NCBI GenBank assembly: GCA_009787695.1
Contig: WQSW01000001.1
Coordinates: 1,604 to 65,603 of the forward strand
Source of the DNA: Treponema sp.
GTDB lineage: Bacteria; Spirochaetota; Spirochaetia; Treponematales; Breznakiellaceae
Reading direction: 5' to 3'
DNA: 64,000 bases
The translations under genes were made by a program, and so were the position numbers. This document shows positions 1-64,000 of the stretch, in pieces. Position 1 is the stretch's first letter, and every line of letters begins with the position of its first letter. The notes beneath the pieces are model-generated. The model made no database searches, was not told where the DNA came from, and worked only from the letters and a program-made list of their open reading frames with translations.

Positions 1-239
1 CGCTCTTCATCAGTTTCCATAGAAATAGATATATCTTTACCACCACGTTTACAAAGACCGAAAGTTCCATCACTAGAAGCTTTTCTTAAAACTTCGTCCA
101 CAATATCTGATATTATTTTATCATTGGGCTTATCATTCCAAACATCTAATAATACGACATTGACAAGGCTACCCAAATAACTTGGATCAGCTATGCGTTC
201 TCGTAAAGTTATTCTCAGAATTTGACCAAATGATTTCAT
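1..239 (-). CDS. Hypothetical protein, cut by the window start
   Basis: An open frame on the minus strand starts with ATG at 239 and runs off the left edge, giving the first 79 residues. It begins MKSFGQILRITLRERIADPS and continues without a stop. The N-terminal half looks helical; the visible end is charged and contains CKRGGKD. I do not recognise the family, and there is no signal peptide or membrane segment. It lies downstream of dtd on the same strand, separated by about 100 bases, so it probably has its own promoter. Coding is supported by an uninterrupted frame of normal composition. Confidence 0.6.
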   Translation of the reverse strand, partial: MKSFGQILRITLRERIADPSYLGSLVNVVLLDVWNDKPNDKIISDIVDEVLRKASSDGTFGLCKRGGKDISISMETDEE

Positions 240-336
240 ATAAATTAGTTAATATAATACAAGGAACGCAAGTATACGTGATGATATAATTGCAATATTA
301 AATAAGAACTTGGCGTATTGGGAGATAAATTCTTTA

Positions 337-813
337 TTAATTTTCCTTTGTATCTAAAATAATCGTAACAGGTCCGTCGTTAGTATATGATACCATCATG
401 TGAGCTTGAAACTCTCCGCATTTGCAAACAAGACCTTGATTTTTTATCGTTTTAATAAAATATTCATAAAGTGATTTTGCTTTTTCAGGAGGTGCCGCTC
501 CATTCCATGACGGTCTTCTTCCTTTGCGGGCATCTGCTAGCAGAGTGAACTGAGAAATCATAAGAACTTTTGCACCTGAAAAATCGCTGTATATTTCATT
601 TGTGTTTAAATCTTTTAAAGAAAGATTCATCTTTCCTTCGCTGTCATTAAATATTCTTAAGTTTACGATTTTTTCTGAAAGCCAATCCGCTTCTTTTTCG
701 CTGTCATCATGTGCAACGCCTAAGTAAACCAATAAGCCGCTTTCTATCTTTCCTTTAACAATATCGTCAACAGTAACTGAAGCATCTTTAACACGCTGAA
801 TAACCGCTTTCAT
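337..813 (-). CDS. dtd: D-aminoacyl-tRNA deacylase
   Basis: Removes D-amino acids, and mischarged glycine, from tRNA in the cytoplasm. At 158 residues it has the usual family length. The N-terminus MKAVIQRVKDASVTV is typical, and both active-site motifs are present: SQFTLLAD around residues 87-94 and NDGPVT around 145-150. It is the last gene of a minus-strand operon that starts with rpe; the TPR protein upstream ends only 5 bases before its start. The link with TPR and lipoprotein genes looks positional rather than functional. Confidence 0.95.
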   Translation of the reverse strand: MKAVIQRVKDASVTVDDIVKGKIESGLLVYLGVAHDDSEKEADWLSEKIVNLRIFNDSEGKMNLSLKDLNTNEIYSDFSGAKVLMISQFTLLADARKGRRPSWNGAAPPEKAKSLYEYFIKTIKNQGLVCKCGEFQAHMMVSYTNDGPVTIILDTKEN

Positions 814-818
814 TTATT

Positions 819-1946
819 TTATTCTTCAAGTCTTCCTGATTGATGAATCGCTACGCCTTCTAATATAAAATCAGCAGAAGATGTTAATATTATTTTTCCT
901 AACACTTCTAAGGGACGTTCTGTATTTATAGCAACCGGTCTGTCAAATATTACAGTAACAATTCCTTCCAATGTTCTTCTTGTATCATATCCAACAAGTA
1001 AATCAAAACTTGTTTTATCATCTGTCACCTCTGTGTTAGTCGCCATGCCTCTCCAGATTACATGAACATTTCTGTAAACAATAGGTTCTGTTTTAATATC
1101 TGAATAAGAAGGGTTATCCGCTCTTTTAAAATTATCAAAACCCGGCACTTCCATGTTCTCGATTAAAAGATGCGCCCTGTTTTTTAAACCTTCTGATGCG
1201 TTTGATTCAATTATACGGTTTAAACTTACTTTTGCAGCCTCATCACGGTAATTGGTAAATAATGATAAAGCCCTGTCGTAAAGGTTTATTGCCTGATCGC
1301 GTGTTAGAATATATCTGTAATAGCCGCCTGTTTCAATCGGTTCCCTTCTTTCTTGTGCAGAAAGTGTATACTCTGCACTTGGACGATCCGATTGTTTTTT
1401 AAATGGGTTTGCGATTGTTTTTGAAAGAATTAGTATTCCAAAAACTAAAAGAAAAACTGCCGTTATTACAATAGCAGCACTTATAATTATTCTTTTATTA
1501 AAAAAAGGAGCGGGAATAGGCGGAAATAATTTTGAAAGCCTTGCAGGAGACGATACCCAATCGGCTAATGTTTCAGAAGCAGAATGTTTTCTGATTATAT
1601 CAAGAGCATTTTTAGCTAATTTATTTTTCGGCTCTAACTCTAATACATCAAGATAACAATCAACTGCCTGAACAGTATTTAAATTTTTAAGTGAAAAAAC
1701 TGCGATACCCAGTAAAATTAATTTATCATTTTTAGGTTTTATTCTTTTAGCGATTTTTAAACATTCATATGCTTCAACATATCTGCCTGCATGAAGACAT
1801 ATAATTCCTAAAATTTGGTAAAATTGCAATGAATTTCTATATTGACTTTCTTCGTCCTGTAATATTTTTATTGCATTTTCAAAATCGCCTTTTTTTGCCA
1901 AAAAAGCAGCTTTGTCTAATAAGGGATCGCCTTTAATGTATAACAC
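819..1946 (-). CDS. TPR protein with one membrane segment
   Basis: A 375-residue protein. Residues 1-115 read as about three tetratricopeptide repeats (for example AGRYVEAYECLKIAKRIKP). Residues 152-175 are a single hydrophobic segment, and the last 200 residues form a soluble domain I cannot assign. The absence of a signal peptide suggests a cytoplasmic TPR half and a periplasmic C-terminal half. It is two bases downstream of the Q-rich lipoprotein gene and five upstream of dtd, so the genes are co-transcribed. TPR proteins are scaffolds; here the partner may be the neighbouring lipoprotein. Confidence 0.8.
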   Translation of the reverse strand: MLYIKGDPLLDKAAFLAKKGDFENAIKILQDEESQYRNSLQFYQILGIICLHAGRYVEAYECLKIAKRIKPKNDKLILLGIAVFSLKNLNTVQAVDCYLDVLELEPKNKLAKNALDIIRKHSASETLADWVSSPARLSKLFPPIPAPFFNKRIIISAAIVITAVFLLVFGILILSKTIANPFKKQSDRPSAEYTLSAQERREPIETGGYYRYILTRDQAINLYDRALSLFTNYRDEAAKVSLNRIIESNASEGLKNRAHLLIENMEVPGFDNFKRADNPSYSDIKTEPIVYRNVHVIWRGMATNTEVTDDKTSFDLLVGYDTRRTLEGIVTVIFDRPVAINTERPLEVLGKIILTSSADFILEGVAIHQSGRLEE

Positions 1947-1948
1947 AA

Positions 1949-3361
1949 TTAATTCCCAGCAGTTCGTGTTCCGTAACTGTTTATAACTCTTTCAATTTCT
2001 GAAAGGTCTTGTTCGGTTAAATTAATTTCACCTGCAATAAATTGATCCAGAATTTCCTGCATTCTTGCTAAAGTTTCCCTATCGCTGTCCAATAAATTGT
2101 ATGTTACTGCATTATTTCCAATCGTTTCTGTTTTATGTAGAATTTGCGAAGCATGATAAGCACTGGTTGGATTTTGTTCTTGATATGTATTTGTTGTTTG
2201 AACATTCAAATAAGTTGTTTGCGGCGCAGAGTTTGAAACATTATTGTTTGAACTGTAGTACTGTGTATTATTTGAAATATTCTCAGGAAAATACCATTGC
2301 TGGTCTTCTGTTGTAAGGTAAATAGAATAATTAACACTCAATCCGCCTGCAATCGAAACAGGCTCATAAAAATAACAAACAGCAGAATCATTTATTGAAA
2401 ATGGTAAATTACTGAATGATCTTCCTTCATAATAACGCAGTTCCCAAGGAACGTCATTTAATCTTTTCCAGTTTGCAAAATGAATATAATCAGGAGGCGT
2501 TGCATTTGGATTCTCCGGGTTTTTAATACTTCCCATTAATGAAACCCAATTTCCTTTTGAAACCCAATATCTTTCGCCTGAAATTCCTGTTATTTGAATT
2601 TCATTATTTAATATACGGGCATCTGTAACAAAGGGATTTAAACCTTTTTCTTCGCCTAAATCTGTATCAATTAACATTTTTACGCCTACGGAAAGTTCTT
2701 CATTGCTGAGTTTATTTTCAATTATTACTGAAATCATTACTCCATTTGCGCTGTTTGCACTGATTGTTTTAATCGGTGTAAAGGATTGAATAACCAATAA
2801 AGAATCAGATTCAAAAATTAAAGCGGGATCGCCGTTATGTCTTTCAACTCTTGTAGTAAAAGAATTTGATCTTCCTAACCGATGTATTTTTTTATTTACA
2901 GAAAGTGATAAAAAACTTGTTCTTGGATTTTTATTGCTGAATAACGAAACATAATTTCTTGTTTGCGGATCGGGAATATAATATAATGAAAAACTTCCTG
3001 TTTTTTCGTTTAGTAATAAACGAACCAATCCGTCACTTGATTCTGTTACATTTCTTGTTACAGAAGTTCTAACAGCCTGCTGTTGCGTTTGCTGCTGAGT
3101 TTGTTGTTGGGTATTTCTTCTTGGCTGTTGCGTGTTTGTTTCCCGTACAGGGGGTTGTTCAATTTCATTTGATTCAACGGTTTCATTTACAGTTTTTTTA
3201 TTTGAACGGGATTTGCTTTTTTTCGGCACATTCTCGGTGCTTACAGGTGTTCCGTCATCAGAAAATTTATTTATATAATTTTTAAAAGATTCACAGCTAA
3301 AAAAAATTATTAAAATTAAAAAAACAGCAGTTAAGTTTAAGGCTCTTCCTGAGAATCTCAC
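1949..3361 (-). CDS. Q-rich lipoprotein of unknown function
   Basis: A 470-residue exported protein. A hydrophobic N-terminus ends in IIFFSC, a spirochaete-style lipobox with the lipidated Cys at residue 23. Residues 35-100 are a low-complexity linker with a run of TQQQ units at about 77-96. From about residue 105 to 360 there is a probable beta-rich folded domain (VRLLLNEKTGSFSLYYIP), followed by a Ser/Asn/Gln-rich tail. Its start overlaps the stop of the upstream TPR gene by four bases, indicating translational coupling. Function not recognised. Confidence 0.8.
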   Translation of the reverse strand: MRFSGRALNLTAVFLILIIFFSCESFKNYINKFSDDGTPVSTENVPKKSKSRSNKKTVNETVESNEIEQPPVRETNTQQPRRNTQQQTQQQTQQQAVRTSVTRNVTESSDGLVRLLLNEKTGSFSLYYIPDPQTRNYVSLFSNKNPRTSFLSLSVNKKIHRLGRSNSFTTRVERHNGDPALIFESDSLLVIQSFTPIKTISANSANGVMISVIIENKLSNEELSVGVKMLIDTDLGEEKGLNPFVTDARILNNEIQITGISGERYWVSKGNWVSLMGSIKNPENPNATPPDYIHFANWKRLNDVPWELRYYEGRSFSNLPFSINDSAVCYFYEPVSIAGGLSVNYSIYLTTEDQQWYFPENISNNTQYYSSNNNVSNSAPQTTYLNVQTTNTYQEQNPTSAYHASQILHKTETIGNNAVTYNLLDSDRETLARMQEILDQFIAGEINLTEQDLSEIERVINSYGTRTAGN

Positions 3362-4377
3362 CGAGCTCCTCCGTCTCTTAAAATTTGCTGAACATTATTT
3401 CCTAATTGCCTTGCCCTTTCTCTAAGAGATTCATTTGAATCAATTGTGTTTCTTTGATTTAAAGACGGATTATGAAATTGATTTATTTGCGTAACATCGG
3501 GCACAAACTGCTCTTCTAAACTGCTGTCATGTATAACTTGTGCTTCTGCATAAGAGCCCCGCACATTGGAAGCATCATTTTTATATTCATTTACTGCAGA
3601 CTGAAGCCTTGATTCATTTTGAATACGTGAAACATCATTTTGTGTTCCTGAAGTATTTGTAAGGTCTGTTATACGTCTTTGATACACATTTAACGTATGT
3701 TCATATGTTCTGATCGTTCTCTGATAATCTTCGCTTGTTCTAAGGGCTTCTTCATGGCTTAACTGAAGGAGGGCTAAAAGTTCCGCTTCTATTTTCTTTT
3801 GTTTTATTAAATCCATACGGTAAGAAGCAGCCTCAAATTTAGGGCTTCCCGGATATCTTGCAATAACCCAAGCATAAAATTTTTGCGCTTCTTCAAATTG
3901 ACTCATCGTATAAAGACATTCGCCCATCCAAAAAAAAGATGCAGCTCTTCTATCTGCCGACATTTTACTGTCATCGGTTGTTGAATTATTATATCTGTTA
4001 AATAAAGCAAGAGCCTCTTCAAAGTATCCCTGCAAGAAATAAATCCTTGCTCTGTGATAAACCATATCTCTTGCATAAGGGGATGCGGGTGCGTGTTTTT
4101 CAAGTTCTGCCATATCTCTGAGCGCCGATCCGTAATCAGAGTTTGCCAGTTCGCTTAGGATAAGCCAATAAAGCGCAGCCGACCAATCATTCATAGTTCT
4201 GGCGCTTTCCTGCGCTCTGCGGAATTCTATACTTGCCTCTTGCCATCTGGAATGCTGATAAAGTTCTGATCCGTTTTGAAACCTACGAGCAAAGATATTT
4301 TCCTGCGCCGATAAGGGGAACAATAATACTCCGATTAAAAGCACAAAAATAATGTGTCTTATTTGACTCATATCCAT
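3358..4377 (-). CDS. Exported TPR protein
   Basis: A 339-residue protein with a signal peptide in the first 25 residues (hydrophobic run ending LSAQE). Four or five TPR-like helical hairpins follow between residues 27 and 190 (for example YFLQGYFEEALALFNRYN and LYTMSQFEEAQKFYAWVI), then a Gln/Asn-rich coiled tail. The repeats resemble those of YbgF/BamD-type periplasmic TPR proteins, but I cannot assign it to either family. It sits between rpe and the Q-rich lipoprotein; the four-base overlap with the lipoprotein suggests the two exported proteins work together in the envelope. Confidence 0.8.
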   Translation of the reverse strand: MDMSQIRHIIFVLLIGVLLFPLSAQENIFARRFQNGSELYQHSRWQEASIEFRRAQESARTMNDWSAALYWLILSELANSDYGSALRDMAELEKHAPASPYARDMVYHRARIYFLQGYFEEALALFNRYNNSTTDDSKMSADRRAASFFWMGECLYTMSQFEEAQKFYAWVIARYPGSPKFEAASYRMDLIKQKKIEAELLALLQLSHEEALRTSEDYQRTIRTYEHTLNVYQRRITDLTNTSGTQNDVSRIQNESRLQSAVNEYKNDASNVRGSYAEAQVIHDSSLEEQFVPDVTQINQFHNPSLNQRNTIDSNESLRERARQLGNNVQQILRDGGAR

Positions 4378-4412
4378 ATTATACTAAATTTCGGCAGATT
4401 TTTCCAGCGGAT

Positions 4413-5063
4413 TTAATTTTCCAGCCGTTCCACTAAACCTTTTTTGTCGTTTATTCCGAAAAAGGCTGAACCCATTACTAAGGTGTCTGCTCCGGCTTTT
4501 ACGGCTTTAAGAGCGGTTTGTTCGTTGATGCCCCCGTCTACAGAGATGCGAAAATTTAAACCTGCTTTTTCCCTCATTTTTGCCAGTTTTACTACTTTTT
4601 CAAGACACTCTGTGATTAAGGTCTGCCCTCCGAAACCCGGGTTTACCGTCATAACAAGTGCAATATCAATAAAAGGCAGTACTTCTTCCAAAACGCTGCA
4701 AGGGCTTGCAGGCGCTATGGCGATACCGGATTTAAGCCCTAAACTTCGAATTTCTGTTAAATATTTTTGAGAATGTACTTCAGCCTCATAATGAAAGGTG
4801 ATTGCATCGGCTCCAGCCTCCGCAAATTCCTTTACAAAGCGGTTTGGCGTAACGGTCATTAGGTGGACATCAAAAAATAACTTGGTTTTTCCGCGTAACG
4901 CGCGTAAAAGCGGAGGGCCGAATGTCAAATTCGGAACAAAAGAGCCGTCCATTACATCCATATGTATCCATTGCGCTCCGGATGCATCAATCTCAGAGAT
5001 AGATTGACCGAAATTTGCAAAATCTGCCGATAAAATTGACGGTGAAACAATTGTTTTATTCAT
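4413..5063 (-). CDS. rpe: Ribulose-phosphate 3-epimerase
   Basis: Interconverts ribulose 5-phosphate and xylulose 5-phosphate in the pentose phosphate pathway. The 216 residues match the family length. Hallmarks of the TIM barrel are present: SILSADFANF near the start, HMDVMDGSFVPNLTFGP (metal-binding His and catalytic Asp), DVHLM, VNPGFGGQ and SVDGGI (second catalytic Asp). It is the first gene of the minus-strand operon ending in dtd. A strong TTGACA-17-TATTAT promoter lies 30-60 bases upstream of the start. Confidence 0.97.
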   Translation of the reverse strand: MNKTIVSPSILSADFANFGQSISEIDASGAQWIHMDVMDGSFVPNLTFGPPLLRALRGKTKLFFDVHLMTVTPNRFVKEFAEAGADAITFHYEAEVHSQKYLTEIRSLGLKSGIAIAPASPCSVLEEVLPFIDIALVMTVNPGFGGQTLITECLEKVVKLAKMREKAGLNFRISVDGGINEQTALKAVKAGADTLVMGSAFFGINDKKGLVERLEN

Positions 5064-5091
5064 TTTTTAAAACCTAACTTAAGATCAAGAT

Positions 5092-5141
5092 ATAATACAT
5101 TGAACGGGTGCTATTGTCAAACCTAAAAAAAATGATATAAT
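5092..5141. promoter_or_regulatory. Divergent promoters of rpe and the TPR/greA operon sharing one -35
   Basis: For rpe (minus) the -35 TTGACA is at 5115-5120 and the -10 TATTAT at 5092-5097, spacer 17. For the plus-strand TPR gene the -35 TTGTCA is at 5114-5119 and the -10 TATAAT at 5136-5141, spacer 16. The two -35 hexamers overlap by five bases, so one polymerase should exclude the other. Predicted plus-strand transcription starts near 5148, only about 7 bases before the ATG at 5155. Confidence 0.7.
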
Positions 5142-5154
5142 GAAATGAGAAAAA

Positions 5155-6150
5155 ATGGATAAAGGGCACAAACAAGGTTTGCAAGCAACCGGGCTTTTGC
5201 AAGAAGCCTATGAAAAACTCAAAGCCTCCGATGCTGCCGCCGCTTGTTCCCTTTTAGAAGAAGCTCTCGATTTAGATTATGAAAATACAGAAATCAAGCA
5301 CGCGCTTAAATGTGTCAATTGGTGGCTTGAAAATTCCAGGAGGATAGATGAATTAAAAACCCCATATGAAAAGGGAGCATATTTAATTTCTTTACTTAAA
5401 CCGTATTATTCGTTTTTAGGACAGTTAAATGAGATACAAGAGATCAATCCTGTTGAATCTTATAAATTATTACAAACAAAATATGAAAGGTGTCAATACA
5501 CTGTTCGTTATTTTGTTTATTCGCAAGCTCTCTTTTTTTTTGAAGGGTTGCTCAGTAACCCTTCAAATCAGCATGATACTGGTTTACTTCTTTATGCGGG
5601 AAGATGCAATAAAGGGCTTGGAAATTACGATGAGGCATTATTTTATCTTGAACAGGCATTCAACAGTAAAATGCATGATGCGCAAATACTTGCCGAACTG
5701 GCAGATGTAAACGCATTGCTTGCACAGATGAAACCGGCTAAGGCATTATTCAAAGAAGCGTTTTTTATTGATCCTGCAAAAATTGATCTTAATGTTATGG
5801 AATCAGCTCTTATTTTGAATTTAAGCAGTAAAGTTTCTGAAATGGGTTTTAAAGACGAAGCGTTATGCGAATGGATTCCTGTTTACGGTCACCTTTGGAA
5901 AGTTTTTTCTGTTCAAAGAGAATTAAAACAAATAGAGGCTGGAAGGTTAAAGCAATCTATTTTTTCTTTAGAAGCGGAATATGAGGCAAATCCTGCAAGA
6001 AGAGAGCTGATTAAGCCAAGGCTCTTAAATCATTATTTTTGGCTTATAGATTATTATGAAGCGGTAAAAGAAGAATCTTCGCATATCGAAGATACATTAT
6101 TAAAAATACAGTTAAAAGATCCGGAAATTTATAATATTTACACCGGATAA
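5155..6150 (+). CDS. TPR protein preceding greA
   Basis: A 331-residue soluble protein. Residues 8-40 and 140-210 read as TPR hairpins (GNYDEALFYLEQAFNSKMHD is the clearest); the rest is helical. No signal peptide or membrane segment. It is 18 bases upstream of the giant greA gene on the same strand and shares its promoter, so it may be a partner of that transcription factor; this is inference from position. The predicted mRNA leader is only about 7 bases and has no usual ribosome-binding site. Confidence 0.8.
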   Translation: MDKGHKQGLQATGLLQEAYEKLKASDAAAACSLLEEALDLDYENTEIKHALKCVNWWLENSRRIDELKTPYEKGAYLISLLKPYYSFLGQLNEIQEINPVESYKLLQTKYERCQYTVRYFVYSQALFFFEGLLSNPSNQHDTGLLLYAGRCNKGLGNYDEALFYLEQAFNSKMHDAQILAELADVNALLAQMKPAKALFKEAFFIDPAKIDLNVMESALILNLSSKVSEMGFKDEALCEWIPVYGHLWKVFSVQRELKQIEAGRLKQSIFSLEAEYEANPARRELIKPRLLNHYFWLIDYYEAVKEESSHIEDTLLKIQLKDPEIYNIYTG

Positions 6151-6168
6151 CATGAGGAGTGATAATTT

Positions 6169-8973
6169 ATGGATAATAGCAAAACAGAAACACAGCAAGC
6201 GGCGGGTTCTTCAAGTGAACAGCACAATGAAGCGGCGACCCTTCCTGCATATTCAGAAAAAGCGCAAGCCCTTCTGAAAAGTGTACAAGAATCGCTTAAC
6301 GAAGAAAAATGGACAAGAGCGAGTCTTGGAAATTATTCGACAAACCAATTTAAAGAACTTGACGCTGTCTTAAAAACCGCCCGCGAAGAAAAAGTTATAA
6401 ATGATTTAAAGAAAAACTGCGATGATCATTTGTCTCATACAAGAAACAGTATAATCGCCTTATATATTTCAGGAATGATTGCACTCTCGCGTCAAATTAT
6501 TGATGATGCTGCGATAATCAATCTTGTATCAATCTTTTTAGATAATCACAAGTGGAACATTGTAAAGTATCTTTGCGAAAGAATACTTGATCACGGCGAA
6601 TCAAAATATGCTTTGCGCACACTTGCAGATTGTTATAAGAACGATAACGAAGAAGAAAAAATATTTGATATTTGGGAAAGGCTTGTTAAAGTAGATTTTG
6701 AAGAAGCTGAAATTGTTAAAAATCTTGCCGAGCATTACGAAAAACAAGGTAAAAAAGATGAAACTATCGATTTTTATAAAAAAGCCCTTCATAGGTATTT
6801 AAGCAAGGGAAATTTTGCAAATATAAAAGAAATTTGGGAAAAACTAATTGTTATCGATTTTAAAGACATCGATTTCTTTTTGCATATTCAAAAAAAGATT
6901 GCAAAAACAATAAGCGAAGATAAAGCTGTAATTTTACTGAACGAACTTTATGCAAAATATAAAGAAACAGATATTGATATCGCAATTAATATTTTAAAAA
7001 TTGTTCTTGAATATGATGAAAGGGATAATCAGGCGCGCAAAGAAATAATTGAATGTTACAGAAAAAAATATTCATCTCACAGCCAATTAGATGAATATAT
7101 CCGCATATCAAATCTTTCTCAGCATTACCGCGCAGTTCATCAGGCGATAGCCGATTTTGAAAAACATATTGCATTCGATAAGGGTAACTTTGTATATCAC
7201 CGCACATGGGGTGTAGGAAAAATTGCAAGCATCGTAAAAGATGAAATTACAATTGATTTTTCCAAAAAAAGAGGTCATACCATGCTGTTAAAAATGGCGG
7301 TTGATGCTCTTCAAACATTGTCTAAAAATCATATTTGGGTTTTAAAAGCAACCAAGAAAAAAGAATGGCTAAGAGAAAAAATTAAAGATAAAGATGAAAA
7401 TATAATTTGGGCATTAAAGACAATCATAAAAAGTTTCGGCAACTTCTGCGATATGAAAAAAATAAAACAAGAATTGTCTCCCGCCCTTCTTACTGCAGGA
7501 GAATGGTCAACATGGAGTTCAAAAGCACGCGAAATTCTAAAATCAAATCCTGATTTTGGAGTGGATGCGGAAGACAGCGATATTTTTACTGTCCGCTCCG
7601 GCACTGTCAGTATTACGCAAAAATTATTTAACGAGTTTACAGCCCAGCGTAATTTTTACGATAAGTTATCTGCATTCAGAGATTACGTTAATAAAAAAGA
7701 AGCCTCTCCTGATTCAGAATTATTTACAGATATGCTCAATTATTTTAAAAACTTTTTAACTTTGCAAACAGGGTCAGCAGACAGCCAAAAAATTGAATAT
7801 TCGATTGCTTCTTTTCTTTTATTAAAAGAAACATCAGAAAATAAAAATTATCTGTACCTTAAAAACGCTATACCTGTTAATTTTAATGATATTTTCAATA
7901 AAATAAATGACTTGCCTTCTCTTTTTAAATCATTAAAAGATTCTAAATTAAAATTAGATTTTTTAAATAATGTAAAACTTTATGTTCAAAACTGGTCTGA
8001 TATTTATATTAAGTTATTTCCTGTCTCGCAATTATCTATAATCCCTGAACAGCTTGAAGCAGAAGGTTATAACGATAAACTTTCTGCTTTATGCAAAGAA
8101 TGTTTTGAACATCTTAGAGAAAACCGCGAAGCTGCTGTGTGGATTTATAAAAATGCAAAAAATAAAGAATGGTTTAAAAATGCAGATATCGGTATAGAAA
8201 AACAGCTTATAGCCCTTATTCATGTTTTAGATATAACTTACCGTGATATTAAAAACAATAAAGATACTGTAGAGAACCGTAAAATTAATAAACTTGTGTA
8301 TAACATTCTTTTTAAAGACGGCGAATTAACTTCTTATATTGATAAATCAGACGAAGATGCAATCATTAGAATATTTACATTCTTAAACGGAGTAAAAGAC
8401 CTTGATCCTCAAGAAAAACAAAATCTGCGCTATCGTATTACATTAAAATTTCCTAATTTTAAATTCTTCGGCGATATTGAAAAGAAAGAAACATCAAGCG
8501 GTCTTTGGGTAACACATGCAATGTTCACAGAAAAACGCAAACTTTTGGGACATTTAACCGATGTTGAGATTCCTGCTAACTCAAAAGAAATTGAATATGC
8601 TCTGTCACTCGGTGACTTAAGAGAAAATGCAGAATATAAAGCGGCATTGGAAAAACAAGAACAATTAAAAATTCAAGTTGCAAAACTCAATGCAGAATTT
8701 GAAAAAGCCCAGCTTTTCGATCCTAAAACAATTAATACCTCAAGAGTATCTTTTGGTACAACGGTTGTTCTTTTTAATGAAACAGCCGGAAAAAAAGAAG
8801 AATATACAATTTTAGGTCCGTGGGAATCTGATTCAAAAAATAACATTATTAACTATCAATCTCCGTTCGGCAGTGCTATACTTAAAAAAGAAGAAGGTGA
8901 AAGGTTTGAATTTGCAATAAATGACGAAAGGATTACTTATTTGATAGAAAAAATAACAGCAGCAGTTTTTTAA
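6169..8973 (+). CDS. greA: Giant GreA-family transcription factor
   Basis: At 934 residues this is about six times the length of ordinary GreA. The C-terminal part, from about residue 790, carries the GreA coiled coil and globular domain: the tip motif GDLRENAEYKAA keeps the acidic residues (D of GDL, E of REN) that coordinate the catalytic metal in RNA polymerase's secondary channel. Residues 1-320 are helical repeats of TPR/HEAT type. Residues about 336-380 hold a small conserved block, HRTWGVGKIASIVKDE, suggestive of a Tudor-like fold. Treponema and Chlamydia are known to encode extended GreA proteins. Good ribosome-binding site GAGGAG before the ATG. Confidence 0.9.
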   Translation: MDNSKTETQQAAGSSSEQHNEAATLPAYSEKAQALLKSVQESLNEEKWTRASLGNYSTNQFKELDAVLKTAREEKVINDLKKNCDDHLSHTRNSIIALYISGMIALSRQIIDDAAIINLVSIFLDNHKWNIVKYLCERILDHGESKYALRTLADCYKNDNEEEKIFDIWERLVKVDFEEAEIVKNLAEHYEKQGKKDETIDFYKKALHRYLSKGNFANIKEIWEKLIVIDFKDIDFFLHIQKKIAKTISEDKAVILLNELYAKYKETDIDIAINILKIVLEYDERDNQARKEIIECYRKKYSSHSQLDEYIRISNLSQHYRAVHQAIADFEKHIAFDKGNFVYHRTWGVGKIASIVKDEITIDFSKKRGHTMLLKMAVDALQTLSKNHIWVLKATKKKEWLREKIKDKDENIIWALKTIIKSFGNFCDMKKIKQELSPALLTAGEWSTWSSKAREILKSNPDFGVDAEDSDIFTVRSGTVSITQKLFNEFTAQRNFYDKLSAFRDYVNKKEASPDSELFTDMLNYFKNFLTLQTGSADSQKIEYSIASFLLLKETSENKNYLYLKNAIPVNFNDIFNKINDLPSLFKSLKDSKLKLDFLNNVKLYVQNWSDIYIKLFPVSQLSIIPEQLEAEGYNDKLSALCKECFEHLRENREAAVWIYKNAKNKEWFKNADIGIEKQLIALIHVLDITYRDIKNNKDTVENRKINKLVYNILFKDGELTSYIDKSDEDAIIRIFTFLNGVKDLDPQEKQNLRYRITLKFPNFKFFGDIEKKETSSGLWVTHAMFTEKRKLLGHLTDVEIPANSKEIEYALSLGDLRENAEYKAALEKQEQLKIQVAKLNAEFEKAQLFDPKTINTSRVSFGTTVVLFNETAGKKEEYTILGPWESDSKNNIINYQSPFGSAILKKEEGERFEFAINDERITYLIEKITAAVF

Positions 8974-9020
8974 ACTTGTATGAGCACAAAAATTAATGGT
9001 CAGGCTATTAAGAGGTGGTT

Positions 9021-10856
9021 ATGAAAAGGAAATATGCTGGCGCGGCTAAGGCTGCACAAACATTTATAATGTTAATTATTATTTTTTTAAGCGTGAATAC
9101 TGTATACGGGCAAAATACGCCTCCTATTGATTTAATCCTATTGTTAGATACCTCAACCGGAATGAGCTCTTCTTATGATAATGTAAACAATTATTTATCC
9201 GGCGCATTTTTAACAGAATTCCTAAGGGTGGGAGACACTTTTCATTTTATACCGTTTTCTGAAATCCCAAAATTAGACGCAGCGCGCAGTATTTCAGGTG
9301 TTGGGGATCTTCAAACAATTATTGCGCGTATATTCCTTCAATACCCTATTGAAAACACAAACAATGTAAGAGCCGCTTTAACCTATACGGAAGAATATGT
9401 CACTTCCCTTCCAAGCCGCCCTAAAAAAATAGTTTTAGTCACTTGCAGTTCAGATTCAAGCAGCTTGGCTGCCGCCTCAAGAACACGTCTTGCATCAAGA
9501 AACACAACCGTTGATATAGTACAAGTAAATCCCGGACAGCCTCTTAGCAATCTTCCAAGTTCAGGACGTCCTCCGAGAACTTCAAGACCGAGTACTGCCG
9601 CTGCACCTACAGGATCAACATCCGGCACTGCAACGGCTGCTGGCTCCGGCACTTCAACAATCGGCACTGCGGCAACATCCGGCACTTCATCAAGCTCTGG
9701 AACATCAACAACAAGCACTACTGCTGCATCAGGTTCTGGCACATCAACATCCGGCACTGCTGCAACAACCAGCACCGGTTCTGGAACTACTACTGCATCT
9801 ACAGGGACTACGTCAACATCCGGCACTTCAACAAGCTCAGGAAGTTCAGGCACTTCTGCAACATCAAGCTCCGGAACATCAACAACAGGCGCTTCTGTTG
9901 CATCAGGTTCTGGCACTTCGGCAACAACTAGCTCCGGCACTTCATCAAGCTCTGGAACTACTACCGCATCTACAGGGACTACGGCAGCATCAGGCACTTC
10001 ATCAAGCTCAGGCACTATAACAGGTTCAAGCAGCACTGCATCAGGCACAAGCTCCTCCGGCACTTCTGCAAATACAACATCAACTGATACAAGCGAGCCT
10101 CGAAGCGGCGGCAGTAACAACGGAGTTTCCGATACATCATCAACATCAAATAATGTAAGTACAACAGAAACATCATCATCAATAAATTCTTCTTCATTGC
10201 CGTTAATTATTGGAATTATAATTTTAATACTTTTAATACTTGGTCTTTTAATTTTCCTGTTATCGCGCAAATTAAGATCAAGCCCTAACCGCGTAATGTC
10301 ACAAGCATCCGATTCTAATACAAAATCAAAAGAAAAGGCGGAGACCGCAAAATCTGTTTCTTCTGATGAAAAAGCCCCCAAGCGCGAAGTAATAAATTAT
10401 ACCTCCGGACCGACAAGACGCAGCACTCCATACGATGACAGACCGGCTGCGGCAGAAAACGGAAAACCTGTAGTGATCAATCCTTCAGGTCCTTTATTGC
10501 TTAATCTTTTTGTTGAAGATCAAAATACAAATATAGGAAAACGCAATATTCATTCATTAAAATCAGGTTACAGTCTGACAGTAGGCGGAAATAAATCGGA
10601 TGATTATCATATTTTCCTTGTTCCAATGCCTGCGCACATAGGTGAAATCCGAAGAAACGGAAGCCAGTTGACATTTATTCCGAAAAAAACTAAATATTTC
10701 CCTGATATTGGTTCAAACGAAGTAAAAGACTGCATAAATAAAACCATCAGAATAATCTCCGATAAAAATTATGAAATGCGTTTCAGATTTGTTATGTATG
10801 AAGATCCTCTTATTGCGCTTAACAGACTGCTTAATTCGGTCAGATTACCGGGGTAA
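9021..10856 (+). CDS. Membrane protein with VWA domain and Ser/Thr/Gly-rich stalk
   Basis: About 611 residues. A signal peptide or anchor ends near VNTVYGQ. A von Willebrand A-like domain follows (residues about 35-175, beginning DLILLLDTSTGMSSS, a MIDAS-like DxSxG motif). Residues about 190-388 are almost only Ser, Thr, Gly and Ala. A strong membrane segment lies at about 393-417 (IIGIIILILLILGLLIFLL). The C-terminal 120 residues form a beta-rich domain with VGGNKSDDYHIF and HIGEIRRNGSQL, reminiscent of an FHA fold but unproven. The start at 9021 is preferred over GTG at 9015 because AGAGG lies just upstream. The VWA domain would face outside the inner membrane. Confidence 0.8.
   Translation: MKRKYAGAAKAAQTFIMLIIIFLSVNTVYGQNTPPIDLILLLDTSTGMSSSYDNVNNYLSGAFLTEFLRVGDTFHFIPFSEIPKLDAARSISGVGDLQTIIARIFLQYPIENTNNVRAALTYTEEYVTSLPSRPKKIVLVTCSSDSSSLAAASRTRLASRNTTVDIVQVNPGQPLSNLPSSGRPPRTSRPSTAAAPTGSTSGTATAAGSGTSTIGTAATSGTSSSSGTSTTSTTAASGSGTSTSGTAATTSTGSGTTTASTGTTSTSGTSTSSGSSGTSATSSSGTSTTGASVASGSGTSATTSSGTSSSSGTTTASTGTTAASGTSSSSGTITGSSSTASGTSSSGTSANTTSTDTSEPRSGGSNNGVSDTSSTSNNVSTTETSSSINSSSLPLIIGIIILILLILGLLIFLLSRKLRSSPNRVMSQASDSNTKSKEKAETAKSVSSDEKAPKREVINYTSGPTRRSTPYDDRPAAAENGKPVVINPSGPLLLNLFVEDQNTNIGKRNIHSLKSGYSLTVGGNKSDDYHIFLVPMPAHIGEIRRNGSQLTFIPKKTKYFPDIGSNEVKDCINKTIRIISDKNYEMRFRFVMYEDPLIALNRLLNSVRLPG
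9600..10090 (+). repeat. Low-complexity Ser/Thr/Gly coding repeats
   Basis: Degenerate short repeats built on a unit like tccggcacttcatcaagc encode the Ser/Thr/Gly/Ala stalk of the VWA protein. Repeat copies differ by synonymous and conservative changes, so slippage could change the length between strains. The long opposite-strand open frame across this stretch is a by-product of the repeat composition. Confidence 0.75.
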
Positions 10857-10923
10857 TTATCAGCAAATTACTTGTTGTTTAATTAACTTTTTGACTAAAA
10901 TTGAAAGAGTGTAAAATTAACAC

Positions 10924-10952
10924 TTGTTTTTTAATAAAAAACTACAGATAAT
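10924..10952 (+). promoter_or_regulatory. Promoter placing the transcript start on the ATG at 10959
   Basis: -35 TTGTTT at 10924-10929, 17-base spacer, -10 GATAAT at 10947-10952, then six bases and the ATG. The seventh base after the -10, the usual start point, is the A of the ATG. No ribosome-binding site is present. Confidence 0.55.
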
Positions 10953-10958
10953 ATAAAT

Positions 10959-11378
10959 ATGGAGAAATCCTTAAAAGAAAAATTCGATGACAAAAACGCC
11001 TACATTAAAGTATCAGTTCCAACACCTGTAGACGGCTCTCAAAAAGCGGCTTTAAACCGCAGAGGAAATCAACTCTTTAATGACGGAAAAATTGAAGAAG
11101 CACGCAGGGTCTTTATGACAACCGGTTATTCAGACGGTCTTTCCAGAGTTGGGGATTATTACAAATCCAAAGGCAGAATACTTGAAGCATTAAAAATGTA
11201 TTGGATTGCACCTGATAAAAACAAGTCTCAAATCTTAATTGAGCAATTATCAAGTGTTTTACAAAGCATGATCAACGAGCCTGATATGCTGACTGATTTT
11301 GCATCATTCGAGCCTCGCAGCGGCGAAGCTTCAAGTACAGAAAGTGAAAACCAAATGGAAAGTAATTCAGATGTTTAA
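10959..11378 (+). CDS. Small TPR-like conserved protein
   Basis: A 139-residue soluble protein. After a charged N-terminus, residues 28-85 contain two helical hairpins of TPR style (RGNQLFNDGKIEEARRVFMT and VGDYYKSKGRILEALKMYWI); the tail is acidic and Ser-rich. It is followed after about 20 bases by a larger TPR gene, so the two are probably co-expressed and may form a complex. No enzymatic motif. The promoter predicts a leaderless mRNA. Confidence 0.75.
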   Translation: MEKSLKEKFDDKNAYIKVSVPTPVDGSQKAALNRRGNQLFNDGKIEEARRVFMTTGYSDGLSRVGDYYKSKGRILEALKMYWIAPDKNKSQILIEQLSSVLQSMINEPDMLTDFASFEPRSGEASSTESENQMESNSDV

Positions 11379-11399
11379 TGTCACTTTAGGAAATTAAAA

Positions 11400-12524
11400 A
11401 TGAATGAACCTGACAAATTAAATGCTAACGAATCTTCCGGAGAAAACTCAGGTTCTATATCTTTTAATATTTCAGAAATATCAAAATCAGGATATCATCT
11501 TTTAAAAGAAAATAAGATAGACGATGCTATAGATTGTTTTTCAAAAATTTTATTACTTGATGAAAACAACAATTACGCGCTTGTCGGTATGGGAGACGCC
11601 TCCCGTAAAACAGGCTCAATGCGAGAGGCTGTTAAGTATTATCAAAGATGCCTTGAACATCACCCCGGTAATAATTACGCTCTTTTCGGACTTGCCGATT
11701 GTTACAAGGCAATGAACCAGTATCAAAAAGCCATTGAAATCTGGGAGCAATATCTTGAACATGATAATAAAAATATTACAGTTCTTACAAGAGCGGCAGA
11801 TGCATACCGCAAGGTAAGGGATTTTACAAACTCAAAAAAAACATATTTAAAAGTTTTAGAAATGGAAGCCAATAATCCTTATGCAATTATAGGATTGGGG
11901 CATTTGCATTATGATTTTAAAGATTATAACGAAGCGCTTTTTTATTGGGAACAGATGCTCAAGGACGGAACTGATACTGTTGATATCCGCGTTTTAACAT
12001 CAATCGGGAATTGTCACAGAAAATTGAAAACATTCAATCAGGGTATCCCCTATTTTGAAGCAGCAATTAAAAGAGACCCGGATAATTTCTATGCTCTTTT
12101 TGGTTTTGCAGATTGTTATCGCGGAATGAATCAATTTGAAAAATCTCTTGAATACTGGAATAGGATTTTAGAATTAGACCCAAAAAATAAAATGATATTA
12201 ACGCGAACAGGCGATGCTTACCGCAATTTAAATGATTTTGAAAAAGCAAAAATCTTTTATGAAAAAGCGCTTGATATAGAATTTGACACTTATGCTGTAA
12301 TGGGACTTTCGCTTATCGCAAAATCACAGGGAAAGTTTGAAGAAGCAATTATTTCTTTTAAACGTCTGATACAGCAAGATAGCAAGAATTTCCGTCCTTA
12401 TATTGAACTTTCTGAATGTTATTTAAAAATAGGAGATAAAAAGAAAGCAAAAGAAGTACTCGAAGATTTTCAAAAATTTGGAATTAAAAATCAAAAGATT
12501 TCTGAAATGCTAGAAAATATTTAA
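11400..12524 (+). CDS. TPR protein with about nine repeats
   Basis: A 374-residue soluble protein made almost wholly of tetratricopeptide repeats from residue 30 to the end. The repeats have the canonical W/L-G-Y-A-F-A-P spacing, for example NNYALFGLADCYKAMNQYQK and DNFYALFGFADCYRGMNQFE. A disordered N-terminus of about 20 residues precedes them. No signal peptide. It ends two bases before rlmN, so it is part of the same transcript. Probably a protein-interaction scaffold; partner unknown. Confidence 0.85.
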   Translation: MNEPDKLNANESSGENSGSISFNISEISKSGYHLLKENKIDDAIDCFSKILLLDENNNYALVGMGDASRKTGSMREAVKYYQRCLEHHPGNNYALFGLADCYKAMNQYQKAIEIWEQYLEHDNKNITVLTRAADAYRKVRDFTNSKKTYLKVLEMEANNPYAIIGLGHLHYDFKDYNEALFYWEQMLKDGTDTVDIRVLTSIGNCHRKLKTFNQGIPYFEAAIKRDPDNFYALFGFADCYRGMNQFEKSLEYWNRILELDPKNKMILTRTGDAYRNLNDFEKAKIFYEKALDIEFDTYAVMGLSLIAKSQGKFEEAIISFKRLIQQDSKNFRPYIELSECYLKIGDKKKAKEVLEDFQKFGIKNQKISEMLENI

Positions 12525-12526
12525 TA

Positions 12527-13609
12527 ATGAATACACAGGCTTTGCAATCTCTTGCAGGATTATCGGTAAATGAAATAAAAGAGCTAATCTCAAGTTTTAC
12601 TACACAAAGTTTCAGAGCAAAACAAATTTATAAATGGATACTAAGAGGTGCTAATGATTTTTCTTTAATGACAGACCTTCCTTTAACACTGCAAAATGAA
12701 TTAAAAGAAAATTTTAATATTTATTCAAGCTTTGTTAAAGCCTGTTATGAAGAAAACGAATCTAAAAAAATCGTAGTTTCTGTAAAAGACAGCCCATTAA
12801 ATATTGAGGCAGTCTTATTAAGCGATGAAAAAAAACGTTTAACTGCCTGCATTTCAACTCAGGCAGGCTGTCCTGCAGGCTGTGTCTTTTGTAAAACAGG
12901 ATCGCTTGGGTTTATTCGTAATTTAGATCATAAAGAAATAATCGAACAATATTTGCATTTAAAAACATTATGTGAAACTTCTAATAATGATGAACAAACT
13001 ATAAAAAAAGAGCACGCAATTGATAATATCGTTATAATGGGAATGGGAGAACCTCTTTTAAATCTTGATAACTTAAAAAAAGCATTAACTTTTTTTAACG
13101 ATAAAGAAGGATTAAACTTTTCAAGACGCAGGATAACAGTTTCCACCTGCGGAATTTGCGAAGGTCTTTTTGAAATTGCACAGACTGAGTTTTTTTGCTC
13201 CCGTCTTGCATTATCACTGACAACAGCAGATGAAATGCTGCGTCAGAAACTTATGCCTATAACAGCAAGTAATCCTCTTTCAAAAATACACAATGCTCTT
13301 TTGCTTTTCCAAAAAAACGGCGGAGGCCGCATCACTCTTGAAATTCCTTTATTAGCAGGGATTAACACACGTGAAAAAGACGCAAAGTCTGTATTTGAAT
13401 TTTCAAAAGGACTTGAAACTGTAATAAATATTATCCCATGGAATCCTGTAGAAGGTTTATTCTTTGAAGGAAAGCCTCTTAAGGAGCCTGAAAAAAAAGA
13501 GACTGCGGAGTTTATTAAAATGCTTGAAAATTATAATTTAAAAGTTACAATGCGCCGCCGAAAAGGAAGGTCAATAATGGGCGCTTGCGGGCAATTGGGA
13601 TTAAAATAA
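12527..13609 (+). CDS. rlmN: Dual-specificity 23S rRNA/tRNA adenine-C2 methyltransferase
   Basis: A radical-SAM enzyme that methylates C2 of A2503 in 23S rRNA and A37 in some tRNAs. At 360 residues it has the usual length. The iron-sulfur motif CxxxCxxC is seen in STQAGCPAGCVFCKTG, followed by NIVIMGMGEPLLN (SAM-binding GGE-like element) and RRITVSTCG. The C-terminal MGACGQL carries the cysteine that resolves the methylated intermediate. Cytoplasmic. It is the last gene of the plus-strand run and ends three bases before the convergent DUF445 gene. Confidence 0.96.
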   Translation: MNTQALQSLAGLSVNEIKELISSFTTQSFRAKQIYKWILRGANDFSLMTDLPLTLQNELKENFNIYSSFVKACYEENESKKIVVSVKDSPLNIEAVLLSDEKKRLTACISTQAGCPAGCVFCKTGSLGFIRNLDHKEIIEQYLHLKTLCETSNNDEQTIKKEHAIDNIVIMGMGEPLLNLDNLKKALTFFNDKEGLNFSRRRITVSTCGICEGLFEIAQTEFFCSRLALSLTTADEMLRQKLMPITASNPLSKIHNALLLFQKNGGGRITLEIPLLAGINTREKDAKSVFEFSKGLETVINIIPWNPVEGLFFEGKPLKEPEKKETAEFIKMLENYNLKVTMRRRKGRSIMGACGQLGLK

Positions 13610-13612
13610 ATT

Positions 13613-14590
13613 TTATCTGACAAAAAAACTAAAGGTTGCTTGAAACAGCCCCATTAAGAAACCAAGCACGCCGCCGAAAAGTTCTACATATTTTAATTGG
13701 TTAGAAAGCACATCAAGAATAATACGCTCTACTCTAATCATCTCAAGTGAATCAATTCTGTCAGAAACTAATGTTTTAATATCAATCGAAGAAAGAACTT
13801 TTTCAATTTGATTATTTACTGCCTCTGTTAATTTTTCTAAAAGATAATCATCTAATTTTTCTTTATCTTCTTCTCTTACATTTAAAAGTTCAGCAATTGT
13901 TTTATTTTGTTCGCTGATTAAATTATTTATGGAATTTCCTGCGGCAGTTATAAGTGATTGTTTTACATTGTTTTCGTTTATTAAATTAGAAATACCATTT
14001 ATAAGTTCATCAATTATTTCCGGCATTTTTTCTTCCAGAGTTTGATCGTATTGACCTGCAGAAACAAAAAACCTTTGGAACGAATTTAATTTAAAAAGAA
14101 CATTTCTAAGAATTATCCTCCCTCTTGCTTCTAATTCTCGGCGTATATCGTTACGCTGTAAAAATTGCATTACAGCGTTTGTAAAAACTGGATAAACATT
14201 TTCTATCGCAGAAGGGATTCTTTTTGTAAGAAAATTTTCTTTTCCGCTGCCAAAACCTGTTTGTAAAGATAATTCACTTGGAGTTTTTTCAAGTAAATCT
14301 TTTGTGATTCTGGATATCGTTTGTTTAATTTTTTCTTTTACATCATCTCTGGAAAGCCTCTCGCGTAGAATTTCTGCTGTCAGCAATTCGCGTTCCACCA
14401 TCGATCCTATACTTACTGCAAGTGTTTTACGCTGGCGCGGAAGAATGCCGGGTGTAAAAGGAAGCTGCATACCAAAAATACGCACTTCTTTTAAAGGACG
14501 GAAAAGCATCCTTATTGCAATAACATTTGTAACAAAACCAATAATCGCGCCTGCTATAGGAGGAATTACAAAAAGAAGAATAGTATTCAT
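13613..14590 (-). CDS. DUF445 family membrane protein
   Basis: A 325-residue protein with one hydrophobic segment at each end (VIPPIAGAIIGFVTNVIAI and FGGVLGFLMGLFQATFSFFV) and a long helical middle, the layout of the DUF445/YheB family. N-terminal motifs GAIIGFVTNVIAIRMLF and PFTPGILPRQR are family hallmarks. The function of this family is unknown; a role in envelope or spore-coat assembly has been proposed for relatives. Its start overlaps the stop of the SH3-like lipoprotein gene by four bases, so the two are translationally coupled. Confidence 0.85.
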   Translation of the reverse strand: MNTILLFVIPPIAGAIIGFVTNVIAIRMLFRPLKEVRIFGMQLPFTPGILPRQRKTLAVSIGSMVERELLTAEILRERLSRDDVKEKIKQTISRITKDLLEKTPSELSLQTGFGSGKENFLTKRIPSAIENVYPVFTNAVMQFLQRNDIRRELEARGRIILRNVLFKLNSFQRFFVSAGQYDQTLEEKMPEIIDELINGISNLINENNVKQSLITAAGNSINNLISEQNKTIAELLNVREEDKEKLDDYLLEKLTEAVNNQIEKVLSSIDIKTLVSDRIDSLEMIRVERIILDVLSNQLKYVELFGGVLGFLMGLFQATFSFFVR

Positions 14591-15024
14591 TTAAGTATAG
14601 ACTCCGATGCGGTTTTAGCCTGGCTTTCACTCTCATAGATATCCATTACTTCTTCTTTTAACCAACCTTGCGCCGTTGATTCCTGCGTTTCTATAGAACC
14701 GCGCGTTTCTAACGAACCGTCGGTATAAACCCATGAAACAAAATTATTGTTTGTTTTAATTGACTGCCTCTTGATAATCCTTACAAGAGAGCCTCGCCGC
14801 AAATAACCTATAGAAGGGCTGTTTTCTGCCGGTTCAGATGTGATATGTGTAAATGAAGAGGTTATAACCCCAAAACCTATATAATCTCTTGATAAAGGAG
14901 ATGTAACAGGGGCTATCAAAGGTATTTCTTCTTTTTTTAAGTTACATGAACAAATAATAAAAACAAAGAGAATTATATATAATTTAGACAATTGACCAAG
15001 TGCATATTTTACAGGTATTCTCAT
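14587..15024 (-). CDS. SH3-like lipoprotein
   Basis: About 145 residues. The ATG at 15024 gives MRIPVKYALGQLSKLYIILF followed by a lipobox IICSC; the longer frame reaching 15132 would put 36 residues before the signal sequence and is less likely. The mature part resembles bacterial SH3 domains (THITSEPAENSPSIGYLRRG, then GWLKEEVM). Such domains bind peptidoglycan or proteins in the periplasm. The gene is coupled to the downstream DUF445 gene and starts four bases from the start of the divergent barrel protein. Confidence 0.75.
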   Translation of the reverse strand: MRIPVKYALGQLSKLYIILFVFIICSCNLKKEEIPLIAPVTSPLSRDYIGFGVITSSFTHITSEPAENSPSIGYLRRGSLVRIIKRQSIKTNNNFVSWVYTDGSLETRGSIETQESTAQGWLKEEVMDIYESESQAKTASESILK

Positions 15025-15063
15025 ACTAATGAAAACTATATCTTTTTTACAGATTTTAGTCAT
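14992..15063. promoter_or_regulatory. Face-to-face overlapping promoters, transcript starts on the same base pair
   Basis: Plus: -35 TTGACC 14992-14997, spacer 18, -10 TATTCT 15016-15021. Minus: -35 ATGACT 15058-15063, spacer 17, -10 TATAGT 15035-15040. Both predict a start near 15028, one base from the plus ATG (15029) and four from the minus ATG (15024). Each promoter lies inside the other gene's coding sequence. Confidence 0.55.
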
Positions 15064-16048
15064 CATCTTTTTTTTATTCTTAAAAATAAATTCAGTATTT
15101 TGTGAAGATAATGAACAGAAACCTGTCAACAAGGAGCGAAATTATAGTTTTTCTTTCGGAGCGTCTGTAGGTCTTATCAGCGGGCTGGCGCAAGAATATG
15201 TTTACGTATCAAATCAAAAAGATAATTTATTAAGCGAACTTTTATGGGATTTAAAACCTGTTTTTTATCTCGGTCTTAATATTGATTTTTGCCGATCCGA
15301 TCTTTTGGAAAAAACAGGATTTTTCTCGTCATTATCATTTAAAGCAGGTATCCCTTATGATTCAGGGGTTATAGAAAACCGCGATTGGATGAACAACAGT
15401 AATAGAAATGAACTTACTCATTTTTCCAGTCATACAAATAAAACAAAAGAATATTTCCAAACAGATGTTGTTATAGGTGTTTCTATACCAGTATTAAAAT
15501 CATTTTATTTAATACCCTTTATAAGCGGTTCATGGATGCATTTTTCATTTTCCGGAAGAAATGGAAATGGGAATTATATTTGGTATGATCCTCCTGAAGT
15601 ATCATATCAAGGACAAGAAGTTATCCGTTATAAACAAGATTGGCTTTTAATCGCGGCAGGTTTATCAATAGGTACAAATATACTTTCACCATTTGCGATT
15701 AACATTTCATTTCAAATTAGCCCTTTTACATACTGCATAGCAAGAGATGATCATTTATCTGTGTGGATACCTGAATTTAAATATAATAATATTACCTATC
15801 CAGCAGGATGGACTAATCCGCGAACATATTATGATTATACAAGCTTTGGACTTTTTATCGAACCTAAGGCAAACATTTCATTAACTTGGAAATCTCTTAA
15901 ATTTTCTTTGGAATATTCATACCGTTTTATTGACAGAACAATAGGCGCATCATTTAAAGATGAAGGCAATGGTATAGTAAAAAACGATTTCGCAGGAGCG
16001 GGAATATCATTTATGGATTTTAAATTTCTTTTTAGTATTAAAATATAA
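15029..16048 (+). CDS. Probable outer-membrane beta-barrel protein
   Basis: A 339-residue protein with a clear signal peptide (KTISFLQILVIIFFLFLKIN, cleaved after VFCED). The mature part shows alternating hydrophobic and polar residues and aromatic girdles, for example SFYLIPFISGSWMHFSF, LKFSLEYSYRF and the final strand MDFKFLFSIKI, as expected for a barrel whose last residue lies in the outer membrane. No specific family recognised. It is transcribed divergently from the SH3-like lipoprotein. Confidence 0.7.
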   Translation: MKTISFLQILVIIFFLFLKINSVFCEDNEQKPVNKERNYSFSFGASVGLISGLAQEYVYVSNQKDNLLSELLWDLKPVFYLGLNIDFCRSDLLEKTGFFSSLSFKAGIPYDSGVIENRDWMNNSNRNELTHFSSHTNKTKEYFQTDVVIGVSIPVLKSFYLIPFISGSWMHFSFSGRNGNGNYIWYDPPEVSYQGQEVIRYKQDWLLIAAGLSIGTNILSPFAINISFQISPFTYCIARDDHLSVWIPEFKYNNITYPAGWTNPRTYYDYTSFGLFIEPKANISLTWKSLKFSLEYSYRFIDRTIGASFKDEGNGIVKNDFAGAGISFMDFKFLFSIKI

Positions 16049-16057
16049 AAACTTTTT

Positions 16058-16474
16058 CTAAAGAAACAACGCTCCGGGAAATAAAAAGTGTATAAGGGCG
16101 GCGGCTAATAATCCTATCCCGATTGGTTTTCTGAAAGTAAGGAGGTTTAAACCAAATCGATCAAGCTGCCCTTTGGTTGGGTCTGCTTGAACAGAAGAAG
16201 TGTCTGTTTGACGGTAAATGCCGAAAATCAGTATAAGCCCCGCTATAACCCCGACTGCGGAAGGAACTAAATCTCCAAGTATAAGAATTCCGTCTAAAGT
16301 CGGCGAAAGAAGCTTTAATACCCCTGTTACTATACTCAAAATGCCTAAAATTAAGTAAAAAGTGGGGGTTTTTATAGGAAAATAAGAATTATCTAAATCA
16401 TTGTCTTTGCCTGTGAAAAGTATATATCCAGCCAAAGCATTGAATAAAATTGATAAAAAATATAATTGGATCAT
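16058..16474 (-). CDS. Small integral membrane protein
   Basis: A 138-residue protein with four hydrophobic segments (roughly residues 2-20, 37-58, 68-87 and 112-132). No family recognised. The TTGACT-17-TATTGT promoter with six bases to the ATG predicts a leaderless transcript. It converges on the barrel gene, with 9 bases between the stops. Confidence 0.75.
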   Translation of the reverse strand: MIQLYFLSILFNALAGYILFTGKDNDLDNSYFPIKTPTFYLILGILSIVTGVLKLLSPTLDGILILGDLVPSAVGVIAGLILIFGIYRQTDTSSVQADPTKGQLDRFGLNLLTFRKPIGIGLLAAALIHFLFPGALFL

Positions 16475-16480
16475 AACTAT

Positions 16481-16509
16481 ACAATATCTTAAAAATTGAT
16501 AAAAGTCAA
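16481..16509 (-). promoter_or_regulatory. Promoter placing the transcript start on the ATG at 16474
   Basis: -35 TTGACT at 16504-16509, spacer 17, -10 TATTGT at 16481-16486, then six bases (ATAGTT) and the ATG. No ribosome-binding site. Confidence 0.6.
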
Positions 16510-16514
16510 CATTT

Positions 16515-17135
16515 TTATTTGGGTTTGAATTTTAATTGCAATGAATTTATTTCATTCTGAAGAAGCATTATCATTTCATCAGATGCAAATGGGACAGCAA
16601 AACGGTATACTTCTTCATTTTCAAGAGTGAAAAATATTCGGTGTGTAAAAACAGGTAATTGATCTTCTTGTTCCGGAAACTTCGGTTGCAAAAAAGGTGT
16701 AACAGCAATATCTACAGCTCCAGAATATGCATCATCTTTTTTTCTGTTCTTTTTAAGAACAACGATGGTTGATTCTTCATAAGCGGCTGCGGTTATTTCT
16801 ATTTTATTTTTGTCAAGGATAAAATCATTATTAAAAAAATCAAAAAATGAAAGAATAAGTATTACTGCACATAAAAATATAATACTGAAAAAAAGCATTT
16901 TTCTGGGTTTGTCTGCAAGCAGAGGACCAAAAAGATTAAAATTACTATTTGTATTTTGATTTTTATAAAAAGTCTTTACCGCTTCAGGTGCATTTTCCAA
17001 TCGCCGTTCGCGGTTATAATAAAAAACCAGTCCGTCTTCAGTCTTAGCTGTATTATCCGGATTACTTAATTTATATTTTGCATTTGGACGTTTTACAGCA
17101 GATTCATCTGTTTCCGGTTGATATCCATCGTTCAT
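16515..17135 (-). CDS. Single-pass membrane protein of unknown function
   Basis: A 206-residue protein with a polar N-terminal 75 residues, one membrane segment at about 80-100 (MLFFSIIFLCAVILILSFFDFF) and a beta-rich C-terminal domain of about 100 residues, probably periplasmic. It directly follows the propeller lipoprotein with no intergenic base and has GGAG before its ATG, so the two are one transcript and may act together. No homologous family recognised. Confidence 0.75.
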   Translation of the reverse strand: MNDGYQPETDESAVKRPNAKYKLSNPDNTAKTEDGLVFYYNRERRLENAPEAVKTFYKNQNTNSNFNLFGPLLADKPRKMLFFSIIFLCAVILILSFFDFFNNDFILDKNKIEITAAAYEESTIVVLKKNRKKDDAYSGAVDIAVTPFLQPKFPEQEDQLPVFTHRIFFTLENEEVYRFAVPFASDEMIMLLQNEINSLQLKFKPK

Positions 17136-18338
17136 TTACATTTCTCCTATAAATTGATCGGTACGCCACCAAACAAGCTTTATTTTAAAATGATCGGCTA
17201 ACATTGCACAAAGTATACCTTCTGTTGAAAGATAAAAATCATTGTAACCTAACTCTTCATTAGAAAACCTGATATTACCCTTTCTCTGTTCGCCTGATTG
17301 AGTGTCAACAAAAAGCAATGAATAACCTGTGTCTACAGGAAAATAAAGAACTGTTAATCCGCCGTTGGAAACTCCAAGTATTGAATAAAATACTTTGATA
17401 TCAGTTTGCCTTCCGTTTTCTATAATCTCATAAAGAGGGATTTCTATATAATCGATGTATGTACCGTCTTCTACGTTCAATGTCCAAATAATCGAACTTA
17501 TCGGTTCGCTTCCCGTGCGTGTATTGGTAGATTGATCAAAGGTGTCACTGCTGTAATCCGCTTTAATTAAAAGTTTTCTTGAATCGGGGGAAACTGTGAT
17601 GCTGCCGATAAATGCCATAGCTTGCTGCCAATCCGGAAGAGAAGGGACAGCGGTGCTTGAAATTTTTATAAGGTAAAGCAAAACACCCGAAGGGCTGAAC
17701 CAATAAATATCCCAGCCGTCAGGAAGTATGCAAGTAACGGCAAGTTCATCATTTACAGATGTTGATAGCCCGACTATACGCGGAAATGGGCTGCCGCCTA
17801 TCCCGTCCCGCCCAAGATAATTTACAAAACGCCCGTCCTGATCAAAGTGCAGAATTAATCCGTCAAGGACAGCTTTTGTAACAGGATCAAAACGTTGTTC
17901 CTGCACAGGAAGCCTGTCTTCTACAAAGATATTTTTCCGCGAATCAACGGCTATCCAACCCGGCTCTTCTAAAGGGTGGGTAAATGCCCATCTTGTTGCC
18001 TGCTCCTCGCTTGAAATATTGGTTTTTAATGAATGAGGCACGGGGTTTGTTTCATCGTTATAAATCATGAATAGTAAGTCGCCGTAAGAGTTATATTTTA
18101 CAATTTTTCCGCTGTTACCGTCAGCAATAAAGAAAAGCCCGTCTCTCATTGTAAAAGCTGTTCTTCTTATCCCCCTGTTTCCTTCAAGATTGTATAGTGC
18201 TATTTGATCCTCTAAAGGTCCTATTTCTAAAGAAAAGAGTTCTTCCCTTTCTATTGCACTTGTGGAATTGTTTTTGCAAGTAATTAAAGGTATGCATATT
18301 AAAAAAGTCAATAAAATTACAGATAGTTTCTTTATCAT
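17136..18338 (-). CDS. Beta-propeller-like lipoprotein
   Basis: About 400 residues. The ATG at 18338 gives MIKKLSVILLTFLICIPLIT then Cys, a good lipoprotein signal; the longer frame to 18389 only adds 17 polar residues. Repeated blade-like segments, such as FFIADGNSGKIVKYNSYGDL and NYLGRDGIGG, suggest an NHL or six-bladed propeller facing the periplasm. Ligand unknown. A perfect TTGACA at 18369-18374 lies upstream and would put the transcript start next to the ATG. Confidence 0.75.
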   Translation of the reverse strand: MIKKLSVILLTFLICIPLITCKNNSTSAIEREELFSLEIGPLEDQIALYNLEGNRGIRRTAFTMRDGLFFIADGNSGKIVKYNSYGDLLFMIYNDETNPVPHSLKTNISSEEQATRWAFTHPLEEPGWIAVDSRKNIFVEDRLPVQEQRFDPVTKAVLDGLILHFDQDGRFVNYLGRDGIGGSPFPRIVGLSTSVNDELAVTCILPDGWDIYWFSPSGVLLYLIKISSTAVPSLPDWQQAMAFIGSITVSPDSRKLLIKADYSSDTFDQSTNTRTGSEPISSIIWTLNVEDGTYIDYIEIPLYEIIENGRQTDIKVFYSILGVSNGGLTVLYFPVDTGYSLLFVDTQSGEQRKGNIRFSNEELGYNDFYLSTEGILCAMLADHFKIKLVWWRTDQFIGEM

Positions 18339-18345
18339 ATATATT

Positions 18346-18374
18346 AAAATCCACTTTTTTTTATTATTTGTCAA
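18346..18374 (-). promoter_or_regulatory. Promoter of the propeller lipoprotein gene
   Basis: -35 TTGACA (18369-18374), spacer 17, weak -10 GATTTT (18346-18351), then seven bases to the ATG at 18338. The -35 is perfect but the -10 matches only three positions. Confidence 0.4.
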
Positions 18375-18411
18375 TGAGGGGAATGTCAACCGAAGAGAGA
18401 AAGTTCACTTC

Positions 18412-18439
18412 TTGATAATTAACTGTAAATCGTTATAAT
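18412..18439 (+). promoter_or_regulatory. Promoter placing the transcript start on the ATG at 18446
   Basis: -35 TTGATA (18412-18417), spacer 16, perfect -10 TATAAT (18434-18439), then six bases and the ATG. No ribosome-binding site in between. Confidence 0.65.
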
Positions 18440-18445
18440 TAAATC

Positions 18446-19558
18446 ATGGAAAAGGTCATTTTAAAAGCCGCTGATTTGGACGGTTATTTAACAACTAGCG
18501 ATAAAGACAGCCTTGAATCCCTTACCTTACTTTTTAACAGAATATTAGAAATTTTCCCGAAAGTACAGTTAGAAAAAAAGCCGCAGGATTTTTCTCAAAG
18601 AAAAAACAGTAATGAAGTTTCACGCGCACAAAAAAGCCTTATCACTCTATACAATGAAATGGGAGATATGCTTCAGGATATATGTAAAAAGAATCACAAT
18701 ATTCATGTTTATTCGTTTGTTTCGCCGCAGGAAAATCATTCTGAGGCTTCCAGAGTTATTTCTAAATTAAGAGATATAAACACTGAAAACTTTGAGTTTG
18801 TTTATTATATCCAACGTGCTTATGAAATGCTTTTTAAACTTGCATGGGGAAGCGGAAATACTGATGAACAAAAAAATCATTTAATCGTAAAAACTCCTGT
18901 CACTCATCCTGTACAAAATTACGCTGTTCATAAAATAACCAATATCGATAAAAAAATCGAAAATACAGTTATGTGCGTTATGTTAAGAGGAGCTCTTCTT
19001 CCTTCTATGATCATGAGTAAGGAAATAGAAGAATATTCATCTGGCGGTTATGTAACTCCTTTTGCACTTTTTAAAATTTACCGTAACGAAAGCAAACGTG
19101 AAATTGATATGGAATATATCCTTGATCTGGAAAATTCATTTTTTAATTTAGACGATCTTAATGATAAGGATTTAATATTTGCAGATCCAATGAATGCAAC
19201 AGGCGGAAGCCTTGTTACAGTTGTTAATTATTTAATCAGCAAAGGAATAAAACCGCGTTCAATTAAATTTTTAAATGTTATTTCCGCTCTTAAAGGGACA
19301 CTAAGAATTATTAGAGCAATTGAAAATTGCGATGTCTATACAATTTGGATGGACGGTGTTTTAAATAAAGACGCTTATATTATGCCGGGTCTAGGGGACG
19401 CAGGAGATCGTATAAACGGAAATGACAGCGAAATAAACCGAAGAAATATTATCCGGCTTTTGGCTGATTACGGCTCCGGTATAGCAAATCTATATCGTTC
19501 TCAGTACAGAGAAATTGAAAATACAGTTCTTAAAAACATAACAGCGGGTAAACGATGA
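18446..19558 (+). CDS. Uracil phosphoribosyltransferase family protein, N-terminally extended
   Basis: The C-terminal 210 residues carry the UPRTase signatures: a PRPP loop in [16 protein letters not shown] and the uracil-binding stretch [14 protein letters not shown], plus [14 protein letters not shown]. The reaction would be uracil + PRPP to UMP (pyrimidine salvage, cytoplasm). The protein has 370 residues against about 208 for a standard Upp; residues 1-155 are an extra, mostly helical domain with no recognised family. It may be a true upp or a relative with a regulatory domain. The downstream TPR lipoprotein gene overlaps its stop by four bases. Confidence 0.85.
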
Positions 19559-20574
19559 AAATATTAACAAAAAAACTTTTAATATTTTTATCTTTTATTT
19601 TAATTTGTTTATTTTTTACAAACGTAATTTGCAGCTGCGCCGGTATGGCAGCTTCAGCCGAAGAATATTATTCTATCGGAATGGCTTATTTTGAATTAGG
19701 AAAATTTGATGAAGCAGAAAAATGGCTTAACCGTGCAAGACAGGCTGATAAAACATATGTTGCATCTCAATACAATCTGGGACGGCTTGCATTTGAACAA
19801 AATCGTTTTGAAGAGGCAATAAAACATTTTGAAGGAATATTAAAACGCGATCCTGATAATGTTCTAGCCCTTAGAGCCTGTGCATATACAAGAATTAAAA
19901 TGGGAAATATTGAAATTGCCCGTAAACATTATGCAAGGTTATTGCTTTTAGTCCCTGAGAGTGCAGATGACGGTTATAATCATGCGTTAGTGCTTTTTGC
20001 AATGGAAATGTACGGCGAAGCGGAAGAAGTACTTGCAAAATATCCTTTTGCAATGCATGAAAATAAAGATATTCAATTGCTATTTGCAAGGAGTCAGGGA
20101 AAACAAAATAAAGTTGAAGCAATTGAAAGTTTTTCAAATTGGCTGTCTATTAACACAAGCCACAAAGCAAGATATGAATACGCTTTAGTTTTGGAATTCC
20201 ACGAAATGTATGCAAGAGCGATTGAAGAATTCAGACAAGCATTAAAAGAAACAACATCAGACTCTAATGATCCAAAACAAAATGAAATACAATTTGCATT
20301 AGCAAAGGTTCTTTTAATTGCAGACAGCGATTCAAATGAAGGAATTATAGAAATGCAAAAAGCAGTTGATCAAGGATTTAAAAATATTTCTGCATTAGAA
20401 GAATTAATAAGAAACCCTCTTATTAGTAATGTATATACTCCAGTGTTACAAAATATAATTGACAATTTAAATAAAACTCAAGCATCACAGAATCAAACAA
20501 CAGAACAAAATAATGCCAATGAAATAGAAAATATTGAATATAATTTAGAAACTTATCCTGAGAGCGGTACCTAG
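19555..20574 (+). CDS. TPR lipoprotein
   Basis: A 339-residue protein. A hydrophobic leader ends in the lipobox VICSC (lipidated Cys near residue 27). Residues 35-145 hold three clear TPRs ([40 protein letters not shown]), with more degenerate repeats to about residue 240; the C-terminus is Asn/Gln-rich. It is coupled to the UPRTase gene by a four-base overlap and its end overlaps the 3' end of the convergent large surface protein by 30 bases. Confidence 0.85.
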
Positions 20575-23500
20575 CAGTATATCAAACTTAAAAGTTTCGC
20601 TGTATTGATCATCACTTATTTTAAATTTGCAAAATGCAGATAAATTAAGACGTCCTAATATCCTTATTATTTCTTCATGTCCTATAGAAAGAGCCCATCT
20701 TAAATAATCATTATTAACAGACAAAAGATTTAGAGAATATTTATCGATTATTAATTCTATACTTTCTCTTCTAAATGATTCATAATTTGAACTTAAAAAT
20801 GATGATAAACCTAACCATGAACTCTCTTTTTCTGCTGTTTTTTTTATCCAATTATAAATAATATTAATAAAACTTTTTTTTACAGGCGCTTCCCATGAAG
20901 CAATAAAACTTTCCGTCCAGTAGAGATCAGATAAATTATTTTTTCGCATTGTAAATATATTTTCAAATTTTAAACGGCTGCCTGAAAAACCTCTGAAACC
21001 TGCATTTATTACAGATTGCAATCTAAAAGAGATATCCTCTGAATCAGAATTATTTTGAGGAATAACAACAGAAACATCAATCGAATTATTAAACTCATCT
21101 GTTTGGTAAAATTTAAATAAAGGGGAATAGCCCATTGCACCAAACATATTTATACTTGAAAATGTTAATGAAGTTCCTATATTTAAAAAATCTGCTCTTG
21201 TATCATATTTCTGCTCTATTATTCTATCAATCCGTAAAGTAATTCTTGCAGGAATTAAAAAAGATGCAAGGTTATAAACCGAAGGAAGGGTTAATCTAGC
21301 ACTGAAATGATCATTAAAATTTGCGTATTGTATTAAAAAAGAATCATTTATAACTTTATCCATTGCATTGTTTAAATCTTCAGAAAAAAGTGAATAAAAC
21401 GGAAAAACTTCCCAAAAAGCAAGAGATTCTTCTGTAATATTAAAATATTGTTTTGAATCTTCCAGTATATCTTTTCCTAAAAAAGAAAGATGAGTTTTAT
21501 AAGTTCTTCCCACCCTAAAATTAAATATCAGCTTATTTAAATTAACAGGAACATCAAGAAAAGTAGAATTATTAAATTGCGATATTTCATTAATTCGTGA
21601 TGATAATGTATCCCCTTCGATACTTATAACAGCGCCTACAGGTTTTGTTCTTTGAGTTAAAACAAATTGCGATTTAGTTCTTCTTGATTCTGATCCAACA
21701 CCGCTGTCCGGTATAAGAGGACGCCATGAGCTAATCCATAATTGCGCATAATTATCATCAATATTTAATTGTTCGTTTTTTAACCAAACTGCCTGTGAAT
21801 TAACTTTTATTGACGGGATATATAAATTAGCTGGTATATAACCGATATCAAAATTCCAATTTTGTCTTAGTCTGTAAAAATCATAATAAGCATCTGCTTC
21901 AAATTTAATAAAAAACTTTGAATTAAAAGCAATGTTAAAATTATGATGTGCAATCCTGTCAGACACAGATGCATAAAACGATTCTTTTACAGAAAAAGCG
22001 CCTATTGTTTTTGAAATATCATGATCTGCGCTCCATAAAAATGTATCATCTGCTATTGCAGAAGAAATGTTTCCCTGAATTTTTATTCCAAAAACAGAAA
22101 TCTTAGCTCCTGTGCGATTAATAAAACTTCCTTTGATATCTTGATTTTCTAATTGTGTCTGTATTCTTGCTTCAGATTCAAATGCTGTTGAAACATAAAA
22201 ATCAGATAATACATCAGCTTTTCCGATAGAAACAATTGTTCCTTTCTTTGAATAATCAATTCCTGCTCCCGCATTCATTCTGTATGATATAATTGCATCT
22301 TCTAATAATATTTCATCAAGATAAATTGTTCCGTCTTCTATAATTTCTGAATTTAAAGGATCAATAAATATTGCAATATAATTTGAATTTCCTTCTCTTA
22401 TTTGAAAATGATCATTCTGATGATTTTGCGGATTATATAAAAATGATGCATTTTCCGCTTTTATCCCGTCTATTCTAATGCCTTTGTTTTCTCCCTGATA
22501 ACGAATTGTTACTTTAGACCACTCCCCCATTGTAAAATAGCTAGCCGGAATATTTACAGAAAAAATATTATTTACAGAATCAGGTCCTGAAGCTATTTTA
22601 AAACGTAAAATTGCATTGCTGACTATTTGTACAGGTTTTATAAAAAAACTTAGTTCTCTGTAATCAGAAAGAGGAATTAAACTTACCCTTGTATCCGCTC
22701 CTGCTGATACTCCTGTTTCATTAATTTTCCAATCAATTTTTAAAACCCTTTGCGTATCAAGTTTTGTCTCTGTGCTGTTTTGTAAAACATGAAGCCTTCT
22801 GATAATTTCAGGATATTTTTGAATAAGAGTGTTACCGGTATCTATAGTTTCTACTGCCGTTACACGATCATTATTCTCAGCATTTACACCTAATGCTGAT
22901 GATGTTACAGCTCTGAAAGAAGAGCCTCTTACAATAGGCTGTGCAAGTATTATGCGTCCTGTTATATCATCGCTGCTTGTTACAATCAGACGTAAATACT
23001 GTGCGTTTGCCAATTTTAATCTGTCTTCATCACTCAGTAAAAAACGTACAATCTTAGGATTTGTGTTAAAGTTTTTATCATTAATAAATGTATCAGGAGC
23101 ATCAGTCCAATCATTTGAAAAAATAACTCTTTCCCAAATAAGTTTTATATTTTCTGTAAATGCAAAATCTCTTCCTGAAAGAGAGCCGATTTGGATTATT
23201 ACTTTTAAATTACCGGGAGTTTTATTAAAATCGTATAGTCTAAAAGGGATTTCTATTTCACCGGCACGTGAGAGAATATCAGCGTCATAATTTAATGGAA
23301 CTTGATAACCTGTCCATTTATCATTACTGTTAAGATCAAATTCTGCAACCAATACTTGATTTTCACCTAACAGTCTGTCCTTTGCAGGATATGGTCTATT
23401 AATTCCTGAGACAACGGATGCATTTGAATTAATATCTGTTAGATTAGATCCTAAAATACTATTGCTAAAATAATTCCTGTATATTAAATCCGCTCTGTTT

Positions 23501-25473
23501 AATAAATTTAATGCTAAATTAGAACTTGGAGGATTAGAAATAAATGAATGCTCAGAAGGTAAAGACAAAATAATTTCATTGCCTTCCATACCTGAAACAC
23601 GGTATAACCCTGTAATATCGGTTTGTTCATATGCAAAAGCTCCTGTTACATATGCTTTTAATGAATCATAATCCCATGAGGCTTTTGCTGATACTCCTAT
23701 TAAACCGGAACTTGATTGACTTTCATTTGAATAAGATTCATCTAAAATATTCATCCGCAATCCAATGGCTGCAAGAGCTGAAAATGCAGACTTGCCTTTA
23801 TATACAGCCCCTATTCCTGCCGCAATACTTCCCAAATTTGCTTCACTGCTTTTCTTTAAATATGTTATGCGTATTATTTCATTCTGCCCTACAGAGCCTA
23901 TCATTATAACTTCGCCTGTTGAAGAATTATAATTAAAGTTTGTATCTTGAATCCCGCTTCGCCAAACTTGAACAGAACCGGGTATTGCATCAGTTCCTAT
24001 AAAATATCCGCTGTTTGAATTGTAATTAGTAAATCGCAAAGCAATATCTCCTGAAAATATTCCAGAAGGCATAAGATATATTTCAGGATATTCCTGTACT
24101 AAAGGCCACATTGTTTGCATGTCTCTTCTTGAATTATTGTCTTTTAATAATTCATAAATAGTCCTTGAACTAACAACAGAAGCGGAAAAACCTAACATAT
24201 CTAAAAAACCTGTTTGTGAATTATCAAAAGGTATAAGATTATATCCGCTTATTTCATCTCCTGAAGAAAGACTTACTAGAGCTGCACGTTCAGAAGTGCT
24301 GGAAGGGGCTTCATAAAGATTACGCCTTTCAAATGGTGAAAAAGTTCCTGGCTCGTAAATCACTAAGGCAATTTCATTAATGTTAAAAATTATAACACCG
24401 GGCTCAGAAGAATTACTTCCTGCTTGCGGATAATCTTCCAGCCTGATAATTTTGCCGCTTGAATTAAACCATTGCTGAACATCAAATAAAAAACCTGAGC
24501 TGTTATAACTTCCCATTGATGTTTGCCAAGGAGTACTATTCCCTGAACGTGAATAAGAAATTGCAACCATTCCCTTAGGTCTTATACTCAATTCTAAAAG
24601 TCCAAAAGAAGCAGAAAAAGCATACTCACTTGATAATGCAATTCTCCATCTTCTTGCATTTATGTCGATTATCTCCCCTCTTTCATCTTCAATGTAAACT
24701 GTTACTTTCTGATCAATATCTGTATCAGGTAAAATAAAAGATACGCCTCTCATTGAATCCCAGACTTGCACGTAACTATAAGTTCTTTCCCTGCTTCCTG
24801 TAAATATTTTTTCTTCCCGCGAAGATGTATCGTAACGGAACAGTGCATGAAAGTTTAAACGCTCTGTTCCGAAACGGCTGTAAAAACCAAATGATGATGT
24901 ACTTCCGCCTCCCAAATCCATATATGGGAATGACGGAAAATCAAGCCCTGTATTTCCTATCCCTGCATATTGTAAAAAATCTCCGGATAAACCTTGAAAA
25001 CCAGCTCTGTATGTATTCTGCGATGAATCATCTAAAAAATTAGCCTCAACAAACCATTTTTCGTTTAACCATAAAGACATGGTTAAATCCGCTTCTTGCA
25101 TAAAAAAAGGGGAATTAAAGGGAGAAAAACTCATACCAATAGGAGAGAATGAAAAAGCGGGGTTAAACTGTAATGTACCGTTCCAAAAACCCGTTAAAAA
25201 AAGCGATACTTCAGCGTCCCCCAAAGAAAACGTCATAAGTTCGTTTGGAGCATCCCCTGTAATTCTGCGGCGCATCTGTTCAATCGGGAATTCTTCCGGT
25301 TGCTGTTCAGGCAAATCGGAAGGCTCAAGGTTTAAATCAATTTCCTGACTAAAGGCGCAAACAGGATTTGCAAATACGGGTAATAATAAAAGAATAAATA
25401 TGCACAGAAATTTAATAGAAAATTGCCTCCAAATGCTCTTCGCAAAACAATCACTTTTTGTATATAATAACAT
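20545..25473 (-). CDS. Very large exported protein, probable outer-membrane or surface protein
   Basis: Up to 1,642 residues. A signal peptide (KFLCIFILLLLPVFANPVCA) is followed by a Pro/Glu-rich stretch and then almost continuous amphipathic beta-strand sequence, ending in [13 protein letters not shown], a C-terminal Phe typical of outer-membrane barrels. Residues about 760-1,080 look like soluble carbohydrate-binding-like beta sandwiches. I do not recognise the family; distant similarity to SprA-type giant surface barrels is possible but unproven. The ATG at 25473 has no ribosome-binding site and lies upstream of the best promoter. GGAGG at 25426-25430 sits nine bases before an in-frame ATT at 25416, a possible rare start. 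Confidence 0.75.
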   Translation of the reverse strand: MLLYTKSDCFAKSIWRQFSIKFLCIFILLLLPVFANPVCAFSQEIDLNLEPSDLPEQQPEEFPIEQMRRRITGDAPNELMTFSLGDAEVSLFLTGFWNGTLQFNPAFSFSPIGMSFSPFNSPFFMQEADLTMSLWLNEKWFVEANFLDDSSQNTYRAGFQGLSGDFLQYAGIGNTGLDFPSFPYMDLGGGSTSSFGFYSRFGTERLNFHALFRYDTSSREEKIFTGSRERTYSYVQVWDSMRGVSFILPDTDIDQKVTVYIEDERGEIIDINARRWRIALSSEYAFSASFGLLELSIRPKGMVAISYSRSGNSTPWQTSMGSYNSSGFLFDVQQWFNSSGKIIRLEDYPQAGSNSSEPGVIIFNINEIALVIYEPGTFSPFERRNLYEAPSSTSERAALVSLSSGDEISGYNLIPFDNSQTGFLDMLGFSASVVSSRTIYELLKDNNSRRDMQTMWPLVQEYPEIYLMPSGIFSGDIALRFTNYNSNSGYFIGTDAIPGSVQVWRSGIQDTNFNYNSSTGEVIMIGSVGQNEIIRITYLKKSSEANLGSIAAGIGAVYKGKSAFSALAAIGLRMNILDESYSNESQSSSGLIGVSAKASWDYDSLKAYVTGAFAYEQTDITGLYRVSGMEGNEIILSLPSEHSFISNPPSSNLALNLLNRADLIYRNYFSNSILGSNLTDINSNASVVSGINRPYPAKDRLLGENQVLVAEFDLNSNDKWTGYQVPLNYDADILSRAGEIEIPFRLYDFNKTPGNLKVIIQIGSLSGRDFAFTENIKLIWERVIFSNDWTDAPDTFINDKNFNTNPKIVRFLLSDEDRLKLANAQYLRLIVTSSDDITGRIILAQPIVRGSSFRAVTSSALGVNAENNDRVTAVETIDTGNTLIQKYPEIIRRLHVLQNSTETKLDTQRVLKIDWKINETGVSAGADTRVSLIPLSDYRELSFFIKPVQIVSNAILRFKIASGPDSVNNIFSVNIPASYFTMGEWSKVTIRYQGENKGIRIDGIKAENASFLYNPQNHQNDHFQIREGNSNYIAIFIDPLNSEIIEDGTIYLDEILLEDAIISYRMNAGAGIDYSKKGTIVSIGKADVLSDFYVSTAFESEARIQTQLENQDIKGSFINRTGAKISVFGIKIQGNISSAIADDTFLWSADHDISKTIGAFSVKESFYASVSDRIAHHNFNIAFNSKFFIKFEADAYYDFYRLRQNWNFDIGYIPANLYIPSIKVNSQAVWLKNEQLNIDDNYAQLWISSWRPLIPDSGVGSESRRTKSQFVLTQRTKPVGAVISIEGDTLSSRINEISQFNNSTFLDVPVNLNKLIFNFRVGRTYKTHLSFLGKDILEDSKQYFNITEESLAFWEVFPFYSLFSEDLNNAMDKVINDSFLIQYANFNDHFSARLTLPSVYNLASFLIPARITLRIDRIIEQKYDTRADFLNIGTSLTFSSINMFGAMGYSPLFKFYQTDEFNNSIDVSVVIPQNNSDSEDISFRLQSVINAGFRGFSGSRLKFENIFTMRKNNLSDLYWTESFIASWEAPVKKSFINIIYNWIKKTAEKESSWLGLSSFLSSNYESFRRESIELIIDKYSLNLLSVNNDYLRWALSIGHEEIIRILGRLNLSAFCKFKISDDQYSETFKFDILLGTALRISF

Positions 25474-25491
25474 TTATTATGATAGTTTCAA
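25439..25491. promoter_or_regulatory. Divergent promoters sharing the same -10 bases
   Basis: Plus (DUF503): -35 TTCGCA 25439-25444, spacer 18, -10 TATAAT 25463-25468. Minus (large surface protein): -35 TTTCAA read as TTGAAA on the minus strand at 25486-25491, spacer 16, -10 TATTAT at 25464-25469. The -10 elements occupy the same bases on opposite strands. The minus start would fall near 25457, downstream of the ATG at 25473. Confidence 0.5.
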
Positions 25492-25766
25492 TGATACAGA
25501 TAATTTTTGAGATACCGGATATCGTCAACATTAAAGAAAAACGTAAAATCGTTAAATCAGTACTTGATAAAATGAAGCGGCGTTTCCATTTAACCGCTGC
25601 AGAAATTGACCTTCAGGATTCCCTTTCTTTTGCTCAAATCGGCGGAGCTATTGTGTCCAACTCAAAAGCTTTCGGCGAAACTGTAATGCAAAAAGCATTT
25701 GATTTAATCGAAAAAGAAACACCTGTCCGTATTCAGGATATGAAAATACACTCGGAGGAATTTTAA
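25479..25766 (+). CDS. DUF503 family protein
   Basis: A small cytoplasmic protein of 95 residues from the ATG at 25479, which fits the usual family length and N-terminus; the upstream ATG at 25458 would add seven residues and overlap the promoter. Family features are NIKEKRKIVKSVLDKMKRRF and AEIDLQDSLSFAQIGGAIVSN. The DUF503/YlxP family often lies near translation and ribosome-maturation genes; its biochemical role is not settled. The stop codon overlaps the ATG of the next lipoprotein by one base. Confidence 0.85.
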   Translation: MIVSMIQIIFEIPDIVNIKEKRKIVKSVLDKMKRRFHLTAAEIDLQDSLSFAQIGGAIVSNSKAFGETVMQKAFDLIEKETPVRIQDMKIHSEEF

Positions 25767-26428
25767 TGAAAAAGAAATTTTTATTTGTTTTTTTATGTAT
25801 TAACGGAGTTTGCGCGCTCTTTCTTAATTCGTGCATAGGCTTATCAGTTGATATTCAAATGAACAGGAACGGTTCAGGAAAATTAGTAATGGAATACAGA
25901 ATTTCCAATACACTCAGCAATATGGGCTCTCTTGACGGGAATGCTTCAATGCCGGCAATACCATTATCAAGACAGGATTTAGAAAGAACTGTTGAAAGGA
26001 TACCTGGATTAAAACTTTCTTCTTATTCAAAAAGAGAAACATTGCAGGACAATATTATAAATATCAATTTAGACTTTTCAAATGTACAGGCTCTATTGGC
26101 ATACTTAGATCCAAACGGCTCTGCTGCATCAATTTCACATAACGATCAGTCAGGAAATTTTAACATAATAATATATAATGAAAATAACGCAAACCATGAT
26201 GAAAACTTAATCGCCTTAATGCGCTCTTTATACAATGATTATAATTTTTCAATTAGTTTCAGTGCCGGCGGAAATTCCGCAATGACAATCACAGACGGTA
26301 ACGGAAACACAATTCCCTCTATGCCTTCTGCATCTGTTATTTCGTCAGGTAGAAAGGTTTCGTTTTCTATGGGTATTCCTGATATTCTTGAAATTAAAAA
26401 CGGGCTTGGGTTTAAAATTAATTGGTAA
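25766..26428 (+). CDS. Lipoprotein of unknown function
   Basis: A 220-residue protein with a signal peptide and lipobox FLNSC (lipidated Cys near residue 23). The mature domain (GLSVDIQMNRNGSGKLVMEYRIS) is beta-rich and resembles short lipoproteins of the LppM type, whose typical core is a quadratic-looking beta domain; that assignment is tentative. GGAGG lies eight bases before the ATG, and the gene is translationally coupled to DUF503. Confidence 0.75.
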   Translation: MKKKFLFVFLCINGVCALFLNSCIGLSVDIQMNRNGSGKLVMEYRISNTLSNMGSLDGNASMPAIPLSRQDLERTVERIPGLKLSSYSKRETLQDNIININLDFSNVQALLAYLDPNGSAASISHNDQSGNFNIIIYNENNANHDENLIALMRSLYNDYNFSISFSAGGNSAMTITDGNGNTIPSMPSASVISSGRKVSFSMGIPDILEIKNGLGFKINW

Positions 26429-26465
26429 GGGATTAAGATGATCCGCTGATTTTTTTTAAAATTTT

Positions 26466-27131
26466 TTATTTTTTACCAAGCACTTCTTTAAACTTTACTA
26501 TTTGCCAGCCGTTTTCTATTGCGTTTTTTTTAAGTATTTTATCCGGGTTTACTGCAACAGGGGTTGAACATACTTCAAGGAGAGGTATATCTGTATATGA
26601 ATCTGAGTAAAAGCTTACATCTTTAAGGTTAATGCCGGATAACGCTATCCATTCTAAAACTGCAATTTTCTTTTTAGGACCGAAAAAACTGTAACCGTCT
26701 ATTTTTCCTGTTGTTATGCCGTCTTTGAATTCCATCTTTGTGGCAAGCGATCCTTGTATTCCAAAGAAATCTTCTAAAGGTTTAATAATAAAATTAAAAG
26801 ATGATGTTGCAAAAATTACTTTTTCTCCCTTATCAAGAGCAGACCTTATCATTTGAGCCGCTCCTGTATAAATATTTTGTTTTATTTTTTTAGTAAAACA
26901 AATTTCTGAAACACGTTCAAGATCGCTTTTTTTAATACCTGCAAGTTTTTTAATAGTATTGTCAATAAAATCAAGATCGGGACGCGCCAATTTATATTTT
27001 ACCCAATCTGATGGCAGCCGGCTTATCTGAGATAATCGGATAATTTTTTCTTTAATTGCCGAAAAAATAAAATATTGAGCAGATGTTTTTCTTATAACCG
27101 TCTGATCAACATCAAAAATATGAACTGTCAT
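26466..27131 (-). CDS. HAD-IB family phosphatase
   Basis: A 221-residue cytoplasmic hydrolase of the SerB-like HAD-IB group. Motif I is FDVDQTV (nucleophile Asp), motif II the Ser of FATSSFNF, motif III the Lys of GPKKK, motif IV FYSDSYTDIPLLE. The likely reaction is dephosphorylation of a phospho-alcohol. Its start overlaps the stop of the PlsC-like gene by one base (TAATG). Pairing with an acyltransferase is common and suggests a lipid phosphate such as lysophosphatidate or phosphatidate as substrate, rather than phosphoserine; this is inference. Confidence 0.85.
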   Translation of the reverse strand: MTVHIFDVDQTVIRKTSAQYFIFSAIKEKIIRLSQISRLPSDWVKYKLARPDLDFIDNTIKKLAGIKKSDLERVSEICFTKKIKQNIYTGAAQMIRSALDKGEKVIFATSSFNFIIKPLEDFFGIQGSLATKMEFKDGITTGKIDGYSFFGPKKKIAVLEWIALSGINLKDVSFYSDSYTDIPLLEVCSTPVAVNPDKILKKNAIENGWQIVKFKEVLGKK

Positions 27132-27802
27132 TATATATACTCCAAATATTTACATTCTTGCAATGCTTGTTCAGAATAAATTCCTCTCATTTCTTCAGGC
27201 AGCAATTTTGCAATCTGCCCCATCACTTCTGAAGTTATTATTTCACGCTCATCTTTATCAGGTTTTCCTTCAAATTTGATTCGGAAAGGTTTGCCTGCTT
27301 TAAAATGAAATTTTGTGCGCTTAAACTTGCGCATATTCTGCCAAATATTTTCACCGCCGTAATGAGCGACAGGCAGGATAGGCACATCCGCTTCAAGAGC
27401 GAGGTATACAATACCGGCTTTACCTCTTCCTAATACGCCGTTTTTACTGCGCGTTCCTTCGGGGGATATACACATATAAAAACCGTTATCTATCATTTGT
27501 TTTACTTGTTTAAAACTATCAGAGAATGCGCCTCTTCTGTCAATAGGAATTGCCTTGTATGTATTAAAAATGAATGCAAAAATCGGATTTTTCCATGTTT
27601 CTGATTTTACAAGACCTGTAACATTTAAAGGATAACTGTGCGTTACAAGAATCGGAACTTCTAAAAAATTGATATGATTAAATACAACCAGAAGAGGTTT
27701 ATTATTGTAAAGCGCTTCAATATATTCCTTACATTCGATCTTGCAAAGAATAGTTAAAATCACTTTTAAAATACAATTAACAAAGGGTCTTCTAATTTCC
27801 AT
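27131..27802 (-). CDS. PlsC-like 1-acylglycerol-3-phosphate acyltransferase
   Basis: A 223-residue acyltransferase of the LPLAT family, expected at the inner face of the membrane, adding the second acyl chain to lysophosphatidate. The substrate block SPEGTRSK (residues 113-120) and the conserved GKAGIVYLALEADVPILPVA are present. The catalytic HX4D motif reads H-I-N-F-L-E (residues 43-48), so the acidic residue is Glu instead of Asp. It sits between the lipid kinase and the HAD phosphatase genes. The substitution makes the exact activity uncertain. Confidence 0.85.
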   Translation of the reverse strand: MEIRRPFVNCILKVILTILCKIECKEYIEALYNNKPLLVVFNHINFLEVPILVTHSYPLNVTGLVKSETWKNPIFAFIFNTYKAIPIDRRGAFSDSFKQVKQMIDNGFYMCISPEGTRSKNGVLGRGKAGIVYLALEADVPILPVAHYGGENIWQNMRKFKRTKFHFKAGKPFRIKFEGKPDKDEREIITSEVMGQIAKLLPEEMRGIYSEQALQECKYLEYI

Positions 27803-27840
27803 CTAGGTTCTGCTCCTGATATGAAAAAACTTAATTTTTT

Positions 27841-28794
27841 TTATTTTGCTCCTATTAACTTTATTGCACTAGGGATACATGATATTTCCAATTCTTTGCC
27901 GTCATAACAAATTGTTTCGCCGTCGCAATGGGCTGCCATTCCTCCTTGAAGTGCAAATAAATTGAATTTTTTTCCTCTGTCAAATGTTACACCCTTGCAT
28001 TGGTCTTGAGTTCCTTTTGTATAATGACTGAGTATTTTTAAAAGAGAAAAACGTGATTTTTGATGTTCCACATAACAGAGATCCAATAAACCGTCATCAA
28101 GTATTGCCTTTGGCCCCATATAAAAACTGCCGCCCATTCTTTTTCCGTTTACAATAGAAACAAGAACAGCAGGAAGTGTTGCTTCTTTATCATCATATTT
28201 AATTTGAATAACAGGTGATGGTTCGTAACGTGCAATTAAAATAAACGCCCCTATTGCATAAGAAAACCCGCTTTTTATTTTTAATTTTGCAGCTTCAAAA
28301 CCTACTTTTGTATCAAAACCAATTCCAATTCCATTTATAAAAAAACGTCCTTGCGGAAAAAATCCGCCTTTGACAAGACCTGCATCAATTATATGCGGCT
28401 CTGAATTTAAAAGCATAGAAATTGCTTTTTCTACATTTTCAGGGATTCCCGGAGTTGCAGAAAAATCATTGCCTCTGCCTATAGGCAGAATTCCAAAAAG
28501 CGGAGGGGAAGTTAAAGGAGTCCCTTCCTGCTGCGCTTTTTCTGCTCTTTTTAATAAGCCGTTCACAACTTCATTACAAGTGCCGTCCCCGCCTGCGGCG
28601 ACAGTAATATCATTTTCCCCGACTGGAAGATCACGTGCAAATAAAAGAGCGTCTCCGGGTCCTTTGGTCACAATGATTTCAAATTTATAACCGCTCTCCA
28701 TAAGAATCTTTTCGATTTTTGGTTTTAACTTTTCCGCTTTTCCCTTGCCCGCAATTGGGTTTAATATAATCCAAAGTTTACTAATTTGAGCCAT
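27841..28794 (-). CDS. Diacylglycerol/lipid kinase family protein
   Basis: A 317-residue soluble lipid kinase of the YegS/DgkB type. The nucleotide-binding motif GGDGTCNEVVNGLL follows the N-terminal ILNPIAGKGKAEK; FGILPIGRGNDFS and GKRMGGSFYMGPKAILDDGLLD are further family marks. It probably phosphorylates diacylglycerol or a related lipid at the membrane. The neighbours upstream (glycosyltransferase, 11 bases away) and downstream (acyltransferase, phosphatase) make a lipid-modification operon. An internal promoter inside the glycosyltransferase end predicts a leaderless mRNA for this gene. Confidence 0.9.
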   Translation of the reverse strand: MAQISKLWIILNPIAGKGKAEKLKPKIEKILMESGYKFEIIVTKGPGDALLFARDLPVGENDITVAAGGDGTCNEVVNGLLKRAEKAQQEGTPLTSPPLFGILPIGRGNDFSATPGIPENVEKAISMLLNSEPHIIDAGLVKGGFFPQGRFFINGIGIGFDTKVGFEAAKLKIKSGFSYAIGAFILIARYEPSPVIQIKYDDKEATLPAVLVSIVNGKRMGGSFYMGPKAILDDGLLDLCYVEHQKSRFSLLKILSHYTKGTQDQCKGVTFDRGKKFNLFALQGGMAAHCDGETICYDGKELEISCIPSAIKLIGAK

Positions 28795-28799
28795 AGGGA

Positions 28800-28828
28800 A
28801 TTATATCACTTTCCTGCAGTATCGTAAA
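28800..28828 (-). promoter_or_regulatory. Internal promoter of the lipid kinase gene
   Basis: -35 TTTACG (28823-28828), spacer 17, perfect -10 TATAAT (28800-28805), five bases to the ATG at 28794. It overlaps the last codons of the glycosyltransferase gene. No ribosome-binding site. Confidence 0.5.
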
Positions 28829-29939
28829 TAATTTGTAATGTTTTTTCTGTACATCTATCCCAAGAAAATACCTTTGCCCTTTCAAGCCCAAGACGGCGGC
28901 ATTCATTGTAAATGTCCCTGTCGGTACTTACTGTGACCATGCGATCTGCCATATCCTCAGCAGACAGGGGGTCAAAATAAAGGGCGGAATGTTCGGCAGC
29001 CTCAGGTAATGATGCTGCACGGGCGCAGATTGCAGGAACGCCGCAAGCCATCGCTTCCAGCACCCCCATGCCAAAACCTTCGTACATAGACGGTAAAACG
29101 ACAAAATCCGCCCCTGCATAAAGCTCAGGCAGGCTTTTTATAGGGAAATGCCCTGTAAAGAAAATATCGTTTCTCCATGCAGAGGCTGCCGCAGCATCCT
29201 TAACAACACCAGAATTATTGCTGTCAGCCCCTGCTAAAACAAGCCTGTGCGGGTATTTGGTTCTTTCTTTAAAAATACCGAACGCTTCAATTAAACGGAC
29301 ATGGTTTTTTATTGGATGGTCTATTCGTGAAACGCATAATACATAAGGACGTCTGAAACTAAAAGGCTGGATTAAAAGCACGCTTTCTTCGTTACGTTGA
29401 CGGGGATAAAAAGAAGTAATATCAATTCCATTGGGGATTACTTCGATCCTGTTTTCTTTTACTTTTGTGTGTTCGATTAATTCCTGTTTAATAAATTCAC
29501 TGACTGCAATAATAACATCCAGCCGTCTTAGCGAATTAGGAATTATCATCCGCAGAAATGTGCTTAGATGGCTTCTTGCCTTGCGGTTTCTGAAATAAGC
29601 TGACATATCATGAACAACGCCTATTGTGGGGCAAGGAGAGCGATACGGAAGATACCTGTGAGCCGCAGGAAAAAAGCAAGCATCAAATTGACGATTTTGA
29701 GCAAATTTAGCGTATTTATAAACATGCCATAAGGAATTAGCAGTTCCGCCTTGTATTGAACATTGAGGGATAAATTCAAAATTAGGAGCGACATCAGTGT
29801 AGAGATACCTGTCATATTCCCAACCGAATAACTCAAAAAGAGCTTGTGATGGGGGAATTCTTTTTAGAAATTGGGCTATATACATTCCTACTCCGGATTT
29901 ACCTCCGTTGCAGGCAAAAGTATCCATCCCGATTTTCAT
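28806..29939 (-). CDS. GT4-type glycosyltransferase
   Basis: A 377-residue GT-B fold glycosyltransferase (group 1). The donor-binding region has the family motif: LPSMYEGFGMGVLEAMACGVPAICA, with E-x7-E around residue 300, and the N-terminal GGKSGVGMYIAQFLKRI. Sugar donor and acceptor are not visible. Its place at the head of an operon with a lipid kinase, acyltransferase and phosphatase suggests a glycolipid or surface glycan product. GGAGG precedes the ATG, and the promoter CTGACA-17-TACTAT lies 26-54 bases upstream. Confidence 0.88.
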   Translation of the reverse strand: MKIGMDTFACNGGKSGVGMYIAQFLKRIPPSQALFELFGWEYDRYLYTDVAPNFEFIPQCSIQGGTANSLWHVYKYAKFAQNRQFDACFFPAAHRYLPYRSPCPTIGVVHDMSAYFRNRKARSHLSTFLRMIIPNSLRRLDVIIAVSEFIKQELIEHTKVKENRIEVIPNGIDITSFYPRQRNEESVLLIQPFSFRRPYVLCVSRIDHPIKNHVRLIEAFGIFKERTKYPHRLVLAGADSNNSGVVKDAAAASAWRNDIFFTGHFPIKSLPELYAGADFVVLPSMYEGFGMGVLEAMACGVPAICARAASLPEAAEHSALYFDPLSAEDMADRMVTVSTDRDIYNECRRLGLERAKVFSWDRCTEKTLQIIYDTAGK

Positions 29940-29964
29940 TCAGCCCTCCAATTGTTGATAGCAA

Positions 29965-29993
29965 ATAGTAGCATATTGAATAAATCTTGTCAG
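29965..29993 (-). promoter_or_regulatory. Promoter of the glycosyltransferase operon
   Basis: -35 CTGACA (29988-29993), spacer 17, -10 TACTAT (29965-29970) on the minus strand. Unlike many promoters here it leaves a normal leader with a GGAGG ribosome-binding site. Confidence 0.55.
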
Positions 29994-30031
29994 TAGTTTT
30001 TTTTTCATGACACAAAATATAGTAGGGGGTG

Positions 30032-30106
30032 TTGACAACTACGCTATATATAAGGTACTATAAATTAATTACAGATACGCTATATATAGTGCGCTATATA
30101 TAGCGT
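30032..30106 (+). promoter_or_regulatory. nrdR promoter with three NrdR boxes
   Basis: -35 TTGACA at 30032-30037, spacer 18, -10 TACTAT at 30056-30061. Three palindromic sites match the NrdR box (consensus near acaCTATATaTAGtgt): acgctatatataag at 30041-30054 between -35 and -10, tacgctatatatagtg at 30076-30091, and gcgctatatatagcgt at 30091-30106. Boxes two and three are centred 14 bases apart and touch. Their place on and after the promoter predicts autorepression of nrdR. Confidence 0.8.
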
Positions 30107-30128
30107 ATAAAACGGAAGGTAACACTAT

Positions 30129-30578
30129 ATGCGATGCCCCCATTGCGGCACGGTGGAAGACAAAGTAGTAGAATCCCGTACCCTTGCAAACGGCGATGCA
30201 GTACGCAGGCGCAGAGAGTGTATAAGCTGCAATTACCGCTTTACCAGTTATGAAAAAATAGATGAAAGACAATTCATGGTGGTAAAAAAAGACAACAGGC
30301 GCGAGCCTTTTGACCGCATCAAACTTGAGCGCGGAGTTGTAAGGGCTCTTGAAAAACGTCCGTTTTCTCAGATGCAGATAGAAAACCTGATAAACGAAAT
30401 TGAAGACGAAACTGCAATTATCAGCAAAGGAAGCAGAGAAATATCATCAGCAATAATTGGAGATCTCGTTTTAGAAAGGCTTGGGAAACTGGACAAAGTG
30501 GCGTACATCCGCTTTGCATCAGTTTATAAACATTTTAATGATCTCGATGAGTTCATCGAAGAAATAAAAAAATTATGA
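30129..30578 (+). CDS. nrdR: Ribonucleotide reductase regulator NrdR
   Basis: An ATP/dATP-sensing repressor of ribonucleotide reductase genes; 149 residues, the normal length. The N-terminal zinc ribbon has CPHC and CISC pairs (MRCPHCGTVEDKVVESR and ECISCNYRFT). The ATP-cone domain follows from about residue 48 (VVKKDNRREPFDRIKLERGV). The gene is preceded by three boxes for its own product, and a strong terminator follows about 120 bases downstream, so it appears to be a single-gene unit. The RNR genes themselves are not in this window. Confidence 0.96.
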   Translation: MRCPHCGTVEDKVVESRTLANGDAVRRRRECISCNYRFTSYEKIDERQFMVVKKDNRREPFDRIKLERGVVRALEKRPFSQMQIENLINEIEDETAIISKGSREISSAIIGDLVLERLGKLDKVAYIRFASVYKHFNDLDEFIEEIKKL

Positions 30579-30595
30579 ATTAAATAATATAAGCT

Positions 30596-30695
30596 TGAGG
30601 TAATTTGCTGTCATCCTTAGGGCGGGGTTCCATAAAGGGAAAGGCTGACAGTTCTCTTAACTTAAGAAAAACCAAAAAGTTTTTTCTAAAGGTTA
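30596..30695 (+). ncRNA. Candidate structured RNA downstream of nrdR
   Basis: The stretch between nrdR and its terminator can fold into a long hairpin: CTGTCA (30608-30613) with TGACAG (30646-30651), CCTT (30615-30618) with AAGG (30641-30644), and TTCC (30628-30631) with GGGA (30637-30640), leaving a purine bulge AGGGCGGGG. It matches no riboswitch or SRP/6S pattern I know. It could be a 3'-UTR-derived small RNA ending at the terminator, or only an untranslated tail. Confidence 0.3.
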
Positions 30696-30731
30696 CCGCG
30701 CAGAAGTAAAACCTTCTGCGCGGTTTTTTTT
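30696..30731 (+). terminator. Strong Rho-independent terminator
   Basis: A perfect 11-base-pair stem CCGCGCAGAAG (30696-30706) / CTTCTGCGCGG (30713-30723) with a six-base loop, followed by eight T. It ends the nrdR transcript and separates it from the DNA-repair genes. Confidence 0.95.
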
Positions 30732-30765
30732 ATTAAAATAGTAAGCATTATGATTTTATTCTTTC

Positions 30766-30794
30766 TTGACTAACTACCTATCATGCGGTTCAAT
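30766..30794 (+). promoter_or_regulatory. Promoter placing the transcript start on the ATG at 30801
   Basis: -35 TTGACT (30766-30771), spacer 17, -10 TTCAAT (30789-30794), six bases, then ATG at 30801. The -10 covers the ATG at 30783, so the later ATG is the likely start of the uracil-DNA glycosylase. Confidence 0.55.
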
Positions 30795-30800
30795 GTTATT

Positions 30801-31526
30801 ATGACTATCGAAGAAAAGCAGAAAATCGCTTGTTTCCTTGATCTTGCATGGGATACTCTTCACTCAGGATATAAAGGAAAACAAAAAGAATATGATTTTA
30901 CAGAAAAAGAAACAGCTGCATCATCGCATTTTATTCAGCAATGCGATTCGCTTGAACAGATTTATAAAGAGATCGGTGCATGTAAAAATTGCCAGCTTTC
31001 TTTAAAGCGAAAAAACACTGTTCCAGGAGAAGGGGTTAATAATCCGCTTGTAATGGTTATAGGCGAAGCGCCCGGCGCAGATGAAGATGTACAAGGGCGT
31101 CCCTTTGTCGGCAAGGCAGGACAGCTTTTAGATAAGATGCTCGGCTCAATCAATCTTACGCGGCAAACTAATTGTTATATCGCTAATATTGTAAAATGCA
31201 GACCTCCTCAAAACCGCGATCCGCATCCTGAAGAAAGAAGCGCCTGTATACATTTTTTGCACAGACAGATACTTTTACATAAACCTAAGTTTATTTTACT
31301 TGTCGGAAGTATTGCAGCTCAAAGTTTATTAAATACAAAAATGCCGATTAGTAAAATTCGCGGAAAAATTTCTGAGTATAAAATCGGAGATTTAATTATC
31401 CCGCTTATTTCAACATTTCACCCTGCTTATTTATTGCATAACGAAGATCAAAAACGCCCTGTCTGGGAAGATTTAAAACTTTTGCGATCAAGAATTGAAG
31501 AATTTTTAAATGAGAAAAATGAATAG
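30801..31526 (+). CDS. Type-4 uracil-DNA glycosylase
   Basis: Removes uracil from DNA in base-excision repair. About 241 residues from the ATG at 30801 (an ATG at 30783 would add six residues but lies in the promoter). It has the family motifs GEAPGADEDVQGRPFVGKAG (water activation and uracil pocket) and HPAYLL (DNA-binding His), and four cysteines of the iron-sulfur cluster: CKNC near the N-terminus, C of KCRPPQ and C of SACIHF. Cytoplasmic. It heads a run of repair and replication genes (priA, tag). Confidence 0.93.
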   Translation: MTIEEKQKIACFLDLAWDTLHSGYKGKQKEYDFTEKETAASSHFIQQCDSLEQIYKEIGACKNCQLSLKRKNTVPGEGVNNPLVMVIGEAPGADEDVQGRPFVGKAGQLLDKMLGSINLTRQTNCYIANIVKCRPPQNRDPHPEERSACIHFLHRQILLHKPKFILLVGSIAAQSLLNTKMPISKIRGKISEYKIGDLIIPLISTFHPAYLLHNEDQKRPVWEDLKLLRSRIEEFLNEKNE

Positions 31527-31535
31527 GAAATTTTA

Positions 31536-33539
31536 ATGGCGCGTTTTTTTGAGTTAATATTTGATATCCCCCTGATAAATTCGACAGACCAATCATTCAC
31601 TTATTTTATTGATGATAAAGAACAAGCTGCTATAGGAAAGCGGGCTATGGTTCCTTTTGGAAGGAGGGACTGTCTTGGCTATATCATAGCGGAAAAAGAA
31701 AACGCGCCTTTAGAATTACAAGAAGATGCAATAAAAAAAATAAGGCGCGTTGTTGATGAAGAAATTTTATTCGATGAAAAAAATATAAAAATCGCCCGAT
31801 GGATGGCAAATTATTATTTTTGCAGTACAGGGCAGGCGTTATCTACGATGATCCCGTCAGGCAGAAAGATGATTGTTCCGGAATTTACAGATGATGAACA
31901 AGAAGAACAAAGCACCCTATCAATTTCTAACGAACAAGCCGATGCGTTACATGCAATTATTTCACCTGATTCAGAAACGGCTATGCACGGTTCGTTAGAA
32001 ACGCAAATGTTTTATCTTTACGGTGTAACAGGCTCAGGAAAAACTGAAGTATTTATCAGAGCAGCCTATAATATGCTTGAGCAGGGAAAAACAGTTATCT
32101 ATCTTGTGCCTGAAATTTCTCTTACCCATCAAACTGCAAAAATGATAGGAGAACGATTCGGATCGCAGTCCGCTACCCTTCACTCGGGAATGAGCCCTTC
32201 TCAAAGACTTGCAGAGTGGATGCGGATTAAAAAAGGGGAAGCGTCCATTGTTGTAGGACCGCGCAGCGCGGTGTTTGCACCAATGCACAATCTGGGACTT
32301 ATCATCATAGATGAAGAGCATGACAACTCTTATAAATCGGGGAACACACCGCGCTATCATGCAAGGCAGATCGCTTTTAGAAGATGCACTACAGAAAGTG
32401 CAAAACTTTTAATGGGTTCTGCAACCCCTTCTGCAGAAGCGTGGAAATTAATGCAAGAAGGAAATATAAAACGTCTTGACCTTAGTAAACGTCTTTGCGG
32501 CGGAGGAATGCCGGAAATAAAAGCTGTGAGTCTTGCAAAAACACAAGGATGCCTGACAAAAGAATTAATTGATGAAATCCGCAAAACAGCTCAATTAAAT
32601 AAGCAAACAATTCTTTTTATGAACAGAAGAGGCTTCGCTCATTTTTATCAATGCCCTGTATGCGATTGGGAACAAACATGCAGACGATGTTCTGTATCAT
32701 TAACATGGCATAAAAGCAGAGGAAAATGTATCTGCCACTACTGCGGCTACTCAGAGCCGCCTCCGTCCGCTTGCCCGAAATGCGGCTGCGTAGAAGCAGG
32801 ATACAGAGGTTTCGGCACAGAAATGATCGAAGAAGAAGTAAGGCAGACATTCCCGGATTTAAGAATCTGCCGCATTGATGCAGACACAGCGGGAAAAAAA
32901 GACGGTCTTGAAGATACGCTATTAAAATTTAAAGCAGGCATGGTAGATATTCTTTTAGGAACGCAAATGGTAGCAAAGGGATTAAATTTTCCCGGTGTAC
33001 GCTTGGTTGGCGTTGTTTTTGCAGATACAGGATTACATCTGCCTGATTTCCGTGCAGCAGAAAGAACTTTTTCACTAATTGTTCAAGTAGCAGGAAGAGC
33101 CGGACGCTATTTCCCAGACAGCAAGGTAATAGTTCAAACGCTTCGCATGGACGATCCTGTAATTACAAAATCATGCGCTTTAGATGTTACAGGTTTTTTC
33201 AGCGCAGAATTAAACCAGCGTAAAATGCTGAGCTTTCCCCCCTATTCAAGATTGATACGCTTTGTAATACGGGCAAAAAATCAAAAGAAAGCGGAAACTG
33301 CGGTTAAACGCCTAGCCTCTTTTGCAAAGCCTTTATTGCCTCAAGGAGCGGACATTTTAGGTCCTGCAGAATGCCCTATTGGAATGATCAACTCAAATTA
33401 CAGGTTTCAATTGATACTGCGCTGTCCTTCGATGAATGCAATCCATGATGCTGCAAAGGAAATTCTTGAACGATACGAGAAAGGAAAAGATACACGCACT
33501 TATCTTGAAATTGATGTAGACCCTGTAAGTATGCTGTGA
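31536..33539 (+). CDS. priA: Primosomal replication restart helicase PriA
   Basis: Restarts stalled replication forks by loading the helicase. At 667 residues it is slightly short of the E. coli protein. Walker A GVTGSGKTE is near residue 163, the DEEH box (IIDEEHDNSYKSG) near 258, and the zinc-binding domain at about 372-420 (CPVC, CRRC, CHYC, CPKC). The C-terminal helicase motifs include GTQMVAKGLNFPGV and QVAGRAGR. It lies 9 bases after udg and is preceded by AGGA. Confidence 0.96.
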   Translation: MARFFELIFDIPLINSTDQSFTYFIDDKEQAAIGKRAMVPFGRRDCLGYIIAEKENAPLELQEDAIKKIRRVVDEEILFDEKNIKIARWMANYYFCSTGQALSTMIPSGRKMIVPEFTDDEQEEQSTLSISNEQADALHAIISPDSETAMHGSLETQMFYLYGVTGSGKTEVFIRAAYNMLEQGKTVIYLVPEISLTHQTAKMIGERFGSQSATLHSGMSPSQRLAEWMRIKKGEASIVVGPRSAVFAPMHNLGLIIIDEEHDNSYKSGNTPRYHARQIAFRRCTTESAKLLMGSATPSAEAWKLMQEGNIKRLDLSKRLCGGGMPEIKAVSLAKTQGCLTKELIDEIRKTAQLNKQTILFMNRRGFAHFYQCPVCDWEQTCRRCSVSLTWHKSRGKCICHYCGYSEPPPSACPKCGCVEAGYRGFGTEMIEEEVRQTFPDLRICRIDADTAGKKDGLEDTLLKFKAGMVDILLGTQMVAKGLNFPGVRLVGVVFADTGLHLPDFRAAERTFSLIVQVAGRAGRYFPDSKVIVQTLRMDDPVITKSCALDVTGFFSAELNQRKMLSFPPYSRLIRFVIRAKNQKKAETAVKRLASFAKPLLPQGADILGPAECPIGMINSNYRFQLILRCPSMNAIHDAAKEILERYEKGKDTRTYLEIDVDPVSML

Positions 33540-33582
33540 CAGAATATTGACGCATCATTCTTTTTATGATATTTATATAATA

Positions 33583-34194
33583 ATGAAACGATGCGAATGG
33601 TGCGAAAGTTCAGAGTTATACACTAAATATCATGACGAAGAATGGGGTTTCCCTGTAATTGATGATCAAAAACATTTTGAATTCCTAGTACTTGAATCAG
33701 CGCAAGCCGGTTTAAGCTGGATAACAATACTAAAAAAAAGAGAAAATTACAGAAAAGCTTATGATAATTTCGATCCAAAGAAAGTTGCCCGCTACACAGA
33801 AGCTAAAAAGACAAGACTTTTATCTAATGAAGGTATAATTAGAAACCGTTTAAAAATAGAAGCGTCAATAAATAACGCGAAAAATTTTTTAGAAATACAA
33901 AGAGAGTTCGGCAGTTTCTCAAAATATATCTGGAGTTTTACAAACGGAAAACCTATTATCGGCAAATGGAAAACAATCTCTGAAATACCCGCCAGATCAG
34001 AATTATCCGATGCTGTTTCAGCAGATTTAAAAAAAAGAGGCTTTAAATTTCTTGGCAGTATAATTATATATTCGCATTTACAGGCTACAGGCATTATTAA
34101 TGATCATTTAATAGATTGTTTTCGTTATAAAGAAATAAAAAAAATAATTACAGAGCCGGGAGATTTTTCTGAATTTACAAAAACATTTTTGTAA
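33583..34194 (+). CDS. tag: DNA-3-methyladenine glycosylase I
   Basis: Excises 3-methyladenine from alkylated DNA. From the ATG at 33583 it has 203 residues and begins MKRCEWCE, as the family does; a longer frame to 33547 adds 12 unlikely residues. The zinc-binding residues are C4, the His of YHDEEW and the HLIDC block near the C-terminus. FEFLVLESAQAGLSW is the helix-hairpin-helix region. Third DNA-maintenance gene in a row after udg and priA. Confidence 0.94.
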   Translation: MKRCEWCESSELYTKYHDEEWGFPVIDDQKHFEFLVLESAQAGLSWITILKKRENYRKAYDNFDPKKVARYTEAKKTRLLSNEGIIRNRLKIEASINNAKNFLEIQREFGSFSKYIWSFTNGKPIIGKWKTISEIPARSELSDAVSADLKKRGFKFLGSIIIYSHLQATGIINDHLIDCFRYKEIKKIITEPGDFSEFTKTFL

Positions 34195-34208
34195 TTTATA
34201 CTTACATT

Positions 34209-34448
34209 ATGTATGAATATTTAACACACGGTACCTGTTCATCCAGGATTTGTTTTAATATTGAAGACGGAAAATTATCCTCTGTTAAGTTTGACGGCGG
34301 CTGTAACGGGAACTTAAAAGCGATAGGAAAATTGGTCGAAGGAATGGATGTGCAAGAAGTTATAAAAAGATTAAAAGGTTTGACATGCCAGGGCAGAGGT
34401 ACTTCTTGCGCCGATCAATTGGTTAAAGCAATAGAAAAATATATATGA
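34209..34448 (+). CDS. TSCPD domain protein
   Basis: A 79-residue protein of the small TSCPD family (TIGR03905-like). It has five cysteines: GTCSSRICF, GGCNGN, TCQGRGTSCADQL; the last contains the name-giving TSCAD motif, also found at the C-terminus of class II ribonucleotide reductases. The cysteines suggest metal or redox binding; the function is unknown. Its stop overlaps the ATG of the QueH-TcdA fusion by four bases, tying it to tRNA modification. Confidence 0.88.
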   Translation: MYEYLTHGTCSSRICFNIEDGKLSSVKFDGGCNGNLKAIGKLVEGMDVQEVIKRLKGLTCQGRGTSCADQLVKAIEKYI

Positions 34449-35767
34449 AACTACTGCTCCACTGCTGCTGTGCGCCCTGTTCTGTATCTTGTATAAAAAG
34501 CTTGCGAGATGATAATATTGAACCTCATCTTTATTGGTATAACCCAAATATTCATCCATTTACTGAATATAAATCCCGTCTTGATTGTCTTTGTGAATTT
34601 GCATCAAAAGAAAATTTAGAAATAACAGTAAACGATGAATACGGTCTTCGCTCATTTTTAGAAAATGTTTATTCAAATGAAGTTTCCAGCCAAGAAAACC
34701 GCTGTATAAAATGTTATAAAATACGTCTTGAAAAGACAGCTTCTTTCGCTTCCCAGAATGGTTTTTCTGCTTTCTCTACTACTCTTTTAATCAGCCCGTA
34801 TCAGAATCATGATGCAATTAAAAGTATTGCAGAAGAAATTGCAGCAAAATACGAAATTGACTTTTTCTACAGGGATTTCCGCCCGCTCTTTCGTGAAGGG
34901 CAGAATGCCGCGCGTTCCAATAATTTTTATATGCAAAAATACTGCGGGTGTATTTTTTCTGAAGAAGAAAGATATTTAAAAAAAGAAAATAAAACAATTA
35001 AAAAGGAAAATAAAGAAACTGTAACAACAAATTTATTTTTTGATAGGCTTACTCTGCTTACAGGCAAGGAAGCTTTAAAAAAACTTAAAAACACTTACGT
35101 TCTTGTTTTCGGAGCGGGCGGGGTCGGGAGTTGGGCGGCAGAAGCTCTTGTCCGCTGCGGTATAGGGAAAATCGGGATTATTGATAATGACACAATCTGC
35201 GCAACAAATGTGAACCGCCAAATAGAAGCGACATCCCTCACTATAGGTTTACCTAAGGCATCTGTTTTAAAAAAACGCTTGCTTGAAATAAATCCTGATT
35301 GCGAAGTAATCTCTTGGGATAAACTTTTTTGCCTTGAAAACGCTGATACTTTCAATATTGAAAATGCAGATTTCGTAATTGATGCAATCGATACAGTCCA
35401 GCATAAACTTGATCTTATAGAAACCGTATATAAAGCTGGTGTTACACTTTTTTCTTCGATGGGTATGGCGCTTAAAACCGATCCTTCTTATATAAAAATA
35501 TCATCAATCTGGAAAACCGAATACTGCAATCTTGCAAAAGTTATACGTCAAGGGTTACGCAAACGCGGTTTCTCAGGTGATTTTACAGTTGTTTTTAATG
35601 ACGAAAAATCTCAAACTAAAATAATAGAAAATCAATTTGAAGAAAGTAATATGGATGATAATCCGGCAAGAAAAAAAATAAACGGAAGTATCGTTACAGT
35701 AACTGCAGCGGCAGGTTTTTTTTTAGCAAATCTTGTTATACAAAATATTTTACAGGATAAAAAATGA
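34445..35767 (+). CDS. Fused epoxyqueuosine reductase QueH and tRNA t6A dehydratase TcdA
   Basis: A 440-residue two-domain protein. Residues 1-180 are QueH: cysteines in MKLLLHCCCAPCSVSC, CIKCYKIRLE and QKYCGCIFSEEER bind the iron-sulfur cluster that reduces epoxyqueuosine to queuosine at tRNA position 34. After a Lys/Glu-rich linker (about 182-196), residues 198-440 are an E1-like TcdA/CsdL domain: FDRLTLLTGKEALKKL, nucleotide-binding FGAGGVGSWAAEAL, IDNDTICATNVNRQI and DAIDTVQHKLDLI; TcdA cyclises t6A37 to ct6A37. Both normally exist as separate proteins. The frame is continuous with no sign of sequencing error, and both neighbours overlap it by four bases (ATGA). Confidence 0.9.
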   Translation: MKLLLHCCCAPCSVSCIKSLRDDNIEPHLYWYNPNIHPFTEYKSRLDCLCEFASKENLEITVNDEYGLRSFLENVYSNEVSSQENRCIKCYKIRLEKTASFASQNGFSAFSTTLLISPYQNHDAIKSIAEEIAAKYEIDFFYRDFRPLFREGQNAARSNNFYMQKYCGCIFSEEERYLKKENKTIKKENKETVTTNLFFDRLTLLTGKEALKKLKNTYVLVFGAGGVGSWAAEALVRCGIGKIGIIDNDTICATNVNRQIEATSLTIGLPKASVLKKRLLEINPDCEVISWDKLFCLENADTFNIENADFVIDAIDTVQHKLDLIETVYKAGVTLFSSMGMALKTDPSYIKISSIWKTEYCNLAKVIRQGLRKRGFSGDFTVVFNDEKSQTKIIENQFEESNMDDNPARKKINGSIVTVTAAAGFFLANLVIQNILQDKK

Positions 35768-36525
35768 GCAGATTTTTTAAAAAGACAAATGCAAGTGAAA
35801 TTGTAAAAAAACTTACAGTAAAATCTGTTATGGAAAGGTCTTTAATTAAAGAAGGTGATAAAGTTTTAATCGCTGTCTCCGGCGGAAAGGATTCGAGTGT
35901 TTTATCATGGGCGTTATCTGCAATTAAACCTGCATTAAAGTTTGAATATACGCTGTCCGCTCTTCACATAAGCACTGATTTTTGCGCATGCTGCAAAAAG
36001 TCAGCTCTTTGCAAAAGATTGGAAGAATGGTCTATACCTTTTACCGATTTATTCGTCCCTGTTATCGGCAGGTTAAAAGAAGGCGAAAAAATGAATTGTT
36101 ATTGGTGTTCAACACAAAGACGAACAGAACTTTTAAAATATGCCGTAGAAAACGGTTTTAATAAAATCGCTTTAGGGCATCATCTTGATGATATTATCGA
36201 AACTTTTTTTATGAATCTCTGCTCGAAAGGGACTTTACTTGCAATGCCTATTCTTCTTGAATACAGAAAATACCCTGTCACTCTTATACGCCCTCTTGCC
36301 CTGCTTGAAGAAAAACAAATTATAGCTTGCGCTGCGGAACAAAACATTTTAAAAAACACCTGCACCTGCCCTTACGGGCAGAATTCAAAGAGACGCGATA
36401 TGCGAAACCGAATTGCAGGATTTATAAAAGATACTTCCGGCAGTACCGATTCAGGAGATATAAAACGGAGAATTCTTAAAGCTTTAAGCGAAGGAGAGAT
36501 TGATTATTTATCTGATGTTCCCTAA
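35764..36525 (+). CDS. TtcA-like tRNA thiolation enzyme
   Basis: A 253-residue PP-loop ATPase. The loop is AVSGGKDSSVL; the family's cysteine pair is CYWCSTQRRTELL, followed by GHHLDDIIETFFMNL and a second pair NTCTCPYG. This matches the TtcA group, which makes 2-thiocytidine at tRNA position 32. An extra cluster, FCACCKKSALC, in the middle is unusual. A distant TilS-type alternative is less likely because the TilS C-terminal domain is missing. It is translationally coupled to the QueH-TcdA fusion, completing a set of enzymes for anticodon-loop positions 32, 34 and 37. Confidence 0.85.
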   Translation: MSRFFKKTNASEIVKKLTVKSVMERSLIKEGDKVLIAVSGGKDSSVLSWALSAIKPALKFEYTLSALHISTDFCACCKKSALCKRLEEWSIPFTDLFVPVIGRLKEGEKMNCYWCSTQRRTELLKYAVENGFNKIALGHHLDDIIETFFMNLCSKGTLLAMPILLEYRKYPVTLIRPLALLEEKQIIACAAEQNILKNTCTCPYGQNSKRRDMRNRIAGFIKDTSGSTDSGDIKRRILKALSEGEIDYLSDVP

Positions 36526-36529
36526 ATCT

Positions 36530-37723
36530 TTAATTTTTTTCCGCTAATAATTCTAAAATTACAGCCATCCCCTGATCTATTTCACTGTCAGTTAAAATGT
36601 AGGGAGGAAGTAGCCTTAAAGTATTAGCTCCTGCGGTAAGCATAAGAAGACCAAAAGATTCTTTGTCAGCCCTTGCTATTGCTTTTTCAAGTACAGCCCA
36701 TGCATCTCCTTCGATGTCAAAACCGATCATTAAACCTTTGCTCCTTACTTCTTTTACTTTCGGATGATTTTTTAAAACCGATGTTATCTTCCCGCCTTTC
36801 CTTTTTATTTCTGCTAAAAAAGAAGGAGTGTTTACGGTTTCTAAAACCACTAAACCGCAAGCTGCCGCTATCGGGTTTGCGCCGAAGGTGCTGCCGTGAT
36901 CCCCTACTGTAAAAACATCACAAGTTTTTTCTCCTGCAAGAACCGCTCCTGCAGGAATTCCTGCGGCGATTCCTTTTGCTAGCGTTACAATATCGGCTTT
37001 TAAAGGATTGCCTTTGGCGTCTTTGTATTGCTCAAGCGCAAGAAAAGTGCCTGTCCTTCCAAGCCCGCATTGGATCTCGTCAAACATTAAAAGGATATCC
37101 CTTTCTTTGCAAAATTCTGCTGCCGCTGCAATAAATTCCTCACTTTGAGGAACTATCCCGCTCTCCCCTTGTACAGCCTCAATTAATAAGCCTGCAACTT
37201 TTTTACCGTCAAGTGCTTTATCAAGAGCGTCTATATCACCGCCTTTGATGTGAATAAAACCATCGGTAAAAGGACCGAAATCTTTGTGAAATTTTTCCTG
37301 TCCTGTTGCAGAGAGCGTAGTTATTGTTCTTCCGTGAAAACTTCCCTTTAGCGTAACAATGGTGTGCCTACCCTGCCCGTATTTTAAAAGCGAATATTTT
37401 CTTGCAATTTTACACGCGCCTTCATTTGCTTCCGCTCCTGAATTACAAAGAAATACTTTTTTCATTGTGCATGCCTGTACAAGTTTTTGTGCATATAAAG
37501 ATACTGTATCGCTTAAAAAATAATTGCTTAAATGAAAATATTTTGCCGCTTGTTCGCAGGCTGCCTTTACTAAAGGCGGATAATTGTGACCGAGTATGTT
37601 TACTGCAATACCTGAGCCAAAATCCAAATATTTTTTTCCGTCTATATCAAACAGCCATGAACCTTCGCCCTTAACAAAGGTAACAGGCAGCCTGTGATAT
37701 GTGTTCATAAATACGTTATTCAT
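36530..37723 (-). CDS. argD: Acetylornithine aminotransferase
   Basis: A PLP-dependent class III aminotransferase of 397 residues in arginine biosynthesis. It shows FDIDGKKYLDFGSGIAVNILGH at the N-terminus, the PLP-binding FLCNSGAEANEGACKIAR, MFDEIQCGLGRTGTF, and the Schiff-base lysine in TLAKGIAAGIPAGAV. No other arg gene is nearby, and it could also act on succinylornithine or another omega-amino acid. Good ribosome-binding site AAGGAG. It converges with the TtcA-like gene with 4 bases between the stops. Confidence 0.92.
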   Translation of the reverse strand: MNNVFMNTYHRLPVTFVKGEGSWLFDIDGKKYLDFGSGIAVNILGHNYPPLVKAACEQAAKYFHLSNYFLSDTVSLYAQKLVQACTMKKVFLCNSGAEANEGACKIARKYSLLKYGQGRHTIVTLKGSFHGRTITTLSATGQEKFHKDFGPFTDGFIHIKGGDIDALDKALDGKKVAGLLIEAVQGESGIVPQSEEFIAAAAEFCKERDILLMFDEIQCGLGRTGTFLALEQYKDAKGNPLKADIVTLAKGIAAGIPAGAVLAGEKTCDVFTVGDHGSTFGANPIAAACGLVVLETVNTPSFLAEIKRKGGKITSVLKNHPKVKEVRSKGLMIGFDIEGDAWAVLEKAIARADKESFGLLMLTAGANTLRLLPPYILTDSEIDQGMAVILELLAEKN

Positions 37724-37850
37724 AATAATCTCCTTAAGATTAATTTCTTTAAAATAAATTTATTTTTTTTACCGCTAAGGTGCATAAATAAAAAAAAGAA
37801 ATGATTGATCATCAATTTTAATTTTTGTGCGTCTGCAGTAAAAATACTTC

Positions 37851-38711
37851 TTAATTTTCTAATCGTTTGTTTATTTCTGTAACTTCGTAATCGTTACCCA
37901 TCGCTGAAAATATTTCTCTTGCTCTAATATAAAAGGCTAACGCTTCTTTTTGTTTTCCTGTTTTTTTATGGATATCGCCCATTGCGCGGTAAGTTGCAGC
38001 TAAACCCCATGAATTTTCTATGCGGCGGTCTATCGCTAATGACGCTTTTAACGCATCAAGCGCGCTTGGATTATTTCCTGCAAGAGAGCGTACAGATGCA
38101 ATCATATACCAGTCATAAGATGTATTTTCCATGTTCTTTTCTTTTTCATGTATATCAAGACTGTTCTTGAAAGCTTTTTCTGCTTCAGGATAATTTCCCA
38201 AAGCGCGATTCGCAAGCCCTCTTACCTGCCAGGAAAAAGCTATATAAAGCTTGTTAGTTTTTATATTAGAGCTTTCACGTGTAACATCGCTTAAAACTGT
38301 TTGCGCTTGAGTTCTTCCTGTTAAAAGATTCCCTCTGGATAAAAATATCCTGCTAACAGATAAAAGCTCTGAGTCTCCGTAACTTTCAGCTTCTGTGATT
38401 GCACGATTCCATTCTGCAAACGCATCATCAGTCCTTCCCATTGAATAGAGAACATTCCCTCTGGAAAGACAAGACCTTATAATTAATGAAATATCATCTG
38501 CTAATATTGCATTTTTTTTTGCATCGGTTAATTGAGAAAGGGCATTTTCAAATCTGCCCTGCCCTGCATCTATGTTTGCCGTTTTTAACCAGAACTCAGC
38601 CTGAGAGCGCAGAACATCAATATCCTGCGGGTTTTTCGGCGCGGAAGAACATGAAATATTGATTAATAAACATGCTATGAGAAAAAATATTGTGATTTTC
38701 GTCTTAATCAA
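37851..38711 (-). CDS. TPR lipoprotein of the Mla-type operon
   Basis: A 286-residue lipoprotein. It starts at TTG (38711), supported by AGGAGG six bases upstream, and the leader ends in the lipobox NISC. TPR hairpins occupy residues 40-270, the best being NYPEAEKAFKNSLDIHEKEK and MGDIHKKTGKQKEALAFYIR. It is 12 bases downstream of mlaD in the same operon, so it may be a periplasmic or outer-membrane partner of the lipid transporter, filling a role like MlaA or MlaC. That role is inferred from position alone. Confidence 0.8.
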   Translation of the reverse strand: MIKTKITIFFLIACLLINISCSSAPKNPQDIDVLRSQAEFWLKTANIDAGQGRFENALSQLTDAKKNAILADDISLIIRSCLSRGNVLYSMGRTDDAFAEWNRAITEAESYGDSELLSVSRIFLSRGNLLTGRTQAQTVLSDVTRESSNIKTNKLYIAFSWQVRGLANRALGNYPEAEKAFKNSLDIHEKEKNMENTSYDWYMIASVRSLAGNNPSALDALKASLAIDRRIENSWGLAATYRAMGDIHKKTGKQKEALAFYIRAREIFSAMGNDYEVTEINKRLEN

Positions 38712-38723
38712 TTTCTGCCCTCC

Positions 38724-39701
38724 TTAATTAATAAACTTTTCATTTCTTGGACTTGCACCGCCAGGCCCTGTCTCTACACGCTCAGGGATACCGCCTTTGA
38801 GCAAGGGATTGTTTGCTACAGAGGTCAATATTTCATGCACTTTACTTATCATAACATTAATTTGCCCGATTAGAACACCTATCTGCGGAAGCTGTGCCGG
38901 AACAAATTCAACTGTTTTATTTAAACTTTCGATTATCTGTGAAAGCGAGACAAGAGAATCTTCTAAGCTTGAATATAAGGCTCCGTCCCCGTCCAGTATT
39001 TTACTTACAGTGCTTGTAGGATCAGCAATTTGCGCTGATACACTTTCAACATTTGCAAGCAGAGGCGCCATCATGGAAGAAAGAGAACCTGTCAGTTTAA
39101 GAACATCAGCTATTACATTATTTATATTATCAAGAATTAGCCCTAGCGGGGGCTTACCATCTTCTCCTGAAGCTGCTAAAGATTTATTTATAGTATCCAG
39201 AAATGTATTAACTTGATTTACAATCGCATTGATGCTGTCTCCTGAAGTGTCAGGGCGGCTTACAAGACCTTGGGCTCTAAGCAATCTTGCTTCAGCAGAA
39301 TTAATTTCGGGGATAATCATCCCTTCGGGTATCAATTCATTTCCAAGACCCGGATGAAAAATAAAAGCGTTGCCAAGACCTATAGGGCTTACCTGAACCT
39401 CGACAAGAGAGCCTTCCTTAACTCTTTGGGCATATTCTTCAAAAATAACAAAAATTACTTCTACCCTGTCATCTGCTGCAAGTTCAATCTTTTTAACATT
39501 GCCTATGGTAAACCCTTTAAATTGAATCGCCATATTCTGGCTTAAGCCTTGAGCGGAGGTAAAATAGGTTTTATACTGATAATCCTTTGTAAACCATCTT
39601 TGTGTCCTTCCAAGCATAAAAACGGCAAAAATAATAATTACAAGCGCCATAATGACAAGAAGACCGACAATTTGATCTGAGTAACGAATTGAAAATTTCA
39701 T
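38724..39701 (-). CDS. mlaD: MCE-domain protein, MlaD type
   Basis: A 325-residue lipid-binding protein anchored in the inner membrane by an N-terminal helix (VGLLVIMALVIIIFAVFML). One MCE domain follows (residues about 40-115, YKTYFTSAQGLSQNMAIQFKGFTIG), then a long helical tail of about 180 residues that may form the hydrophobic tunnel. It should take phospholipid across the periplasm with MlaE and MlaF. Its start overlaps the stop of mlaF by four bases. The tail is longer than in E. coli MlaD (183 residues in total). Confidence 0.9.
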   Translation of the reverse strand: MKFSIRYSDQIVGLLVIMALVIIIFAVFMLGRTQRWFTKDYQYKTYFTSAQGLSQNMAIQFKGFTIGNVKKIELAADDRVEVIFVIFEEYAQRVKEGSLVEVQVSPIGLGNAFIFHPGLGNELIPEGMIIPEINSAEARLLRAQGLVSRPDTSGDSINAIVNQVNTFLDTINKSLAASGEDGKPPLGLILDNINNVIADVLKLTGSLSSMMAPLLANVESVSAQIADPTSTVSKILDGDGALYSSLEDSLVSLSQIIESLNKTVEFVPAQLPQIGVLIGQINVMISKVHEILTSVANNPLLKGGIPERVETGPGGASPRNEKFIN

Positions 39702-40432
39702 AATGCAATCCTCATTTTAATATAATTACTTAATTCAGGATCATTCATAACATCTTCTTTTGTCGCTTGAAACACCACTTTACCCTCAACAAGAATTACT
39801 ACATAATCGGCTATATCCTTTATTATACGCATATCATGACAAACGAAAAGTACCGTAGCACCCTCTTTTTTCTTTTGTTTGACAAGACCGATAAGCCTGT
39901 CTGCGGCAGTTTCATCAAGCGATTCTGTCCATTCATCAAGATATAAAAGAGACGGGTTGCATAATAGCGCACGTGCAAAACCGATTAATTTCTGCTCCCC
40001 CATTGAAAGCCTTGAAGGTCTAATATCAAGTTCTTTTTTATATCCTACTATCCCTGTCACTTCTTTAATCCTTTCTGCCCTTTGTTTTTTATTCATTTGC
40101 GGATAATGTATCCTTAAAGGCAGCTCTAGTATCTGATATAAGTTTTGATTCGCCCAAAGGGCTGAATCCTGAAAAACAAACGCGCTATCTCTCCGGTATT
40201 CCAAATTTTCCGATCTGTTCATATGAGCGATATTTTTTTCTTTGTAATAAACCTCTCCTTGATTAGGGACTAAAAGCCCTGCAGAAAGTTTTAACACCGT
40301 ACTTTTACCGCAGCCTGAAGGACCTACAATAGCTGTGATTTTTTCCGAATTAAATTTGACAGTTATATCCTGAACAATTTTGCCTTCCTGAGCAGAGAAA
40401 GAAACATTATTTAATTCGATAATATTTTCCAT
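39698..40432 (-). CDS. mlaF: ABC transporter ATP-binding protein, MlaF type
   Basis: A 244-residue cytoplasmic ATPase. Walker A is GPSGCGKSTVLKL, the signature LSMGEQKLIGFARAL (ABC signature variant LSMGE) and Walker B LLYLDEWTESLD, where Trp replaces the usual Pro after the catalytic Glu. It powers the MlaE permease. Gene order mlaE-mlaF-mlaD-lipoprotein on the minus strand, gap of 12 bases to mlaE. Confidence 0.92.
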   Translation of the reverse strand: MENIIELNNVSFSAQEGKIVQDITVKFNSEKITAIVGPSGCGKSTVLKLSAGLLVPNQGEVYYKEKNIAHMNRSENLEYRRDSAFVFQDSALWANQNLYQILELPLRIHYPQMNKKQRAERIKEVTGIVGYKKELDIRPSRLSMGEQKLIGFARALLCNPSLLYLDEWTESLDETAADRLIGLVKQKKKEGATVLFVCHDMRIIKDIADYVVILVEGKVVFQATKEDVMNDPELSNYIKMRIAL

Positions 40433-40444
40433 TATCTAACCTAT

Positions 40445-41212
40445 TTAAAAAACAACATAATATAAAGCGGATAAAAGTACATTAACCACTATACAAAGGG
40501 CAAAAGCGCCGCTGACCGCGCGTAAACCGGCAACAGGAACTTCTGTAGTTGCGCGTTCAACAGAAAAACCTTGAATAACTGCAACTATCGAAATAATCGC
40601 TCCGAAGAAAATACTTTTAATTAATGACAATAAAATATCTTCTATATGCAATTGCTGTAAAAGACTTCCGAAATATAAACTTAAAGGAGTTGAACTGAAA
40701 AACTGCCCGACCAAATAAGAGCCAACCAAACCGAAAATTGAAAAATAAATATTTAAAAGCATTAATGATATAGTCACACCTAAAAAACGGGGGACGGCTA
40801 AATGTTCGATAGGATCAACCCCGACAGAAATATAGGCTTCAACTTCATGGGAAATAACCATACCGGCAATTTCAGTCGCTATAGCGGTTGCAGAACGCGC
40901 GATAACAATGAAGGCAGTCAGTAAAGGACCTAACTCCCTCATAATCAATATGATAAGAAGCGTATAAATAAGTGATTGCTGATTTAGCATGGTAAGCATG
41001 GGACCGCCTATAACAAAAACTGCCGCCCCTATGGCAACCGCCAAAAGAGTGGAAATACCCATAGCATGAACAAAAGTAAAAAGAATCTGCATAATCAGTA
41101 TTTTAAAAGAAGCCTGAGAATTACGAATAAAACGGCCTACACCGAACAGAGTTCTGGCAAAAAAACCAAGATGGTAGAATACATTTTTTAAGGGGTCAAA
41201 AAGGCTCGCCAT
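40445..41212 (-). CDS. mlaE: ABC transporter permease, MlaE type
   Basis: A 255-residue integral membrane protein with five or six hydrophobic segments, the permease of a phospholipid-trafficking transporter. Family motifs: MRELGPLLTAFIVIARSATAIATEI and EAYISVGVDPIEHLAVPR. It is the first gene of the operon. Upstream are AT-rich -10 candidates (TATAAT eight bases before the ATG) without a ribosome-binding site. The divergent tRNA gene begins about 150 bases away. Confidence 0.92.
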   Translation of the reverse strand: MASLFDPLKNVFYHLGFFARTLFGVGRFIRNSQASFKILIMQILFTFVHAMGISTLLAVAIGAAVFVIGGPMLTMLNQQSLIYTLLIILIMRELGPLLTAFIVIARSATAIATEIAGMVISHEVEAYISVGVDPIEHLAVPRFLGVTISLMLLNIYFSIFGLVGSYLVGQFFSSTPLSLYFGSLLQQLHIEDILLSLIKSIFFGAIISIVAVIQGFSVERATTEVPVAGLRAVSGAFALCIVVNVLLSALYYVVF

Positions 41213-41357
41213 ATTTTATAATTATAAACAATTTGAATAAATATTAAAAGAGTGTCCTAAACAGAGTTTACGTATTTAATGGGCATTGAACCCCCTATTT
41301 TAACACCCTATTGACATTTTTTAGCAATTATATAAGTGTATATGAGAATGTTAAGGG

Positions 41358-41431
41358 GGGCCTTTAGCTCAGTCGGTTAGAGCTGCAGACTCATAATCTG
41401 TAGGTCCGAGGTTCAAGTCCTCGAAGGCCCA
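41358..41431 (+). tRNA. tRNA with anticodon CAT (elongator Met or Ile2)
   Basis: Complete cloverleaf without an encoded CCA. Acceptor GGGCCTT (41358-41364) pairs with AAGGCCC (41424-41430); D stem GCTC/GAGC; anticodon stem GCAGA/TCTGT around loop CTCATAA with anticodon CAT at 41392-41394; T stem CGAGG/CCTCG with loop TTCAAGT; discriminator A at 41431. CAT can be elongator Met or the lysidine-modified Ile2; the CC at acceptor positions 4-5 slightly favours Ile2, but I cannot decide. It is not an initiator, because the acceptor has a normal G1-C72 pair. A TTGACA lies at 41311-41316, but I see no convincing -10 at the normal distance. Confidence 0.96.
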
Positions 41432-42520
41432 ATGCAGGAAAAATTATTCTTTAATGAATTAACAAATAAAGATCTGCCTACTGATGCAATTTTAAACATC
41501 TCAAACGGCGGAAAAATCCTTATAATCAGCGATCTTCACATGGGAACAGGCTCAAATGACGATCTTGCTTACAACGGTGAAATGCTTACATGCATCTTAG
41601 AAGAATATTATTTTAAAAACGGCTGGTATTTAGTTTTAAACGGCGATATCGAAGAACTCCAGAAATTTTCACTTGATGATATTAGAAAAAAATGGGCAGG
41701 GCTTTACAGGGTTTTTAGTTTATTCGCCGCAGAAAACAAGCTTTACAAAATTTACGGAAACCATGATGATAAACTCCTTTTAAAACAGGATGCCGCACAA
41801 ACGAAGTTTACATATCCTTATAGCATTCACGCTTTTATAAAAATAGAAACAGGAATAATAAACGCTTATGTTTATCATGGTCATCAATTATCTGATATAT
41901 ATTCAAGATTTAATAATTTTTTCGGAATAATGATACGATATATTTTAAAACCGATAGGCATAAAAAATCTTTCTGATTCAAGAAGCCCTAACAAAAGATT
42001 TAAAATAGAAAAAAAAGCCTATGCTTTTTCACTTAAGAACCATTGCCTTTCGATCATAGGGCATACGCACCGCCCCCTCTTTGAATCGTTAGGACGCTTT
42101 GATTACATCAAATTTGAAATTGAAAAATTATGCCGCGAATACCCCGCCTCGTTAGGTGAAGATCGCATCCGTATCGAAAACGAAGTAATAGCCCTTCGCA
42201 AAGAATTAAGCAAACTAAAACGCAAAGAGCGCCGAGACGTCCTTCGCCAGAGCCTTTACGGAGACGAACTTCCCGTCCCATGCCTTTTTAATTCAGGCTG
42301 CGCACTTGGAAAAAAAGGTTTAAACGCGATAGAAATTACCAATGAAGATATCTCCCTAATTTATTGGTTCACCGATGAAAAAAGCAAAAAATTTATTACA
42401 AGGGGCGGATATGATATTGAGAAACTTGACGGGAGACCTTATAACAAAGCGGTATTAAATCAAAATAGACTAGATTATATTTTTGCCCGTATTAAACTTT
42501 TGGGGAATGGGTGCGTTTAA
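41432..42520 (+). CDS. Calcineurin-like metallophosphoesterase
   Basis: A 362-residue phosphoesterase. Metal motifs are in order: ISDLHMG (residues 33-39), NGDIEE (70-75), GNHDD (109-113), YHGHQL and IGHTHRP, typical of the two-metal calcineurin-like fold. The substrate is unknown; a lipid-linked or UDP-sugar ester as for LpxH is one possibility. The ATG is the very next base after the tRNA discriminator base, so RNase Z cleavage would leave an mRNA beginning exactly at AUG. There is no ribosome-binding site and no better in-frame start. It converges with the small gene at 42517, and the two stops share TTAA. Confidence 0.88.
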   Translation: MQEKLFFNELTNKDLPTDAILNISNGGKILIISDLHMGTGSNDDLAYNGEMLTCILEEYYFKNGWYLVLNGDIEELQKFSLDDIRKKWAGLYRVFSLFAAENKLYKIYGNHDDKLLLKQDAAQTKFTYPYSIHAFIKIETGIINAYVYHGHQLSDIYSRFNNFFGIMIRYILKPIGIKNLSDSRSPNKRFKIEKKAYAFSLKNHCLSIIGHTHRPLFESLGRFDYIKFEIEKLCREYPASLGEDRIRIENEVIALRKELSKLKRKERRDVLRQSLYGDELPVPCLFNSGCALGKKGLNAIEITNEDISLIYWFTDEKSKKFITRGGYDIEKLDGRPYNKAVLNQNRLDYIFARIKLLGNGCV

Positions 42521-42795
42521 TCATCATCAAATGCAGTTTCTAGAAATTTTTCCAATAATTCTTTTATTAATTCTTTTCTGTCTTCATCGCCATCATAGGG
42601 CCATATAGAAATATTACTGTTTTCTTCATCATCAATATCTTCATATTGAACATACCATAAAGAATAATCTGCTTTATTTTTTTCTAAAGTATTTAAAAGG
42701 AAAATATCTCTTACAGGATTTTTAGAAGGTTTTCCTGCTAATATGGCTAATTCTTGCCCTTTAATAGTGATTATTTTATTTTTTAAGTTTATCAA
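42517..42795 (-). CDS. Hypothetical small acidic protein
   Basis: A 92-residue soluble protein starting at TTG (42795) with AAGGAAAG upstream. N-terminal MINLKNKIITIKGQELAILA is basic; the middle has aromatic SLWYVQYEDIDDEE, and the C-terminus ends in a helical EKFLETAFDDD. Family not recognised. Its stop overlaps the stop of the phosphoesterase. It lies at the edge of the decayed accessory island. Confidence 0.5.
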   Translation of the reverse strand: MINLKNKIITIKGQELAILAGKPSKNPVRDIFLLNTLEKNKADYSLWYVQYEDIDDEENSNISIWPYDGDEDRKELIKELLEKFLETAFDDD

Positions 42796-42843
42796 TCTTT
42801 CTTTCCTTTGTTAGTAATGTTCTATTTTATAATAGAAAAAAAA

Positions 42844-43131
42844 TCACAAAGCATCAATACTTCTATAAGACCTTGTATAAATTCCAGCTTGTTTACCGTT
42901 ATTATTATAAGCTTTTATAAAATTAGAACCTTCATTATCAAATGAATTAAATATTACATCTGATCCAATTTCAATACTAGTAAGTACAGTGTAATTAAAT
43001 GCATCCTCCCCAATGGATTTAACGCTGGCAGGAATAATTACATTTGTTAGTAGATTTTTGGAAAACGCGTTATACCCAATAGATAACTGCTCTGCAGTTT
43101 TCTTTATCGAAAAAAATGTCGGTTATCTAGA
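42844..43131 (-). pseudogene. Remnant of a BspA-like leucine-rich-repeat surface protein
   Basis: The minus strand reads through without a stop from about 43131 to a TGA at 42844-42846. The translation includes SIGYNAF, VIIPASVKSIGEDAFNYT, LTSIEIGSDV and the terminal KAYNNNGKQAGIYTR, the typical last LRR_5 repeats and C-terminus of BspA-like Treponema proteins. An in-frame TAA lies just upstream and no start or signal peptide is present, so only the 3' end survives. Typical intact relatives have several hundred residues. This stretch and the hairpins after it explain the otherwise gene-free 42796-43286. Confidence 0.8.
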
Positions 43132-43163
43132 ACCTTATATGCCATTACAATAAAAATCTAGGT

Positions 43164-43218
43164 TAGTATGGCACTTAACATACTAGGTAATTAAAACCGA
43201 ACCGCCCGAATGGGCGGT
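43164..43218. repeat. Two adjacent inverted repeats in the gene-free stretch
   Basis: TAGTATG (43164-43170) pairs with CATACTA (43179-43185), and CCGCCC pairs with GGGCGG around a GAAT loop at about 43202-43217. Neither is followed by a T-run on the plus strand; they could be remnants of a terminator or of a mobile-element end. Confidence 0.4.
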
Positions 43219-43286
43219 ATTGCAGTTATTGTTTGATAAATTTTATTGTACTGTATACAATTTTCTTGAAATAATCATATATAGTA

Positions 43287-44096
43287 TTATTTTATTATAT
43301 TTTTGATTTGCTTTTTCCTTATATTAATACGAATCAAAGGCCAAATAGGTCCGGCAATTGCAAATGCAATAAATCCATAACCTGCAATTGATAAACCAAG
43401 AATAAGACGAAAAAATAAAAAAATTAGGTTAACACCAAAAGTACTTCTTGAATCCCACCAGCCAAAATCCAAAAAACCAAATAATGTTTGACCTTTTATA
43501 AAAAGATAAACAAGTAAAGATAAATTTCCGCCAACACCAAATCCTATCCAGCCTCCGACAATAATACCGACAATAATTCCTATTATTATTTCAGAAACTG
43601 TGTTGAAACCACCAAAAATTGAAAAATAAATTGCAAAAGGAACAGCGGCAATAATACCGCAAATAATACCACGATTAAGAATTAATTTAATTTCTTTTTT
43701 TATGGTTTCAACACTTCTAGTGTTTACAGATCCGATATTATTATTTGCTTTTATATCATCAAGAAATTGACGAAAATCTTTATTCTGAGGTTCAATCTTA
43801 ATTGCCATTTCAATATCGGAAATTGCAGAATTCTTATCCCCTTTTAAAATATAAGCGCTTGCACGATCACAATAATAGAGTCCGTATTTATTTGGTTCAA
43901 TCTTTATCGCTGTATTAAAATCAGTAATTGCCAAATCAAATTCTTTTTTATTTGTATACGATACACCGCGTTTGTGATAGGCAAATGGACTATCTGGTTC
44001 AAGTTTGATTGTCTCAGAAAAATCTTCAATCGCCTTATCAAAATTCCTTTTTAATAAATAATTGTTTCCTCGTTTTAAATACTCTTCCGCATTCAT
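43287..44096 (-). CDS. TPR protein with C-terminal membrane domain
   Basis: A 269-residue protein. Residues 1-105 are three clean TPRs (GNNYLLKRNFDKAIEDFSET, RGVSYTNKKEFDLAITDFNT), without a signal peptide, so they should be cytoplasmic. From about residue 140 to 255 there are four hydrophobic segments, including a Gly/Ile-rich pair (IIIGIIVGIIVGGWIGFGVG). Function unknown. AAGGAG precedes the ATG. It stands alone between the BspA remnant and the Cys-rich small gene. Confidence 0.75.
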   Translation of the reverse strand: MNAEEYLKRGNNYLLKRNFDKAIEDFSETIKLEPDSPFAYHKRGVSYTNKKEFDLAITDFNTAIKIEPNKYGLYYCDRASAYILKGDKNSAISDIEMAIKIEPQNKDFRQFLDDIKANNNIGSVNTRSVETIKKEIKLILNRGIICGIIAAVPFAIYFSIFGGFNTVSEIIIGIIVGIIVGGWIGFGVGGNLSLLVYLFIKGQTLFGFLDFGWWDSRSTFGVNLIFLFFRLILGLSIAGYGFIAFAIAGPIWPLIRINIRKKQIKNIIK

Positions 44097-44156
44097 AATA
44101 ATCTCCTTATAAAATTAATTGTTTTAACGTTATTACAGGAACGTTAACCTGTGATT

Positions 44157-44342
44157 TTATTTGTTTCTGTAATTACTTCCGTTTTTCCATGCTTCATAAT
44201 TACCGCAATTTTTACAATTCGACTCATTTTTACATTTTTGATCCCGTGTACCCGATGACGGTGTAGTTTCAGCCAAATAACATTTGTCGCTTGGGTGGTC
44301 GTAGAACGGACACGAACCGGGTACAGCACGCGGTTTATTCAT
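44157..44342 (-). CDS. Small cysteine-rich protein
   Basis: A 61-residue protein with five cysteines in CPFYDHPSDKCYLAE, QKCKNES and NCKNCGNYEA. GGAGG lies six bases before the ATG (44342), so this frame, not the overlapping one at 44144-44329, is real. The pattern suggests a small zinc- or iron-sulfur-binding protein. I do not recognise the family. It is divergent from the tandem XRE regulators. Confidence 0.65.
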   Translation of the reverse strand: MNKPRAVPGSCPFYDHPSDKCYLAETTPSSGTRDQKCKNESNCKNCGNYEAWKNGSNYRNK

Positions 44343-44447
44343 AGTTTTCCTCCATTTTTAAAACTTTCCTAATAGGAAGTAATACATCTTATAATATCGT
44401 TAAGGAAGTAGTCAATAGGTTTTTTAAAAATATGCTTTAATTATTCT

Positions 44448-44771
44448 ATGACTTGTCTGAGAACCTTATTAGCTCATAATATTAAAGAAAGAAGACGAAT
44501 TTTAGGCTTTTCTCAAGAAAAATTAGCGGAAATTGTCAATACATCAACCCATTACATAGGTCAAATCGAATTAAAAAATAAATTTCCCACACCGGAAATG
44601 CTGGAACGAATAGCAACCGCTCTTGAAATTGACAGCCCTCAGCTTTTTTCAATGGCTTCCTTCCCAAAAGAAGTTATAAAACAATTCCAAAAAGAAGTTT
44701 TAAAAGAAATTGATACAGCGATTAACAATGCAATTAATTCACGAATGTCTAATTTGGAAAAATTAGGTTAA
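44448..44771 (+). CDS. XRE-family transcriptional regulator, first copy
   Basis: A 107-residue DNA-binding protein. Residues 8-65 form a Cro/CI-type helix-turn-helix (IKERRRILGFSQEKLAEIVN, STHYIGQIE). The C-terminal 40 residues are helical and charged and may dimerise. -10 TTTAAT lies six bases before the ATG. It is followed after about 10 bases by a second regulator of the same length. Confidence 0.88.
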   Translation: MTCLRTLLAHNIKERRRILGFSQEKLAEIVNTSTHYIGQIELKNKFPTPEMLERIATALEIDSPQLFSMASFPKEVIKQFQKEVLKEIDTAINNAINSRMSNLEKLG

Positions 44772-44781
44772 ATATAGTTTT

Positions 44782-45105
44782 ATGATGAGTATAAAAACGG
44801 TTTTTGGAACAAATATAAAATATTATAGAAAAAAACTACGTTTATCTCAGGAGCAACTGGCAGAAAAATTGGAAATAACACCGAAACACCTGAGTACCAT
44901 TGAAACCGGTGCAACCTTTGTTTCTGCAGAATTATTGGAAAAATTTACCAGAGAGCTTCGTGTTTCAGCATCTGCACTCTTCTACTCTGCCGATGAAATT
45001 TCTAACGATGATAATTTAATTGGCAAGATCGATCAAATTATTGAACAAGAATGTGAAAAAACATCAGACTCAATAAAAATGAAAATTAGATATTTAACAA
45101 TGTAA
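44782..45105 (+). CDS. XRE-family transcriptional regulator, second copy
   Basis: A 107-residue protein with the same helix-turn-helix plan as its neighbour (YRKKLRLSQEQLAEKLEITP, KHLSTIETG) and similar length, but clearly diverged, so a paralogue or an independently acquired relative. A TATAGT lies six bases before the second ATG at 44785, which could be the real start. Tandem XRE genes are common in phage, integrative elements and toxin-antitoxin modules; the rest of such an element is not visible here. Confidence 0.88.
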   Translation: MMSIKTVFGTNIKYYRKKLRLSQEQLAEKLEITPKHLSTIETGATFVSAELLEKFTRELRVSASALFYSADEISNDDNLIGKIDQIIEQECEKTSDSIKMKIRYLTM

Positions 45106-45151
45106 GAAAATACACGTTTAAATTTAAAAATTATTTGAGATATTTTAAATA

Positions 45152-45331
45152 TCAATCAACTCCAACAGCTATTAATAACGATTGACCCAATTCAATAAGT
45201 TTTTCTTCTGAAAGAATTCCCACATAATCGGTCAATCTTGTTTTTAATATACTGACTAATTCAACATTTATTCTGTGCTTTTTTGTATTAGTTTTTATGA
45301 TAGAAACAGATTTTATTACCACTTTGTCAAG
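45152..45331 (-). pseudogene. Possible remnant of a MazF/PemK-like toxin
   Basis: A minus-strand frame open from about 45331 to a TGA at 45152-45154 encodes about 59 residues. They include TRLTDYVGILSEEKLIELGQ and SLLIAVGVD, which resemble the C-terminal helix and end of MazF/PemK toxins (typical pattern: R-L, then G-L-S-E, then a final A-L-G). A TAA sits just upstream and there is no start codon, so it is a 3' fragment. The assignment rests on short similarity. The remaining bases of 45106-45525 hold only AT-rich sequence and the leader hairpins of the next gene. Confidence 0.4.
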
Positions 45332-45472
45332 TTAACTCTCCATTTTCTTTTAAAAATTAACCATTTTTATGATTTTTTACATTAATACGCAATTTTTTTC
45401 ATTTTCGGTCAAGCGCCATGCATCTGCACCCCATATATAGCTATAACTTTCTTGTGAGAGTTAAATCTATCA

Positions 45473-45514
45473 GACAGTGTTTCAAATAATCACTGTCAGG
45501 GGGAGCTGTCCCCT
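45473..45514 (+). promoter_or_regulatory. Leader hairpins before the Rpn-type gene
   Basis: Two inverted repeats: GACAGTG (45473-45479) with CACTGTC (45491-45497), and AGGGG (45498-45502) with CCCCT (45510-45514). The second stem ends just before the ribosome-binding site AAGGAG, so it could control translation or mark the end of a mobile unit. Confidence 0.45.
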
Positions 45515-45525
45515 AAGGAGAAAAA

Positions 45526-46407
45526 ATGGCTGACTTACAAATAGAACCGGAAATACTTCCGCCTTCCGATGACAGAATCTTTAAAGTACTGCTCACCCAC
45601 CCGAACGCGAAGAGAATTTTAATCGACATCGTATCTGCCGTAATTGAGCGTAAAGTTGTTGACGTTCAGATTCGGGGCAACGAACTGCCTGCAATGGACA
45701 TCAATGAAAAAGCGGAACGCTTCGATGTTAATTGTACGATTGAAACAGGAGACCAAGTCGATGTAGAAATGCACTGTCACAGAACAATGGAATTAAACAA
45801 TGAATTATCTAACTTTATAAACAAGTACACTTATTATTTGACAGACTTACATTCTTCTCAGAAATCAAGAGGGGTATAATATTTTGAATTGGTAAAAACA
45901 TATCAGGCGACATTCTGCACATACACAGTATTTCCTTCTCTTAATAATTATATTAACAGGTTTTCACTAAGGACAGCAGACGGCACACTGCTTACAGATC
46001 AGCTCAACATGGTTATCATCGAATTAAGCAAACTTAACAATATATTGAATAAACCGATTGAAAACCTGTCATCATTTGAAATGTGGTCTTTATTTATAAA
46101 ATTCGCAAATAATCCCATGCATAAAAAGCTAATTAATGATATAATTAAAGTTAAGGAGGAGATAGGTATGGCGAAAGAATTATTACGGGAAATAAGCAAA
46201 GACGAACATGAACGCGCAAGATACAGAAGCCGCAGAATGGCAGAGACCGACAGAATCTCCGATTTACTTACATCAGAAGAAAAAGGCAGAATAGAAGGAA
46301 GAGCGGAAGGTAAGATAGAAGGTAAAAAAGAAGTACTTGCACTTTTTAAACAAGGACTCACTCTGGAAGAAATAGAAAAAATAATTAATGATGAAAAATG
46401 TGAATGA
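45526..46407 (+). pseudogene. Rpn-type recombination-promoting nuclease/transposase, interrupted by a stop
   Basis: Two consecutive pieces (45526-45879 and from 45889) are in the same frame and together make one protein of about 293 residues: a PD-(D/E)XK nuclease of the Rpn/PDDEXK_2 transposase family. The N-terminal DDRIFKVLLTHPNAKRIL, catalytic DVEMHCH, KYTYYLTDLHSSQKS and KTYQATFC are hallmarks; a Glu/Lys/Gly repeat region (RIEGRAEGKIEGKKE) and a short C-terminal helix end it. A single TAA at 45877-45879 replaces a codon that in relatives is usually Lys. There is no frameshift or deletion, so it is a recent nonsense mutation or a recoded stop. Confidence 0.85.
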
Positions 46408-46504
46408 GCTTTTAATAGGTATAAATTTTCAAGTATGTGAGAATTGATACTCTATTAGACAGTATTAATAATAAGCTGTCATGGAACATTATCCAAATTG
46501 AGGT

Positions 46505-48535
46505 TCATCTCTCCGCTTTCTTCTCAAAATGCGAGAACTCTAGGCTGAAATTGGCTCTGCCTTGCGATACACTGCGTAAACTTGTCATAAAGCCGAACAT
46601 TTTTTCCATAGGCGCTTGTGCTTTTATTTCATCTTCATCTGCTTTTGCATTCATGCTTAAAATTTGCCCGCCTCTTTGGGTTACAAGGCTCATCACTTCT
46701 CCGACAAACTCATGAGGGGAGTTTAAATCTACCGCCATGATTGGCTCAAGAAGGATTGGATTTGCCGCTCTGCATGCCTCGTCAAATGCCATGTTGGCGC
46801 AAGCTTCAAATGCAAACTCTGTTCCTGTCTGCTCTGAATATTGAATGTCTGTTACTGTTGCGGTTATATCTATGCAAGGGTAGCCCATCACTATGCCTGA
46901 GAAAAATGCGCCGTTAATGCCGCGCTCTATCGCTTCAATTATTTCTTGCGGCACTTCACTCTTTGAATTTTTTGCCGCATAAAAATAATTGTTTCCCTTT
47001 CCGCGCTGTGCAGGCTCTACCCGCAATGTTAATTTTGCGGCGTTTTCTTTTCCCGCCAATAAACGGGAGAATGTTTCTGTGTGTTCATTCACCTTGCTGA
47101 TTGATTCGCGGTATGTTACCTGCGGGTTGCCTACCTTTGCACCTAACTTGTATTCTTTTAATATGCGCGTAACAAGTACATCAAGATGAAGTTCCCCCAT
47201 GCCGGAAATTATCAGCTGCCCTGTTTCTTCGTTTTCTCTTATTGTGAAGGTCGGGTCTTCTTTGGAAAGGATTGCAAGTATTTCTTTTAATTTATCCTGA
47301 TCAGAAATTGTTTTTGATTCTATCGAAATTGAAATTACAGGCTCCGGGAACTGCATTTTTTCTAAAAGGACTGGCCAGCCTTCCGTTCCTATTGTGTCGC
47401 CTGTCTGCGCAAGTTTCATTCCGATAATTACACCTATGTCCCCTGCGCTAAGAGAGTCCATTGCATCTGATTTATTCGAATGCATGCGCAAAATTCTGTT
47501 TGCTCTCTCTCGTTTTTTCTTTCCGATATTGTAAACAGCATTCCCGGATTTTAATGTACCTGAGTACATTCTTACATAACACAGGCTTCCCGCTTCCCTG
47601 TCATTTTGAATTTTAAAAACCAAACCTAAGGGCTGCTCTTTTGGATCGCAGGGAATCGTTATATCTTCGATTGTATCTTTTTTTTGTTTATGCCCTGTTG
47701 CAGGAGTTATTTCATCAGGAGCGGGAAGATAATCTACAACCGCGTCAATTACAGGCTGAACGCCGATGTTTCTTCTTGATGCGCCTGCAAAAACCGGAAG
47801 AATTTTTCTGCTAATAACAGCTTTTCTGATTTCGCTTTTTATTAAAGAGACCTCTAATTCTTCTCCGTTTAAATATTTTTCTGTGATTGCATCGGACACT
47901 CCCGATAAGGCGTCAATCAATTTTTCTCTCCATTGTTTTGCAAGTTCTTTTCTGTTAGGTGCAATATCTGTAATTTGCATCTCATCGTCCTGCCAATGGA
48001 TTTCTTTCATCTCAATTAAATCTATAACACCTTCAAAAGAATTTTCTTTTCCTATCGGTATTTGAAGAGCTGCGGTTTCAATTTTTAATTTTTTTTGTAC
48101 ATCATCTAATACAAAGAAAAAATCTGCACCTAAGCGATCCATTTTATTCACATAACCAATACACGGAACATTGTATCTGCGGGCCTGCCGCCATACAGTT
48201 TCTGTTTGCGGTTCAACTCCGCGCACTGCATCAAAGATCGCAACTGCACCGTCAAGCACGCGAAGAGATCTTTCCACCTCTGCTGTAAAATCAACGTGCC
48301 CCGGTGTATCTATAATATTGATTTGATAGCCTCTCCAGTAAGTTGTAGTCGCCGCGCTTTGAATTGTTATGCCTCTTTCTTGCTCCTGTGGCATCCAGTC
48401 CATAATCGCTTCGCCGTCGTCAACCTCGCCTATACGGTGGCTTTTGCCTGTGTAAAAGAGAATTCTTTCTGTTGTCGTTGTTTTACCGGCATCAATGTGA
48501 GCCATGATACCGATATTACGCATTTTATCTAGCAT
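46505..48535 (-). CDS. fusA: Translation elongation factor G (spirochaete-type paralogue)
   Basis: A 676-residue GTPase that moves tRNAs along the ribosome. G motifs: [12 protein letters not shown] (G1), RGITI (G2), DTPGHVDF (G3), NKMDR (G4). Domain II-V sequence is complete to [11 protein letters not shown]. It is somewhat shorter than the usual EF-G of about 695 residues, in line with the spd-type EF-Gs of spirochaetes, which split translocation and recycling between two paralogues; which role this copy has cannot be told here. A TTGAAC-17-TACAAT promoter ends eight bases before the ATG, with no ribosome-binding site. Confidence 0.93.
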
Positions 48536-48543
48536 ATGTGAAC

Positions 48544-48572
48544 ATTGTAATTAAGAAATGTAAAAAGTTCAA
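48544..48572 (-). promoter_or_regulatory. fusA promoter
   Basis: -35 TTGAAC (48567-48572), spacer 17, -10 TACAAT (48544-48549), eight bases to the ATG at 48535. The predicted leader is zero to two bases. Confidence 0.55.
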
Positions 48573-48581
48573 TTCATAAAA

Positions 48582-49178
48582 TTAAAAAGAGTAACCTAAG
48601 CCAATCCTTAAGTATGGTAATATCGGAGGTATTATGTCAGCCGGAATAAGTCTGGCTTCAATACCCATACCAATTGGAAGTATAAAACCGTCTGGTTTGC
48701 CGATATCAATATTCCATCCCATCCCTGCTTGAATTGAAAAACCGTTATCTCTTTTACTTGGATCAAAATCCTTGATATTATCTTTATACTCATCTGTAGT
48801 ATACCAAAATCCAAATGTAATTATACCTAACACAAGATCAGCGAAAAATTTTCCTAAATAGTCTCCAAAACTATACCCGTTTGAATAACCTAAACCCAAC
48901 TCAAGATAAAAAGTTTTCCCGAAAGGGTATACTCTTGCTTTACCGGAAAGTGCTATTGAATCTGCAAAAACCCAGTTGTTATATGAAACTTGCCCCAATA
49001 AAGAAAAATGATGATTAAATACTCTTTCATAACTTAAATCCGCACCAACCAATCCTACAGATAATGATATCCTGTTTTTTGCAGTCCTTTCGTCAATCTT
49101 TTGCTCTTTCTCCTTTGCAAAAACACCGGAAGACAGGATAACAGTAAAAAGTGTAAATATAATTATCTTTTTAAACAT
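48582..49178 (-). CDS. Exported protein, probable small outer-membrane barrel
   Basis: A 198-residue protein with a signal peptide (FKKIIIFTLFTVILSSGVFAK). The mature part has alternating beta-strand patterns and many Gly/aromatic residues (RISLSVGLVGADLSYERVF, FYLELGLGYSNGYSFGDYLG) and ends LPYLRIGLGYSF, a C-terminal Phe typical of barrels. No specific family. AAGGAG precedes the ATG. Confidence 0.7.
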   Translation of the reverse strand: MFKKIIIFTLFTVILSSGVFAKEKEQKIDERTAKNRISLSVGLVGADLSYERVFNHHFSLLGQVSYNNWVFADSIALSGKARVYPFGKTFYLELGLGYSNGYSFGDYLGKFFADLVLGIITFGFWYTTDEYKDNIKDFDPSKRDNGFSIQAGMGWNIDIGKPDGFILPIGMGIEARLIPADIIPPILPYLRIGLGYSF

Positions 49179-49288
49179 TTTTTTATCTCCTTATAATAAT
49201 TATAACCCATTATCATAAAAAGTAATAATTTAATTTTTTTGATAATTTATTGATGACTGATATTTAAAGTTTTGATACACTACTTAAT

Positions 49289-50491
49289 ATGAGCAAAAAC
49301 AAGCGATTTATTCATTTTTTAATAATTTTTTCTTTAAATGTATTACTTTTAATTCCAAATTGTTCAAGAAACCTTGCTGTTAACCATGTTGAAACAGAGG
49401 TTAACGAAGAAGAAGCAGTTATTTTATCCGATCCCTTGCTTATCCGCGCTCAAGAAATCGCTTCTTCCCTTGATGATAATATGCTTGCAGCCCAAGTTAT
49501 GATCTGCAGTATTGACGGCAGAGGAAAACTTCCGGGATATATGAAAACTATTTTAAAAGAAGTACCCATAGGCGGGGTTATGCTTTTCAGTTTCAACTTA
49601 AATACTACATCTGAAGAAATTAAATCTTATATCGAAGAAACCGTCTCTTTAATAACAGAAGTACATAACATTCCCCCCTTTATTGCAGTTGATCACGAAG
49701 GAGGAACTGTAAACCGCTTTATAAATGATTTTGCGTACCTACCTGATGCTTCTTCGTATTTTGATATTCTTAAAACATACGGCAGAGATGCGGCACTTTT
49801 AAAAATAAAAGAAGACAGTTTTAAAGCGGGCACTGAAATCAGAAGACTCGGTATCAACATGAATTTTGCCCCTGTAGCAGAACCTTTAATTGACGAAAAT
49901 AAAAGTTTTCTGGAAAAACGCTCCTACGGCAAAGATATTTCTTTTACTTCTCTTGCAGCCACCGCTTTTGCAGAAAGTATGAAACAGGCGGGGGTGTTAT
50001 GTGTCATAAAACATTTCCCTGTAAGCGCAGGAGATGATCCGCACTACTCTGCTTCTGTTTTAAATTTGGATAAAATTGCTCTGGATAGGATTATCTATCC
50101 GTTTTTTCTCTTTCTCTATAAAGGAGAAGCAAGAGCGATAATGGCATCTCACACAAAAATCCCTTTAATTGACAGCGAAATTACAAGCCTCTCTTCAGTT
50201 ATATTGAACACATGGCTTAGAGGTGAATTAGGTTTTAACGGAATAATAATAAGCGATGATTTTTCAATGACAGCGGCACATCAATCTGATGTAAAATTAA
50301 ATCATATAGAAGCGGCAGTTCGTTCTGTAGCGGCTGGATCAGATGCAATCCTTGTATGGTCCCCGGATATAAGACGCACTCATGCCGCTTTTCTTTCCGC
50401 TCTTAAAGACGGCACTCTTGCGCGTGAAAGACTGCTTGATGCGGCGCAAAGAATTATTTACGAAAAACTACTTTTGGGAATTATGCAATAA
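49289..50491 (+). CDS. Family 3 glycoside hydrolase lipoprotein, NagZ-like
   Basis: A 400-residue protein with a lipoprotein leader (lipobox LIPNC). The GH3 barrel shows IAVDHEGGTVNRF, KHFPVSAGDDPHYS and the nucleophile Asp in GIIISDDFSM. NagZ enzymes remove N-acetylglucosamine from peptidoglycan fragments. The usual KHFPGHG is changed to KHFPVSA, while the D-x-H dyad (DDPH) remains, so it is probably active. A lipoprotein anchor means periplasmic action, unlike the cytoplasmic E. coli NagZ. Its stop overlaps the 3' end of ruvC by 11 bases. Confidence 0.88.
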   Translation: MSKNKRFIHFLIIFSLNVLLLIPNCSRNLAVNHVETEVNEEEAVILSDPLLIRAQEIASSLDDNMLAAQVMICSIDGRGKLPGYMKTILKEVPIGGVMLFSFNLNTTSEEIKSYIEETVSLITEVHNIPPFIAVDHEGGTVNRFINDFAYLPDASSYFDILKTYGRDAALLKIKEDSFKAGTEIRRLGINMNFAPVAEPLIDENKSFLEKRSYGKDISFTSLAATAFAESMKQAGVLCVIKHFPVSAGDDPHYSASVLNLDKIALDRIIYPFFLFLYKGEARAIMASHTKIPLIDSEITSLSSVILNTWLRGELGFNGIIISDDFSMTAAHQSDVKLNHIEAAVRSVAAGSDAILVWSPDIRRTHAAFLSALKDGTLARERLLDAAQRIIYEKLLLGIMQ

Positions 50492-50978
50492 GCATTGATG
50501 TATTAGCCGCGCAAATTGCCGCTCCAAGCGCATCTGCTGCGTGGTCCGGTTTTGGTGCTTTTTCCAAACCTAATATTATCTTTACCATCTCTTGAACCTG
50601 TTTCTTGCCGGCAGATACGCTTCCCACAACTCCCTTCTTGATTGCGTTAGGTGTCAATTCCCTTAAGGGAATACCCTTTTCTGCTACTGCCGCACAAATT
50701 ACACCGCGCGCCTCTGCGACAGGGATTGCACTTGAAACGTTTTTTCCAAAGTAGAGATTTTCTATTGCAGCTTCTGTCGGATTATATTTTTCAATTATTG
50801 CGCGTATGCTTTGCAGGATAAAAAAAAGACGGTCACACCTTTGAATATCCGGCTTTGTAATAATTACGCCATGATCGATATAACAGATGTATCCGTCTTT
50901 TACATCAAGTACCCCCCAGCCTGTACTTGCTAAGCCGGGGTCTATACCTAAAATTCTGCGTATGTTTTCATTGCCCAC
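50481..50978 (-). CDS. ruvC: Holliday junction resolvase RuvC
   Basis: Cuts Holliday junctions in recombination repair. 165 residues, normal length. The four acidic catalytic positions are visible: GIDPGLASTGWGV, the Glu of IENLYFGKN, and the two Asp of PDHAADALG. It follows yebC on the minus strand with a gap of 15 bases, the classic yebC-ruvC order. ruvA and ruvB are not adjacent here. Confidence 0.96.
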   Translation of the reverse strand: MGNENIRRILGIDPGLASTGWGVLDVKDGYICYIDHGVIITKPDIQRCDRLFFILQSIRAIIEKYNPTEAAIENLYFGKNVSSAIPVAEARGVICAAVAEKGIPLRELTPNAIKKGVVGSVSAGKKQVQEMVKIILGLEKAPKPDHAADALGAAICAANTSMLIA

Positions 50979-50993
50979 GATTTACTTAATTGA

Positions 50994-51734
50994 TTATGCC
51001 GCTTCAAAACCATCAGGAATGGCGATATTCGTATAAACATTTTGAACATCGTCGTTTTCTTCGAGCTTGTCAATTAATTTTAACGCTTTGGCAGTGCCGT
51101 CATTATCAAGGGTTACTTCCGCATCTGCAACCATGCTTACCTCAGCACTCATGGTTTCAAATTCTTTTTCCTGAAGAGCGTTGAGCACAGTTTCAAAATC
51201 TTCAGGCGCTGTCGTTACTTCGATTATCCCGCTTGATAACTGAACATCTTCAGCTCCGCCTTCGATCGCTACTTCCATTACCTGATCTTCTGTATATTTT
51301 TCTCCGTCCATAGTAATTACACCCTGACGTCTAAAAAGCCTTGAAACAGAACCTGTTGTTGCAAGCTGTCCGCCAGCACGGGTAAGAATATTACGGATAT
51401 CGGCGGCTGCGCGGTTTTTATTATCTGTTAAAACTTCGATAAATATAGCAACTCCGCCGGGAGCAAACGCTTCGTAAACCAGTTCTTCGTAGTTTACGCC
51501 TTCAAGCTCTCCTGTACCTTTCTTGATCGCTCTGTCAATATTATCCTTTGGCATATTAGCGGCTCTTGCTTTTATAATTGCAGTCCTTAGCCTGGGATTT
51601 CCATCGAGACTTCCGCCGCCCATTCTGGCTGCAATGGAAATCTCCTTTATCAATTTTGTAAACATTTGTCCGCGTTTTGCATCTGCGGCGCCTTTTGCGT
51701 GTTTAATCGTCGCCCATTTACTGTGGCCCGACAT
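50994..51734 (-). CDS. YebC/PmpR family protein
   Basis: 246 residues, full length. It begins MSGHSKWATIKHAKGAADAKR, the family hallmark, with GGGSLDGNPRLRTAI and ENDDVQNVYTNIAIPD at the end. Members are DNA-binding regulators, and some act as translation factors that help ribosomes over proline runs. AAGGAG stands before the ATG. Heads the operon with ruvC. Confidence 0.96.
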   Translation of the reverse strand: MSGHSKWATIKHAKGAADAKRGQMFTKLIKEISIAARMGGGSLDGNPRLRTAIIKARAANMPKDNIDRAIKKGTGELEGVNYEELVYEAFAPGGVAIFIEVLTDNKNRAAADIRNILTRAGGQLATTGSVSRLFRRQGVITMDGEKYTEDQVMEVAIEGGAEDVQLSSGIIEVTTAPEDFETVLNALQEKEFETMSAEVSMVADAEVTLDNDGTAKALKLIDKLEENDDVQNVYTNIAIPDGFEAA

Positions 51735-51816
51735 GGTTACTCCTTAAATCTTAATATGAGAAAAGCTCTGAAAAGAACTTTTTCGATCAATAAATAAATT
51801 TTTTTATTTGTAAAAA

Positions 51817-52038
51817 TTATTTGCCTTTTGATATTGATTTTGAGATGTTATCTCCAACCACCTTATCAAACCATTCGTAGGTAAAAGGGTCTTTACCTCT
51901 GAGCGCAGTCCTTAACTGATCATCCAAGTTATCCTTACAGGGTTCACAGATACTATGCTCGGCAAAATAGAAAAAAGTACGTCCGGTAACCGGATCCTCA
52001 ATCTTTTTTTTACAGATATCGCAAGTAGTTGTTTGCAT
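51817..52038 (-). CDS. Small zinc-ribbon-like protein
   Basis: A 73-residue protein from the ATG at 52038, which has AGGAGG six bases upstream; the ATG at 52077 would lie before the transcript start. Two CxxC pairs (CDICKKK and CEPCKDN) suggest one zinc site. The C-terminal half (YEWFDKVVGDNISKSIS) is helical. Family not recognised. It is divergent from the NeuB-like gene. Confidence 0.75.
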   Translation of the reverse strand: MQTTTCDICKKKIEDPVTGRTFFYFAEHSICEPCKDNLDDQLRTALRGKDPFTYEWFDKVVGDNISKSISKGK

Positions 52039-52060
52039 ATACAACCTCCTAAGACTAATA

Positions 52061-52097
52061 TTGATTATAGTATACAAAAAGTTTTAAAATATGTCGA
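52061..52097. promoter_or_regulatory. Overlapping divergent promoters of the zinc-ribbon and NeuB-like genes
   Basis: Plus (NeuB-like): -35 TTGATT 52061-52066, spacer 18, -10 TAAAAT 52085-52090, start near 52097, nine bases before ATG. Minus (zinc-ribbon): -35 TCGACA 52092-52097, spacer 17, -10 TATACT 52069-52074. The two footprints overlap almost fully. Confidence 0.5.
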
Positions 52098-52105
52098 GTA
52101 CTTAA

Positions 52106-53224
52106 ATGAAGGATAATAGAAAAACCTTAAAAATTGACGGGTGTTTTTACTCCTCTGGAAACCCATTAATTATCGCTGAGTTAGGCACTTCCCACAATGG
52201 GGACATAAAAAAAGCAAAAGAAATGATATCCGCCGCTAAAGGAACAGGAGCGGATTGCGTAAAATTCCAAATTGTATATGCTGATGAGATTTTAAGCCCT
52301 AACACAGGAATAGTACCCCTTCCCACAGGCAATATCAGTCTATACGAAAAGTTCAAAACCCTTGAGAAACCCGCTGATTTTTACGCTGAAATCAAAGAAT
52401 ACACAGAAAAACACGGGCTTTTGTTTTTATGCACCCCTTTTGGAATGAAAAGCGCATCTATCTTAAAAAAATTAAACCCAAAAATGGTAAAAATCGCCTC
52501 GCCGGAATTAAATTACACCTCTTTGCTTGAAGAAATCGCTGCATGGAAACTGCCTGTCTTATTGTCTTCCGGTGTTTCCCGTTTAAGCGATATTGAAGAT
52601 GCCCTTGATATATTAAGATCTTTTGAAACTCAAATTTGCCTTTTGCATTGCGTAACATCCTACCCCGCCCCAGAAACCGATTATAATCTAAGGGTTCTGC
52701 CTAACCTTTCTAATATTTTCGATGTCCCTGTCGGCGTAAGCGATCACAGCGCCGACCCGGAAATTACCGCCTCTCTTGCGGTGAGCATGGGAGCTGCTGT
52801 AATTGAAAAACATTTTTGCCTTTCAAGAAATGATCCGGGACTTGATGACCCAATCGCCCTTCCTGTTAAAGAGTTTTCTTTAATGGTAAAGGCAATCAGA
52901 GACGGTGCGGGATTATCGTTAGAAGAAAAAATCGCTTATTACAGTTCAAAATATGATATTTCTTTTATAGAGGGTATCTTAGGTGACGGTGTAAAAAAAC
53001 TCGCCCCTTCTGAAAAGCAAAACTACAGATTAACAAACCGCTCTATTCACGCATTACGCAGCATTAAAGCAGGGGAAATTCTTACAAGAAGTGATTATGC
53101 GGTTTTAAGAACAGAAAAAATCCTGCGCCCGGGACTTCCTCCTTGCTGGGAAAAAGCAATTGAAGGCAGAGTTGCACATAACGATATTCCTGAAGGGGAG
53201 GGAATACGTTTTGAAGATATTTGA
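52106..53224 (+). CDS. Sialic-acid-synthase family protein (NeuB/PseI-like)
   Basis: A 372-residue enzyme that condenses phosphoenolpyruvate with a hexose derivative to a nonulosonic acid. The barrel has IIAELGTSHNGDIKKAKEMI, ADCVKFQIVYADEIL, CTPFG and GVSDHSADPEI; the C-terminal SAF (antifreeze-like) domain (SIHALRSIKAGEILTRSDYA) covers the last 65 residues. The exact sugar (sialic, pseudaminic or legionaminic) cannot be told. No cytidylyltransferase or other nonulosonate gene is next to it, which is unusual. Confidence 0.88.
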   Translation: MKDNRKTLKIDGCFYSSGNPLIIAELGTSHNGDIKKAKEMISAAKGTGADCVKFQIVYADEILSPNTGIVPLPTGNISLYEKFKTLEKPADFYAEIKEYTEKHGLLFLCTPFGMKSASILKKLNPKMVKIASPELNYTSLLEEIAAWKLPVLLSSGVSRLSDIEDALDILRSFETQICLLHCVTSYPAPETDYNLRVLPNLSNIFDVPVGVSDHSADPEITASLAVSMGAAVIEKHFCLSRNDPGLDDPIALPVKEFSLMVKAIRDGAGLSLEEKIAYYSSKYDISFIEGILGDGVKKLAPSEKQNYRLTNRSIHALRSIKAGEILTRSDYAVLRTEKILRPGLPPCWEKAIEGRVAHNDIPEGEGIRFEDI

Positions 53225-53248
53225 TGGGTAAAGAGAAGAAGAGGTACA

Positions 53249-53277
53249 TTGACAAATATAAAATTGTACTTGAAAAT
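53249..53277 (+). promoter_or_regulatory. Promoter of the cupin isomerase gene
   Basis: -35 TTGACA (53249-53254), spacer 17, -10 GAAAAT (53272-53277); then a normal leader with GGGGGAG before the ATG at 53305. Confidence 0.5.
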
Positions 53278-53304
53278 TATCTTATTAATTAAAAGGGGGA
53301 GAAA

Positions 53305-54510
53305 ATGGCAGATAAATCTTTAATTGAAAATACATTAAAAAAAGGGGATGGCGTTTTCAGGCTGAACCCCAACTTTATCCCCCGCCCTTTCGGGGTTGAA
53401 GGAAGGCGGCTTCGCCTCCATCCAGATGATTATTTTGCTTATGGGCTTGAACGCGGCTCAATTAAAGAGCGGTGGATGTCTTCCACAAATATTGCGCAAA
53501 ACGGTCCGCTTGCAGGTCCCGCAGAGGGTTTAAGTTTTGTTGCTGTCGATTATTCAAGCGATGAGAAGTTCAGTCTTAAAGAGGCTATAGAAATATTAGG
53601 CGAGCAAATCATCGGCAAGGAATTGATGGACAAGTATAAGGGCTTTCCCGTCTTCTCAAAATTTTATGATCTTAAAACTCCGCTTTTTCATCATCTTCAT
53701 CTTGATATGGAAGCGGCTGCAAGAGTCGGTAAATTGGGAAAACCTGAATGCTATTATTTCCCACATCAGTTTGCAAGCCACACAGGAGAGATGAACGCAA
53801 CCTACTTTGGCTATGACCCCGACACAAAACCTGAAGAAGTTAAACAGCGTCTTAGAGATTACAATAAAGGCGATACACGCATCACTGAACTTTCACGGGC
53901 ATGGCGCATTGAATTAGGTTCAGGCTGGTATTCACCTGCGGGTGTTATACATGCTCCGGGCTCTGTTATGACTTACGAACTAAACTGGAACGGGGATGTA
54001 AACTCAGTTCATGAAAATGTAGTGTCCGGCGTTACATATCCGCGCGGATTTTTAAACGGCGAATGTCCTGCCGATAAAAAAGACGACATCGATTATATTT
54101 TCAGCCTTCTTGATTGGGAAAAAAATATTGATCCTCATTATAAAAAACGTTTCGGCAGACCTCCCATCACTATCGTTAAAAATGCAGACTGCGAAGAAAA
54201 ATGGATTTCCTATGCAAACGAAGGATACTTCAGCGCGAAAGAGCTTTCTGTAAATCCCGGCAAATCTGTAACGATAAAAGAAAGCGCCGCATATAGTGTG
54301 ATTTTTATTCAAGGACACGGCAAATTCGGTGTTCACCATTGCGAAGCGCCTGGAATGTTACGCTTCGGACAGCAGAGCGCGGATGAATTCTTTGTGTCAG
54401 AAGAAGCTGCTAAGAGGGGGATAGTTATCACGAACACAAGCCCTGTTGAGCCTCTTGTTTTGATTAAAGGGTTCGGACCTAATAATGTGAATGTACCTAA
54501 GAAAGATTAG
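53305..54510 (+). CDS. Cupin-fold sugar isomerase-like protein
   Basis: A 401-residue cytoplasmic protein. The block TPLFHHLHLDMEAAARVGK has the metal-binding His-x-His of type I phosphomannose isomerase cupins, and GSGWYSPAGVIHAPGSVMTY gives a further His. A second cupin-like part follows (KSVTIKESAAYSVIFIQGHG). It probably isomerises a phosphosugar, but the substrate is not visible. It lies between the NeuB-like gene and the xylanase; convergent with the latter with 37 bases between. Confidence 0.65.
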   Translation: MADKSLIENTLKKGDGVFRLNPNFIPRPFGVEGRRLRLHPDDYFAYGLERGSIKERWMSSTNIAQNGPLAGPAEGLSFVAVDYSSDEKFSLKEAIEILGEQIIGKELMDKYKGFPVFSKFYDLKTPLFHHLHLDMEAAARVGKLGKPECYYFPHQFASHTGEMNATYFGYDPDTKPEEVKQRLRDYNKGDTRITELSRAWRIELGSGWYSPAGVIHAPGSVMTYELNWNGDVNSVHENVVSGVTYPRGFLNGECPADKKDDIDYIFSLLDWEKNIDPHYKKRFGRPPITIVKNADCEEKWISYANEGYFSAKELSVNPGKSVTIKESAAYSVIFIQGHGKFGVHHCEAPGMLRFGQQSADEFFVSEEAAKRGIVITNTSPVEPLVLIKGFGPNNVNVPKKD

Positions 54511-54547
54511 CATTATATACAATCGTATGATTATTTAAATGCTATCC

Positions 54548-55786
54548 TTAATTAAAACAAAGCTCGATTTTATTATTTTTTCCGTCTAAATTAAAAGTAA
54601 TATTCTTTGCGTTATACGAAACTTCATACCCGCCTTTAAAACCTTCAAGTTTTACGCAGCCGTCATCATCGGTAAAAGCGGAAATTTCTGTGCGCCATTC
54701 TTTTTCTATCTTATTTTTAAGTGCGATATAAGAAGGTTTCTCGCTGTTATCTGTCCTAAGGAAACCTGCGGGCGCATGAAGCCAGGCGTTATCCCCTCCT
54801 GACCATGTTGTGATCGCTTCCACTTTAGGATGAGAGAAAAGTATCTCGTACATTTCAATAATTTCTTTCGCTTGACGTTCTTCGCCTTGGGGGTTTGTAT
54901 TCCACTGCTCTACCTGCCAATCGTTAAGATCAACTATGTGCTCCGGCATTAAATCTCCTGAAATAAGAGTGTTCTCTGTAAAGTGCAAAGGCAAACCGAA
55001 ACGTGAAAAACGCTCAAGGACATCGTGAACTTTTTCCGCTCCCCAGTAACCTTGATGCTGATGCGATTGAATTCCTATTACATCAATAGGAAGCCCTGCC
55101 TGTAAACATTTGTCAATTAATATTTCATAATCTTTTGATACATCATAATCGTTTAATATTAAAACCGCATTTGGATTTGCTCTTTTTGCGGCTTCAAAAA
55201 CTTCTTTTACAATACGCACCTGCCCGTATTCCTTGCATATGCGCGTAACGGCGTTGTCGTATTTATCAAAGACAGGCATTATTACAACTTCGTTAATTAC
55301 ATCCCAAATATCTATTAAACCTTTAAAAGCCGATACATCTCTTTCTATACGCTCAATTACTTTTTTTAAAATTTCTGAATTGGAATAATTCATTAACCAG
55401 GGAGCGCAAACTGTGTGCCAGCAAAGAGGATGACCTTTTAATTTAATTTGTTTTCCTTTAAACCATAACGCGCCTTTTTTTAACCGCTCTTCGTCAGGTT
55501 TTCCTTCGACAGGCTCGTATCTGCCGATATAAAAAGGCAAGGTCGCATAATTGTGAAAGCCGAAAAGTTTGCTTAACTTTTCTTTTAAGTGCGCTTTTTT
55601 ATCTTCATTGATAGGCTCATCATATGTTCTTGCGCTTGCTAACTCTACAGCTTCAAATCCGCCTACCCCGAATAAAAACTGATGGCTTTTTTGACTGATT
55701 TTAACCTCTTGTTTTACAATCGGGCTTTTATCGCTTTTAATTAAACGCAGATTAATTTCCGCTTTTCTATGATTTAAATCAATCAT
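54548..55786 (-). CDS. Family 10 glycoside hydrolase, probable cytoplasmic xylanase
   Basis: A 412-residue GH10 (beta-1,4-xylanase family) protein. The acid/base Glu is E166 in WDVINEVV and the nucleophile E271 in LHFTENTL, both in the correct order; KGHPLCWHTVCAPWL is the family substrate-binding block. There is no signal peptide, so it acts inside the cell on xylo-oligosaccharides. It is 12 bases downstream of lsrF and preceded by AAGGAA, so it belongs to the lsrF operon. About 80 C-terminal residues form an extra beta domain. Confidence 0.92.
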   Translation of the reverse strand: MIDLNHRKAEINLRLIKSDKSPIVKQEVKISQKSHQFLFGVGGFEAVELASARTYDEPINEDKKAHLKEKLSKLFGFHNYATLPFYIGRYEPVEGKPDEERLKKGALWFKGKQIKLKGHPLCWHTVCAPWLMNYSNSEILKKVIERIERDVSAFKGLIDIWDVINEVVIMPVFDKYDNAVTRICKEYGQVRIVKEVFEAAKRANPNAVLILNDYDVSKDYEILIDKCLQAGLPIDVIGIQSHQHQGYWGAEKVHDVLERFSRFGLPLHFTENTLISGDLMPEHIVDLNDWQVEQWNTNPQGEERQAKEIIEMYEILFSHPKVEAITTWSGGDNAWLHAPAGFLRTDNSEKPSYIALKNKIEKEWRTEISAFTDDDGCVKLEGFKGGYEVSYNAKNITFNLDGKNNKIELCFN

Positions 55787-55798
55787 ATTTATTCCTTG

Positions 55799-56683
55799 TT
55801 ATTTAGTTTTTGTCTTTTCGCTGAAAAATTGCCAGGCTTCTTTGTCGGTGAATTTGTTATGCACAATTTTTCCGATAGCGTCCGCCATTGCGGCAGGATG
55901 ATAAGACTGAAAAATATTTCTGCCCATATCAAGACCTTTCGCTCCGCCTTGAATAGATTTATACGCCATAGTTAGCGCTTCCTTTTCTGTCAGTTTTTTT
56001 CCGCCCGCTACAACAATAGGGACAGGGCAAGCTGCGACAATCTCCTCAAAATCATCGCAGTAGTAAGTTTTTATAATGTTTGCACCTAACTCTGCAACTA
56101 TTCGTGTTGCAAGTTTAAAATACTGGCTTGTTCTTTCCATGTTTTTTCCGACAGCGATTACCCCTAAGGTGGGAATACTGTAATGCGATCCTGCATTTAT
56201 CACTTTGGAAAGATTGTCGATGCTCGAAAGCTGCCCGTCAGCTCCTATAAAAGTTTGAACCGCCATGCAGTCGGCATTCATGCGGATTGCGTCTTCTATA
56301 TCAACGGAAATTATTTCATGGCTTAGGTCGTCGTTAATCATTGAAGAGCCGGCGGACATCCGAAGAGCTATTCCCTTTCTAAAAGTTGGTTTAACGCAGG
56401 TACGCAACGCGCCTCTTGTCGCCATTAGAACATCAACATGATCGATTAATTGAGGGATGAGGATATCAAGCCTTTCAAGACCTGAAACAGAACCCATAAA
56501 ATAACCGTGATCGAAGGCAAACATCACAGTATTTCCGCTTTTAGGGTTAAAAATATTTGTCAGGTGTTTTTTCATACCCCAATCAAGATTTGCCGCCCCT
56601 TTTACATGAAAATTCCCGTTTGTTTTAAAAGCAACATCGGTGTGATAATTTTTCTCGATTTTATTTCCGTCTTTGTCAGCCAT
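55799..56683 (-). CDS. lsrF: 3-hydroxy-5-phosphonooxypentane-2,4-dione thiolase (AI-2 catabolism)
   Basis: A 294-residue class I aldolase-like enzyme that breaks down phosphorylated autoinducer-2 in the last step of AI-2 catabolism. The match to enterobacterial LsrF is clear along the length: LDWGMKKHL, IFNPKSGNTVMFAFDHGYF, TRGALRT, and the catalytic Lys at residue 205 in IIKTYYC (corresponding to the Lys of IIKTYYV), then AGGKKLTEKEAL and GAKGLDMGRNIFQS. It is divergent from lsrK across 86 bases and heads the operon with the xylanase. No LsrABCD transporter, LsrB, LsrG or LsrR is adjacent. Confidence 0.92.
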   Translation of the reverse strand: MADKDGNKIEKNYHTDVAFKTNGNFHVKGAANLDWGMKKHLTNIFNPKSGNTVMFAFDHGYFMGSVSGLERLDILIPQLIDHVDVLMATRGALRTCVKPTFRKGIALRMSAGSSMINDDLSHEIISVDIEDAIRMNADCMAVQTFIGADGQLSSIDNLSKVINAGSHYSIPTLGVIAVGKNMERTSQYFKLATRIVAELGANIIKTYYCDDFEEIVAACPVPIVVAGGKKLTEKEALTMAYKSIQGGAKGLDMGRNIFQSYHPAAMADAIGKIVHNKFTDKEAWQFFSEKTKTK

Positions 56684-56708
56684 ATTTTCCTCACTTTAAA
56701 AATAGTAT

Positions 56709-56757
56709 TTGATAATTTTACATCTAAAACTTATAATGAACAATACCAAATAATTGG
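56709..56757. promoter_or_regulatory. Interleaved lsrK and lsrF promoters with a possible operator
   Basis: lsrK (plus): -35 TTGATA 56709-56714, spacer 17, -10 TATAAT 56732-56737. lsrF (minus): -35 TTGTTC 56738-56743, spacer 17, -10 TAAAAT 56715-56720. The two promoters occupy the same 35 bases in opposite directions, so they should exclude each other. An interrupted palindrome, CCAA-N4-TTGG (56746-56757), lies just beyond the lsrF -35 and at the lsrK start; it is a possible operator. Confidence 0.55.
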
Positions 56758-56769
56758 AAATGAGGTGTT

Positions 56770-58332
56770 ATGTCAAATTATTTAATGGCACTTGACGCAG
56801 GGACAGGCAGTATAAGAGCTGTAATTTTTGATATAGACGGCAATCAAATCGGCTGCGATCAAAAAGAATGGAAACATTTGGAAGACCCCCGTTTCCCTGC
56901 AAGCATGGATTTTGATTGCAATGCAAATTGGCATCTTGTTTGTTCATGTATCAAAGGAGTTCTTTCGCAAACCGGAATAAATGCAAAGCAAATCGCCGCT
57001 GTTTCTACAACTTGCATGAGGGAAGGAATCGTTCTTTATGACGCTGAGGGAAAAGAACTTTTTGCCTGCGCCAATGTTGATGCACGCGCAAAAGATGAAG
57101 TATCGCAATTAAAAAAGATCGATCCGAATTTAGAAAAAGAAATTTATTTAAAATCAGGGCAGACCTTCGCGCTCGGCGCACTGCCGCGTCTTTTATGGGT
57201 AAAAAATAAATTGCCGTCAGTTTATGAAAAAACAAAACGCATCGGTATGATCAATGACTGGATAATTTTTAAACTTACAGGCACTCTTTCAGTAGAACCG
57301 AGTAACGGATCAACTACAGGTTTATTCGATTTAAAAACAAGAAATTGGGATATAGAAATTGCGAGGCGTTGCGGCATAAGAGATGATATTTTCCCTCCTG
57401 TAAATGAATGCGGGACTGTCACGTCAAAGGTTTCTAAAAAAGGAGCTGATGACAGCTCTCTTGCAGAAGGCACACCTGTTGTAACAGGAGGAGGCGATTG
57501 CCAGCTTGGAACAATAGGGGTTGGAGTTACAGAAGAAGGGGAAGCTGTAGTTTTCGGCGGAAGTTTTTGGCAGTACGAGTTTAACACTGCTTCTGCTGTT
57601 TGCTCCCCTAAATGCAATATACGCGTTAACTGTCATGCAGTAGAAAATTTATGGCAGTATGAAGCGATTGCTTTTAATCCGGGACTTGTTATGCGCTGGT
57701 TTAGGGATGCATTCTGCGAAGAAGAAAAGCGCAAAGCAAAAGAATTAAATACCGACCCCTACGTTCTTTTAGATAAAGAAGCGCATAATGTTCCTGCGGG
57801 AAGCAACGGCATTATCTGCACATTCTCTGATGTAATGAATTATATAAACTGGAAACATTCATCGCCTTCCTTTATAAATTTTTCTCTTGACCCTCTTAAA
57901 TTTAACAAAGCCGTCTTTTACCGTGCCATTATGGAAAATGCCTGCCTTGTAACATTGGGACATTTGCGCCTTGCAGAAGAAGTGACAGGAAAACGCCCAA
58001 ACAAAATAGTTTTTGCAGGAGGGGCTGCAAAAAGCGCCGTTTGGTCACAGATTCTCTCTGATGTGCTTGGAATCCCTGTAGATGTCCCATTAGTAAAGGA
58101 AGCCACCGCGCTTGGAGCAGCCATAATGGCGGGTAAAGGTATCGGTCTTTATTCAAGTGTAAAAGAAGCGGCAAAAAGACTTGTCAAGATTGAAAAAACA
58201 TATATCCCTAACAATAATAACCGTGAAGTGTATGATAAAATGTATCTTAATTGGAGAGCGGCGTATAAACCGATGCTTGAGTTAAGCGATCAGGGGGTAA
58301 CAGATTATATGTGGTGTGCGCCGGGACTCTGA
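56770..58332 (+). CDS. lsrK: Autoinducer-2 kinase
   Basis: A 520-residue FGGY sugar kinase that phosphorylates the quorum signal AI-2 (DPD). It matches enterobacterial LsrK (530 residues) throughout: YLMALDAGTGSIRAVIFD at the N-terminus, STTCMREGIVLY, CANVDARA, TGGGDCQLG, MRWFRDAFC, FSLDPLKFNKA, VFAGGAAKSAVWSQI and VVKEATALG. The 'MRWFRDAFC' and 'REGIVLY' blocks distinguish it from xylulokinase. It stands alone on the plus strand with GAGGTG before the ATG. Whether the cell also makes AI-2 (luxS) is not visible. Confidence 0.93.
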   Translation: MSNYLMALDAGTGSIRAVIFDIDGNQIGCDQKEWKHLEDPRFPASMDFDCNANWHLVCSCIKGVLSQTGINAKQIAAVSTTCMREGIVLYDAEGKELFACANVDARAKDEVSQLKKIDPNLEKEIYLKSGQTFALGALPRLLWVKNKLPSVYEKTKRIGMINDWIIFKLTGTLSVEPSNGSTTGLFDLKTRNWDIEIARRCGIRDDIFPPVNECGTVTSKVSKKGADDSSLAEGTPVVTGGGDCQLGTIGVGVTEEGEAVVFGGSFWQYEFNTASAVCSPKCNIRVNCHAVENLWQYEAIAFNPGLVMRWFRDAFCEEEKRKAKELNTDPYVLLDKEAHNVPAGSNGIICTFSDVMNYINWKHSSPSFINFSLDPLKFNKAVFYRAIMENACLVTLGHLRLAEEVTGKRPNKIVFAGGAAKSAVWSQILSDVLGIPVDVPLVKEATALGAAIMAGKGIGLYSSVKEAAKRLVKIEKTYIPNNNNREVYDKMYLNWRAAYKPMLELSDQGVTDYMWCAPGL

Positions 58333-58441
58333 TGAATTTTGCATGAAATTTAAAAAAAACATAGAAAAATTAACATTATTTTAATCTAACACTATCGACA
58401 AATAAAAAAGTTTATTTTATAATTGAATAAAGGAGTAAAAG

Positions 58442-59713
58442 ATGTCCGATGTTTTGTCCATAATATTAGGCGGCGGAAAAGGCACACGTTTGTTTCCTCT
58501 TACCCAATTCCGATCAAAACCGGCAGTTCCTTTCGGCGGCAAGTACAGACTTGTCGATATACCCATTTCTAACTGTATTAATGCAAATTTAAGGCAAATT
58601 TACGTAGTTACTCAATTTAATACGGCTTCTCTTCACTTACATATCGGTCAAACCTATGTTTTTGACTCATTTACCAACGGTTTCGTTGAAATTCTCGCCG
58701 CAGAGCAGACTTTTGATCATTCCGGCTGGTATGAAGGGACAGCAGACGCTGTTCGTAAGAATTTTCCCCATTTTAGAACACAAAACCCTTCGTATTACAT
58801 AATTCTTTCAGGCGATCAGCTTTACAGAATGGATTTACAAGACCTTTTAAAGCAGCACATTGATTCCGGAGCTGCCATATCTATTGCTTGCACAGGCGTT
58901 CCGCGTGATGATGCAAGCGGGCTTGGTATTCTTAAAGTCAACAAAAGCAATCAAATTACAGAATTCCTTGAGAAACCGGGACCGACCAGAGATATTTCCG
59001 ATTTTAAAGCGCCTGCACAACTGCTTACAGAAAAAAATAAGGATGATTGTTTCCTTGCTTCTATGGGCATCTATGTTTTTAACGCTAAAGCGATGGATGA
59101 CTGCCTTGCAAACGAACTAACCGATTTCGGAAAGGAAGTAATACCTGCCGCAATCAGCAGGCTGAAAGTAAATGCCTATCTTTTTGACGGTTATTGGGAA
59201 GATATCGGAACAATCAAAAACTTTTATGATACTAATCTTGAATTAACAACAGTAAAACCCCGTTTCGATTTTTACGATGAACATAAACCTATCTACACCC
59301 ATATGCGCAATTTACCTCCTTCTAAAATGAACTTTTCAAGTTTGAATCAATCAATTGCTGCGGAAGGTTGTATTATCACCAATGCAAATATTACGAATTC
59401 TATTGTTGGTATTCGTACATTAATAGAAACAGGTTCAAGCCTTAACGGTGTTGTTTGTATGGGAGCTGACTATTACGAAACAGAAGTTCAAAAACTTCAG
59501 AATGCAGAGGCAAGAATTCCCAATGTAGGGATTGGAAGAGGCGCAATAATTAAAGGCGCGATAATCGACAAGAATGTCTGCATAGGCGAAGGCTGCCGAA
59601 TCGGTGTTGATGATCTAAGACGCACTGACGGTAATTACGGTCATTACTATATCGTAGACGGTATTATAATAATTCCCAAAAATACAATTTTATATCCTGG
59701 AACTGTTATATAA
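58442..59713 (+). CDS. glgC: Glucose-1-phosphate adenylyltransferase
   Basis: Makes ADP-glucose for glycogen. 423 residues. N-terminal nucleotidyltransferase motifs LGGGKGTRLFPLT, RSKPAVPFGGKYRLVDIPIS and YEGTADAVRKN are present, plus VFNAKAMDD and the left-handed helix end (IIKGAIIDKNVCIGEGCRIG). AGGAG precedes the ATG. Other glycogen genes are not adjacent. The VanY-like gene follows within one base. Confidence 0.96.
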   Translation: MSDVLSIILGGGKGTRLFPLTQFRSKPAVPFGGKYRLVDIPISNCINANLRQIYVVTQFNTASLHLHIGQTYVFDSFTNGFVEILAAEQTFDHSGWYEGTADAVRKNFPHFRTQNPSYYIILSGDQLYRMDLQDLLKQHIDSGAAISIACTGVPRDDASGLGILKVNKSNQITEFLEKPGPTRDISDFKAPAQLLTEKNKDDCFLASMGIYVFNAKAMDDCLANELTDFGKEVIPAAISRLKVNAYLFDGYWEDIGTIKNFYDTNLELTTVKPRFDFYDEHKPIYTHMRNLPPSKMNFSSLNQSIAAEGCIITNANITNSIVGIRTLIETGSSLNGVVCMGADYYETEVQKLQNAEARIPNVGIGRGAIIKGAIIDKNVCIGEGCRIGVDDLRRTDGNYGHYYIVDGIIIIPKNTILYPGTVI

Positions 59714-59714
59714 T

Positions 59715-60608
59715 TTGTTTCGAATCTCTGTTATTTGTTTTTTTGTATTATTACTTCTATTTTGTTCAGTTAATACCTCTTTACATGAAAATGAACAATT
59801 AAAACAGCGTGAACACATATTAAATTGGCATGATAATGAAAAGTATTATTCAATTTATTCAAGCGAAGCGTTAGTTTACAAAACTTTATCCGGCTTACAA
59901 TTTCCGCAAAATATTTCTGCAAATATTTTAAATAATCAAGATTTTATTAAAGAATTGCATTTGATCTTAGAAGGTGATCCTTATTTATGGCTTTTAGTAG
60001 ATAAAAAAAATTCTCTTCCTGCAGATTATATTCCATCCGATCTTGTAAGGTTAAGAAATTCATCATATGAAATAACTGTACAAAATATGACTCTTAGAAG
60101 AATCGCAATAACCGGACTTGAAGAAATGTCTGTTAGTGCAAAAAACGAAGGGGTACAGCTTTTTGTAACATCTGCATACCGTTCATACAGTCATCAATCC
60201 CAGATTTTTGAACACTATGTTAATTTACACGGATTTGATAAAGCTGTCCTTATTTCCGCACGTCCGGGTACAAGCCAGCATCAATTAGGTTTAACAATTG
60301 ATTTTGAATCTGCTGATAATTTTGAGAAACATCAACAAGGAATTATAAATGATGATAATCACGCAGACTATTTTTTTGAAACTCCGGAAGGCAAATGGCT
60401 TTCCGATAACGCTTCACGTTTCGGGTGGTCAATTTCATATCCAAAAGATTACGAAGAAATAACAGGATACAGCTGGGAAAGCTGGCATTACCGCTATGTG
60501 GGAAAACCTCTTGCTCTTTTTATTGATACTTATTTTGAAGGTGTACAGCAGTATGCGCTTGAGTTTATTGATTATTATACAAAACAAATTTCAAATATTA
60601 AGATGTGA
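59715..60608 (+). CDS. D-Ala-D-Ala carboxypeptidase, VanY/M15B family
   Basis: A 297-residue exported peptidase acting on peptidoglycan stem peptides. It starts at TTG (59715), one base after the glgC stop, so translation is probably coupled. The leader (ISVICFFVLLLLFCSV) may be a lipoprotein signal of the relaxed spirochaete type. Zinc residues are in SQHQLGLTIDF (H and D) and SWHYRYVG (H), and VTSAYRSYSHQSQIF is the usual preceding block. N-terminal 120 residues are a domain I do not recognise. Confidence 0.88.
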   Translation: MFRISVICFFVLLLLFCSVNTSLHENEQLKQREHILNWHDNEKYYSIYSSEALVYKTLSGLQFPQNISANILNNQDFIKELHLILEGDPYLWLLVDKKNSLPADYIPSDLVRLRNSSYEITVQNMTLRRIAITGLEEMSVSAKNEGVQLFVTSAYRSYSHQSQIFEHYVNLHGFDKAVLISARPGTSQHQLGLTIDFESADNFEKHQQGIINDDNHADYFFETPEGKWLSDNASRFGWSISYPKDYEEITGYSWESWHYRYVGKPLALFIDTYFEGVQQYALEFIDYYTKQISNIKM

Positions 60609-60668
60609 TTTTATGGAAATGTTTTTAGTACACCGCAGACAGCAGTTTTTTTAATATAATATATCAGC

Positions 60669-63287
60669 TCAATTTTTATAATTTAAAATCTCTTCTGTAA
60701 CATTAGTATCTTCTTTGCCTTCATAAGTAGAAATTTCATTCTTATTAAAATCGTTTTTACCTTTTATCTTTATTATTCCATCGTTCATTTCGGCAGTGAA
60801 TACAGCTCCGGGTTTCCAGTTTCCTTCAAGAATTAAATCAGATAAAGGCGATTCAATTTCTTTTTGAATTGTGCGGCGCAAAGGTCTGCCTCCGTATTTT
60901 GGATCCCATCCTTTTTCTACTAGATATTCTTTTGCGCCTTGAGTTATCTTTAAAATATATTTTTGTTCTGCCAACCTGCTTGTAAGCAATGTAAATTCTA
61001 TATCAAAGATTGATTCAATTTGTTTCTTAGTAAGCGTATTAAAAACTACAATTTCATCTATCCTGTTTATAAATTCCGGATTGCAAATTTTACGTAATTC
61101 TGATAAAGCGGCAGATTCAATTTCGCTAGAACTCATAATACCGGAATTTGATGAAAAGCCAAGCTTTGAATCATTTGATATTTCTCTTACACCTGCGTTA
61201 CTTGTCATGATTATTACAGTATTTCGGAAATTAACTGTATGCCCCAGACTGTCTTTTAATTCGCCTTCTTCCATAACCTGCAATAAAAGATTAAAAACAT
61301 CGTGATGCGCTTTTTCAATTTCATCGAATAACACTACACGGTAGGGATTGCGTCTTATTTTTTCTGTAAGCATACCTCCCTCTTCATAACCGATATAACC
61401 GGGAGGCGCACCTACAAGACGAGATGCGTTGTGTTTTTCCATGTAATCCGACATATCAATACGTACAAGTGAATCTTCATTTGCAAAAAGATATAGTGCG
61501 AGTTTCCGCGCAAGAAGAGTTTTTCCTACACCTGTCGGACCTAAAAATATAAATGAGCCCATCGGACGGCGGGGAGATGAAACACCCGCTCTTGCCCTCT
61601 TTATTGCACAGGCTATTTTTTTAATTGCTTCATCCTGCCCTATTACTGATTTTTGCAATTCCGTTTCTATTGATAAAAGCCTCTTTGATTCTTTTTCTTC
61701 CAGATGCATCACAGGAATTCCTGTTGCTTCTGTCACAACAAAACGAACATCATCATCTGTAACAATCGGTAAATCATTTCTTGAAGCAAATTCCCATGCC
61801 CTATGCGCTTCTTCAAGACGTACTCTTAACTCACGGACTTTATCACGAACACTCGCCGCTTTTTCATAATCCTGAGCGCTTACAAATTTATTTTTCTCTT
61901 CGCATAACAGATTTATTTCCGCTTCTAGGCTTGATATTTCAGGCGGCTGTTCACGGTTTCCAAGCTTACGCAATGCAGCAGCTTCATCAAGAATATCAAT
62001 CGCTTTATCGGGCATAAACCTTCCTGTAATATACCTTTGCGCCAATTTCGCTGCAAGCGATACAGCGCTGTCTGCAAATTTCACCTGATGATGTTCTTCG
62101 TATTTTTTTTGAATCCCTTTTAAAATTTCAAGTGTATCATCAAAGGCAGGCTCATCTACCATTATTTGCTGAAAACGTCTTTCTAAGGCTGCGTCTTTCT
62201 CAAAGTGTTTTCTGTATTCAGCAAGAGTTGTAGCTCCTATACACCTGATTTCTCCGCGTGAAAGACCGGGCTTTAGCATATTTGATGCGTCTAACGTTCC
62301 TTCCGCGCCTCCTGCTCCGATGATTGTGTGAATCTCATCAATAAAAAGAATAATATTTCCTGCCTGATTTACTTCTTTAATTATTTTTTTTATCCGCTCT
62401 TCAAATTCTCCGCGATACTTTGTTCCTGCAACAACTAATCCCATATCAAGACTTAAAATACGTTTACCTGAAAGCACATCAGGCACTTCTTCGCTTATAA
62501 GAAGCTGAGAGAGCCCCTCTACAATCGCAGTTTTTCCCACTCCCGGCTCACCTACTAAAATAGGGTTATTTTTTGTACGGCGTGATAAAATACGTATTGC
62601 TCGGTTAATTTCTGTTTTTCGTCCTACAACAGGGTCCATCTTTCCAGCTCTTGCAAGAGCTGTAAGATCGCGCGAATAATTATCAAGTGTCGGTGTCAGC
62701 ACAGGATATGATGCAGGTCTAACGCGCGGAGGACGTTCAGGTTCGCCTTCGCTTTTATGATGAACTGCTGTTCTTTCTTTTTGAGTTAAGAAAGGCTGAG
62801 ACCTATCTACTCCTGTAATTTCTTCATTATTTATGGAGTTTGATTGATTAAAAGTTGTCTGAATAATGACACGTAACATATCTGTATCAACTGCACGCTG
62901 ATTTAGATAAACCTGTACAGTTGAATCTTGTTCGCGCATGGAAGAAAACAAAAGATGTTCTGTACCTAAATAAACGCTTCCCATCGCTCTTGCTTCTTCT
63001 GTTGCTGTATCAAGCATAATTTTCGTGCGTTTAGAAGGAGGCACTTCCCCGCTGATAATTAAACCGGGAATACGCGGAATTGATCCTTCAAGTATATATA
63101 AAAACTCATTAATATCGATTCGCAGATAGGCTAAAGCCTTGCATGCTGTCCCGCCGCCTTCTTTTAACATTGCAATAATAATATGTTCAGGCAACAGCTG
63201 ATCTGAATTAAATCTTTTTGCTTCTTCTTGTGCATTAACAGAAAGAAGTTTTTCCACTCGCGGAGTTAGTCCTTTAAACACAAACAT
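60669..63287 (-). CDS. clpC: AAA+ protease-associated unfoldase ClpC
   Basis: An 872-residue double-ring ATPase that unfolds proteins for ClpP. The N-domain ([17 protein letters not shown]) covers residues 1-145; Walker A sites [14 protein letters not shown] (about 246) and [14 protein letters not shown] (about 580); a UVR-like linker ([20 protein letters not shown]) around 460-500 marks it as ClpC rather than ClpB. LGFSS in the second ring is near the ClpP loop region. A TTGCCG-17-GATAAT promoter ends seven bases before the ATG; the AAGAGGT between abuts the ATG and is too close for a normal ribosome-binding site. Confidence 0.94.
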
Positions 63288-63294
63288 ACCTCTT

Positions 63295-63323
63295 ATTATC
63301 TATAATATTTTAATTTTCGGCAA
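63295..63323 (-). promoter_or_regulatory. clpC promoter
   Basis: -35 TTGCCG (63318-63323), spacer 17, -10 GATAAT (63295-63300), seven bases to the ATG at 63287. The predicted leader is zero to one base. Confidence 0.5.
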
Positions 63324-63326
63324 TTA

Positions 63327-63773
63327 CTAAAAATTTACTATGTCTCCGATTTTTACCCCAACATTTGTAAACCATCCTTGAGGCACTTCTAAAGCGTAAC
63401 GTCCTGAACGGCTTGAAGAAACAGAGTTTTTATCATTGGGATACATATTTTTTATATCAAAAATTCGCCCGTCTGATGTAATAAAAGCGATAGATAGGGG
63501 AATAACTGTATTTACCATCCAAAAAGACATAATTTGATCCTGCTCAAAAATAAAAAGCATCCCTTCTCCGTCCGCAAGATTTTTCCGATGCATAAGACCT
63601 TTCGTTTTTTCCTCTTGTTTTTCTGCAATCTCAGCTTTAACAATTGTGATAACCTGCCCGTCTCTTTCGATAGATAATTCTTTTACAGGGAGTTTTTGTG
63701 TATCGCAGGAAGAAATAATAAAAATATTAATTACGGCGCACAAGGATATTACTTTTATTATTTTAGAACTCAT
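63327..63773 (-). CDS. DUF192 family lipoprotein
   Basis: A 148-residue exported protein. The leader ends in the lipobox IISSC. The DUF192 core is clear: GLMHRKNLADGEGMLFIFEQ, FWMVNTVIPLSIAFI, and the C-terminal ALEVPQGWFTNVGVKIGD. The function of DUF192 is not established. It overlaps the end of the upstream gene by 11 bases and lies 39 bases before clpC. Confidence 0.88.
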   Translation of the reverse strand: MSSKIIKVISLCAVINIFIISSCDTQKLPVKELSIERDGQVITIVKAEIAEKQEEKTKGLMHRKNLADGEGMLFIFEQDQIMSFWMVNTVIPLSIAFITSDGRIFDIKNMYPNDKNSVSSSRSGRYALEVPQGWFTNVGVKIGDIVNF

Positions 63774-64000
63774 CGATAAAATCCTGACGTAATTTTACTT
63801 GTCCTGATTCGGCAACACCGGATTCATTTATTATGTCATCAAAAACTATTTTGTCTATATATTTTACTGTCAGCGGGCGTTCAATTGATATTCTTGTTTC
63901 TTCTGTTTCCCAAACAGCAGACCTTGGATCAAGATATGAAGGCTGTCCGTATTTATCTACAAATTGCATAAAGATTGAATAATGATCGATTACTTCTGTG
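63763..64000 (-). CDS. C-terminal part of a hypothetical protein, cut by the window end
   Basis: The minus-strand frame ending at 63763 is open to the window edge (about 78 residues); the ATG at 63969 is internal, since sense codons continue upstream (VIDHYSIF before it). The visible part is polar with no membrane segment, ends KLRQDFIDEF, and includes YLDPRSAVWETEETRISIER, a pattern seen in small exported proteins with a coiled N-terminus. Family not recognised. It is coupled to the DUF192 gene. Confidence 0.65.
   Translation of the reverse strand, partial: TEVIDHYSIFMQFVDKYGQPSYLDPRSAVWETEETRISIERPLTVKYIDKIVFDDIINESGVAESGQVKLRQDFIDEF

Follow-up and report, generated by a model that had tools for sequence, protein, structure and literature searches.

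A divergent lsrK-lsrF pair in a Treponema genome belongs to a recurrent lsr locus type without nearby transporter genes and has a cupin as near-constant third partner

What do the autoinducer-2 (AI-2) kinase LsrK and the thiolase LsrF do in a bacterium when no lsr importer or repressor gene lies beside them? A divergent gene pair in a 64-kb window (the whole stretch of DNA analyzed) from Treponema genome G000 raises this question. AI-2 is usually treated as a signal, with LuxS seen either as the enzyme that supplies it or as part of the methyl cycle. A sequence-only reading of the window had suggested that the cell may intercept AI-2 made by its neighbors through another uptake route or that the enzymes may have been adapted to another five-carbon (C5) phosphosugar. 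We found that the pair is one of a recurrent lsr type without nearby transporter genes and that a cupin is a near-constant third partner of LsrK and LsrF, an association that is new here. The features discussed below are given in window coordinates, except for the last:

56770..58332, + strand, lsrK, AI-2 (DPD) kinase of the FGGY family, 520 aa (NF008187, PDB 5ya0, LsrK clade)
55799..56683, - strand, lsrF, 3-hydroxy-5-phosphonooxypentane-2,4-dione thiolase, 294 aa, catalytic K205 (NF006081, 3gkf/3glc, active site)
56709..56737, + strand, candidate sigma-70-like lsrK promoter, TTGATA-17 nt-TATAAT, 11/12 (motif scan of the divergent gap)
54548..55786, - strand, GH10 protein, 3' of lsrF (PF00331, E 1.7e-31)
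53305..54510, + strand, 401-aa conserved protein, family unassigned (recurrent lsr neighbor in related spirochetes)
Contig C9:41314-41658 of G000, outside the window, 116-aa cupin (cupin profile, 196 bits)

Both open reading frames were recognizable along their full lengths, as the sequence-only reading had held, and both scored above curated equivalog cutoffs. LsrK matched NCBIfam NF008187 at 772.2 bits (cutoff, 528) over residues 2 to 520, with xylulokinase the second-best family at 213 bits; it matched PDB 5ya0 at E 8e-172 and shared 50.4% identity with Escherichia coli LsrK over 520 aligned residues. LsrF matched NF006081 over its full length at 400.3 bits (cutoff, 297; second-best family, 177 bits), matched the E. 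coli LsrF structures 3gkf/3glc at E 1e-89, and was 51.6% identical to E. coli LsrF over 289 aligned residues. The accessible text of PMC2728841 gives the E. coli LsrF active-site residues as D57, H58, K203, G226, G227, D251, G253, and R254; all eight were identical in the window protein, whose K205, previously singled out as catalytic, aligns with E. coli K203. On a LsrK tree with long outgroup branches, the window protein fell with E. coli LsrK inside a 33-row LsrK clade (100/96) on a short end branch (0.22), nearest to the sequences of loci L101, L102, and L104, and XylB, GlpK, FucK, AraB, LyxK, and YgcE fell outside the clade. The grouping with non-AI-2 FGGY kinases that had been raised as a concern did not appear. 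These sequence comparisons make a strong case that the two proteins are LsrK and LsrF.

The observation that the transporter and repressor genes are not adjacent held for lsrB, lsrC, lsrD, and lsrR: tblastn found none of the four in the 64-kb window and returned one weak ATPase match (53 bits, at 39752). Of the lsrB/C/D/R group, LsrB and LsrR were searched for genome-wide, in an assembly that is 95.6% complete. A profile of nine LsrB proteins found no LsrB in G000, and the LsrR search gave nothing above noise (best E, 0.05, fragmentary); both were run without a positive-control genome. A search with PF13407 (Peripla_BP_4), positive in 13 of 14 control genomes, gave a ChvE-like protein, plus a second match that fell short of the cutoff. 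This ChvE/XylF-like binding protein scored 309 bits to ChvE, below the ChvE cutoff of 460. A ChvE-like sugar ABC system lies on contig C64. At E 0.001, G000 gave no LsrG match, in a search in which no control genome passed the LsrG cutoff, and none of 39 distinct genomes had LsrG above the cutoff with the same model that gives E. coli K-12 LsrG 192 bits. The genome searches suggested by the sequence-only reading thus turned up none of lsrB, lsrR, and lsrG in this assembly, and they did turn up luxS. G000 also has a PF01594 protein, a family often named AI-2 exporter, which we set aside as a discriminator because it was in 30 of 31 genomes searched and so is uninformative.

The luxS gene of G000 (C2:75292-75717) matched PF02664 at 181.7 bits (cutoff, 27), and luxS was present in all 17 genomes searched from the window's family. 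Eleven of these 17 had luxS without lsrK and lsrF, so DPD salvage is dispensable, which counts against the explanation we prefer below. Among the genomes tested, luxS was present in 10 of 11 of the compact type and in 8 of 14 whose full operons are annotated; the link of luxS to the compact type is weak because full-operon genomes also have LuxS (Fisher p 0.09).

By the compact type we mean loci with only lsrF, lsrK, and the cupin nearby. They made up 19 of the 80 loci that we kept from 339 scan hits, and "compact" here means no transporter nearby, with some flanks ending at contig ends and a genome-wide LsrB search in G000 only. They include L101, L102, L104, L105, G212, and the Lachnospiraceae loci L148 and L169. 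On the LsrK-plus-LsrF tree there were at least four changes of state between the compact and full types. The direction of change is probably loss of lsrACDB and lsrR from an ancestral full operon. Genes of the LsrF type also occur without LsrK, next to DhaK/DhaL or, in L068 and L073, next to a zinc dehydrogenase gene, so we rejected LsrF alone as a sign of AI-2 processing.

The two genes are divergent, as had been noted, on opposite strands with 86 bp from start codon to start codon. The candidate lsrK promoter in this gap is weak on its own because the scanned region held seven sigma-70-like sites against 5.4 expected by chance. Boxes of the -10 type resembling that of lsrK are visible by eye in several related gaps. 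We extracted the gap from the window and from 16 compact loci out of the 19, and we compared words across 15 gaps, those of the window and of 14 Treponema loci; this search for a replacement regulator site gave just AT-rich promoter-like words and nothing firm. On the other side, lsrF is indeed followed by the GH10 gene that had been read as a cytoplasmic xylanase, the cytoplasmic location being a by-eye judgment of the N terminus. GH10 adjoins lsrF in L060 and, among the 19 compact loci, in four (L102, L104, L109, and L113), some other flanks ending at contig ends; we therefore rejected it as a general part of the pathway and regard it as a neighbor in one sublineage. The 401-aa protein is possibly a further lsr partner. 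It turned up in 16 of the 88 loci searched, and its gene lies directly upstream of lsrR, lsrK, or lsrF in L106, L108, L133, L135, L145, and L147. Pfam and NCBIfam searches gave no match for it, and its structure model was poor (pLDDT, 41).

The cupin was a near-constant companion of the pair. We defined the lsr-linked group as cupins scoring above 170 bits to a profile of seven lsrK-adjacent cupins, a set that does not include the G000 cupin; the next-lower group scored at most 124 bits, and the neighbors in its four loci did not look lsr-like by eye. The cupin gene lies 3' of lsrK on the same strand, 9 to 305 bp away, in 73 of the 80 loci, full operons included, and E. coli LsrG matched none of the 80. 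Across 392 Spirochaetota genomes, a cupin above 170 bits was present in 17 of 18 with LsrK and LsrF versus 1 of 374 others (Fisher p 1.3e-27, not corrected for relatedness or linkage). Seven of the 17 had supplied the profile; without them the counts were 10 of 11 versus 1 of 374 (p 7e-18, likewise uncorrected). The sole cupin genome among the 374, G386, has broken lsrF, lsrB, and lsrR pieces beside the cupin. In G000 the cupin lies on another contig than lsrK and lsrF, beside an aminotransferase gene, and in G295 lsrF, lsrK, and the cupin are on three contigs; retention is therefore not just linkage. In the one annotated record that we examined, the lsr-linked cupin is named just "cupin domain-containing protein."

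Several observations run against a fixed three-gene set. G138 has intact LsrK and LsrF, and neither cupin nor LsrG was found in it; we considered whether its lsrK is a pseudogene, but the internal TAA is lsrF's own stop and lsrK is intact, so G138 counts as an exception. The 16 kb of L103 contain the cupin but neither lsrF nor lsrK, and in G003, G028, G039, and G068 LsrK occurs with neither LsrF nor the cupin. Sub-cutoff LsrG-like matches occurred in 7 of 24 spirochete genomes. Three of these had LsrK alone, with a best score of 99 bits; the other four had both enzymes and scored 81 (G256), 36 (G370), 26 (G212), and 22 bits (G034). In some of these genomes, therefore, an LsrG-like protein may be at work. 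Outside the spirochetes, a Lacticaseibacillus plasmid carries a full lsr operon in which lsrK is followed by a cupin of this kind (59% identity) and nothing matches lsrG. Among 329 Clostridia genomes, LsrK was found at E 1e-100 in just three and over the cutoff in two, and one of these was the center genome, which its cupin had already led us to select, so the set yields no statistic. Of the remaining two, G672 has a divergent cupin (25% identity, 39 bits) beside an LsrK-like gene, and the 7.7 kb read in G697 held no cupin.

Four lsr-linked cupins that we scanned were Pfam Cupin_2, and E. coli LsrG matches NF007791 whereas three cupins scanned with that model did not. Residues H43, H45, E49, E50, and H84 were invariant in 62 sequences and are metal-ligand-like. 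The predicted structure (pLDDT, 86) gave the Thermococcus cupin phosphomannose isomerases 7zvm and 7zvy as the best Foldseek match, and phosphomannose isomerases from Thermococcus were among the best VIA-align 2 matches to the model (Z, 15.4); other fold matches include lyases, a dehydratase, and others. The cupin may convert P-DPD to the 2,4-dione as an unrelated stand-in for LsrG. The fold carries many chemistries, so the isomerase role is a guess from gene position and a vacant pathway step.

We think it somewhat probable that the module serves cytoplasmic DPD salvage by LsrK, the cupin in place of LsrG, and LsrF, with no importer or switch of its own. LuxS, encoded elsewhere in G000, would release DPD inside the cell; LsrK would phosphorylate it to P-DPD, the 116-aa cupin would carry out LsrG's step of E. 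coli to give the 2,4-dione, and LsrF with CoA would form DHAP and acetyl-CoA. Such a module would mainly remove or salvage the cell's own DPD, together with any AI-2 entering otherwise, and would probably be expressed at a steady level. We propose that with the loss of lsrACDB and lsrR it no longer reads the AI-2 signal. Both the self-salvage role and the source of the DPD are what we infer from G000 having luxS and no dedicated AI-2 importer that we could find, which makes self-made DPD a simpler substrate than the AI-2 of neighbors. Interception, as the sequence-only reading put it, is not supported on these grounds. Whether the cupin is a metal-dependent P-DPD isomerase that replaces LsrG across the lsr loci of Spirochaetota, Clostridia, and lactobacilli, with lsrF-lsrK-cupin as a signal-free means to recover or detoxify the cell's own DPD, seems to us evenly balanced.

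The cupin might instead be a small protein that regulates or senses phospho-AI-2, or one that helps by acting on DPD before LsrK; such a role is possible but doubtful. Cupin folds also serve in ligand sensing, and in full operons the cupin stands behind lsrR-lsrK and not beside lsrF, which would suit such a role, but the cupin is kept in the 19 of 80 loci without a nearby lsrR or transporter and in G000, in which the searches gave no such gene; its invariant metal-ligand-like residues and the phosphosugar isomerases among its nearest folds also speak for catalysis. Somewhat less likely still is that the enzymes consume neighbors' AI-2, entering passively or by the ChvE-like system instead of LsrACDB, for carbon or for signal jamming. 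LsrK and LsrF would act on cytoplasmic DPD from any source, related spirochetes have full importers, and G000 does have a ChvE/XylF-like binding protein; yet that protein is its only Peripla_BP_4 protein over the cutoff, the LsrB search (run, as above, without a control genome) was negative, and luxS allows DPD to arise internally.

We regard it as improbable that the pair now serves another C5 phosphosugar and has given up AI-2 as its substrate. LsrF is not AI-2 specific by itself, as its LsrK-less relatives beside DhaK/DhaL or zinc dehydrogenase genes illustrate, but the LsrK-LsrF-cupin set is the same as in full operons with LsrB, and the placement of the window LsrK in its clade and the unchanged LsrF active site leave this second suggestion of the sequence-only reading without support, as far as sequence can tell. 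That the pair is a functionless remnant of a decaying lsr operon is very improbable. Decay is under way in G386, the genus relatives G177 and G351 have lsrF without lsrK and neither gene, respectively, and no transporter or regulator was found in G000. Against this, the genes are intact and under purifying selection (dN, 0.05 to 0.17 against three relatives, with synonymous sites near saturation), the cupin is retained on another contig, and the tree calls for at least four changes between the full and compact types.

The preferred account, cytoplasmic salvage, bears on how lsr genes are read. In the open-licence literature (subscription papers were outside the scope) we found no paper joining lsrK, cupin, and autoinducer-2, none joining LsrG and cupin, and none joining Treponema primitia and luxS. 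The terms "lsr operon" and cupin co-occur in the accessible part of a Bacillus genome paper, and Treponema and lsrK co-occur in the accessible text of some papers. From the portions of each source available, transfer of lsr to Spirochaeta smaragdinae was inferred (PMC3420918), no lsrB was found in Spirochaetales in 2008 (PMC2561040), LsrB is listed in Spirochaetota in text that does not mention LsrK, LsrF, or LsrG (PMC12268683), and rumen Treponema is among the genera richest in AI-2-related genes in text that does not mention lsrK, lsrF, or lsrG (PMC9540692). The available text of a termite spirochete paper does not mention luxS, lsr, or quorum (PMC13067680), and that of PMC12834153 does not mention LsrG or cupin. 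If our account is true, LsrK and LsrF in such bacteria should not be taken as a sign of quorum sensing. The LsrK-cupin-LsrF set without a nearby importer in LuxS bearers makes the fate of a cell's own DPD directly testable, and the finding that 0 of 80 cupin-linked loci match E. coli LsrG points to a missing enzyme whose step the cupin family may fill. The sequence-only reading was right on the identities, K205, the divergence, and the lack of lsrB, lsrC, lsrD, and lsrR beside the pair, was not supported as worded on interception, and was incomplete on the recurrence of the locus and on the cupin, which it missed because the cupin sits on another contig.

Compared with the E. coli K-12 lsr operon (lsrK, lsrR, and lsrACDBFG), G000 has LsrK and LsrF orthologues and the same residues at the eight LsrF active-site positions compared; however, its kinase and thiolase genes are divergent, no LsrB, LsrR, or LsrG was found, and a cupin is in the genome instead. 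In the full operons of Treponema vincentii, T. socranskii, and Clostridium ragsdalei (L122, L127, and L151), a gene of the same cupin family comes after lsrK, lsrF stands at the opposite end, and nothing matches lsrG; these operons carry lsrACDB and lsrR, whereas none of lsrB, lsrC, lsrD, and lsrR was found in the window. The compact loci named above resemble the window in having no transporter or lsrR nearby, but in them the cupin is directly behind lsrK, and in G000 the two genes lie on different contigs. The Thermococcus phosphomannose isomerases, the closest solved folds by Foldseek, are small single cupins like the lsr-linked cupin, with about 26% identity to it, and the substrate would differ. 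LsrG and the lsr-linked cupin belong to different protein families, and it is the same reaction step that we propose for both.

The sequence-only reading had named two divergent open reading frames as genes for AI-2 processing, and we confirmed both at precisely these coordinates:

55799-56683, minus strand: lsrF, thiolase
56770-58332, plus strand: lsrK, kinase

Curated equivalog models identified the two products as LsrF and LsrK, both well over the cut-off and with the next family far lower, and the closest solved structures for both proteins also supported these identities. The window LsrF conserves the active-site residues named in PMC2728841. The assignment of the kinase to LsrK held in a tree of 49 rows, where it fell within the LsrK clade and apart from E. 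coli XylB, GlpK, FucK, AraB, LyxK, and YgcE, with the caution that the outgroup branches are long. The nearest LsrK sequences came from metagenome-assembled Treponema, whose isolate codes presumably denote termite hosts. Both genes have evolved under strong constraint, and we regard their identities as firm.

Among the further partners considered in the sequence-only reading, luxS was present in the window genome (115 contigs, 95.6% complete), while LsrB, LsrR, and LsrG were not found there; the searches for LsrB (using a nine-protein LsrB profile) and LsrR included no positive-control genome. We thus found neither an importer nor a switch dedicated to AI-2 in this genome. The one sugar-binding protein over the PF13407 cut-off is ChvE-like, and there is one PF01594 protein, from a family commonly called AI-2 exporters that was found in 30 of 31 genomes searched. 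Judging from luxS, LsrK, and LsrF, the cell should be able to produce, phosphorylate, and cleave DPD.

Across 392 Spirochaetota genomes, LsrF was over its cut-off in 33, LsrK in 22, and both in 18. Full operons with lsrACDB and lsrR occurred in eight annotated neighborhoods (G305, G111, G385, G259, G288, G370, G256, and G034), laid out as lsrK-lsrR opposite lsrACDBF or in a rearranged order; lsrC was not called as a separate gene in G111, and lsrF of G256 lies apart from the other lsr genes on the same contig. In alignment A2, Treponema-type LsrB keeps the K, D, DQ, and P of the AI-2 binding site. After the proline it has G-Q where E. coli has A-A, and its binding specificity may differ. E. 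coli LsrG had no match among the ORFs of 20 annotated neighborhoods. In all seven loci that we read (six of the eight full-operon genomes plus G212, presumably Treponema primitia, with the compact set lacking nearby transporter and lsrR genes), a gene for 116 to 120 amino acids lay immediately behind lsrK, and the four of these small proteins that were scanned were all Cupin_2.

When profile A1, built from these seven cupins, was searched against the 392 genomes, 18 genomes formed a distinct group above 170 bits. The next best match scored 124 bits, and the neighbors of the four next-best homologues, read by eye, were not lsr-like. Seventeen of the 18 genomes carry both LsrK and LsrF, seven of which supplied the profile; with these seed genomes excluded, the cupin is found in 10 of 11 LsrK+LsrF genomes versus 1 of 374 others (Fisher P = 1.3e-27 overall and 7e-18 without seed genomes, descriptive values that ignore relatedness and linkage). 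The same search found no cupin in the four genomes with LsrK and without LsrF. The sole LsrK+LsrF exception is G138, in which both enzymes are intact, yet neither the cupin nor LsrG was found in genome searches. The one cupin genome outside this set, G386, has broken lsrF, lsrB, and lsrR pieces beside an intact cupin (L209:7505-10370), an lsr locus in decay. The cupin lies within 500 bp of lsrK in 15 of the 18 LsrK+LsrF genomes. The two are on different contigs in the window genome and in draft assembly G295, where lsrF, lsrK, and cupin are all retained on three contigs. In the window genome, the cupin follows an aminotransferase gene by 10 bp (L091:276-1851); relatives of that gene in L102, L105, and L110 are downstream of the cupin and face it, which points to local rearrangement.

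A wider scan with cupin profile A4 of the genome_contigs collection (one genome per species, 84,980 species) gave 339 relatives, and we analyzed the best 80, some from genomes already in the Spirochaetota set (e.g., L177 from G295). In 73 of these 80 loci, lsrK is directly upstream on the same strand, at 9 to 305 bp. Among the best 80, lsrA, C, D, B, R, F, and K are all present in 36 loci, 19 have lsrF and lsrK only, and the remaining 25 are incomplete, many of them truncated at contig ends. None of the 80 gave a match to E. coli LsrG. Seven of the 80 lack lsrK: in L117, L124, L136, and L173 less than 300 bp separates the cupin from a contig end, so that lsrK would fall outside the contig, whereas L103, L134, and L177 genuinely depart from the linkage. 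The full lsr operon of a Lacticaseibacillus plasmid has no lsrG match and has the cupin behind lsrK, annotated just as "cupin domain-containing protein."

Two window genes near lsrF recur in related loci:

53305-54510: 401-amino-acid protein, no Pfam or NCBIfam match
54548-55786: GH10 protein, 74 to 77% identity in six related loci

The 401-amino-acid protein is found at full length with 78 to 93% identity in 14 related spirochete loci and partially in two more, and in six loci the next gene downstream of it is lsrR, lsrK, or lsrF. The protein weakly resembles mannose-6-phosphate isomerase (E = 0.05) and is possibly a further partner. The GH10 gene adjoins lsrF in five of its six loci, and inspection by eye showed no signal peptide in the protein. 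In L103 (6400-10600), these two genes, the cupin, and the aminotransferase are kept, and lsrF and lsrK are missing from the GH10-cupin interval, with unrelated small ORFs in their expected place. LsrF-family genes also occur in other settings:

L200:7291-9873, L201:7224-9894, L071:8363-10910: directly behind dhaK/dhaL dihydroxyacetone kinase genes, no lsrK nearby (annotated in L200 and L201, by eye in L071)
L068:8021-9940, L073:6251-8183, L076:5566-7469: followed by a zinc alcohol dehydrogenase gene, in spirochetes without lsrK (Pfam for L068 and L073, by eye for L076)

Those beside dhaK/dhaL probably belong to a different LsrF pathway.

According to a review (PMC8016206), P-DPD is isomerized by LsrG, after which LsrF yields DHAP and acetyl-CoA. 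LsrG was over the cut-off in none of 39 genomes searched. Weaker matches in 7 of the first 24, three with LsrK and without LsrF (G039, 99 bits; G003, 95; G068, 79) and four with both enzymes (G256, 81 bits; G370, 36; G212, 26; G034, 22), mean that some of these genomes may encode a protein resembling LsrG. A model of the L101 cupin (pLDDT 86, 62 aligned sequences) is a single cupin barrel. Foldseek placed Thermococcus cupin phosphomannose isomerases at the top, and VIA-align 2 gave them a Z of 15.4, a score shared by several other cupins, KdgF among them. The invariant residues, two histidines in HxH, two adjacent glutamates, and one later histidine, follow the pattern expected of a putative metal site. 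Conversion of P-DPD to the 2,4-dione is an isomerization of a phosphosugar-like compound, and cupin isomerases perform such chemistry. The empty LsrG step and the near-constant cupin fit together. It is likely that the cupin is part of the LsrK/LsrF pathway, and on balance we favor the view that it replaces LsrG.

An LsrK+LsrF tree of 60 rows requires at least four changes between compact and full types, counted by a quick method blind to loss versus gain. The full-operon loci L120 and L137 fall within compact Treponema, and the two compact Lachnospiraceae loci sit beside full-operon Clostridia. We prefer repeated loss of the importer and regulator with kinase, cupin, and thiolase kept, a reading that points to joint action of the latter three. 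The near-consensus promoter in the window's divergent gap and the many short, AT-rich gaps of compact loci would suit steady expression. All 17 searched genomes of the window's family carry luxS, 11 without lsrK or lsrF; G351, from the same genus as the window genome, has two luxS genes and neither lsr gene. luxS is present in 10 of 11 compact-type genomes tested (the window genome G000, G212, and G397 to G405; absent from G403) versus 8 of 14 tested with annotated full operons (the eight spirochetes and six Clostridia, G392 to G396 and G406), a difference that is not significant (Fisher P = 0.09) and is confounded by family membership. By a slight preference, it is plausible that DPD made by the cell itself is what the compact set chiefly processes. 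Overall, this is a known pathway in a new variant and not a new kind of system.
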